From positions 62,001-126,000 of the forward strand of contig JAUSOD010000106.1 in the NCBI GenBank assembly GCA_030656215.1: DNA of 64,000 bases. Direction: 5' to 3'. The notes under the pieces are model-generated. The model was given only the letters and a program-made list of their open reading frames with translations, searched no databases and was not told where the DNA came from. Of this stretch, positions 1 to 64,000 are shown piece by piece (the stretch's first letter is position 1; each line of letters starts with the position of its first letter). The stretch comes from Azoarcus sp. (GTDB taxonomy: Bacteria; Pseudomonadota; Gammaproteobacteria; Burkholderiales; Rhodocyclaceae). The position numbers and the translations under genes were made by a program.

Positions 1-648
1 GCCGAGTTGGCGAAACAGGCTGCGTATCATCAGCATGGCGAAACCGATGCATAAGGCGAGGGCCAGCAGGGCAATGGCGGCGGCCATCGAAGTTGCCCGC
101 TGCAGGTCGGATTCGACGGCCTGCTTGGTCTCGGTCGTCGAATCCGCCAGGTGGCGAGTCTGGGCCAGCAGCACGTCGCGCATCTTGCGCCACATCGGCG
201 TTTCTTCCTTGACCAGGGTCTGCATGGCACCGGCGCCGTCATCCGCGCGCACCCGATCGATGACCTCCTTGCGCAGCGGTTGCCAGTCCTGTTGTATGCG
301 CTGGATGTTGCCGACGGTCGCGGCTTCGCCCTCGAGCAGCGTTGGCCGGGTCTTGATTCGCTCGATCACTTCATTGAACTGAGATTCGGCGCGGTTAAAG
401 TTCTCGAAGGCAGTGGGGTTCGATGGGTCGAGGAGGATGTTGCGCAGCGCCTGACCCATCTGCAAACCTTGGGCGTAGGCTGAGGTGACGTCGCGCTCCA
501 TCGCCAGCTCGCCGTCGATGAAATCGCGCATGCGCTGCTGGGACGACTGCATCTGCCAGATGACCACCGCGATCGCAGCAATGAAAAGGCCACAGGTGAC
601 TGCGGTCAGCAGGAAGAGCTGTTTCCGGACTGATAGTGGGTTGCTCAT
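1..648 (-). CDS. methyl-accepting chemotaxis protein, N-terminal part (cut by window edge)
   Basis: Reading from ATG at 648 gives 216 residues open to the window edge. The order is a short cytoplasmic tail, a hydrophobic segment at about residues 11-29, a helical periplasmic region (about 30-185) like a four-helix-bundle ligand domain, a second hydrophobic segment (about 188-205), and then SLFRQLG, the usual entry to a HAMP domain. The HAMP and signalling domains lie outside the window. A sigma-28-like promoter sits at 703-728, which fits a motility gene. The ligand cannot be predicted. Confidence 0.85.
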   Translation of the reverse strand, partial: MSNPLSVRKQLFLLTAVTCGLFIAAIAVVIWQMQSSQQRMRDFIDGELAMERDVTSAYAQGLQMGQALRNILLDPSNPTAFENFNRAESQFNEVIERIKTRPTLLEGEAATVGNIQRIQQDWQPLRKEVIDRVRADDGAGAMQTLVKEETPMWRKMRDVLLAQTRHLADSTTETKQAVESDLQRATSMAAAIALLALALCIGFAMLMIRSLFRQLG

Positions 649-702
649 GATTGCATCGTCGGTAAGTGAGAAGAGGGGCAGGGAACATTTGATCTAATTG
701 TT

Positions 703-728
703 ATATCGGCATTCAAGCGAATACTTTA
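703..728 (-). promoter_or_regulatory. sigma-28 (FliA) type promoter for the chemoreceptor at 1-648
   Basis: Read on the minus strand, TAAAGTAT is followed after 10 bases by GCCGATAT, against the enterobacterial flagellar consensus TAAAGTTT-N11-GCCGATAA (7/8 matches in each block, spacer one base short). The start codon lies about 50 bases downstream. Pattern match only. Confidence 0.6.
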
Positions 729-773
729 ATTGTTTCTGTATCGATTGGTCCGAAAGTCACCGCTTCTGCGGAG

Positions 774-1661
774 TCAGGGTAGGCGGATCCAGGCGACGTG
801 CACGATGTCGTCGCTGCGTGTCAGTAGCGCCTGAAGTTGCACGGTGGCAACGCCGTGGACCGCAACGACATCGGCAAGAAAGTAGTCGCTGCGGACGTCG
901 AAGTGACGGATGTCTGGCATCCGGACGCCATCCGGCAACAGCATGGCGAGTTCGGCCGCCTTCGCGGCCGGGACGGTGCGAAGCGCCTGAGCCAGTTTTA
1001 CCGCCTCGCCATGGGAGAGCCCCGGAAGGCTCGCGGCGAGCACAACTGCGGGCGCCGTGTTGATATTCAGGCGGGCGCGGGCAGGTAGGGCTACGGCGAC
1101 CCGGATCAGATGCTCCGCAAGCTTCGGGTCCAGCTGGTTGATGGTTCGAACCGCATCGATATGGGGCAGTAGCCCATGTTTTCGCAGATGCGAATGCACT
1201 GCTGCCGTGGCCTGCGAAGCGCTTCCTGCATCGGCGCCGAGTGCCTGCAGCAATCCGATCAATGCGCTGCTTGCATCGGAGTCGGGCCGACCGTCTCCGA
1301 TAAGCGCATTCAGATCGAAGTGCCCCGTCATATCTGCGATCTGCAGGCTCACGCGTGCGTCGCGGTGCAGGGAAGGTCGGATGGGTTGCGCCCATAGCTC
1401 GCCGTGCCAGTCGGTTCGGGTGTTGCGGGCGTCATCGGCGAGCATCAGTCGTGCAAGCTCGATCGCACTGAGCGCAAGTTGCCGCGCTTGTGCATGATCT
1501 TGGCGCCCTTGGGCCATATCGAGTGCGGCGCCCGCGCGGTTGATCGCGACACTGGCCATGCCTGCAACGAGCGCGACCGCAAGCAGCGCGACGATGATCG
1601 CCGAGCCTTGCGGTCGTTTGAGGTGCCACCCCTTGCGAGGCGGCTTTGGGACAGGGTGCAT
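774..1661 (-). CDS. gspK: type II secretion minor pseudopilin GspK
   Basis: A 295-residue protein, the usual size for GspK, which tips the pseudopilus with GspI and GspJ. After a basic leader (KPPRKGWHLKRPQG) the prepilin cleavage site G|S is followed by a hydrophobic segment (AIIVALLAVALVAGMASVAI). Like other GspK proteins it lacks the Glu at position +5. Residues around 195-215 contain the helix-hairpin-helix-like LNINTAPAVVLAASLPG of this family. ATG at 1661 overlaps the stop of the upstream phosphatase gene (TGATG), so translation is probably coupled. In most gsp operons gspK follows gspJ directly; here gspL, gspM and phoX come between. Confidence 0.9.
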   Translation of the reverse strand: MHPVPKPPRKGWHLKRPQGSAIIVALLAVALVAGMASVAINRAGAALDMAQGRQDHAQARQLALSAIELARLMLADDARNTRTDWHGELWAQPIRPSLHRDARVSLQIADMTGHFDLNALIGDGRPDSDASSALIGLLQALGADAGSASQATAAVHSHLRKHGLLPHIDAVRTINQLDPKLAEHLIRVAVALPARARLNINTAPAVVLAASLPGLSHGEAVKLAQALRTVPAAKAAELAMLLPDGVRMPDIRHFDVRSDYFLADVVAVHGVATVQLQALLTRSDDIVHVAWIRLP

Positions 1662-3661
1662 CAGGTCCCGATCACACCACCGTCGTTCTTGGTGATGATC
1701 ACGGTTGCAGAGCGCGGACGGCCGCCCGAGGCTTCCGGCCACTGACTGAAGGCCAGCGGATTGGCAGCGATGAACTGGTCCATCGACTGGCCGGCGGTCG
1801 GCGTCGGTGCATTCGGGTGGCTGCCGACTTCGCCCGGGTGCTGCACGTTGATGAACATCGTCTTGCTGTCCGGGGTGAAGGCAAGGCCGGTGATCTCGCA
1901 ACCCGATGGGCCGACGAGGAAGCGCTTGATCTCGCCCGAGACCGGGTCGGAACACAGCATCTGGTTGTTGCCCTGACCGGCGTAATGGCTGGTGTTACTG
2001 AAGTTTCCGTCGGTCTGGATCCACAGCCGGCCGTCGGCGTCAAAGCCGATACCGTCCGGGCTGTTGAAGGTGTTGTCGGCGGTGACGTTGGCCGAACCCG
2101 AGCGCAGATCGCTGCGGTCCGGGTAGGCGACCGGGTTACCCGCGATGACGAACAGATCCCACTCGAAGGTGGTGGCCGACGCGTCGTTGCCCGCCTCGCG
2201 CCAGCGCACGATCTGGCCGTAGCGGTTGGCGGTGCGCGGGTTGGCGTCGTCGGTGGCGTTGCGGCCGCTGTTGTTGGTCAGTGCGCAGTACACCTCATTG
2301 GTGTCCGGGTGCACCGTGATCCATTCCGGGCGGTCCATCTTGGTGGCGCCCACTGCATCGGCGGCAATCCGGGTCTTGATCAGCACTTCGGCCTGGTCGG
2401 CAAAACGGACGTCGGCGGCCAGCACCGGGTTGGCGGACTTGTCGAGCAGGATCCAATCGCCCGTACCCATGAAATCGCCGCTGGTGGCGCCGTCGGCAAA
2501 TTTGGCGACATAGAGCTTGCCATGGTCTAGCAACTGGCGGTTGGCCGAATCCTTGCCAGGGATGAAGCGGCCGTCGGAAACGAACTTGTAGATGTAGTCG
2601 TTGGCCTGATCGTCACCCATGTAGACCACCACACGGCGATCCCGGGTGAAGGCATAGGCGGTGTTCTCGTGCTTGATCCGGCCCAGGGCGGTGCGCTTGA
2701 TCGGGGTGGAGTCGGGGTCGTAGGGGTCGATTTCGACCACCCAGCCGAAGCGGTTGCTCTCGTTCGGCTCCTTGGTGTAGTCGAAACGGTCGTCGAACTC
2801 TTCCCAGCGATAACCGGTGCCGCGGGCATTGATGCCATAACGGCGCATGACGTCGTCGCGGCTGTCGGTACCGCTGGTGGTGCCGAAGTAGCCGTTGAAG
2901 TTCTCCTCGCAGGTCAGATAGGTGCCCCACGGCGTGAGCCCGTTGGCACAGTTGTTCAGCGTGCCGAGCACGCTGGAGCCACTCGGGTCGGCCTTGGTGC
3001 GCATCAGTGCATGGCCGGCAGCCGGGCCGCTGATCGTCATCGGCGTGTTGCCGGTAATGCGGCGGTTGTACTTGGAATCGAGAACGATGTCCCACTTGCC
3101 CTTGTGCTGGCGGACGTGAAGAACCGAGGCGCCATGCGCGTTCTGGGCCTTAAGCACCTTGTCGGCAGTCCACGGCGTCATGAACTGGGCGCCGAACAGG
3201 TACTCGTAGTTGGTGTATTCGTGGTTCATCACCAGCAGGCCTTCCTTGCCCGACTTGCCATGCAGCGGGAAGAAGTGCATACCGTCATGGTTGTCGCCGA
3301 TCTGTTGGCCCTGTTCTTCGCCAGTATTGCTGCCGTCGGGCATCCAGGCGGGGGAGTTCGAGAACAGGGCGTCGCCCCAGCGCGCGAAGATCTGTGCGCT
3401 ATAGCCTTCCGGCACGACAATCCCATCGCCCGAGGCGGCGGCGATAGGCTTGAAACCGATCCGGGGTGACTTGTGTGAGCCAGCATTGGGGGCGACACCG
3501 ACCGCCTGGGCGACGAGCGGCGAGGCAAGGAAGGCCGCAGCGCCCAGGCCAAGGCCGCCCTTCAGGAAGCCACGGCGCGACACCGTGCGCTCGACTACTT
3601 GCTGGAAGTGCTCGTTCTCGGACAGATTGCTGGGAAGATCGTCGTTGTCGAAATGACTCAT
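1661..3661 (-). CDS. phoX: PhoX-type (DUF839) phosphatase with Tat signal, embedded in the gsp operon
   Basis: A 666-residue protein of the PhoX/DUF839 family, monomeric phosphatases that use calcium and iron and act on phosphate monoesters outside the cytoplasm. The N-terminus carries a twin-arginine motif SRRGFLK (residues 28-34), a hydrophobic stretch and a likely cleavage after VAQA. Family-like segments include the MNHEYTN and TCEENFNGYFG regions and the C-terminal NVQHPGE. The gene lies between gspM (153 bases away) and gspK (1-base overlap), the same strand as all gsp genes, so it is the probable passenger: folded export by Tat, then release by the type II system. Substrate specificity is not shown by the sequence. 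Confidence 0.88.
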   Translation of the reverse strand: MSHFDNDDLPSNLSENEHFQQVVERTVSRRGFLKGGLGLGAAAFLASPLVAQAVGVAPNAGSHKSPRIGFKPIAAASGDGIVVPEGYSAQIFARWGDALFSNSPAWMPDGSNTGEEQGQQIGDNHDGMHFFPLHGKSGKEGLLVMNHEYTNYEYLFGAQFMTPWTADKVLKAQNAHGASVLHVRQHKGKWDIVLDSKYNRRITGNTPMTISGPAAGHALMRTKADPSGSSVLGTLNNCANGLTPWGTYLTCEENFNGYFGTTSGTDSRDDVMRRYGINARGTGYRWEEFDDRFDYTKEPNESNRFGWVVEIDPYDPDSTPIKRTALGRIKHENTAYAFTRDRRVVVYMGDDQANDYIYKFVSDGRFIPGKDSANRQLLDHGKLYVAKFADGATSGDFMGTGDWILLDKSANPVLAADVRFADQAEVLIKTRIAADAVGATKMDRPEWITVHPDTNEVYCALTNNSGRNATDDANPRTANRYGQIVRWREAGNDASATTFEWDLFVIAGNPVAYPDRSDLRSGSANVTADNTFNSPDGIGFDADGRLWIQTDGNFSNTSHYAGQGNNQMLCSDPVSGEIKRFLVGPSGCEITGLAFTPDSKTMFINVQHPGEVGSHPNAPTPTAGQSMDQFIAANPLAFSQWPEASGGRPRSATVIITKNDGGVIGT

Positions 3662-3813
3662 CGGTTTGCTCCATTCTCGATGGGTTGCAGGGGAGAGGGC
3701 ATTCTCGACAGTGAAGATTGCGGCGTCGTGACCGGCATATGTCAGCGATTTTTGGCAATGTCATAAGAGTGAAACGTTGGGGAACGGAGCCTGCACGACG
3801 ACGCAGACGAGGT

Positions 3814-4341
3814 TCACGGACTGGTGCGCACGATCAGCGCGCCACTGACCTCGTCCGGGCCGGGTCGGGTCCTGATCGACAGCGTCCGAACGGACAGGCC
3901 ATGCCCGACGTGCAGCGCTGCAAGCCACTCGAGGACGACCGTCGTTTCGGCGTGTCCGCTGAACAGGATGCTTTCATCACCTTCCAGGCTCAATGCCAGC
4001 GCCATGCCGTGCTGTTCGGCCCCGAGTCTGGCGATGTCGAGGGCGAGAGCGGGCTGTGCGCCGATGGATGGGGCGGCCGTTATCGGCGTGCGCTTACGCA
4101 GGTCCGCGATCTCCGTGGCGGCTGCCCGCATCCGGACAAGTTCGGTCTGGGCGGTCGGCAATCGGCTGGCCAACTGTTGACGTTCGGCCAGCAGGTCGTG
4201 GACGAAGCCGCCCAGCAGGACGATGCTCACCACGCCGGCGGCCAATTGCACGGAGCGCCGCTCGCGCTGCCCAAGCGCATGCCAGCGGCGGACAAGCTCG
4301 CTGCGCAATGCGCCGGGATGGATCGCTGGGGGAAAGTTCAT
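3814..4341 (-). CDS. gspM: type II secretion inner-membrane protein GspM
   Basis: A 175-residue protein with one membrane segment near residues 31-48 (SVQLAAGVVSIVLLGGFV), a short cytoplasmic N-terminus and a periplasmic part starting with a heptad-like region (ERQQLASRLPTAQTEL), the usual plan of GspM, which pairs with GspL in the inner-membrane platform. Sequence conservation in this family is low, so the call rests on size, topology and its place directly after gspL with an ATGA overlap at 4338-4341. Confidence 0.8.
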   Translation of the reverse strand: MNFPPAIHPGALRSELVRRWHALGQRERRSVQLAAGVVSIVLLGGFVHDLLAERQQLASRLPTAQTELVRMRAAATEIADLRKRTPITAAPSIGAQPALALDIARLGAEQHGMALALSLEGDESILFSGHAETTVVLEWLAALHVGHGLSVRTLSIRTRPGPDEVSGALIVRTSP

Positions 4342-5576
4342 TTGCCTGCTCCGGGCACAATCTCGATGTTCGAACGGGTTCCGGGCAGGCCTGGAGTTGC
4401 CATCTGCTGCTGCGCGAGCAGCTCGCTCAGGGCGGATGCCGCATCGTCCGCGATTCCCTCCACCTCAAGCACCAGACGACCGCGGTCATAGTCCAGGGTG
4501 GTGATCGATGCATCGGGATGTGCGCTCCGCGCCTGGGTGAAGATCGCCAACCGGGCAAGCAGGTCGTCTTCGCGCAGTCGGCCGTGGTTCGAGCGCAGGT
4601 CGTCGCGATGACGCTCGAGCTGGGCCAGGGGGAGAACTGCCGGGATGCCGGGCAGGGTGGCCTCGAAGATCCGGTTCATTTCCGATTCGGTGCTGGCCAG
4701 GAGATGGCGTTGCCACAGCACGTTGCCGACTTCGATCAGCCCGACCACGACCAGACTGAATGCAGCGAGTGTCAGGGGCAGGCGCACCCGGCGGCCGATG
4801 GCGCTCGCGACTGCGGGTGGCGCGAAGGTGCCGTGCAGCAGGGAGGTCGCTGCGGTTTCGGCCCACCACGCTTGTTGGCCTAAGTGTTCGACATGTGTAC
4901 CGGGTAGTGCCTGCCGGATTGCTTGCGCCACGTCGTCGGCGTCGGTCTCGGCATGAACGACCAGTCTCGTGCCCGATGCTTCGTTCGCGGCTAGGGCCGC
5001 GAGCAGGGTGCCGTCGAGCGGTGTCCGTGCAATTGGAGCGTCGAATGCGACCGCCGAATAAACGCCCCGGCGCAGGATCATTGTCCCGGGGCGCAGGCTC
5101 AGATGCCAGACTTCGTCCTGCTGCGGCGCCAGCTCGAGTTCGCTGAACAGCGAGTGCGGCAGGCGCCCGAAAGCCCTGAGCGCATCGAGCACCGCGTGCA
5201 GGCGGGCACGATCGACCGCCAGCACTGCGGCACGCACCGCATCACCGTCGGCCTGCCGGTGGACGACGGTGAGATGCTGGGTGTCGGGCGGCTGGAGCAG
5301 GACATCCTCCATCGCGTAGGCGAGCACCCGCGGATCGCTTCCGCGCCGGCCTCGCGGCAGGCGGATGTCGTGCAGACTCGCCTGGGAGCCGCCGAGCACG
5401 ACCTGCAATGTGCCGGCCGTTGGCCAGTCGGAGGCTGCTCCGCAGCCGTCGGAAACGGGGCGGCAGTCGTTGTCGAACAGGACCCAGCGTGCTGCGGGCT
5501 GCTGGGGCCAGTGCTCGTCGATCAGTAGCACAAGGCGACTGTCCTCGTGCGGCGGAGGCGGGCTGTGCAGTTTCAT
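4338..5576 (-). CDS. gspL: type II secretion protein GspL
   Basis: A 412-residue protein with a cytoplasmic actin-like domain (about 1-235, including the family-like YAMEDVLLQPPDTQHLTV), one membrane segment near 268-288 (LPLTLAAFSLVVVGLIEVG) and a periplasmic ferredoxin-like tail. GspL recruits the ATPase GspE to the membrane and pairs with GspM. It follows gspJ after a 49-base gap and overlaps gspM by 4 bases. Start ATG at 5576. Confidence 0.87.
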   Translation of the reverse strand: MKLHSPPPPHEDSRLVLLIDEHWPQQPAARWVLFDNDCRPVSDGCGAASDWPTAGTLQVVLGGSQASLHDIRLPRGRRGSDPRVLAYAMEDVLLQPPDTQHLTVVHRQADGDAVRAAVLAVDRARLHAVLDALRAFGRLPHSLFSELELAPQQDEVWHLSLRPGTMILRRGVYSAVAFDAPIARTPLDGTLLAALAANEASGTRLVVHAETDADDVAQAIRQALPGTHVEHLGQQAWWAETAATSLLHGTFAPPAVASAIGRRVRLPLTLAAFSLVVVGLIEVGNVLWQRHLLASTESEMNRIFEATLPGIPAVLPLAQLERHRDDLRSNHGRLREDDLLARLAIFTQARSAHPDASITTLDYDRGRLVLEVEGIADDAASALSELLAQQQMATPGLPGTRSNIEIVPGAGK

Positions 5577-5625
5577 GTCGGGAAATTCATGAGGATGTAC
5601 TGGAACATGGTCGTGATGTGCACCC

Positions 5626-6216
5626 TTAGCGCAGTGCCACGATGCGAGTCAGGGTGCCGAGGTCCGGCAGATCGAGCTGCAGCTCGACGGCTGCCGGCAG
5701 TGCGTTCGGATCGACCCCGGGCGGCGGCCAGCTGTCGATCCGGGTTCCGCCATGAAGAAAGCGCCAGCGTAGCTGGCCGACGTGATCGAGCAGCAGATCC
5801 TGTGCGCCCGCTGACCCACCTCCCGCGGCGGGCTGGCTCAGGCGGTACAACTGCTGCTGCGAGAAGCGCAGGCTGACCTGCTCGACCCGACTGCGGGCGC
5901 CGTCGAAGATCTGCAGTTGCAGTTCGCTGCCGCCGCGGGGCAGCGGGACCAGGCGTAAGGAAGGCTGTCCGGTGGACGTGCCGGCGAGCTGCAGCAGGTC
6001 GGTCTCGATCCGGTGTGCGCTGCGCTCCAGATCGCGCCAGCGTTGCTGACGTTCGCCGACGTGGGTCTCGAGCAGACTCATCTGGCCGACGGCGCGGTAG
6101 CTCAGCACGCCAAGCACCGCGAACACGGTCAGCGCGACCAGCAGTTCGACCAGCGTCAGCCCCTGTGCCTGCTGCCGGGCGGGGGCAGGTCGGACAAGCG
6201 ATCGCTGCCGCGTCAT
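5626..6216 (-). CDS. gspJ: type II secretion minor pseudopilin GspJ
   Basis: A 196-residue pseudopilin. A basic leader ends in QAQG, followed by LTLVELLVALTVFAVLG, in which the conserved Glu is at +5 after the predicted cleavage. The periplasmic part is large and variable, as in GspJ. It overlaps gspI by 4 bases (ATGA). Role: part of the GspI-J-K tip complex that starts pseudopilus assembly. Confidence 0.9.
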   Translation of the reverse strand: MTRQRSLVRPAPARQQAQGLTLVELLVALTVFAVLGVLSYRAVGQMSLLETHVGERQQRWRDLERSAHRIETDLLQLAGTSTGQPSLRLVPLPRGGSELQLQIFDGARSRVEQVSLRFSQQQLYRLSQPAAGGGSAGAQDLLLDHVGQLRWRFLHGGTRIDSWPPPGVDPNALPAAVELQLDLPDLGTLTRIVALR

Positions 6217-6590
6217 CGGGCGCTTGCCGGCGGGGTGGCGAGATGGCCGGCGAGACGTGCGCGGACCTGACCGTCCTCCCCGAACACGGTAACGTCAATC
6301 GCCCGCAGGCCGGGCACCTGCGTGTCGGTGACGTGCTGCACCCAGCGGAAACGATGGCTGCCCTGGACTGACTCGCCCTGTTGCCGACCGGGGAACGGTC
6401 GGGCCCCGGTGGCGTGCAGCTCGGCGAGCCGGTTGTGCGCCACCCAGCCGGCGAGGGTGCGTTGGCCCAGCGCCTCGACCGTCTCTGCTGCGCTGCCGCC
6501 GGCGCGCAGTGCCGCGCCGACCGCAACCGCCAGGATGGTCAGGGCGATCAGGTTCTCGAGCAGGCTGAAGCCTCGGTCGATCGGCTTCAT
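6213..6590 (-). CDS. gspI: type II secretion minor pseudopilin GspI
   Basis: A 125-residue pseudopilin starting at ATG 6590, which overlaps the gspH stop as ATGA. This start gives a short leader MKPIDRG and the prepilin motif FSLLENLIALTILAVAVG with Glu at +5. The frame stays open further upstream, but that extension has no pilin-like leader and lies inside gspH. Part of the pseudopilus tip with GspJ and GspK. Confidence 0.9.
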   Translation of the reverse strand: MKPIDRGFSLLENLIALTILAVAVGAALRAGGSAAETVEALGQRTLAGWVAHNRLAELHATGARPFPGRQQGESVQGSHRFRWVQHVTDTQVPGLRAIDVTVFGEDGQVRARLAGHLATPPASAR

Positions 6591-7090
6591 TGCGCGCCCT
6601 CGGCGTTGACCAGCATGACCTTGCCTGCGCCCGTTCCGAGCAGATGCCGTTCGCCTTGCGGGGTGGACAGGGTCAGGCGGAAGCTCGGTGCGGTGGCCGC
6701 AAAAACCAGGGCTTGGGCAACATCGAGCCTGCGCCCCTCGACCTCCATCGCCTGCCACTGTACTTCGAGCGGCAGGCGATGCTCGCCGAGCACGCGGGCG
6801 TCGCGCACCGGGGCCCACTGCCCGCCTGCGCCCAGGGCGAGAAAACGATAGCCGCCATCGAGTCGCTCCAGCGCCACCGGCTGGCCGCGTATCCAGGCCC
6901 GTTCGGCTGCGACTTCAAGTCCGAGGCGCAGGGTTTCGAGCGCGCGGCCGCTGTCGCGCGCATGCACGCGGTCGAGGCTCAGGCTGATGCCGGTCGCAAG
7001 GGCGGTGAGGATGCTAAGTACCACCATGACCTCGATCAGGGTGAAGCCGGCGGCGGCGGAAGTGGCGAATAGCGGGTGTCGTTCAGACAT
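6587..7090 (-). CDS. gspH: type II secretion minor pseudopilin GspH
   Basis: A 167-residue pseudopilin. The leader ends AAAG, followed by FTLIEVMVVLSILTALATG with Glu at +5, then a beta-rich periplasmic domain. It lies 39 bases after gspG and overlaps gspI by 4 bases. GspH is thought to link the tip complex to the GspG filament. Confidence 0.9.
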   Translation of the reverse strand: MSERHPLFATSAAAGFTLIEVMVVLSILTALATGISLSLDRVHARDSGRALETLRLGLEVAAERAWIRGQPVALERLDGGYRFLALGAGGQWAPVRDARVLGEHRLPLEVQWQAMEVEGRRLDVAQALVFAATAPSFRLTLSTPQGERHLLGTGAGKVMLVNAEGAQ

Positions 7091-7129
7091 CGGCGCGGAC
7101 GAGCAGAGTGTGAGCGCTTGGTGCGGTGA

Positions 7130-7564
7130 TCACAGGGTCCACGAGCCGATGTCGGCATCGGTGCCTTCGCCGCCGGCCTTGCCGTCGGCGCCCAGGCTCA
7201 GGATGTCGATGTCGCCATGCACACCCGGGTTCAGGTACTGATAGGGCGTGCCCCAGGGGTCGTTGGGCAGGCGTTCGAGATAGGGCTTCCAGTTGTCGGC
7301 GGCGGGGCCGCTGGCCGGGCGCTGGACCAGCGCCTGCAGGCCCTGCTCGGCGCTCGGGTAGCGGCGATTGTCGAGGCGATAGAGCTTGAGCGCCTGCATC
7401 AGGGTGCCGATGTCCTGGCGCGCGGCCACTGCTCGGGCCTCGTCCGGCCGGCTCAATACGCGCGGTACGACCAGCGCGGCGAGCACGCCAAGGATGACGA
7501 TGACCACCATCAGTTCGATCAGGGTGAAACCGTGGGAGGGGCGAATCAGGGGACGGGTGTGCAT
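7130..7564 (-). CDS. gspG: type II secretion major pseudopilin GspG
   Basis: A 144-residue protein, typical length for GspG. The leader ends PSHG, followed by FTLIELMVVIVILGVLAAL. The conserved globular part is clear: RYPSAEQGLQALV, then NDPWGTPYQYLNPG, and a C-terminal Asp-rich DIDILSLGADGK loop that in this family binds calcium. It builds the pseudopilus filament that pushes substrates through GspD. Confidence 0.95.
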   Translation of the reverse strand: MHTRPLIRPSHGFTLIELMVVIVILGVLAALVVPRVLSRPDEARAVAARQDIGTLMQALKLYRLDNRRYPSAEQGLQALVQRPASGPAADNWKPYLERLPNDPWGTPYQYLNPGVHGDIDILSLGADGKAGGEGTDADIGSWTL

Positions 7565-7573
7565 GGTCGGTTC

Positions 7574-8779
7574 TCAGTTCATCATGGTGTTGATTTCGAT
7601 GATCGGCTGCATCACAGCGAGCACGATCAGTAGCACGAGGCCGCCCATCACCAGCAACAGGGCGGGTTCGAGCAGACTGGTCAGGGCGGCGCTGCGGTTC
7701 TCCACGTCTTGCTGCTGCAGGCGGGCAGCACGGTCGAGCATTTCGCCCAGCCGCCCGGTGGCCTCGCCGTTGGCGATCAGGTGCACCAGCAGCGCCGGAT
7801 ACTGGCGGCTGGCGCCGAGGGCGCGCGCCAGCGACTGGCCTTCACGTACCTGCTCAGCGGCGCGTGTGAGCGCATCGCGCAGCGGCAGCAACACCAGCAC
7901 CTGGCGTCCGGCTTCGAGCGCCGCGAGCAGGGCCACGCCGCTGCCGCACAGGATGGCGAGCGTGCTCGCCAGCCGCGCGGACTCCAGGCTGCGCAGGTGG
8001 CGACCGAGCAGCGGTAGCGCGAGCAGGCGGGCATGCCAGCGCCGGCGCACCGCCTCCTGCTTCAGCGCGAGGCGGGCGGCGAGAATGGTGCACAGCAGAG
8101 CCGGTGGCAACAGCCAGCCCCAGTTGCGCAGCAGATCGCTGAGCACGATCAGGCCGCGGGTCAGCGGAGGCAGGGTCTGGCTGCCTTGCTGGAACACGGT
8201 CACCACCTGGGGCACGACATAGGTCATCAGCGCGATCACCACCAGCACCGCCACGGTGGCGACGATCGCCGGATAGAGCAGCGCCTGCATCGTTTTTTGG
8301 CGCAGACTGCCGCGACGCTCAAGGTAGCTGGCGAGCTGTTCGAGCACGTCGGCGAGACGGCCGGACTTGTCGCCCGCGGCGACCGAGGCGCGATAGATCG
8401 GCGGAAAGGTGTGCGCGTAGGACTCGAGCGCCGCGCTCAGGCTGTGACCGGAGAGCACCTCGGCGCGCACCCCGGCTAGCAGTTGCCGGGTGGACTCGGT
8501 TTCGGCCTGGTCAATCAGCGCGTTGAGCGATTGCTCGACGGTCAGGCCAGACGCGAGCAGGGTCGCCCACTGGCGGGTGAGGAGAGTGAGATCGGATTCG
8601 CGGATGCGCGGGCGGCGCGGCGTTCCGCTGCCGGTGTGCGCGATTACGCTGTCGAGCTCGAGTACGAACAGGCCGCGCTCACGCAGCAAGGCGCGTGCCG
8701 TCCGTGCGCTGTCGGCCTCAAGCACGCCGCGGCTGTCGCGGCCACCCGCATCCGTGGCCCGGTAGTGGAAGGCACTCAT
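7574..8779 (-). CDS. gspF: type II secretion inner-membrane platform protein GspF
   Basis: A 401-residue polytopic protein with the two repeated GspF domains (about 70-195 and 270-395) and three long hydrophobic segments, near 168-190, 215-235 and 373-392. The repeat signatures are visible as AALESYAHTFPPIYRASVAAGDKSG-like and LARALGASRQYPALLVHLIANGE-like stretches. It is the core of the inner-membrane platform on which GspE acts. It begins 70 bases after gspE and ends 9 bases before gspG. Confidence 0.95.
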   Translation of the reverse strand: MSAFHYRATDAGGRDSRGVLEADSARTARALLRERGLFVLELDSVIAHTGSGTPRRPRIRESDLTLLTRQWATLLASGLTVEQSLNALIDQAETESTRQLLAGVRAEVLSGHSLSAALESYAHTFPPIYRASVAAGDKSGRLADVLEQLASYLERRGSLRQKTMQALLYPAIVATVAVLVVIALMTYVVPQVVTVFQQGSQTLPPLTRGLIVLSDLLRNWGWLLPPALLCTILAARLALKQEAVRRRWHARLLALPLLGRHLRSLESARLASTLAILCGSGVALLAALEAGRQVLVLLPLRDALTRAAEQVREGQSLARALGASRQYPALLVHLIANGEATGRLGEMLDRAARLQQQDVENRSAALTSLLEPALLLVMGGLVLLIVLAVMQPIIEINTMMN

Positions 8780-8849
8780 GCGGGTGCTCCCCCGGTTGGC
8801 CGAACCGGTACGCGCTGCCGTTGCCCCGTCGGGGAGTTCGTCTGCGCGC

Positions 8850-10316
8850 TCATTCGCGTGTCACCCGCAGCAATTCTTCCGGTGAGGTGGTGCCGTCGGC
8901 GAGCAGGCGCAGGCCGTCGTCGCGCAGTCCGCGATTGCCGTTCGTGCGCGCGGCGGCGCGCAGCGTGGCTTCGTCGGCGCGATCATGGATTAGCGCGGCC
9001 AGTGCGGCATCGAAATTGATCAGTTCGTGAATGCCGGTGCGTCCGCTGTAGCCGGTGTGCGCGCAGGTGGTGCATTCGCCCGCAGTCCAAGCTTGCCCTG
9101 CGATCTGAGCGCCGAACAGGGCGCGCTCGGTGTTGCCGACGGGATGGGGCCGCCGGCAGTGCGGACATAGCCGGCGCAGCAGGCGCTGGGCCAGCACCCC
9201 GCGCAGCGTGGAGGCGAGGAGGAAGGGCTCGACCCCCATGTCGACCAGGCGGGTGACGGCGGAGGCGGCATCGTTGGTGTGCAGGGTCGCCAGCACCAGG
9301 TGGCCGGTCAGGCTCGCCTGCACCGCGATCTGTGCGGTCTCTAGATCGCGGATCTCGCCGATCATGATTACGTCCGGATCCTGGCGCAGAATGGCGCGCA
9401 GCGCACGGGCGAAGTCGAGTTCGATCCGCGGGTTGACCTGGGTCTGGCCGACGCCGGGCAGGTCGAATTCGACCGGGTCCTCCACGGTGACGATGTTCAG
9501 CCTGCTCGCGTCCATGCCCTGCAGCGCCGCGTACAGCGTGGTGCTCTTGCCCGAACCGGTGGGGCCGGTGACCAGCACGATGCCATGCGGCTGGTTGAGA
9601 AGGGCGGAAAAGCGTGCCCGGGTGTCGTCAGCCATGCCGATCGATTCGAGGCCGAGGCGCGCCGCGCCCTTGTCGAGCAGACGCAGCACCAGACGCTCAC
9701 CGTGCGCGGTGGGCAGGCTCGAGACCCGCACATCAACCTGGCGTCCAGCCAGGCGCAGACTGATACGGCCGTCCTGGGGCAGGCGTTTTTCCGAGATATC
9801 GAGACTGGCCATGATCTTGATCCGCGAGGCCATCGCCGCATGCAGCCCGCGATGCGGACGGGCGGCGTCGTGGAGTACGCCGTCGCGGCGAAAGCGCACC
9901 ACCGAATAGCGCTCATAGGGCTCGATGTGGACGTCCGAGGCGCCATCGCGTACCGCCTGGGTCAGGAGTGCGTTGATCATGCGGATGATCGGCGCCTCGT
10001 CCTGCGATTCGAGCAGGTCCTCCACCGCCGGCAGTTCGCTCATCAACTGGCCCAGGTCCATCTCCTGCCCAATGTCGGCGACCAGTTCGGCGGTACTGCC
10101 GTCGCTCTGTCCGTAGGCTTCGGCCAGACGGGCATCGAAGCGTTCGCCGGTCACGCTCTCGATGCGCAGTGCACGACCCAGGTTGCGCCGCACTTCGGCC
10201 AGCGCGGCAAGGCTTGCACCCGCGCGCAGGATCACCTCGGCCGACTCGTCGCCGATGGGGCCAACGATGACCCCGTGCTTGCGGGCGAAGCTGTAGGGGA
10301 TGGTCGGTGCGCTCAT
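8850..10316 (-). CDS. gspE: type II secretion ATPase GspE
   Basis: A 488-residue secretion ATPase. Walker A is GPTGSGKSTT (residues 251-260), an Asp box precedes it, Walker B is DVIMIGEIRD (about 315-324) and the His box follows in LATLHTNDA. A tetracysteine zinc module (CPHC near 384, CTTC near 415) is the family hallmark. It powers pseudopilus growth from the cytoplasmic face, bound to GspL and GspF. Overlaps gspD by 4 bases. Confidence 0.96.
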   Translation of the reverse strand: MSAPTIPYSFARKHGVIVGPIGDESAEVILRAGASLAALAEVRRNLGRALRIESVTGERFDARLAEAYGQSDGSTAELVADIGQEMDLGQLMSELPAVEDLLESQDEAPIIRMINALLTQAVRDGASDVHIEPYERYSVVRFRRDGVLHDAARPHRGLHAAMASRIKIMASLDISEKRLPQDGRISLRLAGRQVDVRVSSLPTAHGERLVLRLLDKGAARLGLESIGMADDTRARFSALLNQPHGIVLVTGPTGSGKSTTLYAALQGMDASRLNIVTVEDPVEFDLPGVGQTQVNPRIELDFARALRAILRQDPDVIMIGEIRDLETAQIAVQASLTGHLVLATLHTNDAASAVTRLVDMGVEPFLLASTLRGVLAQRLLRRLCPHCRRPHPVGNTERALFGAQIAGQAWTAGECTTCAHTGYSGRTGIHELINFDAALAALIHDRADEATLRAAARTNGNRGLRDDGLRLLADGTTSPEELLRVTRE

Positions 10317-12559
10317 CGCCAGTTGCGCTCTTCCAATGGGGCGGGGGCCTGATCGAGCGTGGGTGAGTAGGCTCGGGCTGCGATTTCCGGTAGGTGGGAA
10401 CCGGGCAAGGCGGGTGGCGAGCCGCCCAAGGGGGGCAGTTGTGGGGGCGGGGCTTCGCCGCGCAGCAGGGTGCCGGTCGTGCGCTGCTGTTCGCCGATCA
10501 CATAGTCGTAGCGCGACGCGGTGAGTCCGGCATAACTGTCGGCCCCGCGCAGTACCACCGGGCGCAGGAAGATCACCAGGTTGGTTTTGCTGCGCTTTCG
10601 GCTGTCGTAGCGGAACAGGTTGCCGGCGAACGGGAGGTCGCCGAGCAGTGGGACCTTTTCCTCGCCGGCGCTGTAGCTGTCCTCGATCAGGCCTCCGAGG
10701 GCGATGATCGCCCCATCGTCGACCAGCACGGTGGATTCGATAGAGCGCTTGTTGGTGATCGGGCCGTTGGCGCTGTCGACGCCGCTGACCACGCTCGAGG
10801 CCTCGTGGTAGATCACCAGCTTCACCACGCCGCCCTCGGACACCTGGGGGCGTACGCGCAGGGTGAGGCCGACGTCACGCCGTTCAATGGTCTGGAACGG
10901 GTTGACCGCGCCGCCGCTGCCGCCGGTGTTGGTGTACTGGCCGGTGACGAAGGGCAGATTGCGGCCGATGACGATCCTGGCTTCCTCGTTGTCCAGGGTC
11001 ACCAGGTTGGGTGTGGACAGGATGTTGGTCTTGCTGTCGTTCTCGAGAAAGCGCGCCAGCACCGCGAGGCTGGGGATGGTGCCAATGCCGGGCAGGGTGA
11101 CCGTGCCGCCGCCGATGGCGACGTTGAGGCCGTTGCCGGGGAGGGTCGGCGTGCCGGCGGCGGCGTTGCCGAGCAGGGTCTGCAGGTTGTTGCTGCCCGA
11201 GCCGAAGCCGGAAATGCCGATCAGGGAAGTGGAGCCGCTGGTGCCCGCCGCGCCCCACTGCACACCCCATTCGGCGGCCCGCTCGGCGGTGATCTCGGCA
11301 ACCAGGGCCTCCACATAAACCTGGGCGCGGCGGCGGTCGAGTTGGTCGATGACGTTGCGCAGGTTGTTGTAGACTGCGTCGGGCGCGGTGATGATCAGGG
11401 CGTTGCTGGCGGCGTCGGCCTGGATCATGCTGCCGGCAGCGAGTCCGCTGCCCTGGCCGGGAGTGCTCGCGGGTCCACCGGGGAGGGCCTCGCCGCCGCC
11501 GGCCGTGCCCATTGCGCCGGCTGCATCCGCTGAAGAGCCTGTGGTCGGCAGACGGGCGGGTAGTGGCTGGTTGCCGCCGGCTGCCGGGGCGGTACCCTCA
11601 TTGGATACAATCGCGCGCAGGGTCTCCGCTACCCGGGTGGCTTCGGCATTGCGCAGATAGATCACGCGGATGTTGCCCCCGGCACCGGGCTTGTCGATTG
11701 CAGCCACCACCTGGCGGACTGCCGCCAGGCGCGAAGGACTGCCGGCGCGCACCAGCAGGCTGTTGCTCTGCAGGTCGGGGACGAGGGTCACCTCTTGGGT
11801 CGGGTCCGCATTGGCGCCGCGCGCGCTGCCGCCGAGTAGCCGCATCACGGTGTCGGCAAGGTCGCGCGCGGCGGCGTGCTGCAGCGGTATCACCAGCAGG
11901 TCGGCCTGCGGGGTGTCGATCGATTCGATGATGCGGGCGATGCGCTGGATGTTGTCGGCGTAGTCAGTGACCACCAGGGCATTGCTCGCCGGCAGTGCCG
12001 ATACCGTGTTGCTGGGCGAGACCAGCGGCCGGATCGCGGCTACCAGGCCCGCAGCCGATTCGTGCTTGAGGGAGAACACCTGGGTGACCAGGCCGGTGCC
12101 GCGCGGCGTTGTACCTCCGCTTGTGACCGGCACGCCATGCAACTTGGCGTCCGCCTCGGGAACGACGCGGGTGATGCCACCTGACTCCACTACCGTAAAG
12201 CCCTGAAGGCGCAGGGCAGCGAGCAGGATGTCATAGGTCAGGGCGCGCGGCACCGGCGTGTTGGTGACGATGTTCAGGTTGCCGGTCACGCGCGGATCGA
12301 TTAGGAAATTGCGCCCGGTGATGCGCCCGACCGCATCGATGACTGATCGGATCTCGGCATTGGCGAAGTTCAGTTCGACGTTCTGCGGCTCGGCTGATGG
12401 CCTGGGCGAGGCCAGGGCCGGGGGTGGCAACATCAGGCATGCGATCAGGGTAAGAGCGTGCAGTACATGGCAGCGTTGGCTTGTGGTGGAGGCGTTTGCT
12501 GCAGAAGTGTTCTGCGGATGGGATGAATGATTAAACTTGGGCATCGACTCAATCGTCAT
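10313..12559 (-). CDS. gspD: type II secretion outer-membrane secretin GspD
   Basis: About 748 residues: a signal peptide (hydrophobic LTLIACLMLPPPALAS), N0-N3 domains (NVELNFANAEIRSVIDAVG onwards), a Gly/Ala/Pro-rich loop inside N3 that makes the protein long, and the secretin core with VALVAEITAERAAEWG-like and VPLLGDLPFAGNLFR signatures. It forms the gated outer-membrane channel. I chose ATG at 12559, which overlaps the gspC stop by 11 bases; ATG at 12544, four bases after that stop, is equally possible, and neither has a clear ribosome site. No lipobox is present, so its pilotin dependence is unclear. Confidence 0.93.
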   Translation of the reverse strand: MTIESMPKFNHSSHPQNTSAANASTTSQRCHVLHALTLIACLMLPPPALASPRPSAEPQNVELNFANAEIRSVIDAVGRITGRNFLIDPRVTGNLNIVTNTPVPRALTYDILLAALRLQGFTVVESGGITRVVPEADAKLHGVPVTSGGTTPRGTGLVTQVFSLKHESAAGLVAAIRPLVSPSNTVSALPASNALVVTDYADNIQRIARIIESIDTPQADLLVIPLQHAAARDLADTVMRLLGGSARGANADPTQEVTLVPDLQSNSLLVRAGSPSRLAAVRQVVAAIDKPGAGGNIRVIYLRNAEATRVAETLRAIVSNEGTAPAAGGNQPLPARLPTTGSSADAAGAMGTAGGGEALPGGPASTPGQGSGLAAGSMIQADAASNALIITAPDAVYNNLRNVIDQLDRRRAQVYVEALVAEITAERAAEWGVQWGAAGTSGSTSLIGISGFGSGSNNLQTLLGNAAAGTPTLPGNGLNVAIGGGTVTLPGIGTIPSLAVLARFLENDSKTNILSTPNLVTLDNEEARIVIGRNLPFVTGQYTNTGGSGGAVNPFQTIERRDVGLTLRVRPQVSEGGVVKLVIYHEASSVVSGVDSANGPITNKRSIESTVLVDDGAIIALGGLIEDSYSAGEEKVPLLGDLPFAGNLFRYDSRKRSKTNLVIFLRPVVLRGADSYAGLTASRYDYVIGEQQRTTGTLLRGEAPPPQLPPLGGSPPALPGSHLPEIAARAYSPTLDQAPAPLEERNWR

Positions 12560-13109
12560 TGGACTGCGGTTCTGGCGCTTCGCTCGCCGCTGCCGGCGTA
12601 TCGGAGCGGGAGGGTGCTGGGGAGGCCGAATCGGAGAGCATGAGAGTGGCACGGCGACCATCCGCTTCGAGTTCGACTCGATCGGCCAGAATCTCGTGCA
12701 GATACCAACCCGGTTCGATTTCCTCGCCTTCGAGGTAGGCGGCCGTACTGTCTCCCACGCTCAATAGCGCAAACGCGCTGCCGCCATGAAAGCCGGTGGC
12801 AAGGCCGTGGAGTTTTGCCCCTGGCGTGTCAGCTGTTTTGTTGTTCGCAATCTCTGTAGCCGGCGAGAGCACCGACTGGTGGCTGAATAGACCAGCCGAC
12901 CGTATGCGGTTCACCGCGGTGAGTGGGTCGGTGTCGTAGCCTTTCACCGGTGGCTGCGGCAGTGCGGCGGTAAAAGTGCCCAGGCCGTTCAAGCCTGCCG
13001 CCACGGCCCAGAATGCACAAACGAGTGCCAACAGCCAGGCCGGGATGATCAAGCTGATTGGGCGCTTGGGGGTACTGCTCGATAGTCGGCGAGGGTGGGG
13101 AGGATGCAT
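12549..13109 (-). CDS. gspC: type II secretion protein GspC, short form without PDZ domain
   Basis: A 186-residue protein heading the operon: short cytoplasmic N-terminus, one membrane segment (about 19-40, ISLIIPAWLLALVCAFWAVA), then a periplasmic homology region (about 70-150) that in GspC contacts the N0 domain of the secretin. It ends in a Ser/Pro/Ala-rich tail. The PDZ or coiled-coil domain found in classical GspC is missing, which is also the case in some minimal systems. The call rests on topology and position before gspD. Confidence 0.8.
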   Translation of the reverse strand: MHPPHPRRLSSSTPKRPISLIIPAWLLALVCAFWAVAAGLNGLGTFTAALPQPPVKGYDTDPLTAVNRIRSAGLFSHQSVLSPATEIANNKTADTPGAKLHGLATGFHGGSAFALLSVGDSTAAYLEGEEIEPGWYLHEILADRVELEADGRRATLMLSDSASPAPSRSDTPAAASEAPEPQSNDD

Positions 13110-13141
13110 TCGGGACTGGGCTGTTGGATCCGAAGCCCAAG

Positions 13142-13163
13142 TTTTACGACATGAATGTGACGA
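13142..13163 (-). promoter_or_regulatory. possible Pho box upstream of gspC
   Basis: On the minus strand two 11-base units follow each other, TCGTCACATTC and ATGTCGTAAAA. The second matches 8 of 11 positions of the PhoB half-site CTGTCATAAAT; the first matches only the GTCA core. They lie 33 bases before the gspC start, on the correct strand. A phosphate-controlled operon would make sense given the embedded PhoX, but the match is imperfect. Confidence 0.3.
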
Positions 13164-13396
13164 CTATTCGAGACTGTCATGTGTAGCCTCGGTTACAAGC
13201 GGCGTCGCTCGCGCCATCTCAGCCGTTCGACGAACGGACTTGCGATCGAGGTCTCGTGTGGCGTAATTCTGGCCGATATCACGCGTCGTCATGTGCCATG
13301 ACGCCCCGAATACCCGCAGGCAGGTGCGGTAAGCCGTCCGACCACGTAGAATCGGCGATCTCTTCTCGCACCCCAACACAGTACAGCCGCCACCGA

Positions 13397-15355
13397 ATGT
13401 CCGACCCCAGTTCGATCTTCGCTCCCGACGGCCCGCTTGCTGCTGCGATACCCGGTTTCTGTGCCCGCCCGCAGCAGATCGAGATGGCGCAACGCATCGC
13501 CGAGGCCATCCGCGGCAATCGCGTGCTGGTCGCCGAAGCCGGTACCGGTACCGGCAAGACCTTCGCCTACCTGGTGCCGGCGCTGATGTCCGGTGGCAAG
13601 GTCATCGTCTCCACCGGCACCAAGACGCTGCAGGACCAGCTCTTCAATCGCGACTTGCCGACCGTGCGTGCGGCGCTGAAAGTGCCGGTCTCGATCGCCT
13701 TGCTCAAGGGCCGGGCAAATTACGTGTGCCCCTACCATCTGGAGCGCAACGAGCGCGACGGTCGCTTTCTCACCCCGCAGGATGCCGCCGACATGCGGGC
13801 GATCGCGCGTTTTGCACGCACGACGCACACCGGCGACAAGGCCGAGTGCACCGACGTGCGCGAGGATTCGATGGCATGGATCGCGGCGACTTCGACCCGT
13901 GACAACTGCCTCGGCCAGGACTGTCCGAACGTCAAGGAGTGCTTCGTCATGCAGGCGCGGCGCAATGCGATGGACGCCGACGTCGTGGTGGTGAATCACC
14001 ACCTGTTTTTTGCCGACGTGATGCTGCGCGACGAGGGCATGGGCGAACTGTTGCCGGCGTGCAATGCGGTGATTTTCGACGAGGCGCATCAGTTACCTGA
14101 AACGGCCAGTCTGTTCTTCGGCGAAAGCGTGTCCACCGCCCAGGTGCTGGAGTTGGCGCGCGACACTCGTTCGGAAGCGGTTGCGGGCGCGCGCGATTGC
14201 GTTGCACTGATAGACGAGACGCGGGCGCTGGAGAAGGCCGCCCGCGACTTGCGCCTGGTGTTCGGCACCGAAAGCGCCCGGCTTGCGGCGGCGCAAGCGG
14301 CTGACAGGCAGGGGTTCAACGACATGGTGGCCGGCCTTTGTGCCGCGCTCGACAGCATGCAGGCGGTGCTCGACACCCAGGCCGAGCGCTCCGAGGGCCT
14401 GGCCAACTGCCTGCGGCGCACCGAGGAAATGGTCGAGCGGCTTACCCGCTGGGGCAATCCCGAGGTCAAGGACCTGATCCGCTGGGTCGAGGTCTTTGCT
14501 CAGTCGCTGGCGCTCAATGCCACACCGCTGCACGTGTCGGACGTATTCCGCCGACAGCTCGAAGGGCAGCCGCGGGCCTGGATCTTTACCTCGGCCACGC
14601 TGGCGGTGGGTAACGACTTCGGCCACTACTGCCGTGAGCTCGGGCTGGCGTGGATGGATCCGCCACCGATGACCTCGGTATGGGGCAGCCCATTCGATTA
14701 CGCGACCCAGGCCTTGCTCTATGCACCACAGGGCATGCCCGAGCCCAACTCGCAGGAATACACCGAAGCGGTCGCGCGCACCGCCTTGCCGCTGATCCGG
14801 GCGTCACGCGGTCGCGCCTTCGTGCTGTGCACCTCGCTGCGGGCGATGCGCCGCATCCACGAGCTGATCGCCGAGGGGCTGCAACAGGCTGGCGACCCGC
14901 TGCCGCTGCTGTTGCAGGGCGAAGGGTCGCGAACCGAACTGCTGGAACGGTTTCGCAAGCTCGGCAATGCGGTGCTGGTGGCCAGTCAGAGTTTCTGGGA
15001 GGGCGTCGATGTGCCGGGTGATGCGCTGTCGCTGGTGCTCATCGACAAGCTGCCCTTCGCCTCGCCGGATGATCCGGTGCTGGCCGCGCGGGTCGAGCAC
15101 ATGCAGCGCCAGGGTATGAATCCATTTATTCACCACCAGCTGCCGCGCGCGGTGATCAACATGAAGCAGGGCGCCGGCCGCCTGATCCGCACCGAGCGCG
15201 ATCGTGGCGTGCTGTGCATCTGCGACCCGCGGATGATAGACAAGTCCTACGGCAAGGTGGTGTGGCGCAGCCTGCCGCCGATGCGCCGTACCCGGGTCGA
15301 GGCCGACGCCGTTGCCTTTCTCGAGAGCCTGCCCCCGCCGCGTTCGGGTGGCTGA
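13397..15355 (+). CDS. DinG/YoaA-family ATP-dependent DNA helicase
   Basis: A 652-residue superfamily 2 helicase from ATG 13397. Walker A is EAGTGTGKT (about 47-55), the DEAH box is near residue 228 (VIFDEAHQLPE), and four cysteines at residues 111, 171, 176 and 182 are spaced as in the XPD/DinG iron-sulfur cluster. The C-terminal helicase motifs include the SQSFWEGVDVPG and QGAGRLIRTERDRG stretches. Such enzymes unwind forked DNA, D-loops and R-loops. E. coli has two paralogues, DinG and YoaA; the length is closer to YoaA. It is divergent from the gsp operon across 287 bases. The same frame is open for 47 codons upstream without family similarity. Confidence 0.9.
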   Translation: MSDPSSIFAPDGPLAAAIPGFCARPQQIEMAQRIAEAIRGNRVLVAEAGTGTGKTFAYLVPALMSGGKVIVSTGTKTLQDQLFNRDLPTVRAALKVPVSIALLKGRANYVCPYHLERNERDGRFLTPQDAADMRAIARFARTTHTGDKAECTDVREDSMAWIAATSTRDNCLGQDCPNVKECFVMQARRNAMDADVVVVNHHLFFADVMLRDEGMGELLPACNAVIFDEAHQLPETASLFFGESVSTAQVLELARDTRSEAVAGARDCVALIDETRALEKAARDLRLVFGTESARLAAAQAADRQGFNDMVAGLCAALDSMQAVLDTQAERSEGLANCLRRTEEMVERLTRWGNPEVKDLIRWVEVFAQSLALNATPLHVSDVFRRQLEGQPRAWIFTSATLAVGNDFGHYCRELGLAWMDPPPMTSVWGSPFDYATQALLYAPQGMPEPNSQEYTEAVARTALPLIRASRGRAFVLCTSLRAMRRIHELIAEGLQQAGDPLPLLLQGEGSRTELLERFRKLGNAVLVASQSFWEGVDVPGDALSLVLIDKLPFASPDDPVLAARVEHMQRQGMNPFIHHQLPRAVINMKQGAGRLIRTERDRGVLCICDPRMIDKSYGKVVWRSLPPMRRTRVEADAVAFLESLPPPRSGG

Positions 15356-15451
15356 GTACGGCTTGCTGGCTGACTGCGATCAGGTCGGTGCCGCCTTCCT
15401 TGTTGTATCCTTCCTGTCCCGAACAAGCTCGCGTCGGTATGGCGCATTACG

Positions 15452-15946
15452 ATGAAAGTCTTCGGTATCGCCGGCTGGTCCGGCTCCGGTAAAACCACAC
15501 TGGTGGAGAAGCTCATTCCGGCGATCACCGCGCGGGGCTTGCGCGTGTCGGTGATCAAGCATGCGCATCACGGCTTCGATCTCGATCGCCCCGGGAAGGA
15601 TTCCTGGCGTCATCGCGAGGCGGGCGCGACCCAGGTGTTGATGCTGTCCAACGACCGCTGGGTGCTGATGCACGAATTGCGCGGCCGCGCCGAACCCACG
15701 CTCGACGAGCAGTTGCGCCTGCTGGCGCCCTGCGATCTGGTGCTGATCGAGGGCTACAAGGCTGCCGCCGTGCCCAAGATCGAAGTTTTCCGACCGTCCC
15801 ACGGCAAGCCCCCGCTGTGGCCGGAGAACGCGCATGTGGTTGCCGTCGCCTCCGACGCCGAGGTTGATTGCCCCTTGCCGCGCCTGCCACTCAATGACCC
15901 CGCGGCAATTGCCGCCTTCATCCTCGATTACCCGGATACCCCATGA
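15452..15946 (+). CDS. mobB: molybdopterin-guanine dinucleotide biosynthesis adapter MobB
   Basis: A 164-residue P-loop GTPase: Walker A GWSGSGKTT near residues 8-16, then VIKHAHHGFDLDRPGKDSWRHREAGA typical of MobB, and LVLIEGYK later. MobB binds GTP and helps attach GMP to molybdopterin. Its stop overlaps the moeA start (ATGA), forming a molybdenum cofactor block with the next three genes. The cofactor would serve nitrate reductase or other molybdoenzymes encoded elsewhere. Confidence 0.92.
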   Translation: MKVFGIAGWSGSGKTTLVEKLIPAITARGLRVSVIKHAHHGFDLDRPGKDSWRHREAGATQVLMLSNDRWVLMHELRGRAEPTLDEQLRLLAPCDLVLIEGYKAAAVPKIEVFRPSHGKPPLWPENAHVVAVASDAEVDCPLPRLPLNDPAAIAAFILDYPDTP

Positions 15947-17148
15947 ACGCAAACATGCTTAGTTTCGACGAGGCCTTTGAGCGTTTGCTCGCTTACGCCC
16001 GGCCGGTGCGCGAGATCGACGAGATCGACACCATGATGGCCGCCGGGAGGGTGCTGGCGGTAGCGCAGCACTCACCGATCTGCCAGCCGCCGATGGATAA
16101 CTCGGCAATGGACGGCTATGCGCTGCGCGTGGCCGACGTGCCGCTGGCCGGCACCCGACTGCCAGTGAGCCAGCGGATTCCGGCCGGCAGTGTCGGCCAT
16201 GCGCTTGCCGCAGGGACGGCTGCCCGCATCTTTACCGGCGCGCCCTTGCCCGACGGGGCGGATGCGGTGGTGATGCAGGAATTGTGCGAGCACGAAGGCG
16301 ACACCGTCGTCGTCAATCATGTGCCGCGTGTGGGTGAAGCGGTGCGCCGTGCAGGCGAGGACGTGGCCCTGGGTGCCGAAATCCTGCCCGACGGTATCCG
16401 TCTGCGACCACAGGAACTGGCGCTTGCTGCATCGGTGGGCCTGGCGCGGCTGCCGGTCTTGCGCCGGGTGAAGGTCGCCGTGTTCTCGACCGGCAGCGAA
16501 CTGGTGATGCCGGGGGAACCGCTACCGCCGGGGGCCATCTATAACTCCAATCGCTTCATGCTGCGGGCGCTGCTCGCCCAGCTCGGTTGCGAAGTCACCG
16601 ACTTCGGCATCGTGGCGGACGATTTGGAGGCGACCCGCAAGGTGCTGCGCGATGCGGCGCAGGGCCACGATCTGATCGTGACCAGCGGCGGGGTGTCGGT
16701 GGGCGAGGAGGATCACGTCAAGCCCGCGGTCGAGGCCGAAGGCAGTCTCGATATGTGGAAGATCGCGATGAAGCCGGGCAAACCGCTCGCCTACGGTCGG
16801 GTGCATGCTGCGGCCTTCATCGGCCTGCCGGGCAACCCGGTGTCGAGCTTCGTGACCTTTCTGCTGATGGTTCGGCCTTTCATTCTTGCCACCCAGGGGG
16901 TGAGCGAGGTGGTACCGCAGGCGGTGATGCTGCGCGCGGGTTTCGACTGGCCGCGGCCCGACCGCCGGCGCGAGTTCCTGCGTGCACGAATGATGGCGGA
17001 TGGCAGCGTGGCGCTTTTTCACAACCAGGGCGCGGCCGCGCTCAATTCGACGACCTGGGCCAATGGTCTGGTGGATGTGCCGGCAGCGACCGCGATTGCC
17101 AACGGCGATCCGGTGCGTTTTTTGCCCTATGGTGATTTGTTGTGGTGA
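15943..17148 (+). CDS. moeA: molybdopterin molybdenumtransferase MoeA
   Basis: A 401-residue protein with the MoeA landmarks: PPMDNSAMDGYALR near residue 46, IFTGAPLPDGADAVVMQE near 93, the molybdopterin-binding SGGVSVGEEDHV near 248 and LPGNPVSSFVTF near 294. It inserts molybdate into adenylated molybdopterin. Length is normal. Overlaps mobB by four bases and is followed by moaD after 5 bases. Confidence 0.95.
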   Translation: MNANMLSFDEAFERLLAYARPVREIDEIDTMMAAGRVLAVAQHSPICQPPMDNSAMDGYALRVADVPLAGTRLPVSQRIPAGSVGHALAAGTAARIFTGAPLPDGADAVVMQELCEHEGDTVVVNHVPRVGEAVRRAGEDVALGAEILPDGIRLRPQELALAASVGLARLPVLRRVKVAVFSTGSELVMPGEPLPPGAIYNSNRFMLRALLAQLGCEVTDFGIVADDLEATRKVLRDAAQGHDLIVTSGGVSVGEEDHVKPAVEAEGSLDMWKIAMKPGKPLAYGRVHAAAFIGLPGNPVSSFVTFLLMVRPFILATQGVSEVVPQAVMLRAGFDWPRPDRRREFLRARMMADGSVALFHNQGAAALNSTTWANGLVDVPAATAIANGDPVRFLPYGDLLW

Positions 17149-17153
17149 GTCCG

Positions 17154-17408
17154 ATGAAGGTGAAAATTCTATACTTTGCCAGCCTGCGCGAAGCAGTGGG
17201 TTGTGGCAGCGAGACGCTCGAGTTGCCGGGCGAGATCGCCACGCTGGGTGCCTTGCGTGCCCATCTTTCAGCGCGCGGCGACGGCTGGCAGGCGCTGGCG
17301 GGTGGGCGCAATGTCCGTGCCGCGCTCAATCAGCGCATGGTGGACGCCGAGGCCGTGCTTGCGGCAGGCGACGAGGTGGCATTTTTTCCGCCGGTAACCG
17401 GAGGCTGA
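17154..17408 (+). CDS. moaD: molybdopterin synthase small subunit MoaD
   Basis: An 84-residue beta-grasp protein starting MKVKILYFASLREAVG and ending in the Gly-Gly tail FPPVTGG, which is adenylated and thiocarboxylated to carry sulfur to molybdopterin. I chose ATG 17154 rather than an in-frame GTG 12 bases earlier because family members begin with this methionine. Followed by moaE after 3 bases. Confidence 0.95.
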   Translation: MKVKILYFASLREAVGCGSETLELPGEIATLGALRAHLSARGDGWQALAGGRNVRAALNQRMVDAEAVLAAGDEVAFFPPVTGG

Positions 17409-17411
17409 GAC

Positions 17412-17891
17412 ATGAGCGTCAGTGTTCAGGAAGCGGATTTCGACGTGGGTGCCGAGATTGCGGCACTCTCTGCAGGGCGTCCGGAAGTGGGCGCGGTGGC
17501 GAGCTTTGTCGGGCTGGTGCGCGACGTCAGCGAAGGCAGCAATGTTTCTGCGATGACGCTGGAGCATTACCCCGGCATGACCGAGCAGGCCCTGGAGGAC
17601 ATTGTCGCGGAAGCCGGTCGCAGGTGGGCGCTGCTTGGTGTCCGGGTGATCCACCGCTTTGGCCTGTTGATGCCGGGTGATCGCATCGTGTTTGTCGGCG
17701 TTGCCGGCGCGCATCGCGGCGAATCGTTTGCCGCGTGCGAGTTCATCATGGACTATTTGAAGACCCGGGCCCCATTCTGGAAGCGTGAGGAAACGCCCTC
17801 CGGTGCGCGTTGGGTGGACGCGCGCGACACGGACGACTCAGCCGCTGCGCGATGGTCGGAGGAGTGGGACGAAATCGAGCAACGGCGCTGA
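17412..17891 (+). CDS. moaE: molybdopterin synthase catalytic subunit MoaE
   Basis: A 159-residue protein with the MoaE features AVASFVGLVRD (about 33-43), MTLEHYPGM, IHRFGLLMPGD, GAHRGESFAACEFIMD and the active-site lysines in KTRAPFWKREE (about 117-127). It converts cyclic pyranopterin monophosphate to molybdopterin together with MoaD. Last gene of the mob-moe-moa block; a hairpin terminator follows at 17930-17953. Confidence 0.96.
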   Translation: MSVSVQEADFDVGAEIAALSAGRPEVGAVASFVGLVRDVSEGSNVSAMTLEHYPGMTEQALEDIVAEAGRRWALLGVRVIHRFGLLMPGDRIVFVGVAGAHRGESFAACEFIMDYLKTRAPFWKREETPSGARWVDARDTDDSAAARWSEEWDEIEQRR

Positions 17892-17929
17892 TCGGCGGCC
17901 GATAGAGCGGGACGAGATACACGTTAAAA

Positions 17930-17953
17930 AAACGGCGCCGACAGGCGCCGTTT
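17930..17953. terminator. bidirectional hairpin terminator between moaE and the phasin gene
   Basis: AAACGGCGCC (17930-17939), loop GACA, GGCGCCGTTT (17944-17953): a perfect 10-base-pair stem. The A run on the left supplies the U tract for the minus-strand phasin gene, and the T run on the right a short one for moaE. Confidence 0.8.
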
Positions 17954-17973
17954 CCGTCAGCCGAGGCTTGAAC

Positions 17974-18480
17974 TTACTTGCGGCCCTTGCCAGCGTTCTG
18001 GGTAAAGGACTGGAAGGCCTCAGCCGAGGCGCGGGTCATCTGCTCGAAGGCAGCACGGGTGGTGTCCATCGCAGTTTGCATTGCGCCCATGGCGTTCTGG
18101 TCGCTGATCGGCATGCCCTTGAACATCTTCTGCATGGCATCGAACACGTCATGGCTGCCGGTGGTCAGTTGTTCGCCGACCAGCTTTCCGACTTCAGCCT
18201 GGGTGCGGGCGGTGAGCTCGGCGATCTCGCGGGCGCAGGACAGCATTTTCTCTGTCGTGGCCTGGGCATACTGCGTGCGCAACTCCACCACCTGTTTCGG
18301 GTCCTTGACCGCGGTGAGCGCTTGCGCGTTGTGCACGCCGTCTTCGAACAGGGACTTGGCGGTGGCGACCTGAAGCTCCATCACCCGCTGCGAGTTCTCG
18401 ATCGAGAGCTGTGCCAGACGCATCGCAGCCTCAAGATTCTTTTTCTGAAGTTCGTTGAAATCATGTTTGCCAGCAGCCAT
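17974..18480 (-). CDS. phaP: phasin family protein (polyhydroxyalkanoate granule-associated)
   Basis: A 168-residue, almost wholly helical, hydrophilic protein of the phasin type. It opens with FNELQKKNLEAAMRLAQLSIENSQRVMELQVA, the usual amphipathic start, has repeated TRAAFEQMTRASAEAFQSF-like helices at the end and finishes with a basic KGRK. Phasins coat polyhydroxybutyrate granules. It is preceded by a strong ribosome site (GGAGG, 7 bases from ATG) and stands alone between two other-function genes. No PHA synthase is in the window. Confidence 0.88.
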   Translation of the reverse strand: MAAGKHDFNELQKKNLEAAMRLAQLSIENSQRVMELQVATAKSLFEDGVHNAQALTAVKDPKQVVELRTQYAQATTEKMLSCAREIAELTARTQAEVGKLVGEQLTTGSHDVFDAMQKMFKGMPISDQNAMGAMQTAMDTTRAAFEQMTRASAEAFQSFTQNAGKGRK

Positions 18481-18681
18481 GTGCTACCTCCTCGTGTGTG
18501 GTTGGTTCAATCAGAGGCGCTTGTCACTGCCCGACATGGGTAGGACGCCGCTCGGCTATTTTTCGCCGTTCCCTCGCCTCACTGATAACCATAGCACAGC
18601 GGATTTCGGGGCAGTGCCCGGTGTCGCCTCATCGGCCGTTTTGTCGGTGCGGTGCAACATTCCGACGAATCTGGTCGGCTA

Positions 18682-20724
18682 TTACTTTTCACCTCCGTTC
18701 AGTGCTTCGAGCTTGGCCATGGCGGACGCCGGATCGGCAAACAGGTGGGGGGCAATCTCGCGGTTGGCGAGGGCATCACCCAGTCGGGCGCGCAGGAAGG
18801 TGCTCGTGGTGTAACGGGTCACCGCAGTGTAGTGGCGATGGACGAGGCCGCGCACCATCTCGGCGTAGGGTTCGAGCAGTTCGGGCGTGATCGAGAAGTT
18901 GTCGTAGTTCACGATGGCGGCGACGCGATGACCCACCGGCGCAAGGCAGACTTCCACCTGTTCTCGAATGCGATCGATCTCTTTGGCCGAGCGGATCGAC
19001 ATGCCTTCGAAGTTGACGAAGAAGAGATCCTGCTGTGGGTCGTAGCACAGCCGGCGCTCGAGCGGGATCGATAGCAGGATCTCGCGCAGCCCCATCGGCT
19101 CGTTGCGGAATATCCGCTCGTCCATGGTGCGCAGGTTTTCCGTAATGGCCGGTCTGAAGCCCATATGCGCCACGATGTCGCGCTCAACGTCGATGCCGGG
19201 GGCGACTTCGGTGAGCACCAGTCCGTGCTCGCCGAGTTCGAACACGCAGCGTTCGGTGATGTAAAGCACGACTTGACCGCGCTTGCGGGCGTAGTCGCCA
19301 CTGAAGGTGCGCTGTTCCACCTCGTTGACGAACTTGTGCACGCTGCCTTCGCGCCTGATCGAGAGTTGCCCCTGGCGAAGCGCGATCTGCAGCTCGCCGG
19401 CGGTAAAAGTGCCGACAAACACGACCTTGCGTGCATTCTGGCTGATGTTGATGAATCCGCCGGCGCCGGCAAGCCGGGAGCCGAAGCGGCTGACGTTGAG
19501 GTTGCCCTCGCGGTCGGCCTGCGCCAGCCCGAGAACGGCAATGTCGAGTCCGCCGCCGTCATAGAAGTCGAACTGGTAGGGCTGATCGATGATGGCGTCG
19601 GTGTTGACCGCTGCACCGAAGTTGAGCCCCGAGGCGGGAATGCCGCCGATCACGCCGGGCTCGGTGGTCAGGGTGAGGAGGTCGATGATTTTTTCTTCGG
19701 CAGCGACCGAGCCGACGCCCTCGGGCATGCCGATGCCCAGGTTCACCACGCTGTTGGGTGCCAGTTCGAGTGCGGCACGGCGGGCGATGATCTTGCGCTC
19801 GTTCATCGCCATGGCCGGCAGCGAGGAAGCGGGAACGCGCAACTCGCCGGAGAAGGCCGGATTGTAGGCGTCGGCAAAAGTCTGCATATGGTGTTCGGGT
19901 TTCTCCGCGACCACCACGCAATCAACCAGCACGCCGGGTATCTTGACCATGCGCGGGTTCAGGCTGCCGCGCTCGGCAATCCGCTCGACCTGCACGATCA
20001 CAATGCCGCCGGAGTTGTGCGCCGCCATCGCGATGGCCAGTGCCTCGAGGGTGAGCGCTTCCTTCTCCATCGTGATGTTGCCGTCGGCGTCGGCGGTGGT
20101 GCCGCGGATGATGCCGACGTGGATCGGAAAGGCCTTGTAGAACAGATAGTCCTCGCCGTCGATCGGCATCAGGCGCACGAGCTCTTCGGTGGTGCGCTCG
20201 TTAATCCTGCCTCCACCGTGGCGCGGATCGACAAAGGTGCCGAGCCCGACCCGGGTCAGGGTGCCCGGCTTGCCCGCGGCGATGTCGCGAAACAGGTGGG
20301 TGATCACGCCCTGAGGCAGGTTGTAGGCCTCGATACGGTTGTCCACCGCGAGTTTCTGCAAGGTGGGCACTAGGCCCCAGTGTCCGCCGATCACACGCCG
20401 GATCAGGCCGTCGTGGCCGAAATGGTTGAGCCCGCGGTGCTTGCCGTCGCCCTGGCCGGCGGCATATACAAGGGTGAGATCGCGCGGTCGTTCGAAGGGG
20501 CCGGGGTCTTCAGCCAGGTACAGGGTTTCGAGTGCGCAGGCCACGCCTTCGGCAAAGCCGATGCCGACAAAGCCACCAGTGGCAACGGTGTCGCCGGGGC
20601 GAATCAGGCGCACGGCGTCGGCTGCACTCACGATCTTTCCGCGTCGGGGGAGGGTATCCGTACTCAGGATGGGATGCGTCGCAGGCCGGCGTCGGGCCGC
20701 GGTTTCCGGCTGGGTTCGGGTCAT
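18682..20724 (-). CDS. CoA-transferase (YdiF / propionate CoA-transferase type) with C-terminal extension
   Basis: A 680-residue fused alpha-beta CoA-transferase. The N-terminal half has [17 protein letters not shown]; the C-terminal half has [15 protein letters not shown] and the active-site Glu in TTEPGVIGG (about residue 355), which forms the covalent CoA thioester in this family. Related enzymes move CoA between acetate, propionate, 3-ketoacids or similar acids. Common homologues end near residue 530; here about 130 extra residues follow (from about [18 protein letters not shown] onward). Substrate cannot be told. It is monocistronic between the phasin gene and clpB. Confidence 0.85.
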
Positions 20725-20895
20725 GCCTGTCTCCTTGTTGTTCTCGTCTGCGCCAGGATCTGTTTCTGTTTGTCACGCAGCATGCTCACATGGTATCCGA
20801 GCAGCGCGCCGTGCGGGCAAAGGTGCCCTCCAGCGTCGTCATGGGTCTGCCCGTCTGACAATCGAGATGCGCCAGGATGTTTTCTGCCGCGGGGT

Positions 20896-20923
20896 CTTGA
20901 AGCATCGGCGATGCCCCCCACAT
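20896..20923 (+). promoter_or_regulatory. sigma-32 heat-shock promoter of clpB
   Basis: CTTGAAG at 20896-20902, a 13-base spacer, then CCCCACAT at 20916-20923, close to the enterobacterial RpoH consensus CTTGAAA-N13-CCCCATNT. Transcription would start near 20930, about 27 bases before the clpB start. Confidence 0.7.
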
Positions 20924-20956
20924 TGACATCAAGCCGAATTTACAAGGATGTCAGCC

Positions 20957-23539
20957 ATGCGCTTCGACAAGCTCACCACCAAGTTTCAGCAAGCCATTGG
21001 CGATGCGCAGAGCATCGCCCTGGGCAACGATCAGCAGTTCATCGAGCCACAGCACCTGCTCGTCGCCATGCTCAACCAGGATGACGGAGGCACTGTGTCC
21101 TTGCTGCAGCGTGCCGGGGTGAATGTGCCACCGCTGAAGGTGGCGCTGCAGCGGGCGCTCGAACGCCTGCCCAAGGTGGAGGGCCATGGCGGCGAGGTAC
21201 AGGTCGGTCGCGACCTCAACAACCTTCTCAACATGACCGACCGCGAAGCGCAGAAGCGTGGCGACCAGTTCATTGCCAGCGAGATGTTTCTGCTCGCGCT
21301 GGCCGATGACAAGGGTGATACCGGTCGCTTGGTGAAAGAGCACGGGCTCGCCCGCAAGGCGCTCGAGGCGGCGATCGAGGCGGTGCGTGGCGGCGCCAGT
21401 GTCGGCAGCCAGGACGCCGAGGCGCAACGCGAGTCGCTGGCAAAATACTGCATGGACCTGACTGAGCGCGCGCGTGCGGGCAAGCTCGACCCGGTGATCG
21501 GGCGCGACGACGAGATCCGCCGCGCGATCCAGATCCTGCAGCGTCGGACCAAGAACAATCCGGTGCTGATCGGCGAGCCGGGGGTGGGCAAGACCGCCAT
21601 CGTCGAAGGCCTTGCGCAGCGTATCGTCAATGGCGAAGTGCCGGAGACCCTGAAGGGCAAGAAGGTGCTGTCGCTCGACATGGCCGCGCTGCTGGCCGGG
21701 GCCAAGTACCGCGGCGAGTTCGAGGAGCGGCTCAAGTCGGTGCTCAAGGAGATCGCCCAGGAAGAAGGGCAGGTGATTCTGTTCATCGACGAGATCCACA
21801 CCATGGTCGGTGCGGGCAAGGCCGAGGGCGCGATGGACGCCGGCAACATGCTAAAGCCCGCGCTGGCGCGCGGCGAGTTGCACTGCATCGGCGCCACGAC
21901 GCTCGATGAGTACCGCAAGTACATCGAGAAGGACGCCGCGCTCGAGCGCCGCTTCCAGAAGGTCCAGGTCGAAGAGCCGACGGTCGAGGCCACGATCGCG
22001 ATCCTGCGCGGTCTGCAGGAAAAGTACGAGATCCACCATGGCGTGGACATCACCGATCCGGCGATCGTCGCAGCGGCGGAGTTGTCGCATCGCTACATCA
22101 CCGACCGTTTCCTGCCGGATAAGGCGATCGACCTCATCGACGAGGCCGCGGCGCGGATCAAGATGGAGCTCGATTCCAAGCCGGAAGTCATGGACAAGCT
22201 TGATCGCCGCATGATCCAGCTCAAGATCGAGCGTGAAGCGATCAAGAAGGAAAAGGACGAAGCCTCGCAAAAGCGCCTGCAACTGATCGAGGATGAGCTG
22301 ACCAAGTTGCAGCGCGAGTACAACGACCTCGAAGAGGTGTGGAAGGCCGAGAAGTCGCGCGCGGCGGGCTCGGCCCACATCAAGGAAGAGATCGACCAGA
22401 TGCGCGCGCAGATGGCTGAATTTCAGCGCAAGGGCCAACTCGACAAGGTGGCCGAGCTGCAGTACGGCAAACTGCCGCAGCTCGAAACCCAGCTCAGGAT
22501 GGCCGAGCAGGCGGGCGAGAGCGCGACCCCGAACAAGCTGTGGCGTACCCAGGTCGGCGCAGAGGAAATCGCCGAGGTGGTGTCCCGTGCCACCGGTATT
22601 CCGGTGAGCAAGATGATGCAGGGCGAGCGCGAAAAACTGCTGCAGATGGAATCGCATCTGCACGCCCGGGTGGTGGGCCAGGACGAGGCGGTGCGCCTGG
22701 TGTCGGATGCGATCCGGCGTTCGCGGGCAGGCTTGTCGGACGAGAACCGTCCGTATGGTTCCTTCCTCTTCCTCGGGCCCACCGGGGTGGGCAAGACCGA
22801 GTTGTGCAAGACCCTGGCAGGCTTCCTGTTCGATTCCGAGGATCACCTGATTCGCATCGACATGAGCGAGTTCATGGAGAAACACTCGGTTTCGCGCCTG
22901 ATCGGCGCGCCTCCGGGCTACGTGGGCTACGAGGAGGGCGGTCACCTGACCGAGCAGGTGCGGCGCAAGCCTTACAGCGTGATCCTGTTCGACGAGGTCG
23001 AGAAGGCACATCCGGACGTGTTCAACGTATTGCTGCAGGTGCTCGACGACGGCCGCATGACCGACGGCCAGGGGCGCACGGTGGACTTCAAGAACACCGT
23101 GATCGTGATGACCTCCAACCTCGGCAGCCAGATGATCCAGCAGATGTCGGGCGACGATTATCAGGTGATCAAGCTTGCGGTGATGGCCGAGGTGAAGAAC
23201 TACTTCCGCCCCGAGTTCATCAACCGGATCGATGAGCTGGTGGTGTTCCATGCGCTCGACGAGAAGCACATCGCCAGCATCGCGAAGATCCAGTTGCAGT
23301 ACCTCGAGAAGCGACTTGCGCGGCTGGAGATGAGCCTCGAGGTGAGCGACGCGGCGCTGGCCGAGCTGGCAGAGGCCGGCTTCGATCCGGTGTTCGGGGC
23401 CCGGCCGCTCAAGCGCGCGATCCAGGAGCGGATCGAGAATCCGCTGGCCAAGGCGATCCTGGAAGGCCGCTTCGCGGCCAAGGACAGGATACGCGCCGAG
23501 GTGGAGCAGGGCCGGCTGGTGTTCTCGCGCGTCGGCTGA
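20957..23539 (+). CDS. clpB: ATP-dependent disaggregase ClpB
   Basis: An 860-residue Hsp100 protein. Order: N-domain (about 1-145), first AAA+ domain with Walker A GEPGVGKT (206-213) and Walker B ILFIDEIH, coiled-coil middle domain (about 410-525), second AAA+ domain with Walker A GPTGVGKT (607-614) and [10 protein letters not shown]. With DnaK it rescues aggregated proteins. ATG 20957 is preferred over ATG 20948 because the ribosome site AAGG lies 9 bases before it, and ClpB proteins begin MRxDKLT. A heat-shock promoter lies just upstream. Confidence 0.97.
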
Positions 23540-23570
23540 TCGGCGGGATGGCGGCGGAGCGCGCCCCGCG

Positions 23571-26500
23571 CTATCCGCCGCCCGATTGCACAATCCCGGC
23601 ACCTGCCGGTGCCGGGCCGTGTTTGCCGGCCCATGCTTCAAACGTGTCCGCATCCAGCGGTTTGGCAAACAGGAAGCCTTGCAGCACATGACAGCCGCGG
23701 GCGACCAGGTAGTCGCGCTGCGCCGTGGTTTCGACCCCCTCGGCGACCACTTCCAGGCCGAGATCGCGCGCAAGCGACAGCGTGGCCGAAGCGATTGCGG
23801 CATCTTCCGGATCGCCGGGCAGATCCTTGACGAAGGAGCGGTCGATCTTCAGTCGGGCGATCGGCAGGCGCTTCAGATAGGCGAGGCTCGAGTAGCCGGT
23901 GCCGAAGTCGTCCAGTGCCAGTGTCAGGCCCAGTTCGCGCAGGCGGGTGAGGCGCCCGGTGAGTTCGTCGGTGGGCTGCATCAGCGCACTTTCGGTGATC
24001 TCGAGTTCGATGAAGCGGGGATCTGCGCCCGTTTCAGCCAGTACCCGCGACACAAGGTCCACAAAGTCAGTCCGACGAAACTGCAGGGCGGAGATGTTGA
24101 CCGCGACGTGCACATTGCCCAGGCGTCCCTGTCGCCAGCACACCTGTTGGCGGCAGGCCTCGCGCAAGACCCACTCGCCCAATGGCACGATCAGCCCTGA
24201 GTCTTCCGCCACCGGGATGAACTGGATTGGCGGCACCAGGCCGAGATCGGGATGCTTCCATCGAACCAGGGCTTCGCAGCCCACCAGGCGCCCGCTTGCG
24301 GCATCGACCTGAGCTTGATAATGGAGGATCAGCTCGTTGCGCTCGATCCCGCGACGGAGTGCGTTCTCGAGCATCAGGCGCTCAAAAGCACGCGCGTTCA
24401 TCTCGGGGATGAAAAACTGATAATTGTTGCGCCCCGCCGCCTTGGCGCCATACATCGCGGTATCGGCGTGCTTGAGCAAGGTGTCGACGTCCTCGCCGTC
24501 GGCCGGATAGAGCGCAATGCCGATACTCACCGACGGCGACAGGTCGTGGCCCTCGATATGGACCGGTTCGGCCAGCACGGCCAGCAGCTTGCGCGCCACC
24601 TGTGCGGCGTCGTCGGGGCGCGGCAGGCGGGGCAGCAAGGCGACGAATTCGTCCCCGCCCAGCCGCGCAAGGATGTCGTCCTCGCGCAAGCAGGTGCTCA
24701 GGCGGCGTGCAACCGCGGCGAGCAGACGGTCGCCGACCGGATGGCCGAGCGAATCATTCACGGTCTTGAAGTTGTCGAGGTCGAGGAATAGCACGCCTAG
24801 CGTATCGTGGTGACGATGGGCCATCATCAGTGCAGTCTGAGCCTGGTTCATCCACGCGTTGCGGTTGGCCAGGCCGGTGAGGGCGTCGAAGTGGGCAAGG
24901 TACTGGATATGCGCCTCGGCCTCGCGTTCGGCGGTGACGTCCTGCACGGTGCCGCGCAGGCGGTGGAGCCCTCCGCCCTGCCACTCGCTTTCGATCTGGA
25001 ACTGGACGATGCATGGCGGAGACTCTTCCAGGGTGCAATCCACGGTGGTGCGCCCCGGCGCTTCGGAAATGTGGCCAATCGCCTGGCCCAGCCGGTCGCG
25101 GTCGGCGGCGCATACACTCGCGATCAGGTCGTTGAGCGTGGTCAGTGCTTCCGGTGTGCGTCGCAAGACGTGATGCAGTTCTTCTGAGGTGTTCAGGCTC
25201 AGCGCGTCGGAACCGGTTTCCCAGCTGCCCATCCGGGCAATGCGCTGCGCCTCGCCAAGGGCGTCCTGTTGCTCGCGCATGCGGTCGGTGGCCGCCGCCA
25301 GTTCGGTTGTTCTGCGATCGACCAGTGCGGCGATCCGTCGGGTGTTGCCGGTGGTGATCAGCAGGAAGGCGCCAAGCATGCCGACCGCAAGCAGGCCAAC
25401 CGCGACCGTGCTCCAGGCGGCCCAGCTGCGCATGGCCTTGATGTAATCGTTCCCGGCACGCAGGCGCAGTTCCCATTTTCGTTCGCTGTACGAGATCGGT
25501 AGTGCGCGGTGCACACTGCCGCCGAGCCATGCCTCGCTCTCACACCCGGCTGGCCCAGACAGACGACGGTTGTCGGGGGCGCCGTCCAGATCGATCAGGC
25601 ACAGGTCGATGCCGATCTGTTCGGCCAGTTCGCGGCCCGCCGCAGTCGAGTCGTCCATGCGGAATACGCCGGATATCACGCCTTTGAGCTGTCGTGGGTG
25701 ATCCGCTTCGGTCTGGTGGTCGAAGACCGCCAGATACACCACGACACCGCGCTGCACGCTTTGCTCCTGCACCAGCCGGATCCCCGCGGTGGATACCGGG
25801 AGTCCGCTGCGTCGGGTCAAAGCGATCGCGGTTGCAGTGGCTGGCAGGGTGAGGGGGTCGAGACCGAGCACGCCGATATTGCTGGACAAGGGCTCGACGT
25901 AGGTGATTGGTAGATACTCGTCGGCGGCGAGGGCGGAAAAGGTGCGGCCGTCTGCATCGCGCCCGAGAATGCGAAAGTCCCTGCGATCGGTGTCGCGGAT
26001 CGATTGTTCGAAAAGCTCGCGCTCATGGTGCAATACGTGAGGGCTCCAGCCAAAGTTCTGCGTACCCGGGTAGCGTTGCAGCCACGGGGTGACGAAGTCG
26101 CGGAACTCGATACGGTTGACGTTATCGCTCACCATCAACAGTCGTTCGATCGACAGGATCATGTCGACCTGGACCTCCAGCCGTTTTCGCACCACGCTGG
26201 CAACGTGCTCGACATCCCGGTTGAACTGGGTCTGAACCCGCAGCGCCTCCCAGTTTCGGACCTGGTGGAAGGCGACCGCAAGCAGCACGATGGCCAACGC
26301 CATCGGCACGATGACGCCCAACCGGCGCGAACGCCAGTCCTCGGCGGGCTGGCCGAACAGTACGAACATCAGCGGTGCGGCGATGATCACGCCGAGGGTG
26401 TCGCCGATCCACCAGTTCCACCAACTGAAGGCCAGTTCTCCAGCGGGTATCGTGCCCGACGAATACAGAACCGGGATGGCGATACTGGCGCTGACCAGGC

Positions 26501-26882
26501 TGCTCAGTGGCGCAACGATAGCGAGAAAACGCAGGATGGAGCGCGGGGAGTCGAGCGGGTTGGGAAAACCGATCAGGCGCTTGGCCATGGTCGCGCCGAT
26601 CACTGCCTGAAGTGCCGCACCAGCGGGCGCGAGAATGGAACCCCACCAATGAGCCTCGCTGATGCCGGTCTGCAGGGCGGCAAGGAGCTGGACCACTATA
26701 GAACCGACCAGTACCGCCGGCCATAGTCGGATGCCGAAGATGAGCAGGGCGGACAGGGCGATGCCGGCAGCCGGAAATATCGGGGCTGCATAACCGGGAG
26801 GAACTGCGAGCTTGAGTGCAAGCCAGCCTGCCACGACATAGGAGAGGGCGAGGGCGACGTGCCGGAAGAGGGTGGCGGACAT
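23571..26882 (-). CDS. membrane-bound GGDEF-EAL protein with MASE1, CHASE and PAS-like domains
   Basis: An 1103-residue cyclic-di-GMP signalling protein. Order: MASE1-like membrane sensor with several hydrophobic helices (about 5-210), a periplasmic CHASE-like domain (about 235-440, RYPGTQNFGWSP), a further membrane helix near 485-505, a PAS-like segment (about 545-660), GGDEF (motif RLGGDEF near 741, intact, so diguanylate cyclase activity is possible) and EAL (CEALVRW near 868, with DDFGTGYSSL and the terminal EGVE retained, so phosphodiesterase activity is also possible). Which activity dominates cannot be read from sequence. It converges with clpB, ending 31 bases after it. Confidence 0.9.
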   Translation of the reverse strand: MSATLFRHVALALSYVVAGWLALKLAVPPGYAAPIFPAAGIALSALLIFGIRLWPAVLVGSIVVQLLAALQTGISEAHWWGSILAPAGAALQAVIGATMAKRLIGFPNPLDSPRSILRFLAIVAPLSSLVSASIAIPVLYSSGTIPAGELAFSWWNWWIGDTLGVIIAAPLMFVLFGQPAEDWRSRRLGVIVPMALAIVLLAVAFHQVRNWEALRVQTQFNRDVEHVASVVRKRLEVQVDMILSIERLLMVSDNVNRIEFRDFVTPWLQRYPGTQNFGWSPHVLHHERELFEQSIRDTDRRDFRILGRDADGRTFSALAADEYLPITYVEPLSSNIGVLGLDPLTLPATATAIALTRRSGLPVSTAGIRLVQEQSVQRGVVVYLAVFDHQTEADHPRQLKGVISGVFRMDDSTAAGRELAEQIGIDLCLIDLDGAPDNRRLSGPAGCESEAWLGGSVHRALPISYSERKWELRLRAGNDYIKAMRSWAAWSTVAVGLLAVGMLGAFLLITTGNTRRIAALVDRRTTELAAATDRMREQQDALGEAQRIARMGSWETGSDALSLNTSEELHHVLRRTPEALTTLNDLIASVCAADRDRLGQAIGHISEAPGRTTVDCTLEESPPCIVQFQIESEWQGGGLHRLRGTVQDVTAEREAEAHIQYLAHFDALTGLANRNAWMNQAQTALMMAHRHHDTLGVLFLDLDNFKTVNDSLGHPVGDRLLAAVARRLSTCLREDDILARLGGDEFVALLPRLPRPDDAAQVARKLLAVLAEPVHIEGHDLSPSVSIGIALYPADGEDVDTLLKHADTAMYGAKAAGRNNYQFFIPEMNARAFERLMLENALRRGIERNELILHYQAQVDAASGRLVGCEALVRWKHPDLGLVPPIQFIPVAEDSGLIVPLGEWVLREACRQQVCWRQGRLGNVHVAVNISALQFRRTDFVDLVSRVLAETGADPRFIELEITESALMQPTDELTGRLTRLRELGLTLALDDFGTGYSSLAYLKRLPIARLKIDRSFVKDLPGDPEDAAIASATLSLARDLGLEVVAEGVETTAQRDYLVARGCHVLQGFLFAKPLDADTFEAWAGKHGPAPAGAGIVQSGGG

Positions 26883-26943
26883 GGCGGGCAGTATATCGGA
26901 GTGGAAATGCGCCGGTTTGCGCAGATGAAACGGCCTCGTTTGC

Positions 26944-26949
26944 TATCAT
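26944..26949 (+). promoter_or_regulatory. possible -10 element giving a very short leader for the hydrolase gene
   Basis: TATCAT lies seven bases before the ATG at 26956. If used, the transcript would start at or near the start codon, although GGAGG sits directly against the ATG. No good -35 box is at 17 bases (TTGCGC is at 21). Weak evidence. Confidence 0.25.
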
Positions 26950-26955
26950 CGGAGG

Positions 26956-27831
26956 ATGAAACCCAGCAGAAGTAGATACCTTGATGTGCGAGGCCTGCGC
27001 TATCACCTCCGGGAGTGGGGGCGTGACGGTGCGCCGCGGCTGTTCATGCTTCACGGCTGGATGGATGTGTCTGCCTCGTTCCAGTTCGTGGTCGATGCGC
27101 TTGCCGCCGACTGGCATGTGATCGCGCCCGACTGGCGCGGCTTCGGCCTGAGCGAATGGCGCGGCGACGCTTATTGGTTCCCGGACTACCTTGCCGATCT
27201 GGATTCGATTCTGGATCACTGTTCTGGCGACGAGCCGGTGCGTCTTGTCGGTCACAGCATGGGCGGTAACGTCGCACTGATGTACGCTGGCGTGCGACCA
27301 GGCAGGGTGAGTCGTGTGGCAGCGCTCGACGCCTTCGGTCTGGTGGATCGTCAGGCCCGCGAAGCCCCCGGACGCTATGAGAAATGGTTGCAGGAAATGC
27401 GTTCGCCGATGTTCTTCCGCCCGTATGCCGACTTCGACACCCTTGCGGCGCGTCTGCAGCGGGACAATCCGCGTCTGAGTGCCGAGCGTGCCGCCTGGCT
27501 TGCCCGTCATGTGGGCGAGGATGACGGCAACGGGGCTGTGCGGCTGGCGGGCGATCCGAGCCATCGACGGGTGAATCCGGTGCTGTACCGGCGGGCCGAG
27601 GCAGAAGCGTGCTGGCGCCGGGTGGTGGCGCCGGTGCTGTGGGTCGAGCCGGGCGACCAGGCATTGCGCCATCGTATCGGTGTCACCGATGCGGATTATC
27701 TGTCAGCGATTTCCTGCTTCCCGAGCTTGCGGCGGGAGGTGGTCGCCGATGCGGGTCACAACCTGCACCACGATCAACCGCAATCTGTCGCTGGAATCAT
27801 CGAGTCCTTTCTGATGTCCGAGCATGCATGA
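26956..27831 (+). CDS. alpha/beta-fold hydrolase
   Basis: A 291-residue alpha/beta hydrolase: HGWMDVSASFQ (oxyanion region, about 34-44), nucleophile elbow GHSMGG (Ser near residue 101), and a late His in DAGHNLHHDQP. The substrate is unknown; the family includes esterases, lipases and dienelactone-type enzymes. It is followed by the PHP-domain gene after 13 bases, so the two are probably co-transcribed. Start ATG 26956 is the first in frame with similarity. Confidence 0.85.
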   Translation: MKPSRSRYLDVRGLRYHLREWGRDGAPRLFMLHGWMDVSASFQFVVDALAADWHVIAPDWRGFGLSEWRGDAYWFPDYLADLDSILDHCSGDEPVRLVGHSMGGNVALMYAGVRPGRVSRVAALDAFGLVDRQAREAPGRYEKWLQEMRSPMFFRPYADFDTLAARLQRDNPRLSAERAAWLARHVGEDDGNGAVRLAGDPSHRRVNPVLYRRAEAEACWRRVVAPVLWVEPGDQALRHRIGVTDADYLSAISCFPSLRREVVADAGHNLHHDQPQSVAGIIESFLMSEHA

Positions 27832-27844
27832 AAGGAGTGTTGCG

Positions 27845-28675
27845 ATGAATGCCGACTTGCACTGCCACTCTACGATTTCGGACGGCTGGCTGGACCCCGA
27901 GGCAGTCGTTCGCCGGGCGGTGGCCAATGGTGTCGAGATGCTGGCGCTGACCGATCATGACGAACTGGGTGGGCTGGACGCCGCGGCGCGGGTTGCGGCG
28001 GAACTCGGGCTGCGTTTTGTGAATGGGGTCGAAATCTCGGTTTCGTTTGCCGGTGAAACCATTCATATTGTGGGGCTTGGCGTCGACCACCACCATCCTG
28101 TGCTGGTGCAGGGCTTGCGTCAGGTGCGCAGCGGGCGCGATGAGCGGGCGCATCGCATTTCCGCAGCACTGGAAAAGGTTGGCATCCGTGATGCGTTTGA
28201 AGGCGCACGCCGGTTTGCTCGCAATCCCGATCTGGTCAGCCGGGCTCATTTTGCCCGGCATATGGTCGCAAGCGGTCTGATGCCCGATGTTAGAACCGTG
28301 TTCGATCACTATCTGGTGCGCGGCAAGCCGGGTTTCGTCGAGCATGAATGGGCCAGTCTGGAGGACGCGGTCGGCTGGATTCGTGACGCCGGTGGCATCG
28401 CGGTCGTTGCCCATCCGGCGCGCTACCGGCTGTCCGGCGCCGACCTTGAGCTGTTGTTCGATCGCTTTGTCGCCGCAGGCGGGGAGGCGGTGGAAGTGGT
28501 CTCGGGCGCTCACACCGAGGACGAAATGCGCAAGTTTGCCAATGTTGCGCGTCGGCGCGGGCTGTTGGCTTCGCGCGCGTCCGATTTTCACGGCGAGGAA
28601 GAAAGCCCGGTCGATCTCGGGCGCTGCAACCCGCTGCCGTCAGACCTGACACCGGTCTGGTCGCGGCTGCTTTGA
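27845..28675 (+). CDS. rnm: PHP-domain 5'-3' exoribonuclease / nucleotide phosphatase (RNase AM, TrpH-like)
   Basis: A 276-residue PHP-domain protein with the metal-binding set DLHCHSTISDG (about 4-14), LTDHDELGG (about 35-43), VVAHPARY and SDFHGEE near the end. The E. coli homologue (RNase AM, once YciV/TrpH) trims 5' ends of rRNAs and degrades short RNAs and pAp-like nucleotides, and also lies next to yciO. ATG 27845 follows AAAGGAG at the right distance; an upstream ATG at 27824 lies inside the previous gene. Confidence 0.88.
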   Translation: MNADLHCHSTISDGWLDPEAVVRRAVANGVEMLALTDHDELGGLDAAARVAAELGLRFVNGVEISVSFAGETIHIVGLGVDHHHPVLVQGLRQVRSGRDERAHRISAALEKVGIRDAFEGARRFARNPDLVSRAHFARHMVASGLMPDVRTVFDHYLVRGKPGFVEHEWASLEDAVGWIRDAGGIAVVAHPARYRLSGADLELLFDRFVAAGGEAVEVVSGAHTEDEMRKFANVARRRGLLASRASDFHGEEESPVDLGRCNPLPSDLTPVWSRLL

Positions 28676-28700
28676 ACACTCTCAAAAACAAGAAAGGTCT

Positions 28701-29333
28701 ATGGCTCAGTTCTTTTCGCTTCACCCTGAACAACCTCAGGCAAGGCTGATCCGCCAGGCGGCGGAAATCATTCGCGGCGGCGGCTTGGTGGTGTTTCCGA
28801 CCGACTCGGCCTATGCGCTCGCCGGCCATACCGGCGATGCGGCAGTGCTCGAACGCATCCGCCGGATTCGCGGGGTTGATGATCGCCATCACTTCACCCT
28901 GCTGTGTCGTGATCTGTCGGAGATCTCCACCTACGCCCGGGTGGACAACACCCAGTATCGTCTGCTCAAGGCCACGACGCCGGGCCCCTATACCTTCATC
29001 CTGGAGGGTACCCGCGAGCTGCCGCGTCGTCTGCTGCACCCCAAGCGCAAGACCATCGGCCTGCGGGTGCCGCAGCACGCGGTGGTGTCGGCCCTGTTGA
29101 CCGAGCTTGACGAGCCGATGCTGTCATCCACCCTGATCATGCCAGGTGAGGATCTGCCCCTGACCGATGCGGACGAAATTCGCGAACGGCTGGAGAAACT
29201 GGTCGACCTGGTGATCGAAGCCGGGTTTTGCGGGCCGGAGGCAACCTCGGTGATCGACCTCACCGGGGGGGCGCCGGTGCTGGTGAGGGCAGGACGGGGA
29301 GATCTGACACCATTCGGGCTCGAGGCGGAGTAG
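28701..29333 (+). CDS. yciO: YciO/Sua5-family protein
   Basis: A 210-residue protein of the YrdC/Sua5 fold. Visible family stretches: GGLVVFPTDSAYALAG (about 27-42), FTLLCRDLSE, PGPYTFILEG and KRKTIGLRVP. YciO is related to the threonylcarbamoyl-AMP synthase TsaC but has been considered a separate subfamily with weak or no such activity, so tRNA modification is not assured. A ribosome site (AAGAAAGG) precedes ATG 28701. Neighbour order PHP gene-yciO matches E. coli. Confidence 0.9.
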   Translation: MAQFFSLHPEQPQARLIRQAAEIIRGGGLVVFPTDSAYALAGHTGDAAVLERIRRIRGVDDRHHFTLLCRDLSEISTYARVDNTQYRLLKATTPGPYTFILEGTRELPRRLLHPKRKTIGLRVPQHAVVSALLTELDEPMLSSTLIMPGEDLPLTDADEIRERLEKLVDLVIEAGFCGPEATSVIDLTGGAPVLVRAGRGDLTPFGLEAE

Positions 29334-29345
29334 AGCGGTCCGCTC

Positions 29346-29354
29346 TGTTAGAAT
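29346..29354 (+). promoter_or_regulatory. possible extended -10 promoter before the site-2 protease gene
   Basis: TGTTAGAAT matches the extended -10 form TGN-TANAAT and lies 24 bases before the ATG at 29379. No convincing -35 is seen, which is allowed for extended -10 promoters. Confidence 0.35.
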
Positions 29355-29378
29355 GCGCTGCTTTATGCTGCCCACTTC

Positions 29379-30038
29379 ATGGAATCGCTGATTTCAACTC
29401 TGGCCATCTGGGCCCTTCCGGTGCTGTTGGCCATCACGCTGCACGAAGCGGCGCATGGCTATGTCGCGCGCCACTTCGGCGATCCGACCGCGGATCTGGC
29501 GGGTCGGATCACGCTCAATCCGCTCAAGCACATCGATCCGGTCGGAACGATCCTGGTGCCGGTAGGTATCCTCGCGCTCAGCACCCTGTTTGGCGGTGGC
29601 GGCATTCTGTTTGGTTGGGCCAAGCCGGTTCCGGTCGATTTCGGTCGTCTGCGCAAGCCCAAGGCAGACATGCTGTGGGTTGCGGCAGCGGGGCCGTTCA
29701 TGAATCTGGTGATGGCGCTTGGCTGGGCGTTTATCTACGCGCTGGCGTTTGGCAGTGCGCCCGGCAGCTACGGCTATGCGATCACCTTGATGGCCAATGC
29801 CGGCATGCAGATCAACGGCGTGCTGATGCTGCTGAACCTGCTGCCGATTCCGCCGCTGGACGGCGGCCGCATCGCGGTGAGCCTGCTCCCCAACCGGCTG
29901 GCGTGGCAGTTCTCCCGTATCGAGCCCTATGGTTTTCCGATATTGCTGATCCTGTTGTTTACCGGTGTGCTGGGGGCCATTCTCGGTCCCATGCTGGTGG
30001 TGTTCCGCATTTTTCTCGCCCTGATTTTCGGACATTAA
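29379..30038 (+). CDS. site-2 protease family (M50B) membrane metalloprotease
   Basis: A 219-residue membrane protein with several hydrophobic helices. The zinc site HEAAH is at residues 22-26 inside the first helix, and the third ligand is in PIPPLDGGR near residue 163. There is no PDZ domain, so it is the short YwhC/Rip-like type rather than RseP. The substrate is unknown. In betaproteobacteria this gene commonly sits between yciO and trpS, as here; trpS starts 8 bases after it. Confidence 0.9.
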   Translation: MESLISTLAIWALPVLLAITLHEAAHGYVARHFGDPTADLAGRITLNPLKHIDPVGTILVPVGILALSTLFGGGGILFGWAKPVPVDFGRLRKPKADMLWVAAAGPFMNLVMALGWAFIYALAFGSAPGSYGYAITLMANAGMQINGVLMLLNLLPIPPLDGGRIAVSLLPNRLAWQFSRIEPYGFPILLILLFTGVLGAILGPMLVVFRIFLALIFGH

Positions 30039-30045
30039 GACTCCC

Positions 30046-31248
30046 ATGTACGCTGAACGCGTTCTCTCCGGCATGCGCCCGACCGGCCGTCTCCATCTTG
30101 GCCATTACCACGGCGTGCTCAAGAACTGGGTCAAGCTGCAGGAGGAGCACCCCTGCCTGTTCTTCGTGGCCGACTGGCACGCCCTCACGACCAGCTACGA
30201 CTCGCCCCAGGTGATTGGCGAGAGTGTGTGGGACATGGTGATCGACTGGCTTGCAGCCGGGGTCGATCCGACCCAGGCGACGATCTTCATCCAGTCGCGC
30301 GTGCCCGAGCATGCCGAGTTGCACCTGCTGTTGTCCATGATGTGTCCGCTCGGCTGGCTCGAGCGTGTCCCCACCTACAAGGATCAACAGGAGAAGCTCG
30401 CCGGAAAGGATCTCGCAACCTACGGATTCCTGGGCTACCCGCTGCTGCAGGCGGCGGACATCCTGATCTATCGGGCCGACAAGGTGCCGGTCGGTGAGGA
30501 TCAGGTGCCGCATGTGGAGATGACGCGAGAGATTGCGCGGCGCTTCAATCATCTCTACGGTCGGGAACCGGGCTTCGAGGACAAGGCAAAGGATGCGGTC
30601 AGAAAGCTGGGCTCCAAGCGTGCCCGGCTCTATGCCGAGTTGCGGACCCGCTTCCAGCAGGAGGGTGACGAAGATGCCCTCGAACAGGGGAAAGCCCTGC
30701 TGGAGGAAACCCAGAATCTGAGCCTCGGCGATCGCGAGCGCCTGTACGGTTACCTTGAGGGTAGCGGCAAGATGATCCTGGTCGAACCCGATGCCTTGCT
30801 GACCGAAGCGCCTCGCATGCCGGGGCTGGATGGACAGAAAATGTCCAAGTCCTATGCGAACACAATTTTTCTTCGCGAGGATGACGACAGTGTTGTGCGC
30901 AAGATACGCACCATGCAGACCGATCCGGCGCGGGCGCGGCGCACCGATCCGGGCGATCCCGAGAAATGCCCGGTGTGGCAGTTCCATCAAATCTACTCCG
31001 ATGATTCCGTTCGCGGGTGGGTGCAGGAAGGCTGCCGCAGCGCGGGTATCGGTTGCATCGAATGCAAGCAGCCGGTGATCGATGCCGTGCTCCACGAGCA
31101 GGCGGGGCTGCGTGAGCGCGCCCAGCCCTATGTGGAAGATCCCTCGCTGGTGCGCAATATCCTGGCGGATGGCTGCGAGCGTGCGCGCAAACTCGCGCAG
31201 GAGACGATGCGCGATGTACGTGAGGCCATGGGCCTGGATTACGGTTGA
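30046..31248 (+). CDS. trpS: tryptophan-tRNA ligase
   Basis: A 400-residue class I aminoacyl-tRNA synthetase with the HIGH-like HLGHYHG (about 17-23) and the KMSKS loop in GQKMSKSYAN (about 264-273). It is about 65 residues longer than the E. coli enzyme because of an insert (about 185-245) before the KMSKS loop, a known long form in proteobacteria. It charges tRNA-Trp in the cytoplasm. It is followed by scpA after 44 bases. Confidence 0.95.
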   Translation: MYAERVLSGMRPTGRLHLGHYHGVLKNWVKLQEEHPCLFFVADWHALTTSYDSPQVIGESVWDMVIDWLAAGVDPTQATIFIQSRVPEHAELHLLLSMMCPLGWLERVPTYKDQQEKLAGKDLATYGFLGYPLLQAADILIYRADKVPVGEDQVPHVEMTREIARRFNHLYGREPGFEDKAKDAVRKLGSKRARLYAELRTRFQQEGDEDALEQGKALLEETQNLSLGDRERLYGYLEGSGKMILVEPDALLTEAPRMPGLDGQKMSKSYANTIFLREDDDSVVRKIRTMQTDPARARRTDPGDPEKCPVWQFHQIYSDDSVRGWVQEGCRSAGIGCIECKQPVIDAVLHEQAGLRERAQPYVEDPSLVRNILADGCERARKLAQETMRDVREAMGLDYG

Positions 31249-31292
31249 TCCGCCGCCATGGCTGATGACTGCCGCTTGGTGTCGGTACTCGG

Positions 31293-32123
31293 ATGAATCT
31301 GGCGCTGGCGCTGGTCCCGGTTGAGACTGTCGATGACAGGGTGGCATTGGCACGCCTTTACGGCGAGCCCGTGCTTGAACTGCCCAAAGACCTGTATATT
31401 CCGCCCGACGCGCTACAGATTTTTCTTGACGCATTCGAGGGACCGTTGGATCTGCTGCTGTACCTGATCCGCAAGGCCAACCTCAATGTGCTCGATATTC
31501 CGATGGCGCCCTTGACGGTGCAGTACCTGACCTACGTCGAGGCAATGCGCGCGAGCAATCTGGAGCTCGCGGCCGATTACCTGTTGATGGCTGCTGTGCT
31601 GCTCGAGATCAAGTCGCGCATGCTGTTGCCGCGACCGCCGCGGGAAGCAGTCGACGAGGAGGATCCGCGGGCCGAACTGGTGCGTCGCCTGCTCGAGTAC
31701 GAACAGACCAAGCTGGCTGCCGCAAGGCTCGATGCCCTGCCGCGGGTGGATCGCGACTTCGAGTGGGTCAGCGTGTTCGTGGCCGAAAAGGTGGTGGAGC
31801 GTTTGCCCGACGTCAGTCTGCATGATCTGCAGCTGGCATGGCTGCGCATCATGAAGAAGGCGCGTCTGACGCAGCATCACCGGGTAGGCCGCGAGCAACT
31901 GTCGGTGCGGGAACACATGACCGCGATCCTGCGCAAGCTGCGCGATGGTGGGTTCGTGGTGTTCGACTCCCTGTTTGATCCGGAGCAGGGGCCGGCCGGG
32001 CTGGTGGTGAATTTTCTCGCGGTGCTCGAACTGGTCAAGGAGCGGCTGGTCGAGGTGACGCAGAACGAGGCGTTTGCGCCCTTATACGTGAAGCTGGCAG
32101 ATGGATCTGGTGACGACGCCTGA
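31293..32123 (+). CDS. scpA: segregation and condensation protein A
   Basis: A 276-residue kleisin. The conserved [31 protein letters not shown] stretch begins near residue 49, and a winged-helix C-terminus follows. ScpA bridges the heads of an SMC dimer, with ScpB bound to its middle; the smc gene is not in the window. The first 45 residues are extra to the core family. Its end overlaps scpB by 23 bases. Confidence 0.93.
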
Positions 32124-32703
32124 GCAATACAAACGCATCATCGAGACCGCGCTGCTGGCAAATCCCGCGCCGCTGTCGGTGATAAGCTTGCGCGGCCTGT
32201 TCGATGCCGATCCCGGTGCAGATCTGGTGCGCCGCCTGCTCGACGAACTCCGCGCCGAGTGGGACACGGCTGAGCGGGGCGTGGAACTGGTGCAGCTCGC
32301 CACGGGCTGGCGCTTTCAGACACGTCCGGCGTTTCAGGTCTACCTGGATCGCCTCAAAGAGGAAAAGCCGCCACGCTATTCGCGTGCGGTGATGGAAACA
32401 TTGGCGATCGTTGCCTATCGCCAGCCGGTTACAAGAGGCGACATCGAGGATATCCGCGGTGTCGCCGTTTCGCCCGGCGTATTGAAGACCCTGGAGTCGC
32501 GGGGCTGGATCGACGTTGTCGGTCATCGTGACACACCGGGCCGCCCGGCCCTGTTTGCGACCACGCGTCGTTTCCTGGATGACATGGGCTTGCGCAGCCT
32601 TACCGAGCTGCCGGCTCTCACCGAAATTGAAAGGATCATGGATCTTGTCGACACCACGCAAATCCAATCGGCCGCTACGGCCGCCAACCAAGAAAACGAC
32701 TGA
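32101..32703 (+). CDS. scpB: segregation and condensation protein B
   Basis: A 200-residue protein with two winged-helix domains. Family stretches: [26 protein letters not shown] (about 98-123) and [26 protein letters not shown]. It dimerises and binds ScpA in the condensin-like complex. ATG 32101 lies inside the scpA end. Its last 19 codons overlap the proposed start of rluB. Confidence 0.94.
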
Positions 32704-33691
32704 GTCGCCTGCGCGCGACACTGTGCGTGACAATCGCAGTCCTCGTCGCGCAGAAGGTGCGGATGATCGCGACCCGGCGAAGCGGCCCGATGCGCACAAG
32801 TCGGCGCTGGGTACGCCGGCAGGCATGAAACCCGAGGGGCCCGGGCCTGCGCGTCGTCAGGGCGCGCCACGCGGTGCACCGGCGAGCTTCACCGAGCCGG
32901 AGCGCCTGCAGAAGGTGCTGTCCCAGGCCGGCGTCGCCTCACGTCGCGAGATCGAGGAGCTCGTGGTCGCTGGGCGGATTTCGGTCAATGGCTTGCCGGC
33001 CACGCTCGGGCAAAAAATTGGGCCGGGGGACCGGGTCAAGCTCAACGGAAAGCTGATTCCCTTGCGCTTCGTGCAGCGTACGCCGCGGGTGTTGATCTAT
33101 CACAAGCCCGAGGGCGAGATCGTGTCCCGCGATGATCCCGAGGGCAGGCCAACGGTATTCGAACGCCTTCCGGTGCTGCGCAAGGGGCGTTGGCTCGCAG
33201 TCGGACGTCTGGATTTCAATACTTCGGGTCTGTTGTTGTTTACCAGCGATGGCGAACTTGCCAACCGGCTGATGCACCCCCGCTACGAGATCGATCGGCA
33301 GTACGCGGTGCGCCTGCTTGGCGAGCTGACCGCGGAGCAGGCGCGTGCGCTGACCGAGGGGATTGCGCTCGAGGATGGCCCGGCCCGCTTCAACACCCTG
33401 CTCGATGCGGGGGGTGAAGGTGTCAATCACTGGTATCAGGTCACCCTGTCCGAGGGGCGCAACCGCGAGGTGCGGCGCATGTTCGAGGCGCTCGGTCTCA
33501 CCGTGAGCCGGCTGATGCGCGTTCGCTATGGTCCGGTCGAGCTCCCCTCGCGTCTCAAGCGTGGAATGTGGATGGAGATGCCCGAGGCCGAGGTGTGTGC
33601 GCTTGCCGGCCTGCCGCCACCCGTGCCGCAACAGGGCGCGCCAGGCAAGGCTCCGGCGCCCAAGCTCAGGCGTACGCTGCCGCGCGCCTGA
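32645..33691 (+). CDS. rluB: 23S rRNA pseudouridine 2605 synthase RluB
   Basis: A pseudouridine synthase with an N-terminal basic, disordered stretch (about 1-75), an S4 RNA-binding domain (about 80-140, [20 protein letters not shown]) and the catalytic domain with [12 protein letters not shown] (catalytic Asp near residue 190). A proline/lysine-rich tail closes it. I propose TTG 32645, because AAAGGA lies 9 bases before it; GTG 32723 and ATG 32825 are alternatives that would shorten only the disordered part. It overlaps scpB by 59 bases. Confidence 0.85.
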
Positions 33692-33803
33692 TAGTCGCGG
33701 GCAGCAAGGTCCGCAAGGTGGGCGTGCTCCCGCCGGCCGGGTTGCCAAGACTGTCTCCAGACAATATAGCCCGTCGGGTATTCCGCCTGTAATTGACGGG
33801 GGT

Positions 33804-33833
33804 TTGCCCGTGACGGGCTTTTCAAGCTATACT
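33804..33833 (+). promoter_or_regulatory. possible promoter of the rimP-nusA-infB operon
   Basis: TTGCCC (33804-33809), 18-base spacer, TATACT (33828-33833). A leader of about 105 bases would precede rimP and contain the hairpin at 33900-33922. Confidence 0.45.
33806..33822 (+). terminator. possible short hairpin terminator after rluB
   Basis: GCCCG (33806-33810), loop TGA, CGGGC (33814-33818), then TTTT. It is a short stem that overlaps the proposed rimP promoter region, so it may end the trpS-rluB transcript. Confidence 0.4.
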
Positions 33834-33899
33834 CGACTGGCTTTAACAGGTGCCCTGATAATTGGGCACGCTGTTTCTCCGGTTGGGGTTCAACAGGGA

Positions 33900-33922
33900 T
33901 GGGCGTTTCGCCCATTTTTTAT
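33900..33922 (+). promoter_or_regulatory. attenuator-like hairpin in the rimP leader
   Basis: ATGGGCG, loop TTT, CGCCCAT, then TTTTTTATTT: an intrinsic terminator placed between the promoter and the rimP ATG at 33946. A terminator-like rimP leader is a described RNA family in proteobacteria, so premature termination may tune this translation-factor operon. Which signal controls it is not visible. Confidence 0.6.
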
Positions 33923-33945
33923 TTGTAGTCGCGGATGGCACGGTT

Positions 33946-34380
33946 ATGCGGGTGGATTCTGGAAGTCTGATAGAACAGGTTGTCACCGGGCTCGGGTTCG
34001 AGCTGGTGGACGTCGAGATGTCACCGAAAGGTCGATTGCTGCGCGTTTTCATCGATATCGAACGGGGCATCACGGTCGACGACTGTGCCACTGTCAGTAA
34101 CCAGCTGACCCGCGTTTTCGAGGTCGAGAACGTGGATTACGACCGCCTTGAAGTTTCCTCCCCCGGGCTCGATCGGCCGCTGAAAAAGCTGTCCGACTTC
34201 GAACGTTTTGCCGGGCACGATATCCAGTTGCGGGTGTCCGTGCCGGTTGGTAACCAACGAAATTTTGTGGGTGTGCTTCAAGGGGTGCGTGATGGCTCAG
34301 TTGTGCTCACCACCGAGAAGGGCGAAATGCTCCTTCCTTTTGACGATATCGAGAAGGCACGCCTTGTTCCGAAATTCTAA
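33946..34380 (+). CDS. rimP: ribosome maturation factor RimP
   Basis: A 144-residue protein, normal length. N-terminal domain with LGFELVDVEMSPKGRLLRVFIDIERGITVDDCATVS, then VSSPGLDRPLKK, and a small SH3-like C-terminal domain. It is needed for 30S subunit assembly. The frame is open further upstream through the attenuator hairpin, but the family start is MRVDSGSLIEQ at 33946. First gene of the classic rimP-nusA-infB order. Confidence 0.93.
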   Translation: MRVDSGSLIEQVVTGLGFELVDVEMSPKGRLLRVFIDIERGITVDDCATVSNQLTRVFEVENVDYDRLEVSSPGLDRPLKKLSDFERFAGHDIQLRVSVPVGNQRNFVGVLQGVRDGSVVLTTEKGEMLLPFDDIEKARLVPKF

Positions 34381-34407
34381 GATTCTGGATGTGGAGGTTT
34401 TCCTGAA

Positions 34408-35883
34408 ATGAGCCGCGAAATTCTGCTGCTTGTGGATGCGCTGGCGCGTGAGAAGAACGTCGCCAAAGACATCGTGTTTGCCGCACTCGAGTCGGCGCTT
34501 GCCTCCGCGACCAAGAAGCGCGTTCATGACGATGCCGACGTGCGCGTCACAATCGATCGTGAAACGGGTGATTACGAGTCGTTCCGGCGCTGGGTGGTCA
34601 TGCCCGACGAGGACGTGACCAACGACGAAGCCGAGATGGGCATCATCGATGCACGTGACGTGAAGTCCGATGTGGTCCTCGGCGATTACATCGAGGAGCC
34701 GCTCGAGCCGATCGATTTCGGTCGTATCGGTGCGCAGGCGGCCAAGCAGGTCATCCTGCAGAAAATCCGTGACGCCGAGCGCGAACAGGTGCTGAACGAC
34801 TTCCTTGATCGCAAGGAATTCCTTGTGTCGGGTTCGATCAAGCGCATGGAGCGTGGTAACGCGATCATCGAGGTTGGTCGGATGGAGGCAGTGCTTCCGC
34901 GCGATCAGCAGATCCCGCGTGAGAATTTGCGTGTCGGCGACCGCATCAGGGCTTATCTGCTCAAGATCGACCGTGGCGCCCGTGGCCCGCAGTTGATCCT
35001 GTCGCGTACCGCTCCCGAGTTTCTGATGAAGTTGTTCGAGCTCGAAGTCCCCGAGATCGAGGACGGCCTGCTCGAGATGAAGGCGTGCGCACGTGATCCG
35101 GGCCTGCGCGCCAAGGTCGCGGTGAAGTCCAACGATCCGCGTATCGATCCGATTGGAACCTGCGTCGGTTTGCGCGGCTCGCGCGTGACGGCGGTTCGCA
35201 ACGAAATTGGCGGCGAACAGGTCGACATCATCGTATGGGCGGCTGATCCGGCCCAGTTCGTGATCGCGGCATTGCAGCCGGCCGAGGTCGTGTCCATTGT
35301 GGTAGACGAAGAGTCGCACGCGATGGACGTGGTGGTGGATGAGAACAATCTGGCCATTTCCATCGGTCGCAATGGTCAGAATGTCAAGCTGGCGTCGGAG
35401 CTGACCGGCTGGACCATCAATCTGATGAGCGAGCAGGAGTCCGCGGCGCGGTCCGACCAGGAGCGCAGTGACTTGCGCGCCCTGTTCATTGCCAAGCTGG
35501 ATGTGGATGAAGAAGTGGCCGATATCATCATCGACGAGGGTTTCTCTTCACTCGAAGAGATTGCCTACGTACCGCTCGCGGAAATGCTTGAAATCGAAGC
35601 GTTCGATGAGGATACGGTCAGTGAATTGCGCAACCGTGCGCGCAATGTGCTGTTGACTGAAGCAATTGTGACCGAGGAACAGCTGGAAAACGTCGCTGAC
35701 GACCTGCTGAGCCTCGATGGCATGGACAAGGCGCTTGCCGCAACGCTGGCAAGCCACAAGATTCGCACCCGGGACGATCTGGCTGACCTAGCGGTCGACG
35801 AGCTGGTCGAAATGGCCGGGATCGACGACGAAAGAGCCAAGGCGCTGATATCTGTTGCTCGCGCCCACTGGTTCGAAGAATGA
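34408..35883 (+). CDS. nusA: transcription termination/antitermination protein NusA
   Basis: A 491-residue RNA polymerase-binding protein: N-terminal polymerase-binding domain (about 1-130), S1 (about 135-200, [20 protein letters not shown]), two KH domains (about 205-345, [15 protein letters not shown] and [15 protein letters not shown]) and two acidic C-terminal repeats (about 365-491), the long E. coli-like form. A good ribosome site GGAGG precedes ATG 34408. Confidence 0.96.
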
Positions 35884-35896
35884 CGGGAGGGCAGTA

Positions 35897-38767
35897 ATGG
35901 AACAGATGAGCGTGACCCAGTTTGCCGGCGAACTGAAAATGCCGGCGGTGGCGCTGCTCGAGCAGTTGAAGCGTGCCGGGGTGGACAAGACCGGTACCAA
36001 CGATATGCTGACCGAGCAGGACAAGGCGCGTCTGCTTGACTACCTTCGTCGTGCGCATGGCGATACCGAACCAAAGGGCAAGATCACCCTGACCCGCAAG
36101 CAGACCTCCGAGATCCGTGCAACGGACTCGACGGGCCGCGCCCGCACTGTTCAGGTGGAGGTCCGCAAGAAGCGGACCTTCGTCAAGCGCGACGAGCCGC
36201 TTGCAGCGGGCAGTGTGGCGGAAGCCGCTGTCGAGGAAGTGCTGCCCGAGAGCGCGGATGTCGAGCTGGCGGCTGAATCGGCCGAACCCGTGCTTGCGGT
36301 CGTCGATACTCCGCCGGTGGTCGAGCAAGCGCCGGTCGCTCCGGAACCGGTGGTGGTCGAACCGGTCGTGGTCGAGGTGCCTGTGGCAGAACCTGAACCC
36401 GCGCCGGTTATCGTGCCCGACGTTGTTGCGGAGACGGCTCCGGTCGTGGAGGCGCCGGCTGCAACCGAAGCGGTCGATGCAAAGCCTGCAACAACGATCA
36501 GACGTACCCGCCCGGTGCCCATCAGTCAGATCCTCAGTGACGAAGAAGTCGCCTCACGCGAACGTGAGACGCGCCGTCACCGCGAGCTGGTCGAGCGCCA
36601 GCAGGCGGATCTCCGTGCGCGGCAGGAACGTGACCTTGCGTCCAAGGCTGCTGTCGAAGCACGCAAGGCCGACGAGGAAGCACGCGTCCGCGCCGAGCAG
36701 CAGAAGAAGGAAGAGGCTGCTCGTCCGCCGGTCGAAGTTGCGAAGCCCGCGGCCAAGCCTGCGCCCAAGGCCACCACCGGCACGCTGCATCGTCCGGCCA
36801 AGACCGAAGACAAGCCGGCCAAGGATGCTGCCGCCAAGCGCGGCGGTGTGCGCGAGAACGAAAGTGCCAAACGTCGTGGTCTGAAGACACGTGGCGAAGT
36901 TGGCGCATCGACGACCGGCAATGCCTGGCGCGGTGCCAAGGGTGGCGGCCGTCATGGCAGTCGCCACCAGCAGGACGATCGACCGACTTTCCAGGCTCCC
37001 AGCGAGCCGATCGTGCACGAAGTTCATGTGCCCGAAACCATCACTGTGGCCGATCTTGCCCACAAGATGTCGGTCAAGGCCACTGAAGTGATCAAGGCGC
37101 TCATGAAGATGGGCATGATGGTCACGATCAATCAGGTGCTCGATCAGGAAACCGCGATGATCATCGTGGAAGAGCTGGGTCACCAGGCCTTTGCGGCCAA
37201 GCTGGACGACCCGGATGCCTTCCTCGAAGAGAATGTCGAACACAAGGATTTCGAGCTTCTGCCTCGTGCTCCGGTCGTGACCGTGATGGGTCACGTCGAC
37301 CACGGCAAGACCTCGCTGCTCGATTACATCCGACGCGCCAAGGTCGCAGCGGGTGAGTTCGGTGGAATCACGCAGCACATCGGTGCGTACCACGTGGAAA
37401 CCCCACGCGGCATGATCACCTTCCTCGATACCCCGGGTCACGAGGCATTCACTGCCATGCGTGCCCGTGGTGCCAAGGCCACCGACATCGTCATTCTGGT
37501 GGTGGCGGCGGACGACGGTGTGATGCCGCAGACCCGCGAAGCCATTCACCACGCCAAGGCGGCCAATGTGCCGCTGGTGGTGGCGATCACCAAGATCGAC
37601 AAGCCCGATGCCAATCTGGAGCGGGTCAAGCAGGAACTGGTTGCCGAGAGCGTGATCCCCGAGGAGTACGGCGGCGAAGTGATGTTCGTGCCGGTTTCCG
37701 CCAAGACCGGGGCTGGCGTGGACGAGCTTCTCGAAGCACTGCTGTTGCAGGCCGAGGTGCTGGAATTGGCCGCTGCAGTGGATTCGCCGGCCAAGGGTCT
37801 CATCGTTGAGGCACGTCTTGACAAGGGTCGCGGCCCGGTGGCTTCGCTGCTGGTTTTGTCCGGCACCCTGCGCAAGGGCGATGTGCTGCTGGTCGGTGCC
37901 ACGTTTGGCCGAATTCGGGCCATGCTGGACGAGAATGGCAAGTCGATCGACTCGGCAGGGCCGTCCATTCCGGTGGAAATTCTCGGCTTGTCCGACGTTC
38001 CGGCGGCGGGTGACGAGGCGATCGCGCTGGCTGACGAAAAGAAGGCGCGTGAAATCGCACTCTTCCGTCAGGGCAAGTACCGCGATGTCAAACTGGCCAA
38101 GCAGCAGGCGTCCAAGCTCGAGAGCATGTTCGAGCAGATGGCCGATGGCGAGGTCAAGAGCCTCCCGCTCATCATCAAGGCCGACGTTCAGGGTTCGCAG
38201 GAAGCCTTGGTGCAGTCGCTGGTCAAGCTTTCCAACGATGAAGTCCGGGTCAATGTCATCCACGGTGCCGTGGGTGCCATCTCCGAGTCGGATGTGAACC
38301 TGGCGCAGGCCTCGGGTGCGGTCATCATCGGTTTCAACACGCGTGCCGATGCGGGCGCGCGCAAGCTGGCCGAGACCTTCGGGGTCGATATCCGCTACTA
38401 CAACATCATCTACGATGCGGTGGATGAGGTTCGGGCTGCGTTGTCGGGCATGCTGGCGCCGGAGAAGCGCGAGGAAATCACCGGTATGGTCGAGATCCGT
38501 CAGGTCTTCACGATCTCCAGAGTAGGCTCGGTTGCAGGTTGCTATGTGCTCGAAGGTTTGATCAAGCGCGGTTCCTCGGTGCGTCTGCTGCGCAACCACA
38601 CGGTGGTGTGGACCGGCGAGCTCGAGTCGCTCAAGCGCTTCAAGGATGACGTCAAGGAGGTCAAGTTCGGATACGAATGCGGTCTCCAGCTCAAGAACTA
38701 CAACGACATCCAGGTTGGCGACCAGCTCGAGGCTTTCGAGATCAAGGAAGTTGCGCGGACGCTCTGA
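35897..38767 (+). CDS. infB: translation initiation factor IF-2
   Basis: A 956-residue translational GTPase. It has an N-terminal IF2_N module ([25 protein letters not shown]), a long low-complexity region rich in Val, Glu, Pro and Ala with repeated EPVVVE units (about 110-200), a charged stretch, a second IF2_N module, then the G domain with GHVDHGKT (about 464-471), DTPGHEAF and TKIDKP, and the C-terminal domains that bind formyl-Met-tRNA. ATG 35897 has GGGAGG upstream; ATG 35906 is a possible shorter start. Only 3 bases separate it from rbfA. Confidence 0.96.
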
Positions 38768-38770
38768 TCG

Positions 38771-39154
38771 ATGCCAAAGGAATATTCCCGTAGCCAGCGT
38801 GTGGTGGAGCAGATCCGCCGCGAGCTGGCAGAGTTGATCAGGATGGAAGTGAAGGATCCGCGCGTCGGCTTCATTACCCTCACCGATGTCGAGATCACGC
38901 CCGACTATGCGCACGCCAAGGTGTTTTTCACCTCGATGACCGGGCACGAAAGTGTCCCGGAAATTCTCAAGGGGCTGAATCGTGCGAGTGGATTCCTGCG
39001 TCGTGAGCTTGGCCGCAGGATTCGCATCCACACCATTCCGGAGCTTCACTTCCAGTACGACAAGTCGGTGGAGGAGGGCAGTCGCCTGTCCCAGCTTATC
39101 GACCGCACCGTGCGCGAGGATGAAGAGCGTACGCGTGACGAGAATGCAGACTGA
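38771..39154 (+). CDS. rbfA: ribosome-binding factor A
   Basis: A 127-residue KH-like protein, typical size. Motifs: YSRSQRVVEQIRRELAELI, KDPRVGFITLTDVEITPDYAHAKVFF and IRIHTIPELHFQYDKS. It matures the 5' end of 16S rRNA and helps in cold adaptation. Located between infB and truB as usual. Confidence 0.96.
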   Translation: MPKEYSRSQRVVEQIRRELAELIRMEVKDPRVGFITLTDVEITPDYAHAKVFFTSMTGHESVPEILKGLNRASGFLRRELGRRIRIHTIPELHFQYDKSVEEGSRLSQLIDRTVREDEERTRDENAD

Positions 39155-39175
39155 GCGCACGCGGGTTTGAAGGGC

Positions 39176-40090
39176 ATGCAACGGAAGATTATCCGTCGCC
39201 GGGTCGACGGTGTGCTGCTGCTCGACAAGCCCACCGGGGTGACTTCGAATGGTGCGTTACAGACGGCCCGCCGTTTGTTGAACGCGGCAAAGGCAGGTCA
39301 CACCGGTACCCTTGACCCGATGGCGAGTGGCTTGTTGCCTCTGACCTTTGGCGAAGCCACCAAGTTTTCGCAGATGCTGCTCGACGCCGACAAGGCCTAC
39401 GAGGCAGGCGTGCAACTTGGCGTCGATACCGATACGGGCGACGCCGAGGGGCAGGTGTTGGCGACGAATCCGGTCGCGGTTGACGAGGCGCAGCTTCGGG
39501 CGGTGCTCGAGCGCTTTGTTGGCGACATCGAGCAGGTGCCGCCAATGTACTCCGCGCTCAAGCGTAACGGAAAGCCGCTGTACGAATATGCTCGTGCAGG
39601 TATCGAGGTCGAGCGCAGTGCCCGTCGGATCCGGATCGCGGCAATTGAACTGGTTTCCTTCGACGGCAGCCGTTTTACCATACGCGTCGATTGCAGCAAG
39701 GGAACCTACATTCGCACCTTGGCAATGGATATCGGTGCGGCGCTGGGCTGTGGGGCGCACCTGTGTGCCTTGCGCCGGACGCGGATCGGCGAGTTCGTCA
39801 TCGCCGAGGGTATTCCGCTCAGTCAGCTCGAGGAGGTGGAAGGTGAGGCCCGGGATGCACTTCTGGCGCCTGCCGATACGCTGGTGAGCGCGTTTCCGCG
39901 GATCGACCTGGATGCCGCTCAGGCGGCGCTCATGCTGCATGGACAGCCCCTGAGCCTGCAGGAGCAAGGGCAGGGTTTTGCCCGCATATATGGTCCGGAA
40001 GCCTTTCTCGGTCTTGCCGAATGGAAGGTGGATGGCAAATTGTGGGCGAAGCGCCTCATCGCAACCGGTGAGGCGAATCAAAATACGTGA
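39176..40090 (+). CDS. truB: tRNA pseudouridine 55 synthase TruB
   Basis: A 304-residue enzyme from ATG 39176: GVLLLDKPTGVTSNGAL, then the catalytic loop KAGHTGTLDPMASGLLP with the active Asp near residue 46, PPMYSALKRNGKPLYEYAR, and a C-terminal PUA-like domain. It modifies U55 in the T loop of tRNAs. A TTG at 39167 could add three residues. It ends 78 bases before rpsO, whose own promoter starts immediately after. Confidence 0.95.
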   Translation: MQRKIIRRRVDGVLLLDKPTGVTSNGALQTARRLLNAAKAGHTGTLDPMASGLLPLTFGEATKFSQMLLDADKAYEAGVQLGVDTDTGDAEGQVLATNPVAVDEAQLRAVLERFVGDIEQVPPMYSALKRNGKPLYEYARAGIEVERSARRIRIAAIELVSFDGSRFTIRVDCSKGTYIRTLAMDIGAALGCGAHLCALRRTRIGEFVIAEGIPLSQLEEVEGEARDALLAPADTLVSAFPRIDLDAAQAALMLHGQPLSLQEQGQGFARIYGPEAFLGLAEWKVDGKLWAKRLIATGEANQNT

Positions 40091-40096
40091 TTTTGA

Positions 40097-40126
40097 TTGA
40101 AATTTTGGTGCGGCATTGGGTATAAT
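40097..40126 (+). promoter_or_regulatory. rpsO promoter
   Basis: TTGAAA (40097-40102), 18-base spacer, and a perfect TATAAT (40121-40126). The start would be near 40133, about 36 bases before the rpsO ATG. This lets rpsO and pnp be made apart from the nusA-infB operon. Confidence 0.75.
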
Positions 40127-40168
40127 CCACCGCTTCTGATTGGTCGAACGAAAAGAGTAAACACGCAC

Positions 40169-40438
40169 ATGTCTCTCGATATTGCAACCAAAGCGCAAGT
40201 TGTCACCGATTACCAGCGCGCGCCGGGTGATACCGGTTCGCCGGAAGTTCAGGTCGCACTGCTGACTGCCCGTATCAACGGCCTGACTGGTCATTTCAAG
40301 GAACACGGCAAGGATCATCACTCCCGCCGCGGTCTGTTGAAGATGGTCAGCCAGCGTCGCAAGCTGCTCGACTACCTGAAGGGTCGGAACGCCGATGGCT
40401 ACCGCAGCCTGATCGAACGTCTGGGCCTGCGCAAGTAA
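40169..40438 (+). CDS. rpsO: 30S ribosomal protein S15
   Basis: An 89-residue protein, the exact usual length. It contains [37 protein letters not shown], the hallmark of S15, and ends ERLGLRK. ATG 40169 is preferred over an open upstream extension because S15 begins MSLD. S15 binds the central domain of 16S rRNA. It is followed by a strong terminator at 40493-40536, then pnp. Confidence 0.98.
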
Positions 40439-40492
40439 GTCGCTGTTCGTGATCAGCCCGACAGCGCCCGAAACGGCGGCCTGAGCAAGAGA

Positions 40493-40536
40493 AGCCGGAG
40501 CGACCTTCACAGGTCGTGCCGGCTTTGTTGTTTTTT
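40493..40536 (+). terminator. hairpin terminator between rpsO and pnp
   Basis: AGCCGGAGCGACCT (40493-40506), loop TCAC, AGGTCGTGCCGGCT (40511-40524), one A-T mismatch column aside a 13-pair stem, then a T-rich tract TTGTTGTTTTTT. In E. coli the rpsO-pnp gap also holds a terminator and RNase III site. Confidence 0.8.
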
Positions 40537-40601
40537 GGGCTCGGGTTTTGGTCGCTCCTGCAGTTGTTGTTCGCTGCATTCATTGATTAAAGGAATTCAC
40601 T

Positions 40602-42704
40602 TTGCCTACCTCCATCAAGAAAGTCTTCGCTTACGGTGCGCACACCGTTACCCTCGAGACCGGCGAGATTGCTCGTCAGGCCGGTGGTGCAGTCATCGTC
40701 AATATGGACGACACCGTGGTTCTGGCGACGGTCGTCGCGGCCAAGGATGCCAAGCCCGGTCAGGATTTCTTCCCGCTTACCGTTGATTACGTAGAAAAGT
40801 TCTATGCTGCCGGGCGCATCCCCGGTGGTTTCTTCAAGCGCGAAGGTCGTCCGACCGAGAAAGAGATTCTGACTTGCCGTCTGATCGATCGTCCGATCCG
40901 GCCGCTGTTTCCGGAAGGCTTCTACAACGAAGTCCAGGTCATCGTCACGGTGCTGTCGCTGAACCCTGAAATTGATTCCGACATCCCGGCGATGCTCGGC
41001 GCTTCCGCCGCGCTGGCAATCTCCGGCATTCCGTTTGACGGCCCGATAGGTGCCGCCCGGGTGGGTTACCTCGGTGGCCAGTACCTGCTCAATCCGACCG
41101 CCGAAGAGCTCAAGACCAGCGAGCTCAACCTCGTCGTGGCGGGTACCGAGGCTGCAGTGCTGATGGTCGAGTCCGAAGCGCGCGAACTGTCCGAAGAGGT
41201 CATGCTTGGCGCCGTGGTATTCGGTCATGACCAGCTCCAGCATGCGATCCGGGCGATCAACGAACTGGTCGAGCTTGCCGGCAAGCCGGAATGGAACTGG
41301 CAGCCGCCTGCGCGCAATGAAGCGCTGATCGCGCGCATTGCAGAACTGGCCAAGGACGAGCTCGAGCAGGCCTTTAATATCACCAGCAAGCAGGCGCGCA
41401 GCGAACGGGTCAACGAGATCCGCAAGCGCACCGTCGCAGCCGTGACCGAGGGGCTGGACAGCCCGCCGGCGCTGAACGAAGTGAAAGACATCTTCTTCAA
41501 TCTCGAGTCCGGTATCGTCCGTAGCCGTATCCTGAACGGCGAACCCCGCATCGACGGTCGCGACACCCGCACCGTGCGTCCGATCGAGATCCGTACCGGC
41601 GTGTTGCCGCGTGCCCATGGCTCGGCGCTGTTCACCCGGGGTGAGACCCAGGCGCTGGTGGTGGCGACCTTGGGGACCGGTCGTGACGAGCAGATCATCG
41701 ATGCGATCGCTGGCGAGTATCGCGAAAACTTCATGCTGCACTACAACTTCCCGCCGTTCTGCACCGGTGAAACTGGTCGTTTCGGCGCAACCAAGCGCCG
41801 TGAAGTCGGCCATGGTCGCCTGGCCAAGCGTGCGCTGATCGCTGCGCTGCCCAATCCGGAAGACTTTAGCTACACCGTGCGTCTGGTGTCCGAAATCACC
41901 GAGTCCAATGGTTCCAGTTCGATGGCTTCGGTGTGCGGCGGTTCGCTCGCACTGATGGACGCAGGCGTGCCGATGAAGGCACACGTTGCCGGCATCGCCA
42001 TGGGCCTGATCAAGGAAGGCAACCGCTTTGCGGTGCTGACCGACATCCTGGGTGACGAGGATCACCTCGGCGACATGGACTTCAAGGTTGCCGGTACCGA
42101 GAACGGGGTCACCGCGCTGCAGATGGACATCAAGATCCAGGGCATCACCAAGGAGATCATGAAGGTCGCGCTGTCGCAGGCTGGCGTGGGTCGTCTGCAC
42201 ATCCTGGGCTTGATGAAACAGTCGCTGGATACGGCCCGTGGCGAGGTGTCCGAGTTCGCACCGCGCATGATCACGATCAAGATCAACCCGGAAAAAATCC
42301 GTGATGTGATCGGCAAGGGTGGTGCGGTCATTCGTGGCCTGCAGGAAGAGACCGGCGCCGTGATCGAGATCCAGGACGACGGCAATGTCACCATCTCCTG
42401 CGTCAGCTCCGAAGGCGCTCAGGCCGCCAAGGCCCGTATCGAGGCCATCACGGCCGAGGTCGAAGTGGGCAAGGTCTACGACGGTACGGTTGTTCGTCTG
42501 CTCGACTTTGGTGCCATCGTGAATATCATGCCGGGCCGCGACGGTCTGCTGCATGTTTCGCAGATCGCCAACGAGCGCGTGAATAACGTGGCTGACTACG
42601 TCAAGGAAGGCCAGGCGGTGCGCGTCAAGGTGCTGGAGACCGACGAGCGCGGCAAGATCCGTCTCAGCATGAAGGCTTTGCTTGAGCAGCAGTCCGCAAG
42701 CTGA
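40602..42704 (+). CDS. pnp: polyribonucleotide nucleotidyltransferase (PNPase)
   Basis: A 700-residue phosphorolytic 3'-5' exoribonuclease: two RNase PH domains (about 10-225 and 310-540; [13 protein letters not shown], then [13 protein letters not shown] and [16 protein letters not shown]), KH domain (about 555-615, [15 protein letters not shown]) and S1 domain (about 620-690). It degrades mRNA, usually with RNase E. The start is TTG at 40602 with AAAGGA 7 bases upstream; E. coli pnp also starts at TTG. Confidence 0.96.
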
Positions 42705-42724
42705 TTGCTTGATTGCCAAGTACT

Positions 42725-42752
42725 AAAAAAGGACGCTTCGGCGTCCTTTTTT
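42725..42752. terminator. bidirectional terminator between pnp and dksA
   Basis: AAAAAAGGACGC, loop TTCG, GCGTCCTTTTTT: a 12-pair perfect stem with a stable tetraloop, an A run on one side and a T run on the other. It can end transcripts from both converging genes. Confidence 0.9.
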
Positions 42753-42800
42753 CATGATCGATCCAGGTCCTTGCCGTGACCCGCGTCGCCGCCAGGATGC

Positions 42801-43226
42801 CTACCGTGCCATCTGGCGCTCGCGGAGCTCTTCCAGCGTCTTGCAGTCGATGCACAGCGTCGCGGTTGGCCGAGCTTCAAGTCGCTTCAGGCCGATTTCA
42901 ACACCGCAGCTGTCGCAGTAGCCATACTCGCCTTCCCTGATCCTGCCGAGGGCCTCGTCGATCTTCTTGATGAGCTTGCGCTCCCTGTCCCGGTTGCGCA
43001 GTTCCAGGGCCATGTCGGACTCCTGGCTGGCACGATCGTTGGGGTCGGCAAAGACGGTTGTTTCGTCCTGCATCGCGTGCACGGTGCGCTCGATATCTTC
43101 CATGAGCTCCTGTTTGAGCGATGTCAGCATCGCGCGGAAGTGCGCAGCCTGACTGCTGCTCATGTACTCCTCATCGGGAGCCGGGCTGTAGGGCGGGAAC
43201 TGTTTGTGCAGAAGGTCTTCGGGCAT
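42801..43226 (-). CDS. dksA: RNA polymerase-binding transcription factor DksA
   Basis: A 141-residue protein: coiled-coil domain (about 20-105) with the tip Asp residues in FADPNDRASQESD, then a zinc finger C-X2-C-X17-C-X2-C (YCDSCG to LCIDCK). DksA works with ppGpp at rRNA and tRNA promoters and in stringent control. The length is near that of E. coli DksA (151), and all four cysteines are present. It ends opposite pnp. Confidence 0.95.
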   Translation of the reverse strand: MPEDLLHKQFPPYSPAPDEEYMSSSQAAHFRAMLTSLKQELMEDIERTVHAMQDETTVFADPNDRASQESDMALELRNRDRERKLIKKIDEALGRIREGEYGYCDSCGVEIGLKRLEARPTATLCIDCKTLEELRERQMAR

Positions 43227-43364
43227 GACTGCGGTTCCGTTTCTGGTCGAAGAATGAGGGGAGGAAGGCGATTAAATAGCAGAAAACATTTGCCTCAGCA
43301 AGGCTCCCAATACTCGTCCCGATACACCGGATAATGTCCAATCTGTGTGATTTGAACGAAAGAT

Positions 43365-43391
43365 TTGACGTCCGGGGAAAGTGTCTGTAAT
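43365..43391 (+). promoter_or_regulatory. promoter of the tRNA cluster
   Basis: TTGACG (43365-43370) and TGTAAT (43386-43391, 15-base spacer); TAATCT at 43388 would give 17. A GC-rich discriminator (GCGCG) follows, as in stringently controlled stable RNA promoters. The first tRNA starts at 43404. Confidence 0.5.
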
Positions 43392-43403
43392 CTGCGCGTC
43401 TCT

Positions 43404-43480
43404 CGGGGTGTAGCGCAGCCTGGTAGCGCATCTGCTTTGGGAGCAGAGGGTCGTGAGTTCGAATCCCACCACCCCGACCA
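43404..43480 (+). tRNA. tRNA-Pro (anticodon TGG)
   Basis: A 77-base cloverleaf with CCA encoded. Acceptor arms CGGGGTG and CACCCCG pair, the anticodon loop TTTGGGA between TCTGC and GCAGA reads TGG, and the T loop is GTTCGAATC. Confidence 0.97.
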
Positions 43481-43506
43481 GCTTCACCCCCCGATGCCCG
43501 CGGGAT

Positions 43507-43583
43507 CTGCCCGTAGCTCAATCGGATAGAGCACCGGCCTTCTAAGCCGGGGGTTGCAGGTTCGATTCCTGCCGGGCAGGCCA
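43507..43583 (+). tRNA. tRNA-Arg (anticodon TCT)
   Basis: A 77-base cloverleaf with CCA encoded. Acceptor arms CTGCCCG and CGGGCAG pair, the anticodon loop CTTCTAA between CCGGC and GCCGG reads TCT, and the T loop is GTTCGATTC. It decodes AGA/AGG, rare codons in this GC-rich genome. Confidence 0.97.
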
Positions 43584-43626
43584 GAGACAGTTATCCGGGC
43601 CTTGTTTTTGACAGGGCCCAGACGGT

Positions 43627-43703
43627 GGCGGCATTAGCTCAGTTGGTAGAGCGTTGGATTGTGGCTCCAAAGGTCACCGGTTCAAAACCGGTATGTCGCC
43701 CCA
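43627..43703 (+). tRNA. tRNA-His (anticodon GTG)
   Basis: Acceptor arms GCGGCAT (43628-43634) and ATGTCGC pair with one G-T. The G at 43627 faces the discriminator C at 43700, the encoded G-1 typical of bacterial tRNA-His. The anticodon loop TTGTGGC reads GTG, and CCA is encoded (43701-43703). Confidence 0.97.
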
Positions 43704-43730
43704 AGCTACAGATGGGCTTATCGCCCAGAG

Positions 43731-43757
43731 AAAACCGCCCGAAAGGGCGGTTTTTTT
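43731..43757 (+). terminator. terminator of the tRNA cluster
   Basis: AAAACCGCCC, loop GAAA, GGGCGGTTTT followed by more T: a 10-pair stem with a GNRA loop and T run directly after tRNA-His. Confidence 0.9.
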
Positions 43758-43869
43758 ATTCTATGTCAATACCTGCCCCTGTCCGCCCGACTAGTATTTC
43801 TCGATCGCGATGAATGGCGGCAAGACATCCCGTGGCAGTTCCGCCAACGGAATTTTTCGCCCATGCGAC

Positions 43870-43896
43870 TTAAGTTCCCGGTTCGTCAGTCGTTAA
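43870..43896 (+). promoter_or_regulatory. sigma-28 (FliA) type promoter for the second chemoreceptor
   Basis: TTAAGTTC (43870-43877), 11 bases, GTCGTTAA (43889-43896): 6/8 matches in each block to TAAAGTTT-N11-GCCGATAA, exact spacing. The GTG start of the chemoreceptor is 62 bases downstream. Confidence 0.55.
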
Positions 43897-43958
43897 GTTC
43901 ATGTCATTTCCTGAAATCAAAACGCGCCAGTGCGTCCCGCGCACCATTGGAGTTCACC

Positions 43959-45599
43959 GTGAAAGCCAAATCGTCCATGTCCCTGCGCAACAAGCTGATC
44001 ACGCTCACGCTTGCGACGGTGGTCGGACTGTGCGTGCTTTTTGTCGTCGTCCTGATGAATCAGCGCGCCCAACTGCTGGGCGATCGACAGGAGAAGGTCC
44101 GCAACCTGGTGGAGGTTGCGCATGCGACCGTCACCCATTTCGAGCAGCAGGCGGCGGCTGGCAAGCTGGACACGGCCGCGGCGCAGAAGGGCGCGATGGA
44201 TGCCTTGCGCGCGATGCGCTATGACAATATCGAGTACTTCTGGATCAATGATCTGAACGACACCATGATCATGCATCCGATCCGTGCCGATCTCGATGGC
44301 AAGAAACTTGATCAGTTCAAGGACAAGAACGGGAAGTTGCTCTTTGTCGAGTTCAACCGGGTGGTCGCGGCGCAGGGGGCGGGATTCGTTGATTATGTGT
44401 GGCCAAAACCGGGTTTTGACGAGCCGGTGCCCAAGATCTCCTACGTGAAGGGGTCGGCCGACTGGAAGTGGGTGGTGGGCAGCGGGATCTACATCGATGA
44501 CGTTGATGCCATTTTTCGGCGCAATGCCTTCGGCTTCCTGGTCTGGGGGCTGGGGATCGGCGGCTTCATTGCGATCTCGCTTGCACTTGTCGGACGCAAC
44601 CTGATCAGAACTCTGGGTGGCGACCCACAGTATGCTTCGCAGATCACGCGCAGGATCGCCGCGGGCGACCTGACGACCGAGGTTGAGTGTGCCCCGGGTG
44701 ACACCACCAGCGTGCTGGCCGGGATGAAGGAGATGCAACAGACGCTGCGCCAGATGATCGACGAGATCGTCAGAGGCGCGGAGCAACTTGCCTCGGCTTC
44801 GGCCCAGCTGTTGCGCGCATCGGAAGAGGTTGCGGTCCGTTCCGCCCAGCAAAGCGAGGCGGCGTCGTCGATGGCGGCGGCAGTCGAGGAGATGACCGTC
44901 AGCATCGGTCAGGTGGCGGAGAATGCCCATGAGGCGCATGCGATCTCGGTGCAGTCCGGCGATCTTTCCCACAAGGGCACGACGGTGATCCAGAGTGCCG
45001 CGACGGAGATGCACAAGCTTTCCCGCGCGGTGGAATCGTCCTCGGCGATCATCCAGGACCTGGGCCAGCAATCGAATCAGATCACCTCGATCGTCAATAC
45101 CATACGCGAGATCGCGGATCAGACTAATCTGCTCGCGCTCAATGCAGCCATCGAGGCGGCTCGTGCCGGCGAGCAGGGACGCGGCTTTGCGGTTGTCGCG
45201 GACGAAGTGCGCAAGCTAGCGGAGCGGACCAGCCTGTCCACTGCCGAAATTTCCGGCATGGTCGAGCGGATCCAGAATGGCACCCGAAATGCCGTGACCA
45301 GCATGGAGACCGGGGTCCGCCAGGCCAGCGCGGGGGTCGATCTGGCCACGCAGGCGGGGGCCTCGATTACCGAGATCCGTGACGGGGCGACGCGGGTCAT
45401 GGAGGTGGTCAACAACATCTCCGACTCGATCCGCGAGCAGGGCACCGTATCCAGCGAGATTGCCCGCAGTATCGAGCACATCGCGCAGATGTCCGAAGAG
45501 AGTGCGCATGCGGTGCAAGATACCGCAGCGGCCGCGCGCCACATGCAGCAGCTATCGAGTTCGCTGCATACTGCGGTGAGCCGGTTCAAGCTCGGGTGA
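43959..45599 (+). CDS. methyl-accepting chemotaxis protein with single-Cache sensor
   Basis: A 546-residue chemoreceptor starting at GTG 43959 (GGAG six bases before it); ATG 43977 would be a shorter start. Order: membrane helix (about 13-33), periplasmic sCache-type domain (about 40-190, [15 protein letters not shown] and [14 protein letters not shown]), second membrane helix (about 190-210), HAMP starting at RTLGGDP, then the signalling domain with the highly conserved hairpin tip ([20 protein letters not shown]). There is no CheR-docking pentapeptide at the end (KLG). sCache_2-type domains often bind small carboxylates, but the ligand here is unknown. Confidence 0.92.
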
Positions 45600-45606
45600 G
45601 TTCGTG

Positions 45607-45641
45607 GGGACGCAGCGCATCCTCGGGATGTGCCACGTCCC
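45607..45641. terminator. long hairpin between converging genes
   Basis: GGGACG-CA-GCGCATCC, loop TCG, GGATGTGC-CA-CGTCCC: 14 pairs around a CA/CA internal mismatch. It has no T run, so it could be a factor-aided terminator for the chemoreceptor gene and the opposite methyltransferase gene. Confidence 0.45.
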
Positions 45642-45647
45642 GCTCGA

Positions 45648-46523
45648 TCAGGGCTTGAACGCCAGTCCAAAACCGCCGTGTCGGAAGAAGCGCGCCAGAT
45701 CGCGGAAGTCGTATTGCTGGCGTGGGCTGAGTGCGGCGTAGCTCGCGCGTGCGGCCGCACGGGTGACGGCACGCGGCTCATGTGACCGGGCGCTGCGGAT
45801 GGCAATCAGGAGCGGAACCAGAAAAGTCCGTTTGATCTGCACCCCATTGCCAAACGGTGCGGCGGCATGCCGGATCTCACCGAGGCTGAATGCGGCCCGC
45901 AGCGAGTTGTAGTAGTCCTCGGTGAATGGCTCGGGCTGCGTGGCCCTGCGTTCGGTGGCGAAGAAGTGTTGTGTCGCCTCGCGCTTGAGCCGCCCGAAAT
46001 CCACCAGGTAGACGCCGCCGCCCGGTTTCAGGATGCGTTTCGCCTCCATCAGGGTGCGTTCGAGTGCTGCCACGTCGGCCAGGTGATGAAGTGACATGGT
46101 GGAGATCACCACGTCGGCGGACGCGGTCTCGACGGTGCCGAGCGCGCTCATGTCATCGTGGCGCAGTTCGACATTGTGCAGCTGCTGACGAGCGAGGGTT
46201 TCGCCGGCGAGCACGAGCATCGAATCGGCAGCGTCGATGCCGACGAAGCGGCAGTCCGGGTTGAGCCGCGCGATCAGCGCGAGCTGGTTGGCCGGTCCGC
46301 AGCCAAGGTCCACCACCTGCGCGCCGGCCGGGATGACGGCACTGGCCTGAATCGCATGGTAGAGATAGGTGTGGGCGAGAATGCCGTCCTCCCGCCCCGC
46401 CTGCATGAAGGATGCCGCGCTGGCAGCGTCTGCCATCAACAGTGCGGGTTCCGGGACGCGTGGCTGGCGCTGGCGCGAACACAGGTCCAGCGCCAGATTC
46501 AACAGCAGGGCCGGACTAGGCAT
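45648..46523 (-). CDS. class I SAM-dependent methyltransferase
   Basis: A 291-residue protein with the SAM-binding glycine loop VVDLGCGPANQLAL (about 69-82), an acidic residue in FVGIDAADSM and the post-motif STMSLHHLADV, then LKPGGGVYLVDFGR. It is of the ubiquinone/menaquinone-methylase-like group, but the substrate cannot be assigned. Its start overlaps the end of the Epd-like gene by 8 bases, so the two are co-transcribed. Confidence 0.85.
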   Translation of the reverse strand: MPSPALLLNLALDLCSRQRQPRVPEPALLMADAASAASFMQAGREDGILAHTYLYHAIQASAVIPAGAQVVDLGCGPANQLALIARLNPDCRFVGIDAADSMLVLAGETLARQQLHNVELRHDDMSALGTVETASADVVISTMSLHHLADVAALERTLMEAKRILKPGGGVYLVDFGRLKREATQHFFATERRATQPEPFTEDYYNSLRAAFSLGEIRHAAAPFGNGVQIKRTFLVPLLIAIRSARSHEPRAVTRAAARASYAALSPRQQYDFRDLARFFRHGGFGLAFKP

Positions 46524-47595
46524 CGGTCCGGCTCCGCTTGCCGGGCAGACTCAGCCAGTGGCGGGTGACATCGAGCATGCGGTTGGCAAAGCCCCATTCG
46601 TTGTCGAACCACACCAGCAGATTCACCATGCGCGGCCCGCAGGAGCGCGTCTGGCTGCCGTCGACGATGGCCGAGTGGGCGTCGTGATTGAAGTCGATCG
46701 ACGCGTGGGTTTCGTCCGACCAGGCGATCAGGGCGGTGTAGGGGCCGTCGGCCGCCTGTTTCAGCAGGGCATTGATCTGCGCTGCGCTGGCGTCCCGGCT
46801 CAGGGTCAGCACCATGTCGATCGCGGATACGTTGTGGGTCGGCACCCGGATTGCCTTGGCGTGCACGCGGCCGGCCAGTTCGGGCAGCAGCCGCTCCACG
46901 CCGCGCGCCAGGCCGGTCGATACCGGGATGATCGACTGCATCGCTGAACGGGTACGGCGCAGATCCGAGTGATGATAGCCGTCGATCAGCGGCTGGTCGT
47001 TCATCGCCGAGTGCAGCGTGGTGAGCAGCACCTGCTCCAGGCCCAATTCGCGGTGCAGCAGATCGAGTACCGGTACCACGGCGTTGGTGGTGCAGGAGGC
47101 GTTGGAGACGAGACGCTCGCTGCCGCTCAGGCTTGCATGGTTGATGCCGAACACCACGGTTGCATCCACGTCGGCGGCACTGTTGCCCGGCTGCGATAGC
47201 AGCAGCCGGGGGCAGCCAGCGTCGAGGAAGCGCTGCAGCGCGTCACGGTCGCCGTATTGCCCCGAGCACTCCACTACCAGGTCCAATTCCAGTCCGGCCC
47301 AGTCCACGCCTTCCGGGGTGGTGGCGTGGGATACGGCGATCATCTCGTCGTCGATCAGCAAGGCGTCGTCATCGGCCATCACGCGGCCCGGAAAACGGCC
47401 ATGCGTGGAGTCGAAGCGGGTCAGGTAAGCGATGCTGGCCAGATCGGCCGGCTCGTTGATTGCGACCACGCGGAACCGGTCGCGCAGCCCGGATTCATGC
47501 AGCGCGCGGAGAAAGCAGCGACCGATGCGGCCGTAGCCGTTGATGGCGATGCGGATCGGGGTGGTGCGGGTTGAAACCACGTTCGGGCCTGCCAT
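46516..47595 (-). CDS. epd: erythrose-4-phosphate / glyceraldehyde-3-phosphate dehydrogenase family protein
   Basis: A 359-residue GAPDH-fold dehydrogenase: NAD-binding INGYGRIGRCFLRAL (about 14-28), catalytic Cys in SNASCTTNAVVP and His in TTLHSAMNDQ. The HSAMNDQPLIDGYHHSDLRRTR stretch resembles Epd more than glycolytic GAPDH, which has HAYTNDQ. Epd makes 4-phosphoerythronate for pyridoxal phosphate synthesis. A GAPDH role is possible and sequence alone does not separate them. Confidence 0.8.
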   Translation of the reverse strand: MAGPNVVSTRTTPIRIAINGYGRIGRCFLRALHESGLRDRFRVVAINEPADLASIAYLTRFDSTHGRFPGRVMADDDALLIDDEMIAVSHATTPEGVDWAGLELDLVVECSGQYGDRDALQRFLDAGCPRLLLSQPGNSAADVDATVVFGINHASLSGSERLVSNASCTTNAVVPVLDLLHRELGLEQVLLTTLHSAMNDQPLIDGYHHSDLRRTRSAMQSIIPVSTGLARGVERLLPELAGRVHAKAIRVPTHNVSAIDMVLTLSRDASAAQINALLKQAADGPYTALIAWSDETHASIDFNHDAHSAIVDGSQTRSCGPRMVNLLVWFDNEWGFANRMLDVTRHWLSLPGKRSRTDA

Positions 47596-47717
47596 GGAAG
47601 AGTAATGGACAAGCGCCGGATTCTACAGGCGAAGTGAGCTCAGTCGCAGCATGGCGGCGGCGGGCAAAGCTTGCTGACGAGGTCTTCAAACCGGCCCGAC
47701 AACACCCGCGACGGCGT

Positions 47718-48512
47718 TCAGGCAGGTTCGACCGCCTCGTGTCCGGGGTGCCCCATCAGCACCGGGTGCAAGTCGACGACGGTTCCCACCACGATCAGGC
47801 TCGGCGTTTTCAGCGCCGCTGCGCGCACGTCTGCCGACAGCATGGCCAGCGTGCTGGTCACGATGCGCTGCCGCGGAGTGGTGGCGGCATGGACCACCGC
47901 TGCCGGGGTGCTGCCCGGCAGCCCATGCGTGATCAGTTCGCGGCAGATGATTTCCAGCGCACCGAGGCCCATGTAGATCACCACCGTCTGATGCGGGCGG
48001 GCGAGGGCGGTCCAGTCGAGATCAACCGTGTTCTCCTTCAGGTGACCGGTGGCAAACACCACGGTCTGAGCGTGGTCGCGGTGGGTGAGCGGAATGCCCG
48101 TACAGGCGGCCATGCCGGCCGCGGCGGTGACACCGGGAACCACTTCACAGGCGATGCCACAGGCCACGAGCCGCTGCATTTCTTCGCCGCCCCGGCCGAA
48201 AATGAACGGATCACCCCCCTTGAGTCGGACCACGTTCAAGCCCCGACGCGCCAGATCGACCAGCAACTCATTGATCTCATCCTGCGGCAAGGCGTGGTTG
48301 CCCGCCTTCTTGCCGGCGTAGATAAGCCGTGCCGAGGGCTTGGCGAGATCAAGAATGGCCTCGCCGACGAGCTGGTCGTAGACGATCGCATCCGCTTCCG
48401 CGATGCGTCTGGCAGCCCGCAGTGTGAGGAGTTCGGGGTCGCCGGGGCCTGCTCCGACCAGTGCGACCTTGCCTGTGCCGTGTCCGCCATGATTGTTCGA
48501 TCGCATATCCAT
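47718..48512 (-). CDS. nirE: uroporphyrinogen-III C-methyltransferase for heme d1 synthesis
   Basis: A 264-residue SUMT: VALVGAGPGDPELLTLRA near the N-terminus, VVRLKGGDPFIFGRGGEE, VVPGVTAAAGMAA, TGIPLTHRDHAQTVVFATGH and the late PSLIVVGTVV. It adds two methyl groups to uroporphyrinogen III to give precorrin-2, the first step to siroheme and heme d1. ATG 48512 follows GGGGAAG; the frame is open further up but without similarity. It is divergent from nirS across the FNR/DNR box, so NirE is the better name; CobA/CysG-type function in siroheme synthesis is possible too. Confidence 0.88.
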   Translation of the reverse strand: MDMRSNNHGGHGTGKVALVGAGPGDPELLTLRAARRIAEADAIVYDQLVGEAILDLAKPSARLIYAGKKAGNHALPQDEINELLVDLARRGLNVVRLKGGDPFIFGRGGEEMQRLVACGIACEVVPGVTAAAGMAACTGIPLTHRDHAQTVVFATGHLKENTVDLDWTALARPHQTVVIYMGLGALEIICRELITHGLPGSTPAAVVHAATTPRQRIVTSTLAMLSADVRAAALKTPSLIVVGTVVDLHPVLMGHPGHEAVEPA

Positions 48513-48575
48513 TTTTCTTCCCCACCTGGCCGTTGGCATGGAACCCACTCTATCAGCAGGGATGAAGTGCTGAAT

Positions 48576-48589
48576 TTGACACGAGTCAA
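48576..48589. promoter_or_regulatory. FNR/DNR-type operator between nirE and nirS
   Basis: TTGAC-ACGA-GTCAA, a perfect palindrome of the anaerobic/NO-responsive Crp-Fnr regulator type (TTGAT-N4-ATCAA family). Its centre is 86 bases before the nirS ATG. With activation at -41.5 the nirS start would be near 48624, and CATAGT at 48612-48617 is a fitting -10. The same centre could also serve nirE in the other direction. Confidence 0.8.
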
Positions 48590-48616
48590 AGACGCACAAA
48601 TCGTGGGGGAACATAG

Positions 48617-50347
<1,731 letters not shown>

Positions 50348-50371
50348 TCGGGTTTCCGCTCAATAGCCGAG

Positions 50372-50398
50372 AACCCCCGCACCGTGGTGCGGGGGTTT
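50372..50398 (+). terminator. hairpin after nirS
   Basis: AACCCCCGCAC, loop CGTG, GTGCGGGGGTT plus one T: an 11-pair GC-rich stem with a weak T tract, ending just before nirT. It may partly stop transcription or protect the nirS mRNA end so that NirS is made in excess. Confidence 0.6.
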
Positions 50399-50414
50399 GC
50401 CAAGGATGGATCCC

Positions 50415-51026
50415 ATGACAGATCGAGACAGCAAGTCAAAACAAGAACAATCCGGCGGGTTTCTCTCCCGCCTGCGCCGCCCGAGCGCCAAGTATTCGCT
50501 GGGTGGTTTGTTGCTGGTGGGTTTTGTGGTTGGCGTGTTCTTCTGGGGTGGATTCAACACCGCCATGGAAGCGACCAATACCGAGAGTTTCTGCATCTCG
50601 TGTCATGAGATGGAGAACAACGTCTATCAGGAATACAAGGAAACGATCCACTACACCAACCGTACCGGGGTGCGTGCAGTGTGTTCCGATTGCCATGTGC
50701 CCAAGGACTGGACGCACAAGATGATCCGCAAGGTTCAGGCCTCGCGGGAGGTGTGGGGCAAGATCACCGGCTCCATCGACACCCGTGAAAAGTTTGAAGA
50801 CAAGCGTCTGCAGCTGGCGCGCAACGAGTGGGCACGGATGAAGGCGTCCGACTCGCGCGAATGTCGCAACTGCCACAGCCTGGAAAGCATGAACTCGGAG
50901 CTGCAGAAGCAGCGCGCGCGCAAGCAGCATGAGATGGCGCGCGAGGACAACATGACCTGCATCGATTGCCACAAGGGCATTGCGCACCACAAGCCCGAAG
51001 GCATGACCGAGGAAGATGAAGAGTGA
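50415..51026 (+). CDS. nirT: NapC/NirT-family tetraheme cytochrome c
   Basis: A 203-residue membrane-anchored cytochrome. A basic N-terminus ([10 protein letters not shown]) precedes one membrane helix ([18 protein letters not shown]), then four CXXCH sites: CISCH, CSDCH, CRNCH and CIDCH. NirT/NapC proteins take electrons from quinol and pass them to periplasmic reductases. ATG 50415 is 8 bases after AAGGA. Position directly after nirS matches the Pseudomonas stutzeri nirSTB order. Confidence 0.93.
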
Positions 51027-51075
51027 GCGGTATGCAGCCGCCGTGGCTGGTTGGGTTCCACAAGGAGAATCAAAC

Positions 51076-51951
51076 ATGAACAAAACGATCATGAGCGCAG
51101 TGGCTGGCGCATTGCTGGTACTCGGAGCAGGGGGCGCCACCGCCGCCGCGCCGGCAGACTGGAGCAAGATTGCCGCCAAGGACATCACCCTGTTCCATCC
51201 CGGCGTCTCGCCGCTGGAGTGGATCACCAAGGGCACCGAACACGGTGGTGCGCGGGCGCTGAAGAAAGGTGAGACCTGTGCCGACTGCCACAGCGACGAA
51301 GCCGCTGCGATGGGTCAGAAGATGGCGAGCGGGCAGAAGATCGAACCCAGTCCGATCGCCGGCAAGGCGCCGTCCATCCCGGTCAAGGTCCAGGCTGCGC
51401 ACGACGGCGACACGCTGTATCTGCGCTTTACCTGGAAACAGCCCAAGTCGTCGGGCGCTGCCAAGATGGACGACAAGAACCCGGTCAAGATCGCATTCAT
51501 GCTCGAGTCCGGCGGCAAGGTCGAGCTCGCCGACCAGAGCGGATGCTGGGCGAGCTGCCACACCGACTCGCGCACCATGCCCGGCGCAGCCGACACCAAG
51601 ACGAAGTACGTCAAGGGCGGCTCGCTCGCCGAGGGTCGTTTCTACGATCTGGTGCAGTGGCGCAGCGGCGAGAAAAAGGGCTTCGACGGTCATGTGGCCG
51701 ACACGCGGGTGATGGAAGGAGGCAAGGCGCTGGTCAGCGCGGACGGAAAACTGGACGGCGACAGCTGGTCGGTGGTCTTTGCGCGCAAGTTCGCGGGCGG
51801 CGACGGTGACGTCAAGCTCGAAGCGGGCAAGGCTTACAACTTTGGCTTCGCAATCCACGACGACAACGCTGCCGGTCGCTTCCACCAGGTTTCGCTCGGC
51901 TACAAGCTCGGTATCGACGCCGCAGCCGATATCACCGCCGCGAAGCAGTAA
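51076..51951 (+). CDS. nirB: cytochrome c-552 type protein NirB (EB-dehydrogenase-related heme domain)
   Basis: A 291-residue periplasmic cytochrome: signal peptide (about 1-24, ending ATAAA), a standard heme site CADCH (about 74-78), and a second, odd site CWASCH with three residues between the cysteines (about 154-159). The C-terminal part resembles the ethylbenzene dehydrogenase gamma-like heme fold. P. stutzeri NirB holds the same position after nirT and is a diheme c-552. AAGGAG lies 8 bases before ATG 51076. Probably shuttles electrons around NirS. Confidence 0.85.
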   Translation: MNKTIMSAVAGALLVLGAGGATAAAPADWSKIAAKDITLFHPGVSPLEWITKGTEHGGARALKKGETCADCHSDEAAAMGQKMASGQKIEPSPIAGKAPSIPVKVQAAHDGDTLYLRFTWKQPKSSGAAKMDDKNPVKIAFMLESGGKVELADQSGCWASCHTDSRTMPGAADTKTKYVKGGSLAEGRFYDLVQWRSGEKKGFDGHVADTRVMEGGKALVSADGKLDGDSWSVVFARKFAGGDGDVKLEAGKAYNFGFAIHDDNAAGRFHQVSLGYKLGIDAAADITAAKQ

Positions 51952-51959
51952 GCAGTACG

Positions 51960-52003
51960 GGCATCGCCATTGCCTTGCGGGGCGATGGCGCTGCCTTTTT
52001 TTT
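51960..52003 (+). terminator. hairpin with T tract between nirB and the cupredoxin gene
   Basis: CATCGCC (51962-51968) pairs with GGCGATG (51981-51987), GGCA/TGCC may extend the stem with a bulge, and eight T follow at 51996-52003. Likely a full or partial terminator splitting nirSTB from the downstream genes. Confidence 0.55.
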
Positions 52004-52036
52004 CCGCTCCTGTCCGTTCCGCAATGGAGTCTCCCG

Positions 52037-52363
52037 ATGCGAATGTCCTCAGGCACGCTTCTCGTTTCCGGCCTGCTGGTGTCAGGGCTGCTGCTTTCCG
52101 CGTCGCCGTTCGCCCACGAGGTCGAAGTGTCGAACTATCAGTTCAAGCCTGCCGAACTGCACATCCGGGCAGGTGAAACGGTGACCTGGGTTAATCGAGA
52201 GAAGCGGGTCAGCCATTCCGTGATCTTTCTCGGAAGCGGCACCGAGTCCGAACGCTTCTTCCCGGACGAGCGCTGGTCGCGCAAGTTCGACGCGCCAGGG
52301 CGTTACCCCTACACCTGCGGCCCGCACCCCGAGATGCTCGGCGTCATCGTGGTCACCGACTGA
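52037..52363 (+). CDS. small periplasmic blue-copper protein (cupredoxin)
   Basis: A 108-residue protein: signal peptide (about 1-27, cleaved after SPFA), then a plastocyanin/amicyanin-like domain. The type 1 copper ligands are visible: His in RVSHSVIF, then Cys, His and Met in YTCGPHPEM near the end. It probably carries electrons to NirS, replacing or aiding the cytochrome c-551 (NirM) that occupies this slot in P. stutzeri. GGAG lies 7 bases before ATG 52037. Confidence 0.87.
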   Translation: MRMSSGTLLVSGLLVSGLLLSASPFAHEVEVSNYQFKPAELHIRAGETVTWVNREKRVSHSVIFLGSGTESERFFPDERWSRKFDAPGRYPYTCGPHPEMLGVIVVTD

Positions 52364-52379
52364 GCGCGGTCTGCGGGTA

Positions 52380-52393
52380 TTGATTCGAGTCAA
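52380..52393 (+). promoter_or_regulatory. FNR/DNR-type operator upstream of nirC
   Basis: TTGAT-TCGA-GTCAA matches the Crp-Fnr dyad in 9 of 10 defined positions. It starts 17 bases after the cupredoxin stop, and its centre is 68 bases before the nirC ATG, suggesting a separate anaerobic promoter for nirC-nirF-nirDL-nirG-nirH. The -10 expected near 52416 is poor. Confidence 0.7.
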
Positions 52394-52454
52394 GGTACCC
52401 AGCGGTCAGGTAGGGAATCCTGCTGATCAGTCGAATCACCGTGTGGATGAACCC

Positions 52455-52859
52455 ATGAAAGTGCCTCCCTTGCTCGCCCATGTGTTGGTGCTGGTTGTCG
52501 CAGCAACTGCAGCGGCCTTCGCTTCCGCCGCCGACCTCACTAATAGTTCCAACAAGGATTCCACTGCGGTGCCTGACGGCCAGCGTGCTCGCGAACTCGT
52601 GCATCTGGTTCGCCAGGACTGCGGTTCCTGTCATGGCCTCACGCTGGCCGGCGGTCTCGGCCCCGCGCTTACGCCCGACGCGCTGGCCGACAAGCCGGCC
52701 GAAGGCCTGGTGGCGACCGTGGTGGGAGGGCGCCCCGGTACCCCGATGCCACCCTTTCGCGGCATCGTCAGCGAGCGCGAGGCGGAGTGGATCGTGGAGC
52801 AATTGATGCGCGGGTTCCCCGCGGACGGCGGACCGGCACTTGCCGGTGGCGCCAACTGA
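52455..52859 (+). CDS. nirC: monoheme cytochrome c NirC
   Basis: A 134-residue periplasmic cytochrome c: signal peptide (about 1-26, hydrophobic LAHVLVLVVAATAAAFASA), heme site CGSCH near residues 56-60, axial Met probably in GTPMPPFRG. NirC of other cd1 operons can donate electrons to NirS and may act in NirS maturation. It lies directly before nirF with 19 bases between. Confidence 0.87.
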   Translation: MKVPPLLAHVLVLVVAATAAAFASAADLTNSSNKDSTAVPDGQRARELVHLVRQDCGSCHGLTLAGGLGPALTPDALADKPAEGLVATVVGGRPGTPMPPFRGIVSEREAEWIVEQLMRGFPADGGPALAGGAN

Positions 52860-52878
52860 AGCACGCTGGAGCCACAAC

Positions 52879-54093
52879 ATGTCCGATCAGAAAGTACGCC
52901 TTGCCCCGCCGCTGGTGTGGGGCATCCTGTTGCCGGTCATTATCCTGCTTCTGTCGGCCTGTGCCACGCAGCCGCCGGTGGCGGCGCTACGCGGCACCGG
53001 CGATCTGGGTGTGGTCATCGAGCGCGCCGATGGCCGGGTGCAGATCGTCGAAACCAGCGGGCGCAGCGTGCTGGCCAAGGTGGAAGGCCTGGGCGATCTG
53101 TCGCATGCCTCGGTGGTGTTCTCGCGTGATGGACGCTACGCCTTTGTGTTTGGCCGCGACGGTGGTCTGAGCAAGGTCGATCTGCTGACCGCCACCATCG
53201 TTGGGCGGGTCATGCAGGCCGGCAATGCGATCGGTGGCGCCATCTCCCAGGACGGGCGCATGGTGGTTGCACAGAATTACGCACCGGGTGGAATCAAGGC
53301 TTTCGATGCCGACACCCTCGAACTCCTGGCCGATGTCGCCGCCGAATACGGTACGGAAGGCAAGCGTTCCAAGGTGGTCGGGTTGGCCGATCTGCCCGGC
53401 AACCGCTTCGCCTACGCCCTGTTCGACGCAGACGAGATCCGGGTGACCGATCTGTCCGATCCCAAACATCCGGTCACGCAACGCTTCCCCGCCGGTCGTC
53501 AGCCCTACGACGCGCTGGTGACGCCCGATGGCCGCCACTACATTGCCGGCCTGTTCGGTGAGGACGGCTTGGCGATGCTCGATCTGTGGCAGCCGGAGCA
53601 GGGCGTGCGCAAAATCCTCGCCGGCTATGGCAAGGGCGCCGAGCCGCTGCCGGTGTTCAAGATGCCACACCTGCGCGGCTGGGCGGTGGCGGGTGGTCGT
53701 GCCTATCTGCCGGCGATCGGTCGCCACGAGGTGCTGGTGGTGGACACCCGCACCTGGCAGGAAGTCGCGCGCATTCCGGTCAAGAGTCAGCCGGTGTTCG
53801 TCATGGCACGGCCTGACGGACGCGAGGTGTGGGTGAACTTCGCTTTTCCTGAAAATGGCTGGGTGCAGGTGATCGATACGCTGACGCAGAAGGTGGTCGA
53901 TACGCTGCAGCCAGGACGTGCCATCCTGCACATGGAGTTTGCGCCCAAGGGCGAGATGGTGTGGCTCTCGGCCCGCGATGACAACCGCGTCGTGGTGTAT
54001 GACACCGCCACGCGCAAGCCGGTGGCAGGGTTCGACTCGGCAAGCCCGAGCGGCATTTTCTTCACCAGTCGTGCCGCGCGCACCGGGTTCTGA
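52879..54093 (+). CDS. nirF: heme d1 biosynthesis lipoprotein NirF
   Basis: A 404-residue beta-propeller protein related to the d1 domain of NirS. A lipobox LLSAC puts the lipid Cys at residue 28, so it is anchored in the periplasm. Propeller repeats and conserved stretches such as GQVMQAGNAIGGAISQDGR-like and FKMPHLRGWAV are seen. NirF is reported to dehydrogenate dihydro-heme d1 in the last synthesis step and to contact NirS and NirN. ATG 52879 is preferred over an earlier in-frame start inside nirC. Confidence 0.93.
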   Translation: MSDQKVRLAPPLVWGILLPVIILLLSACATQPPVAALRGTGDLGVVIERADGRVQIVETSGRSVLAKVEGLGDLSHASVVFSRDGRYAFVFGRDGGLSKVDLLTATIVGRVMQAGNAIGGAISQDGRMVVAQNYAPGGIKAFDADTLELLADVAAEYGTEGKRSKVVGLADLPGNRFAYALFDADEIRVTDLSDPKHPVTQRFPAGRQPYDALVTPDGRHYIAGLFGEDGLAMLDLWQPEQGVRKILAGYGKGAEPLPVFKMPHLRGWAVAGGRAYLPAIGRHEVLVVDTRTWQEVARIPVKSQPVFVMARPDGREVWVNFAFPENGWVQVIDTLTQKVVDTLQPGRAILHMEFAPKGEMVWLSARDDNRVVVYDTATRKPVAGFDSASPSGIFFTSRAARTGF

Positions 54094-54096
54094 CCC

Positions 54097-55134
54097 ATGC
54101 CACGAGTTGCCTGTATGCCGCACATCACCGGAACTGCCGACTTTCGCCTGCTCAATGACTGGCAGCGTGATTTTCCGCTGCTGCCGCGCCCGTTTGCGCA
54201 CATCGGCGAGGTGGTCGGTGCCACCGAGCAGGCCGTCATCGATGCCTATCGCGGCTGGGTCGCCGCCGGGGTGGTCAGCCGGGTCGGCGCAGTTTTCGCC
54301 CCGCGCCGGATCGGCGTCGGTGCGCTGGTGGCCCTGGCCGTGGCGCCCGAGCGTCTCGAGGCGGTGGCCGCCCGCGTGAGTGCCGAGCCCTGCGTCAACC
54401 ACAACTATGAACGCGAACATGCGTTCAACCTGTGGTTCGTCGTCACCGCCCCGGATGCCGATGCGCTGACCCGCATCGTCGGCGGCATCGAGCGCGACAC
54501 CGCATGCAAGGCCATCTGCCTGCCGATGGAAGAGGAGTTTCACATCGACCTCGGCTTTGACCTCACCGGGCTCGCGCGCAAGTGCCGTGTCGATGTCAGT
54601 ACCCGCCATGCTGCTGCGACTGAACCGGCCTGTGCCCTTCCGGATCTCGATCGCCGGCTGTTCACCGCCTTGCAGGGTGGGCTGCCGATCGTCCCTGCGC
54701 CGTGGGATGTGCTCGGCCGGCGGGTCGGGCTGAGCGAAGGCATGGTGCTCGAGACAGTCGAGCGCGGGCTGGCCGAAGGCCTCATCCGCCGTTTCGGCGT
54801 GGTGGTCCGTCATCATGAACTCGGTATCGGCACCAATGCGATGTGCGTATGGGATATTCCCGATCCGCTTGCCAGCGAAGTCGGCCGGCGCCTGGCGCTG
54901 GAGCCGGCGGTCACCCTGTGCTATCGACGAAAACGTGGGGCGCCGGACTGGCACTACAACCTGTTCTGCATGATTCACGGCAGCGCGCGTGACGCGGTGC
55001 TGGCGGTTCGCGACGAGCTTGCACAACGCCTGAGGCTGGATCAGTGGCCGCACACCGTGCTGTTCAGCGGTCGGCGCTTCAAGCAGGGCGGGGCGCACTA
55101 CCTGCCCATGGCGCCGGAGACGGGCAATGACTGA
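54097..55134 (+). CDS. nirDL: siroheme decarboxylase, NirD-NirL fusion
   Basis: A 345-residue protein made of two Lrp/AsnC-like halves (about 1-170 and 180-340), each with a helix-turn-helix-like part and an RAM-like part. The first half has NHNYEREHAFNLWFVV, the second TLCYRRKRGAPDWHYNLFCMIHG; these hold the His residues used by siroheme decarboxylases. With NirG and NirH it removes carboxyl groups from siroheme to give didecarboxysiroheme on the heme d1 route. In many species nirD and nirL are separate. Overlaps nirG by 8 bases. Confidence 0.93.
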   Translation: MPRVACMPHITGTADFRLLNDWQRDFPLLPRPFAHIGEVVGATEQAVIDAYRGWVAAGVVSRVGAVFAPRRIGVGALVALAVAPERLEAVAARVSAEPCVNHNYEREHAFNLWFVVTAPDADALTRIVGGIERDTACKAICLPMEEEFHIDLGFDLTGLARKCRVDVSTRHAAATEPACALPDLDRRLFTALQGGLPIVPAPWDVLGRRVGLSEGMVLETVERGLAEGLIRRFGVVVRHHELGIGTNAMCVWDIPDPLASEVGRRLALEPAVTLCYRRKRGAPDWHYNLFCMIHGSARDAVLAVRDELAQRLRLDQWPHTVLFSGRRFKQGGAHYLPMAPETGND

Positions 55135-55621
55135 TGACGCCAGGTCCACCCGCCGGGGCGTGGCGGCAACACGGGCGCCGGATGAACTCGACCGCCGCCT
55201 GATCAACGCCCTGCAGGGCGACTTTCCGCTGGTCGAGCAGCCCTATGCCGCCGTTGGCGCGGCGCTTGGACTGAGCGAGGACGAGGTCATTGCCCGCCTG
55301 CAGAGCCTGCTTGATGCCCGCGTGCTCACCCGTTTCGGTCCGATGTTTCAGGTCGAGCGCATGGGCGGTGCATTCTGCCTGGCGGCGATGGCGGTGCCGG
55401 ATGCGGACTGGGCACGGGTGGTGGACGCGGTGAATGCCTTTCCGGAGGTCGCGCACAATTACCGTCGCGAGCATGCCTTCAACATGTGGTTCGTGCTCGC
55501 GACCGGCAGCCCCGCGGGCATCGCCGAGGTTGCGGACCGGATCGAGTCGGTGACTGGCCTGACGGTGCACCGCTTTCCTAAAGAACGTGAGTACTTCGTC
55601 GAGATGAAGCTGGAGGCCTGA
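55127..55621 (+). CDS. nirG: siroheme decarboxylase subunit NirG
   Basis: A 164-residue Lrp/AsnC-like protein with ELDRRLINALQGDFPLVEQPYAAVG and AHNYRREHAFNMWFVLA, matching the D/G type half of the family. It acts with nirDL and nirH products in heme d1 synthesis. It starts inside the nirDL end and its stop shares a base with the nirH start (TGATG). Confidence 0.92.
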   Translation: MTDDARSTRRGVAATRAPDELDRRLINALQGDFPLVEQPYAAVGAALGLSEDEVIARLQSLLDARVLTRFGPMFQVERMGGAFCLAAMAVPDADWARVVDAVNAFPEVAHNYRREHAFNMWFVLATGSPAGIAEVADRIESVTGLTVHRFPKEREYFVEMKLEA

Positions 55622-56160
55622 TGAGGGACTTACTTTCCGAATCCGCCGCGCACGGCGAGAACGAACTGGATCGGCGTCTGGTGCTGGCCACGCAGGACGG
55701 GCTGCCCCTGGTGGCGCGTCCCTACGCGGCCCTGGCCGAGCGTCTCGGCTGCACCGAGGCCCAGGTGCGCGATCGTCTGGCGGCCATGCTGGCGCGTGGT
55801 GCGATCCGCCGCATCGGGGCGGTGCCCAACCACTACGCAATCGGTTACACCGCCAACGGCATGAGCGTGTGGGACATTGACGATACCCGAATCGATGCCG
55901 TAGGCGAACTGGTGGGCGCGCTGGATTTCGTCACCCACTGCTATCGCCGTCCGCGCCAGCTGCCGGACTGGCCCTACAGCCTCTTCGCCATGGTGCATGC
56001 AGGCAGTCGCGAGGCGGCGCTGGCGCGGGTGGAGGATATCTCAGTGCTGGTGGAAGCCCGCTTTCCCGGCGCCTGTCGGGCGCACGATGTACTTTTTTCC
56101 ACCGCCATCCTCAAGAAAACGGGGCTCCGTCTGATCCGAGGCGTGCAGGTGCCGGCTTGA
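55621..56160 (+). CDS. nirH: siroheme decarboxylase subunit NirH
   Basis: A 179-residue Lrp/AsnC-like protein of the L/H type with ELDRRLVLATQDGLPLVARPYAALAE and THCYRRPRQLPDWPYSLFAMVH. It completes the decarboxylase set. Its last 50 bases overlap, tail to tail, with the end of the minus-strand hipA gene. The next heme d1 gene, nirJ, is 7.7 kb away. Confidence 0.92.
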   Translation: MRDLLSESAAHGENELDRRLVLATQDGLPLVARPYAALAERLGCTEAQVRDRLAAMLARGAIRRIGAVPNHYAIGYTANGMSVWDIDDTRIDAVGELVGALDFVTHCYRRPRQLPDWPYSLFAMVHAGSREAALARVEDISVLVEARFPGACRAHDVLFSTAILKKTGLRLIRGVQVPA

Positions 56161-57514
56161 TATTGGCCTGAATATCTGCGGCGCGATGAAGCTGGCTCGC
56201 AGCATTCTGGAGCCCATTTGTGACGGATTCGAAGACTTCCATTGGGAAACCTGCCGGGAGGCGGTTTCCGACCGCTTCGATCACTGCTGGCGTCCGATCC
56301 ACAAGCCTGTCGATCTCCTTGTTCATGCCGTTGGCAAATCCGCAGACCTTTGCAGTCTCGACAAAATGTCGACGCTGGATACTCACCAGTCGACGATGAC
56401 GGTTCTTTCCATGCAGGCTCATTGCCATGCTGGCCTTCTTGTGGTCCAGATGGTTTGGGCCTCGACCGATTATCGGCCACGCCGATAAAACATCGTACAG
56501 AGGAGTCAGGCGGTATTTTCCTTCCGGTTGCAGAAAAATGCTGAAGTTCTTTGCGTGCCCATCCGTCGCAGCGAGCATCCAATAGGCCAACTGGGACGAC
56601 ATGAACGTCGCGATGTCACCCATCGCGTTGTCAGAAGTCGCGAGCAAACGAGCAATCGATGCAATACCGGGACCGCCGTCTGCCTCGTATTTTCTGGAGC
56701 TCGGATACCCGAGCGCCTGACAGAAATCTTCTTGCGGCAAACGCAGCCAATAATCCCCGGAGCTTGCCATTTTCCGATCGAAGCGCTCCACAATCAGCGC
56801 TTTTTGCTGGCCGAAGCGTCCGATTTCACACCGGGCAACTGGAAACCCGAACTCGCGAACAATCTCGGAGCAAAGCCATTCGTTTTCCACCGAGGTATGC
56901 ATGTCCGCCTTCATGTGCCCAACGAGCCCGAGGGGCAATTTGAAGATATGCGTCGTTGGGGTCGCGCCAAGGGGTCGGCACCAATGTCCGTCATGCCAAA
57001 GGAACGCGGTTTTTTCTTGTGCCCCGGCGATGGAAATACGAAAGTTATCCTCATCTGCGAGGTGACTAAAAGCGGCACTTCCGGGAGTGACGGCCGACAC
57101 CAGCCAATTCTCGACTTCCGCGTCCGTGAGCCGCTGTGCCTCGATGGCAAAGACCTTTTCCGGTGTCTTGCCATCAGGCAATAACTGCACCGCCCCCACG
57201 CAATCCCGTCCAATAGCTTCCAGAAGATCGAAGGCCTCCTGGCTATCAGTATGGAAACGCTGCTGAAGGCGGCTGCGGATCGATTGGCTATCAGGGAGCA
57301 GGTTGTCGAAGAAGAACCCAACTTCCTTGCCCTTCAACGGCTGCCCATCGAGCGGGATCGGCAGCGAAAGAGATATTGGACGGGCTTGCGGCGATGACAC
57401 CCACGATTCATCGTACCGAAACTCCATTGATCCGCGCGCCGGGATGGTCCATATCCCGACAAATTGCCCATTCATCCAGACCTTGAGCATCCTGCTGTGA
57501 GAGCGGCGTCCCAT
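56111..57514 (-). CDS. hipA: HipA-family serine/threonine kinase toxin
   Basis: A 467-residue HipA protein: N-terminal domain, then SIAGAQEKTAFL (nucleotide loop), the basic VERFDRK, the catalytic TDGHAKNFSIF near residue 316 and LTPLYDVLSAWP with the metal-binding Asp. E. coli HipA phosphorylates GltX and induces persistence; targets differ in relatives. ATG 57514 is 4 bases after the hipB stop; GTG 57529 is an overlapping alternative. The DNA looks less GC-rich than the nir genes, suggesting acquisition. All kinase residues appear intact. Confidence 0.9.
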   Translation of the reverse strand: MGRRSHSRMLKVWMNGQFVGIWTIPARGSMEFRYDESWVSSPQARPISLSLPIPLDGQPLKGKEVGFFFDNLLPDSQSIRSRLQQRFHTDSQEAFDLLEAIGRDCVGAVQLLPDGKTPEKVFAIEAQRLTDAEVENWLVSAVTPGSAAFSHLADEDNFRISIAGAQEKTAFLWHDGHWCRPLGATPTTHIFKLPLGLVGHMKADMHTSVENEWLCSEIVREFGFPVARCEIGRFGQQKALIVERFDRKMASSGDYWLRLPQEDFCQALGYPSSRKYEADGGPGIASIARLLATSDNAMGDIATFMSSQLAYWMLAATDGHAKNFSIFLQPEGKYRLTPLYDVLSAWPIIGRGPNHLDHKKASMAMSLHGKNRHRRLVSIQRRHFVETAKVCGFANGMNKEIDRLVDRTPAVIEAVGNRLPAGFPMEVFESVTNGLQNAASQLHRAADIQANIKPAPARLGSDGAPFS

Positions 57515-57518
57515 GGCT

Positions 57519-57764
57519 CTACCATTCACTCTTCGGTGCCGAACTGCTGTCCTTCTCGCGCAGCACGAGCTCCAGATTGAGCATGTTGGCGAGGACCAGC
57601 AAACGGTCTAGTGTCATCCGGTCGGGATGGAGTTCGAGTTCAGAAAAACGCGGCTGACTGATTCCAAGACGTTGAGCGGCCGTGGCCTGCGAAAGCTTGA
57701 GCGCTTTGCGCCGAGAAGTGAGCGCCTGCCCGACTTGGAGCGGGGTCGTAAGAAGACGTAGCAT
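57519..57764 (-). CDS. hipB: HipB-family antitoxin, XRE-type DNA-binding protein
   Basis: An 81-residue protein with one helix-turn-helix (LSQATAAQRLGISQPRFSELE, about 24-44). It is encoded just before hipA, as in hipBA modules, and would bind HipA and repress the operon. The ATG at 57764 is followed upstream by AT-rich DNA with no other gene. Confidence 0.9.
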   Translation of the reverse strand: MLRLLTTPLQVGQALTSRRKALKLSQATAAQRLGISQPRFSELELHPDRMTLDRLLVLANMLNLELVLREKDSSSAPKSEW

Positions 57765-57880
57765 TTCAGTTCCGAAGTATCAGCATTGTCGATATGAATA
57801 TGTTATCGCTATAAACAGTAAAATGAAAGTATCGTTAAAAGAAATAAGAGATAGTTAGCGGTAAAGTCGATATGTAGAAA
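57765..57880 (-). promoter_or_regulatory. AT-rich control region of hipBA
   Basis: This stretch is strikingly AT-rich beside its GC-rich neighbours. It holds two copies of GTCGATATG (57788-57796 and 57866-57874) and two TATCG motifs. It probably contains the hipBA promoter and HipB operators, but no clear inverted repeat of the E. coli HipB type was found. Confidence 0.45.
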
Positions 57881-58003
57881 GTGACGCCGATCCGGCAGCT
57901 CCGCCGGCTGGCTCGGTGGCGTCTTGCCGGGCGTGAGCGCATACTCGGCAACTTGCCGCCAAGCCTGCCCACCGGCCGCGCGGGTTCAAGACATGAGCGA
58001 CAC

Positions 58004-59506
58004 ATGAACAAGATCATCGACGTGACCGAGTTGTGTCTACGCGACGCGCACCAGAGCCTGCTTGCGACGCGAATGGCGCTGGAAGACATGGTGCCGGCCT
58101 GCGCCGACCTTGACGAGGCCGGCTATTGGTCGGTTGAATGCTGGGGCGGCGCGACCTTTGACGCCTGCATCCGCTTCCTGAACGAGGATCCGTGGGCGAG
58201 GTTGCGTACCTTTCGCCAGTTGCTGCCGAAGTCGCGTCTGCAGATGCTGCTGCGTGGCCAGAACCTGCTCGGTTATCGCCATTATGAGGATGGCGTCGTC
58301 GACCGCTTCGTGGACCGGGCGGCAGACAATGGCATGGACGTGTTCCGCATCTTCGACGCGCTCAACGACATCCGCAATATCCGCCACTCGGTCAATGCGG
58401 TGCGCCGCAATGGCAAGCATGCCCAGGGCACGATCTGCTACACGGTCAGCCCGCTGCATACCACCGAGAACTTCATTGAAATGGCGGAACGGCTGGTCGA
58501 GCTGGGCTGCGATTCGATCTGCCTCAAGGACATGGCCGCGTTGCTCAAGCCACAGCCCGCCTACGACATCGTCAGCGGCATCAAGGCGCGTTGTGGTGAG
58601 GGTGTCCGTGTTCACGTGCATACCCACGCCACCACCGGCGTCACCCTGGTTTCGCTGATGAAGGCGATCGAGGCCGGGGCCGACTGTGTGGACACCGCGA
58701 TCAGCTCGCTCAGCCTCGGCCCGGGTCACAACCCGACCGAGAGCCTGGTCGAAATGCTCGAAGGCACCGGCTACGAAGCGCGGCTGAACAAGGCCTGCCT
58801 GCGTCGGGTCAAGAATCACTTCGCGACCATCCGGCCGCGCTACCAGGCTTTCATGTCCAATATTCATGGTGTCGACACCGATATCTTCGACAGCCAGATT
58901 CCGGGCGGCATGATTTCCAACATGGAGAGCCAGCTCAAGCAGCAGGACGCCGAAGACCGGCTCGAGGAGGTGCTGATCGAAGTGCCCCGCGTCCGCGAGG
59001 ATGCCGGTTTTCCGCCGCTGGTCACACCTTCGAGCCAGATCGTGGGTACGCAGGCGGTGTTCAATGTGCTGATGGGGCGCTACAAGGTGGTCTCCAGCGA
59101 GTTTGCCGACCTGATGCTGGGCTATTACGGCAAGGCCCCGGGTGAGCGTGACCCGACGGTGCTGGCGCTGGCCGCCCAGCAAGCGCACAAGGAAGCCATC
59201 GAGCAGCGCCCCGCAGACTTGCTGCAACCGGAATGGGAGGTGCTGCGGGCCGCAGCCACGGCCTTGCCCGGCTGCGACGGTAGCGAAGAGGACGTGCTGA
59301 CCTATGCGATGTTTCCGCCGGTGGCCCCCGGCTTTTTTGCCAGCCGCGAACTGGGGCCGAAATACCTCGGCGTTGATCCGAAGGCAGCCGTAGCAAAACC
59401 CGGTGCATCTGGTGCCGAGCCCTCACCCTTGCGCGCACCGGTCACTTACGACGTCAAGTTGAACGGGCGCTCGCACCGGGTTTCGGTTACTCCGATCAGC
59501 GAATGA
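58004..59506 (+). CDS. methylmalonyl-CoA:pyruvate transcarboxylase 5S subunit (pyruvate/oxaloacetate carboxyltransferase)
   Basis: A 500-residue carboxyltransferase of the HMGL-like TIM-barrel family. Active-site features: LCLRDAHQSLLATRM (about 10-24), the carbamylated-Lys region ICLKDMAALLKP and the metal ligands HVHTHATTG. It has no attached biotin domain, being the size of the propionibacterial 5S subunit (about 505), and stretches such as GYWSVECWGGATFDACIRFL and PGGMISNMESQL closely resemble that protein as I recall it. It would exchange carboxyl between biotin and pyruvate. Oxaloacetate decarboxylase alpha is the alternative, but no membrane beta subunit is nearby. ATG 58004 is the family start. 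Confidence 0.85.
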   Translation: MNKIIDVTELCLRDAHQSLLATRMALEDMVPACADLDEAGYWSVECWGGATFDACIRFLNEDPWARLRTFRQLLPKSRLQMLLRGQNLLGYRHYEDGVVDRFVDRAADNGMDVFRIFDALNDIRNIRHSVNAVRRNGKHAQGTICYTVSPLHTTENFIEMAERLVELGCDSICLKDMAALLKPQPAYDIVSGIKARCGEGVRVHVHTHATTGVTLVSLMKAIEAGADCVDTAISSLSLGPGHNPTESLVEMLEGTGYEARLNKACLRRVKNHFATIRPRYQAFMSNIHGVDTDIFDSQIPGGMISNMESQLKQQDAEDRLEEVLIEVPRVREDAGFPPLVTPSSQIVGTQAVFNVLMGRYKVVSSEFADLMLGYYGKAPGERDPTVLALAAQQAHKEAIEQRPADLLQPEWEVLRAAATALPGCDGSEEDVLTYAMFPPVAPGFFASRELGPKYLGVDPKAAVAKPGASGAEPSPLRAPVTYDVKLNGRSHRVSVTPISE

Positions 59507-59518
59507 ACAGGTAACGCC

Positions 59519-61066
59519 ATGAGTACGATGCAGAAGAAGATTGCCGAACTTCGTCGCCGACGCGAAGAAAACCAACTCGGTGGCGGCGCCGACAAACAGG
59601 AGAAGCACCGACAGTCCGGGCGTCTGACCGCGCGCGAACGGGTCGCGGCTCTGGTGGACCCGGACAGCTTCGAGGAGATAGGCCTGTTCGCCACCCATCG
59701 CGCCACCCTGTTCGGCATGCAGGACAAGACCTTCGCTGCCGATGGTGTCATCACCGGCGCGGCGTCGGTCGGTGGGCGCTTGGTGCACCTTGCGAGCCAG
59801 GACTTCACGGTGGCCGGCGGTTCGGCTGGTGAGACGCACTCGATCAAGGTCGCCGATATCATGCAGGCCTCGCTCAAGACCGGCTCGCCCTTCGTTTTCA
59901 TCAACGATTCGGGTGGCGCGCGGGTGCAGGAAGGCATCGCCGCGCTGTCGGGTTACGGCAAGGTGTTTCACGCCAATGTGCTGCTCTCCGGTGCGGTTCC
60001 GCAGATTTCGCTGATCTGCGGTCCGTGCGCCGGCGGCGCGGCCTACAGCCCGGCGCTGACCGATTTCATCATCCAGACCCGGCAGGCGCAGATGTTCATC
60101 ACCGGGCCGCAGGTCATCAAGCAGGTGACCGGCGAAACCGTCACCGCCGAAGCACTTGGCGGGCCGGATGCACACATGGTGCACTCGGGCGTGATTCACT
60201 TCATCGCCGACGACGACCAGCATGCAATCGCGCTGTGTCGCAAGCTGATCAGCTTCCTGCCGGCGAACAATCTGGAGGACCCGCCCATCATCGACGGCGA
60301 TCGCTCGGTCGAGCCGAATCCGGCGCTGGAAACGGTGTTGCCGGAAGAAAGCAAGCAGGGTTACGACGTCCGTGCGGTGATCGGGTCCATCGTCGATTTC
60401 GGCGATTTTCTCGAGGTGCAGGCTGGTCATGCGATGAACATCGTGGTCGGCTTTGCGCGTATCTGCGGCGGGTCGGTCGGCGTCGTCGCCAATCAGCCTT
60501 CGGTCAAGGCCGGCGTGCTCGATATCAATGCCTCGACCAAGGCAGCGCGCTTCATCCGCTTCTGCAACGCCTTCAACATCCCGCTGGTGACCTTTGTCGA
60601 TGTACCGGGCTTCATGCCGGGGGTCGAGCAGGAGTATGGCGGCATCATTCGCCATGGTGCCAAGCTGCTGTTCGCGTATTCGTCGGCAACGGTGCCCAAG
60701 ATCACCATCATCCTGCGCAAGAGCTATGGCGGCGCCTACCTCGCCATGTGCGGCAAGGATCTCGACGCCGACCGGGTGTTCGCCTGGCCGACGGCCGAAG
60801 TCGCGGTCATGGGGGCCGAGGGCGCTGCCGAGATCGTCTTTCGCAAGGAAATTGCCGAGGCCGACAATCCCGATCTGCGACGCGCAGAACTGATCGCCAG
60901 CTATCGCGACACCTTCTCGAACCCTTACGTCGCGGCCGAACAGCGGCTGGTCGACGCCGTCATCGAGCCTGCCCTGACCCGGCGCCATATTGCCCAGGCG
61001 CTCGAGTACCTGCGCATCAAACGCGTTCCCCGGCCACACAAGAAGCACGGCCTGATGCCGCTGTGA
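59519..61066 (+). CDS. methylmalonyl-CoA/propionyl-CoA carboxyltransferase (transcarboxylase 12S type)
   Basis: A 515-residue acyl-CoA carboxyltransferase with two crotonase-like halves. Oxyanion glycines are in ICGPCAGGAAYSPALTDF (about 160-177) and RKSYGGAYLAMCGKD (about 400-414); RLTARERVAALVDPDSFEE opens the protein. The size agrees with 12S of transcarboxylase, MmdA and PccB, which move CO2 between methylmalonyl-CoA and biotin. It starts 12 bases after the 5S-type gene and ends one base before the next gene. Confidence 0.88.
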   Translation: MSTMQKKIAELRRRREENQLGGGADKQEKHRQSGRLTARERVAALVDPDSFEEIGLFATHRATLFGMQDKTFAADGVITGAASVGGRLVHLASQDFTVAGGSAGETHSIKVADIMQASLKTGSPFVFINDSGGARVQEGIAALSGYGKVFHANVLLSGAVPQISLICGPCAGGAAYSPALTDFIIQTRQAQMFITGPQVIKQVTGETVTAEALGGPDAHMVHSGVIHFIADDDQHAIALCRKLISFLPANNLEDPPIIDGDRSVEPNPALETVLPEESKQGYDVRAVIGSIVDFGDFLEVQAGHAMNIVVGFARICGGSVGVVANQPSVKAGVLDINASTKAARFIRFCNAFNIPLVTFVDVPGFMPGVEQEYGGIIRHGAKLLFAYSSATVPKITIILRKSYGGAYLAMCGKDLDADRVFAWPTAEVAVMGAEGAAEIVFRKEIAEADNPDLRRAELIASYRDTFSNPYVAAEQRLVDAVIEPALTRRHIAQALEYLRIKRVPRPHKKHGLMPL

Positions 61067-61067
61067 G

Positions 61068-61361
61068 ATGGCCGACATGAACAAGCACACCGAAGACGAA
61101 TTGTTGTCCCTGATCGCGCAGATGCGGCAGGAGATCGGCACCCTCAGCCGTCGGGTCAACGAGCTCGAGCAACGCATGGGCGAGGGCGCGGCTGCCGCCG
61201 CACACGCGGCGCCCAGCGAGGAAACCTTGCTCGCGATCTCGGCCGCCGTTGCCGCCTACCTTGGCGTGAGCGCCCGTATCCGCCACGTGCGCCTGGTCCA
61301 CTCCAGCGCCTGGGCGCAGGTTGGGCGCATGGGCGTCCACGCTGCGCACCGACTTCATTGA
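61068..61361 (+). CDS. small protein resembling the soluble tail of OadG/MmdD
   Basis: A 97-residue protein without membrane helix. Residues 1-38 are a probable coiled coil (LIAQMRQEIGTLSRRVNELEQRM), followed by an alanine-rich linker, then EETLLAISAAVAAYLGVSARIRHVRLV and SSAWAQVGRMGV. The last part resembles the C-terminal cytoplasmic tail of decarboxylase gamma/delta subunits, which help bind the carboxyltransferase. I infer an assembly role for the transcarboxylase. ATG 61077 is an alternative start. Confidence 0.7.
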   Translation: MADMNKHTEDELLSLIAQMRQEIGTLSRRVNELEQRMGEGAAAAAHAAPSEETLLAISAAVAAYLGVSARIRHVRLVHSSAWAQVGRMGVHAAHRLH

Positions 61362-61373
61362 CTGGAAGCAACT

Positions 61374-61778
61374 GTGAAACTACGAATCACCATAGACGAC
61401 AAGACCTATGAGGTGGATGTCGAAGTGGCCGAAACCGACCACGCGAGCCTGCCTCCCGCCTATCCGATCGGCTCGGCCAGGCTGGCCGGCAGCGCTGCCA
61501 GCTCAGCAGCCCACCCAGCCGTCGGCACTGCAGCCGGTAGCCCACCGGTGCCGCCCGCCAACGAAAGCAAGGTTTGCCGCAGCCCGGTGTCCGGTGTCGT
61601 GGTCAAGGTTTTGGCTGTTGCCGGCAACAGCATTGAGGCGGGCGATTCGCTACTGCTGCTCGAAGCGATGAAGATGGAAACCAACATCACCGCTCCGCTT
61701 GCTGGGGTGATCGCCGCGGTTAACTTCAAGGCCGGCGACCATGTTCAAACCGGCGATGTGCTGGTCGAGTTCAAGTGA
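61374..61778 (+). CDS. biotin carboxyl carrier protein (transcarboxylase 1.3S type)
   Basis: A 134-residue biotinyl protein starting at GTG 61374 (GGAAG upstream). N-terminal MKLRITIDDKTYEVDVEVAE resembles the propionibacterial 1.3S start, an Ala/Pro linker follows, then the lipoyl-like domain with the biotin site EAMKMET (Lys at residue 100). It swings carboxybiotin between the 12S and 5S type subunits. Confidence 0.88.
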   Translation: MKLRITIDDKTYEVDVEVAETDHASLPPAYPIGSARLAGSAASSAAHPAVGTAAGSPPVPPANESKVCRSPVSGVVVKVLAVAGNSIEAGDSLLLLEAMKMETNITAPLAGVIAAVNFKAGDHVQTGDVLVEFK

Positions 61779-61871
61779 GATAGCGATTGAGTTTGCCATT
61801 CCAGGGCGAGCAACTCGTGACCGCGACCGGCGCCTGAAGAGAGGACGCCGATACGCGGGTGTGGCGATCGG

Positions 61872-62228
61872 TCAGGATTTCTGGCCGCTGAGCAGGGTTT
61901 TCCAGCCTGCGGCGGCATAGACCAAAATCGCCGTGCCAATCAAACCCAGGCCAAATACCAGCGCAATCAGGAACCAGTCGGCAGGGCCGCCGGCGTCGGT
62001 GAAGCCCGAGGATGAAACCTTGGCCATCAGGACCAGTGCCAGCACACCGCCTGCCAGCCCTACCAGTTCGGCGCGCACCAGTCGCTTGGCGACGATGCCC
62101 TTTTCCTTGATCAGCAGGATCAGGAAAGCCGCCGTGCCGCCGATGACGAGCACGAGCAGGATCCATAACAGGGGGCCCAGCATTTCCTGGAAAACGGCGA
62201 AAAAAATCAGTGGGTCGAGGTCTTTCAC
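61872..62228 (-). CDS. small membrane protein, DUF5368-like, partner of the flavoprotein
   Basis: A 118-residue protein with three hydrophobic helices (about 8-35, 50-65 and 80-105). It starts at GTG 62228 with AAAGGAG just before it, 11 bases after the sulfide dehydrogenase-like gene, so they form an operon. It resembles DUF5368 proteins as I recall them; function unknown. It might anchor or connect the exported flavoprotein to the membrane. Confidence 0.7.
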   Translation of the reverse strand: MKDLDPLIFFAVFQEMLGPLLWILLVLVIGGTAAFLILLIKEKGIVAKRLVRAELVGLAGGVLALVLMAKVSSSGFTDAGGPADWFLIALVFGLGLIGTAILVYAAAGWKTLLSGQKS

Positions 62229-62239
62229 GGTAACTCCTT

Positions 62240-63595
62240 TCAGGCGCGGCCGCGCAACATGCTGATATAAGTGGGCTTGAGGGCCATAGTCTTCATGACC
62301 CAGCTGATCCAGAGTTCTTCGAGCGGTGCGATGAGGCCAGGGAAGGAGGGGGTCAGGTTGTTTTCGTAGTCGAACTCCACCAGCATGGCCTGGCCCAGGC
62401 GGGTAATCAGCGGGCAGGAGGTGTAGCCGTTGTAGATCGAGTCGGACGTCTTGCCCGCGATGTCGGCCACCAAGTGATCCACGGCCACCGGTACCTGCCA
62501 CTTGACGCTGGCGGCAGTCTTGCCCTTGGGTACCCCGGCGATATCTCCGACGCCAAACACGTTGGGGAAGCGGGCGTGGCGCAGCGTGCCCTTGTTGACC
62601 TCCAGCCAGCCTTCTGCGACCCAGCCGCCGGTCTTCCAGGGCAGGGGGCTGTTCATGACCGAATCGGGTGCGGCCATGGGTGGGATAATGTTGATGAAAT
62701 CGTACGGAAGCTCGGTTGTTCCCTCGGGGGTGCTGAAGGTCGCGATACGCTTGCCCAGGTCGATGGATTTGAGCACCCGGTCCATCTGGGTCTTGATGCC
62801 CCTGTCTTTAAACAGCATGCGTACCTTCTCGGAGACGATGGGTACGCTGAAGAAGGCTTTGTTGTGAGCGTTGTAGATGATCTCTGCCTTGCCTCGGTTG
62901 CCGCGGCGGCGCAGATGATCGTCCGTGATGAAGGTGTATTTGAGCGGGGCACCGGCGCACTTCATTTCGGTGGCCGGGCGCAGAAAGACGCCCACTCCGC
63001 CCTTGTCGGCGAAGGCAGACAAGGCCTGCCAGGTGGCGGATGCACCGGCAGGGCTGTGGTAGATACTGCCCAGGCCATTCTTGCCGATCTGCTCCACGTC
63101 CATGCCGTCGATGGCGGCGTAGTCCAGTTTCATGCCGGTGGCCACGATCAGGTAGTCATAGGCGAAAGCCTTGCCGCTTTCGGTGACGACCTTGTTCCCT
63201 TCCGGGTCGAATTCGGCTATCCGTTCGGTGACCAGTTCCACGCCGGCGGGTACGTATTCGGCGGTGCTGGAAACCGTGTACTCCTGGGGTTTGATGCCGG
63301 CTGCGACGAGCGTGAAACCGGGTTGGTAGAAGTGCTCCTTGCGGGCGTCGATCAGCGTGATCTTCGCGCCGTCCAGCTGTTGCGCCAGATGGGATGCGGC
63401 CGACAGGCCGGCAGCGCCCGCGCCGGCAATGACGATTCTTGCCGTGGTCTTGATCTTGTCTGCTGCCCGGGCCGACCCGGGGTGCAGCAGCAAACTGCCC
63501 GCCCCGGCGGTTCCGAGGGCCAGAAAGGCGCGCCGGTCCAGCTTGACTGTTTCCAGTGTCTTGAGGGCGTCACTCAATTCGGGTGCTCTGGTCAT
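62240..63595 (-). CDS. Tat-exported sulfide:quinone oxidoreductase-like flavoprotein
   Basis: A 451-residue FAD protein. A twin-arginine motif LDRRAFLALG (Arg at 21-22) and hydrophobic GTAGAGSLLLHPG give an exported form. Then the FAD loop IVIAGAGAAGLSAAS, the redox Cys in EMKCAGAPLKYTF, a second Cys in YTSCPLITRLGQ and the GVGDIAGVPKGKT FAD motif. These fit sulfide:quinone oxidoreductase or flavocytochrome c sulfide dehydrogenase flavin subunit. No cytochrome subunit is next to it, so SQR is favoured. ATG 63595 follows AGGAGA. Confidence 0.85.
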   Translation of the reverse strand: MTRAPELSDALKTLETVKLDRRAFLALGTAGAGSLLLHPGSARAADKIKTTARIVIAGAGAAGLSAASHLAQQLDGAKITLIDARKEHFYQPGFTLVAAGIKPQEYTVSSTAEYVPAGVELVTERIAEFDPEGNKVVTESGKAFAYDYLIVATGMKLDYAAIDGMDVEQIGKNGLGSIYHSPAGASATWQALSAFADKGGVGVFLRPATEMKCAGAPLKYTFITDDHLRRRGNRGKAEIIYNAHNKAFFSVPIVSEKVRMLFKDRGIKTQMDRVLKSIDLGKRIATFSTPEGTTELPYDFINIIPPMAAPDSVMNSPLPWKTGGWVAEGWLEVNKGTLRHARFPNVFGVGDIAGVPKGKTAASVKWQVPVAVDHLVADIAGKTSDSIYNGYTSCPLITRLGQAMLVEFDYENNLTPSFPGLIAPLEELWISWVMKTMALKPTYISMLRGRA

Positions 63596-63814
63596 GATGG
63601 CTTCTCCTGTGCGGCAGCCGGGCAACCGCGCGCTAAAAAAGTTATTGTTAAAATTATAAGCAAATAATCGCATTCTTATATTAATAAATGTCAAGCTTAG
63701 GCCCGGTTCGGCCCTGGTCGGCATTGACCTTGCGCTAGCACCCCTGATCACGATTGCGCGAATGTTGTACCGATGCATGCGGACAAGCCGCGGCTGACTA
63801 CCTGCCTGTCCCGA
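63596..63814 (-). promoter_or_regulatory. AT-rich region upstream of the sulfide oxidoreductase gene
   Basis: AT-rich DNA at 63635-63695 lies between the minus-strand flavoprotein gene and nirJ and includes the palindrome TATTAATA (63679-63686). It probably holds the promoter and an operator for the flavoprotein gene. No gene is seen in the 287-base gap. Confidence 0.35.
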
Positions 63815-63828
63815 TTGACCCGGATCAT
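63815..63828 (+). promoter_or_regulatory. FNR/DNR-like operator upstream of nirJ
   Basis: TTGAC-CCGG-ATCAT, one mismatch from a TTGAC-N4-ATCAA dyad. Its centre is 61 bases before the nirJ ATG; activation at -41.5 would start transcription near 63863. It suggests nirJ keeps anaerobic control on its own after separation from nirH. Confidence 0.55.
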
Positions 63829-63882
63829 TTTTTCTTTCTGCGAGGTGAGCTGTAATCGGGGGAACCAGGAGGCTCTTCCGTC

Positions 63883-64000
63883 ATGTTCCGTATCTCCCAA
63901 TTCATCCGCGAACTCGATCAGCCCACGCCGGTCGGCCCGCGGCGCAATCCGCCCGGTCCGGTGGTGATCTGGAACCTGATCCGGCGCTGCAACCTGACCT
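63883..64000 (+). CDS. nirJ: heme d1 biosynthesis radical SAM protein NirJ, N-terminal part (cut by window edge)
   Basis: Thirty-nine codons from ATG 63883, with AGGAGG ten bases upstream. The start MFRISQFIRELDQPTP and the IWNLIRRCNLT stretch, the beginning of the radical SAM cluster motif, are typical of NirJ, which removes propionates in heme d1 synthesis. Only the first cluster Cys is inside the window. Confidence 0.85.
   Translation, partial: MFRISQFIRELDQPTPVGPRRNPPGPVVIWNLIRRCNLT

Follow-up and report, generated by a model that had tools for sequence, protein, structure and literature searches.

The four genes at positions 58004-61778 on the forward strand of the window, which denotes here the whole analysed stretch of 64,000 nucleotides, very probably encode a soluble biotin-dependent methylmalonyl-CoA:pyruvate carboxytransferase (transcarboxylase, TC), an activity predicted from their sequences. 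The enzyme is not novel, its type being known and widespread, and the fourth gene, for whose product we propose a role as assembly subunit of the transcarboxylase, is more interesting than the enzyme type.

The operon and its catalytic subunits

The genes are tightly packed in the order 5S-12S-small-1.3S, and the intergenic gaps computed from the gene coordinates are 12, 1, and 12 bases. The preliminary description of this DNA had reported separate 5S-, 12S-, and 1.3S-type genes in one operon, and all three were recovered where it had placed them, with domain and model scores far above chance for 5S and 12S, but the small fourth gene had been overlooked. A domain search of the operon proteins found neither a biotin carboxylase nor a membrane subunit; the earlier statement that both are absent holds for the operon but not for the genome, which encodes biotin carboxylases elsewhere (one of them PccA, beside PccB) and one OAD_beta gene. 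Directly upstream of the operon lie the genes for a cytochrome-d1 protein of the nitrite reductase type and heme-d1-type genes, and the gene content suggests a denitrifying host, as had been described. Promoter and terminator scans gave site numbers about equal to or below those of shuffled sequence.

Relatives of the 5S subunit were found encoded in 429 database stretches. For locus comparison, 87 loci were collected from the best 80 of these stretches and 7 further hits from whole-genome searches, and the sample thus leans to close relatives. Seventeen of the 87 were set aside because of a contig end (6 without 1.3S, 8 with a cut 12S, and 3 without 12S), and the 70 judged loci include the window and Zoogloea ramigera twice. 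The gene order of the window was observed in all 70 judgeable loci, where the small open reading frame was accepted at a tblastn E value of 1 or less; in one locus (L100) it was missed at 1e-3. Besides the window and the Propionibacterium chain, the trees drew on 35 of the other 69 complete loci.

The 5S subunit (pyruvate/oxaloacetate carboxyltransferase; 58004-59506, forward strand, 500 aa) scored 918.9 bits against NF008984, the curated model for transcarboxylase 5S, for which the cut-off is 827, with a query that started one codon ahead of the ATG. The equivalog models for OadA and pyruvate carboxylase both stayed under their own cut-offs, and the domain-level model PRK09282 was also above its cut-off. 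The best solved match was 1rqb with 725.2 bits, in comparison to 513.9 for the next kind, and in the tree the 37 TC 5S rows were set apart from 7 OadA/PycB-type rows with a support of 95. The metal-site residues D14, K175, H206, and H208, which we take to correspond to D23, K184, H215, and H217 in P. shermanii numbering, were each kept in 37 of 37 TC rows; they do not single out the transcarboxylase, since D14, K175, and H208 are also kept in 7/7 of the OadA/PycB-type rows and H206 in 5/7. The C-terminus, with ends compared by eye, falls about where the biotin domain would start in fused OadA-type proteins, and four OadA/PycB-type proteins that were read onward do contain fused biotin domains. 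No second strong match to 5S was found in the genome.

The 12S subunit (methylmalonyl-CoA carboxyltransferase; 59519-61066, forward strand, 515 aa) carries a Carboxyl_trans domain (608.7 bits) and matched 1on3 best among solved structures, with 711.7 bits in comparison to 638.0 for the next. The 37 TC 12S rows, that of P. freudenreichii included, were separated in the tree from MmdA and PccB, those of the window's genome included, with a basal support of 62, which weakly suggests that the protein is of the TC type rather than of the MmdA or PccB type; a weak 12S paralogue from one locus (L009), assigned to no group, served as outgroup. It is a close relative of the genome's own MmdA, with 57% identity. 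At the D position of the GGAYDVM motif, presumably a telltale for propionyl-CoA carboxylase, 12S has L, as do the P. freudenreichii 12S and MmdA, and the genome's own PccB has D. A propionyl-CoA carboxylase reading was rejected on this difference in the motif, on the lack of a biotin carboxylase in the operon, and on the presence elsewhere of PccA and PccB, which lie side by side and adjoin a methylmalonyl-CoA mutase. No 12S relative was found in viral contigs scanned with a single protein.

The biotin carboxyl carrier, 1.3S (61374-61778, forward strand, 134 aa), has a GTG start, an EAMKM biotin site, and a Biotin_lipoyl domain of 61.3 bits. No NCBIfam model exceeded its cut-off, so that the protein is named from its position and biotin site; the MKM motif was present in the 1.3S proteins of all 70 loci, and the 43 solved matches include the transcarboxylase 1.3S structure 1dcz, though not as the best. 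The comparison with characterised subunits that had been recommended at the outset thus gave the Propionibacterium enzyme as best match for 5S and 12S, and the earlier assignment to the propionibacterial subunit set was borne out for these two by sequence models, nearest solved structures, active-site residues, and trees.

Proposed direction of the reaction and its metabolic setting

In the proposed mechanism, 12S would exchange a carboxyl group between (S)-methylmalonyl-CoA and the 1.3S-bound biotin, and 5S would move it between this biotin and pyruvate/oxaloacetate, giving the net reaction methylmalonyl-CoA + pyruvate <-> propionyl-CoA + oxaloacetate. The reaction is expected to need no ATP and to involve neither free CO2 nor Na+ transport. 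In a respiring host the more likely direction would be from oxaloacetate and propionyl-CoA to pyruvate and methylmalonyl-CoA, and the setting may be the use of propionate or odd-chain acids with the ATP of propionyl-CoA carboxylase spared, as has been proposed for Geobacter bemidjiensis. It is quite conceivable, though we consider it on the unlikely side, that the same complex runs mainly from methylmalonyl-CoA and pyruvate to propionyl-CoA and oxaloacetate as in propionic fermentation, which would supply oxaloacetate, or propionyl-CoA for storage polymers. This is the direction given for Propionibacterium in the part of PMC2909200 that treats it and assigned to Pelobacter propionicus in the corresponding part of PMC2669807, and a search of the genome gave no carboxyltransferase of the pyruvate carboxylase type; however, oxaloacetate can come from the two PEP carboxylases of the genome, the organism has a nitrite-reduction locus, and no neighbour genes pointing to propionate formation were seen beside the operon.

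The OAD_beta gene lies on a separate contig inside an mmdA-D-C-B operon, which supplies it with alpha, delta, and biotin-carrier genes of its own. The genome encodes three enzymes predicted to act on the propionyl-CoA/methylmalonyl-CoA pair, namely an ATP-dependent carboxylase, a Na+-pumping decarboxylase, and the transcarboxylase, and the last is thus not the sole route. The best methylmalonyl-CoA epimerase candidate reached 44.1 bits, below the curated cut-off of 114.95. The 19 kb around the operon contained no mutase or propionyl-CoA carboxylase homologue; in 23 of 83 loci, 1.3S was followed on its own strand by a mutase match. When the seven flanking proteins of the window were searched against the 87 loci (E <= 1e-10; flanks of at most about 7 kb, several shorter), the matches were to the window's own stretch, with the exception of one flavoprotein in another locus (27% identity). 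Four other genomes of the genus were sampled and none carries the 5S gene, so that the gene is dispensable.

The fourth gene

The fourth gene (61068-61361, forward strand, 97 aa) lies between 12S and 1.3S. Its product has a predicted N-terminal coiled coil, in the place of the membrane helix of MmdD, and shares homology with MmdD in its C-terminal domain. A profile built from the 70 fourth proteins matched the genome's own MmdD with an E value of 2.8e-9, and hhalign gave a probability of 96.2 between an alignment of 57 fourth proteins (that of the window and 56 of the other 69) and an MmdD alignment made of 5 of 10 OAD_gamma matches; these were picked as best after the profile search, and the hhalign result is therefore not independent of it. 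PF04277 (OAD_gamma) was the Pfam family with the most matches among the fourth proteins (27/57 at E <= 1, best 5.6e-4). The window's own protein scored 13.7 of the 27 bits of the gathering cut-off, and its best Pfam match was SlyX (E 0.018).

The best 19-residue hydropathy of the window's fourth protein was 1.64, at residues 53-71 in the C-terminal part, and it has no N-terminal membrane helix; for the genome's own MmdD the value was 2.53, from residue 13. With the fourth-protein alignment, the top chains of the solved-structure search were coiled coils on the N-terminal half (the best 60 of 94), and neither the protein alone (best E 0.046) nor the MmdD alignment gave a significant match. The predicted structure showed three helices at modest confidence (pLDDT 73.7, pTM 0.37), with no Foldseek match at E <= 0.001.

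Based on these comparisons, the 97-aa protein may act as a scaffold in which the MmdD-like helix would bind 5S and/or 12S and the coiled coil would stand in for the membrane anchor. We somewhat favour the wider reading that the textbook three-subunit transcarboxylase would really be a four-subunit enzyme, its small subunit being related to the delta/gamma scaffold of the Na+-pumping decarboxylases but soluble, with a coiled coil replacing the membrane anchor and one assembly principle common to both; in some Acidobacteria the subunit would still, or again, have a membrane helix and, in genomes that lack the OAD_beta pump subunit, would hold a transcarboxylase at the membrane. A link between the fourth gene and MmdD/OadG was not found in the open-licence literature among the matches listed.

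The homology to MmdD, a scaffold linking soluble and membrane parts, could also be taken to mean that the operon supplies the soluble part of a Na+-translocating decarboxylase, docking on an MmdB encoded elsewhere, and an N-terminal membrane-helix-like stretch does occur in 3 of the 70 fourth-protein relatives. The search for oadB/mmdB elsewhere, which had been called for, found a single beta subunit that has its own operon with mmdA, mmdD, and mmdC, and none shown to work with these proteins. Among 38 transcarboxylase genomes searched, the completeness of most of which is not given, an OAD_beta match was found in 5, the window's genome being one of them, and in none of the other 33, to which belong the genomes of two of the three helix-bearing loci. 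Together with the lack of an N-terminal membrane helix in the window's protein, this makes docking on MmdB very improbable, and it was rejected as main explanation. That the fourth frame is a C-terminal part split off from 12S, as PMC2909200 describes PFREUD_18850 (numbered between 12S and 1.3S in P. freudenreichii) relative to the 12S entry Q8GBW6, is hardly credible, since the gene is a separate open reading frame with its own start in 70/70 judgeable loci, its product is homologous to MmdD, itself a separate subunit, and the 12S of the window aligns with 1on3 almost end to end without it.

The assembly-subunit proposal offers a testable identity for an unexplained frame of transcarboxylase operons and bears on the assembly of the classical enzyme. 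One of the 70 loci is from a genome close to Propionibacterium. Betaproteobacterial occurrences of the transcarboxylase are documented as well, in records under the names Azonexus, Dechloromonas, Thauera, Zoogloea, and Rhodoferax.

Comparison with known systems

Four-gene operons in Geobacter and Propionibacterium had already been described in 2010. The transcarboxylase of P. freudenreichii (EC 2.1.3.1), for which PMC2909200 describes four coding sequences in one operon (PFREUD_18870-18840), resembles the present system in its separate 5S, 12S, and 1.3S genes and provides the best solved matches for 5S and 12S; it differs in that the present host is a nitrite-reducing betaproteobacterium and in the description of its fourth frame as part of 12S. 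In G. bemidjiensis, the section of PMC2996986 on Gbem_0334-0337 lists one predicted operon of a 5S-like, a 12S-like, a conserved hypothetical, and a biotin protein, and proposes the conversion of oxaloacetate and propionyl-CoA to pyruvate and methylmalonyl-CoA with a role in propionate use; its hypothetical protein is equated with the fourth gene by position.

The Na+-translocating MmdA-D-C-B system of the same genome shares with the operon the homology of MmdA to 12S, a biotin carrier, and the similarity of the C-terminal domain of MmdD to the fourth protein, but it has the membrane pump MmdB, no 5S, and a membrane helix in MmdD. OadA is homologous to 5S and differs by the fused biotin domains seen in the four OadA/PycB-type proteins, while OadG is related through PF04277, with the window's fourth protein under the cut-off. 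In comparison to the Na+-translocating decarboxylases (OAD/MMD) in general, the transcarboxylase operon is distinguished by the absence of a membrane beta subunit and by a fourth protein without an N-terminal membrane helix.

Identity of the predicted transcarboxylase subunits

In the window, four genes lie on the forward strand with intergenic gaps of 12, 1 and 12 bases, encoding a 5S subunit of 500 aa (58004-59506), a 12S subunit of 515 aa (59519-61066), a 97-aa ORF (61068-61361, the fourth gene), and a 1.3S subunit of 134 aa with a GTG start (61374-61778). The range 58004-61778 given in the preliminary description is exact; the 97-aa ORF went unmentioned there. Most 5S relatives align starting with the first residue encoded from the ATG at 58004, so that the GTG at 57881 upstream is probably not the 5S start.

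The 5S protein scored 918.9 bits against the cut-off of 827 for the NCBIfam transcarboxylase-5S equivalog, the OadA and pyruvate-carboxylase equivalogs were under their own cut-offs, and the domain-level model PRK09282 was likewise passed. The top solved-structure match of 5S was transcarboxylase 5S (1rqb, 725.2 bits; next protein kind 513.9), and that of 12S was transcarboxylase 12S (1on3, 711.7 bits; next 638.0). No 12S equivalog appeared among the NCBIfam matches of 12S, and TIGR01117 (mmdA) was under its cut-off. In trees built by a quick IQ-TREE search, 37 transcarboxylase 5S rows split from 7 OadA/PycB-type rows with a support of 95, and 37 transcarboxylase 12S rows, the crystallised 12S well within their group, were set off from MmdA and PccB by a basal branch of weak support (62). 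The curated equivalog, the best solved matches and the trees together support the earlier reading of the operon as a transcarboxylase. Positions that align with the metal site of 5S were invariant in 37/37 transcarboxylase rows and nearly so in the OadA/PycB-type rows. The 12S has L where the genome's own PccB has D in GGAYDVM, and this L is common to the 12S of P. freudenreichii and to MmdA. For 1.3S, a biotin domain with an MKM motif was found, none of the specific family models tried was over its cut-off, and transcarboxylase 1.3S was just one among 43 solved-structure matches, and the name thus rests on position.

The fourth gene

A small ORF of 80-160 aa was found between 12S and 1.3S in 70 of the 70 loci (from 87 compared) that are complete from 12S to 1.3S. 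In one of these the genome's 5S shares 77% identity with that of P. freudenreichii, and its 12S is the tree partner of the crystallised 12S. When a profile built from the 70 fourth proteins was searched against 681 ORFs, it matched the MmdD of the window genome, a scaffold subunit of Na+-translocating methylmalonyl-CoA decarboxylase, at E 2.8e-9. Three MmdD proteins from related genomes had E values no higher than 9.7e-6; a more distant MmdD (locus L134) reached only 0.078 and the best unrelated ORF 0.37. The OAD_gamma proteins of loci L127, L128, L131 and L135 gave no match at E up to 10, and as judged from sequence the homology is thus clear for the MmdD branch, while this search did not show it for OadG at large. 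The comparison of fourth-protein and MmdD alignments by hhalign, with MmdD rows picked after the profile search had been seen, gave a probability of 96.2 and E 2.5e-9 over 53 columns.

Among 57 fourth proteins, PF04277 (OAD_gamma) was the Pfam family with the most matches (27, best E merely 5.6e-4), followed by SlyX (16) and the coiled-coil family DUF7310 (15); for the window's protein, PF04277 was under its cut-off and SlyX (E 0.018) came ahead of OAD_gamma (E 0.1). The N-terminal half matched coiled coils, and G66, W82, G86 and R87 were invariant in the 57 aligned proteins. A 19-residue hydropathy of at least 1.6 occurred somewhere in 19 of the 70. Three of the ten highest peaks were N-terminal and membrane-helix-like (L080:10223-10702, L089:10176-10652 and L092:10164-10613; 2.4-3.0) and the other seven were in the C-terminal part; the L080 and L089 genomes, both searched, had no OAD_beta match.

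Genomic context and distribution

In the window genome (5.08 Mb, 113 contigs), the sole strong 5S match was the window's own; the other three were weak, with E values no better than 4.6e-6 and identities of 21-26% over partial length, and thus the 5S search turned up neither an OadA nor a pyruvate carboxylase-type carboxyltransferase. The operon had been described as lacking a membrane sodium-pump subunit, which holds for the operon itself. In the genome, one OAD_beta gene was found, but this gene is on another contig (C39) in its own mmdA-mmdD-mmdC-mmdB operon (L030:6539-10191), named by similarity and gene order and predicted to encode Na+-translocating methylmalonyl-CoA decarboxylase. A third contig groups methylmalonyl-CoA mutase, a MeaB-like GTPase, PccB and PccA, and also carries a weak epimerase candidate (44.1 bits against a cut-off of 114.95). 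With the mmd operon, PccA/PccB and the transcarboxylase genes, the cell has, as predicted from its genes, three enzymes for the propionyl-CoA/methylmalonyl-CoA pair. Two more mutase matches were partial and at contig ends, and two PEP carboxylases were present. Two genomes of the same genus (G067, G115) have MmdA about 90% identical to this one, yet no transcarboxylase 5S.

The 5S was found at 78-100% identity in 3 of 199 genomes of the family (the window's, G193 and G036) and in 0 of 4 other genomes of the genus; 7 further family matches (44-52%) are of another type, the four read on (L023, L024, L026, L029) having fused biotin domains. Relatives of 5S are encoded by 429 stretches of the named species collection, the best 80 of which were titled as betaproteobacteria (including Azonexus, Dechloromonas, Rhodoferax, Thauera and Zoogloea), Acidobacteria, Planctomycetes, Actinobacteria, Telmatospirillum and a few others. 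The class of the L118 genome, an actinobacterial MAG by title, had a 5S relative in 6 of 394 sampled genomes, L118's included. The betaproteobacterial rows, with the Holophagaceae-titled L051, formed one group in both trees (support 98-100), and none of the window's flanking proteins was found in betaproteobacterial loci, so that the four genes resemble a self-contained cassette that occurs patchily. A mutase match directly followed 1.3S on the same strand in 23 of 83 loci, 20 of them titled Acidobacteria. OAD_beta was matched in 5 of 38 genomes with a 5S gene (the window's, L099, L101 with two copies, L115 and L116); many of the 33 without a match are MAGs, completeness being given for two, and some absences may be gaps. 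Two MAG records have titles at odds with their genes, through either binning error or transfer: the genes of L051 sit with Comamonadaceae in the tree, and those of the Arcobacter-titled L097 resemble Bryobacteraceae in gene order and fourth protein.

Upstream, 48665-56160 holds a nitrite reductase-type protein that combines cytochrome c and cytochrome D1 domains (no NCBIfam model matched at 1e-8), a NapC/NirT-type cytochrome, a second D1-domain protein, three siroheme-decarboxylase-type genes, one being a fusion of AhbA-like and AhbB-like halves, and a protein of 311 aa (51016-51951) that has a domain of ethylbenzene-dehydrogenase type (EB_dh). A HipA-like gene on the reverse strand, with a small upstream ORF resembling by eye a HipB-type regulator (56111-57764), separates this cluster from the transcarboxylase, and G+C dips there to about 56%. 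Downstream and convergent (61872-63778) are a DUF5368 protein and a sulfide:quinone-reductase-like flavoprotein under the curated cut-off; their ORFs overlap, so the start given for one or both may lie too far upstream.

Proposed mechanism and comparison with known systems

The carboxyl group would be exchanged between 12S and 5S via the biotin of 1.3S. Since the host looks, by its genes, like a respiring nitrite reducer, we lean to propionate or odd-chain use, with oxaloacetate going to pyruvate; the fermentative direction is a serious alternative. According to PMC7274780, OAD gamma needs its C-terminal tail to hold the alpha subunit, and the amphipathic helix of this tail had been suggested as the partner of the alpha association domain. 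PMC11575231 cites the delta subunit as a part without which the Veillonella complex does not form. On the pattern of OAD gamma and MmdD, the fourth protein probably keeps 5S and/or 12S joined, and its coiled coil would replace the membrane anchor.

The enzyme is of a known, widespread kind, and its four-gene operon has already been described; the point of most interest to specialists is what the fourth subunit probably is. In PMC2909200, the P. freudenreichii enzyme has four coding sequences, one of which, PFREUD_18850, is said to code for the C-terminal portion of 12S; its locus number falls between those of 12S and 1.3S and would place it at the fourth-gene position. A laterally acquired transcarboxylase is predicted for Pelobacter propionicus in PMC2669807. 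For G. bemidjiensis, PMC2996986 gives a like set of four genes, names a conserved hypothetical protein as a possible participant, and suggests that the carboxyl group passes from oxaloacetate to propionyl-CoA, which would spare one ATP.
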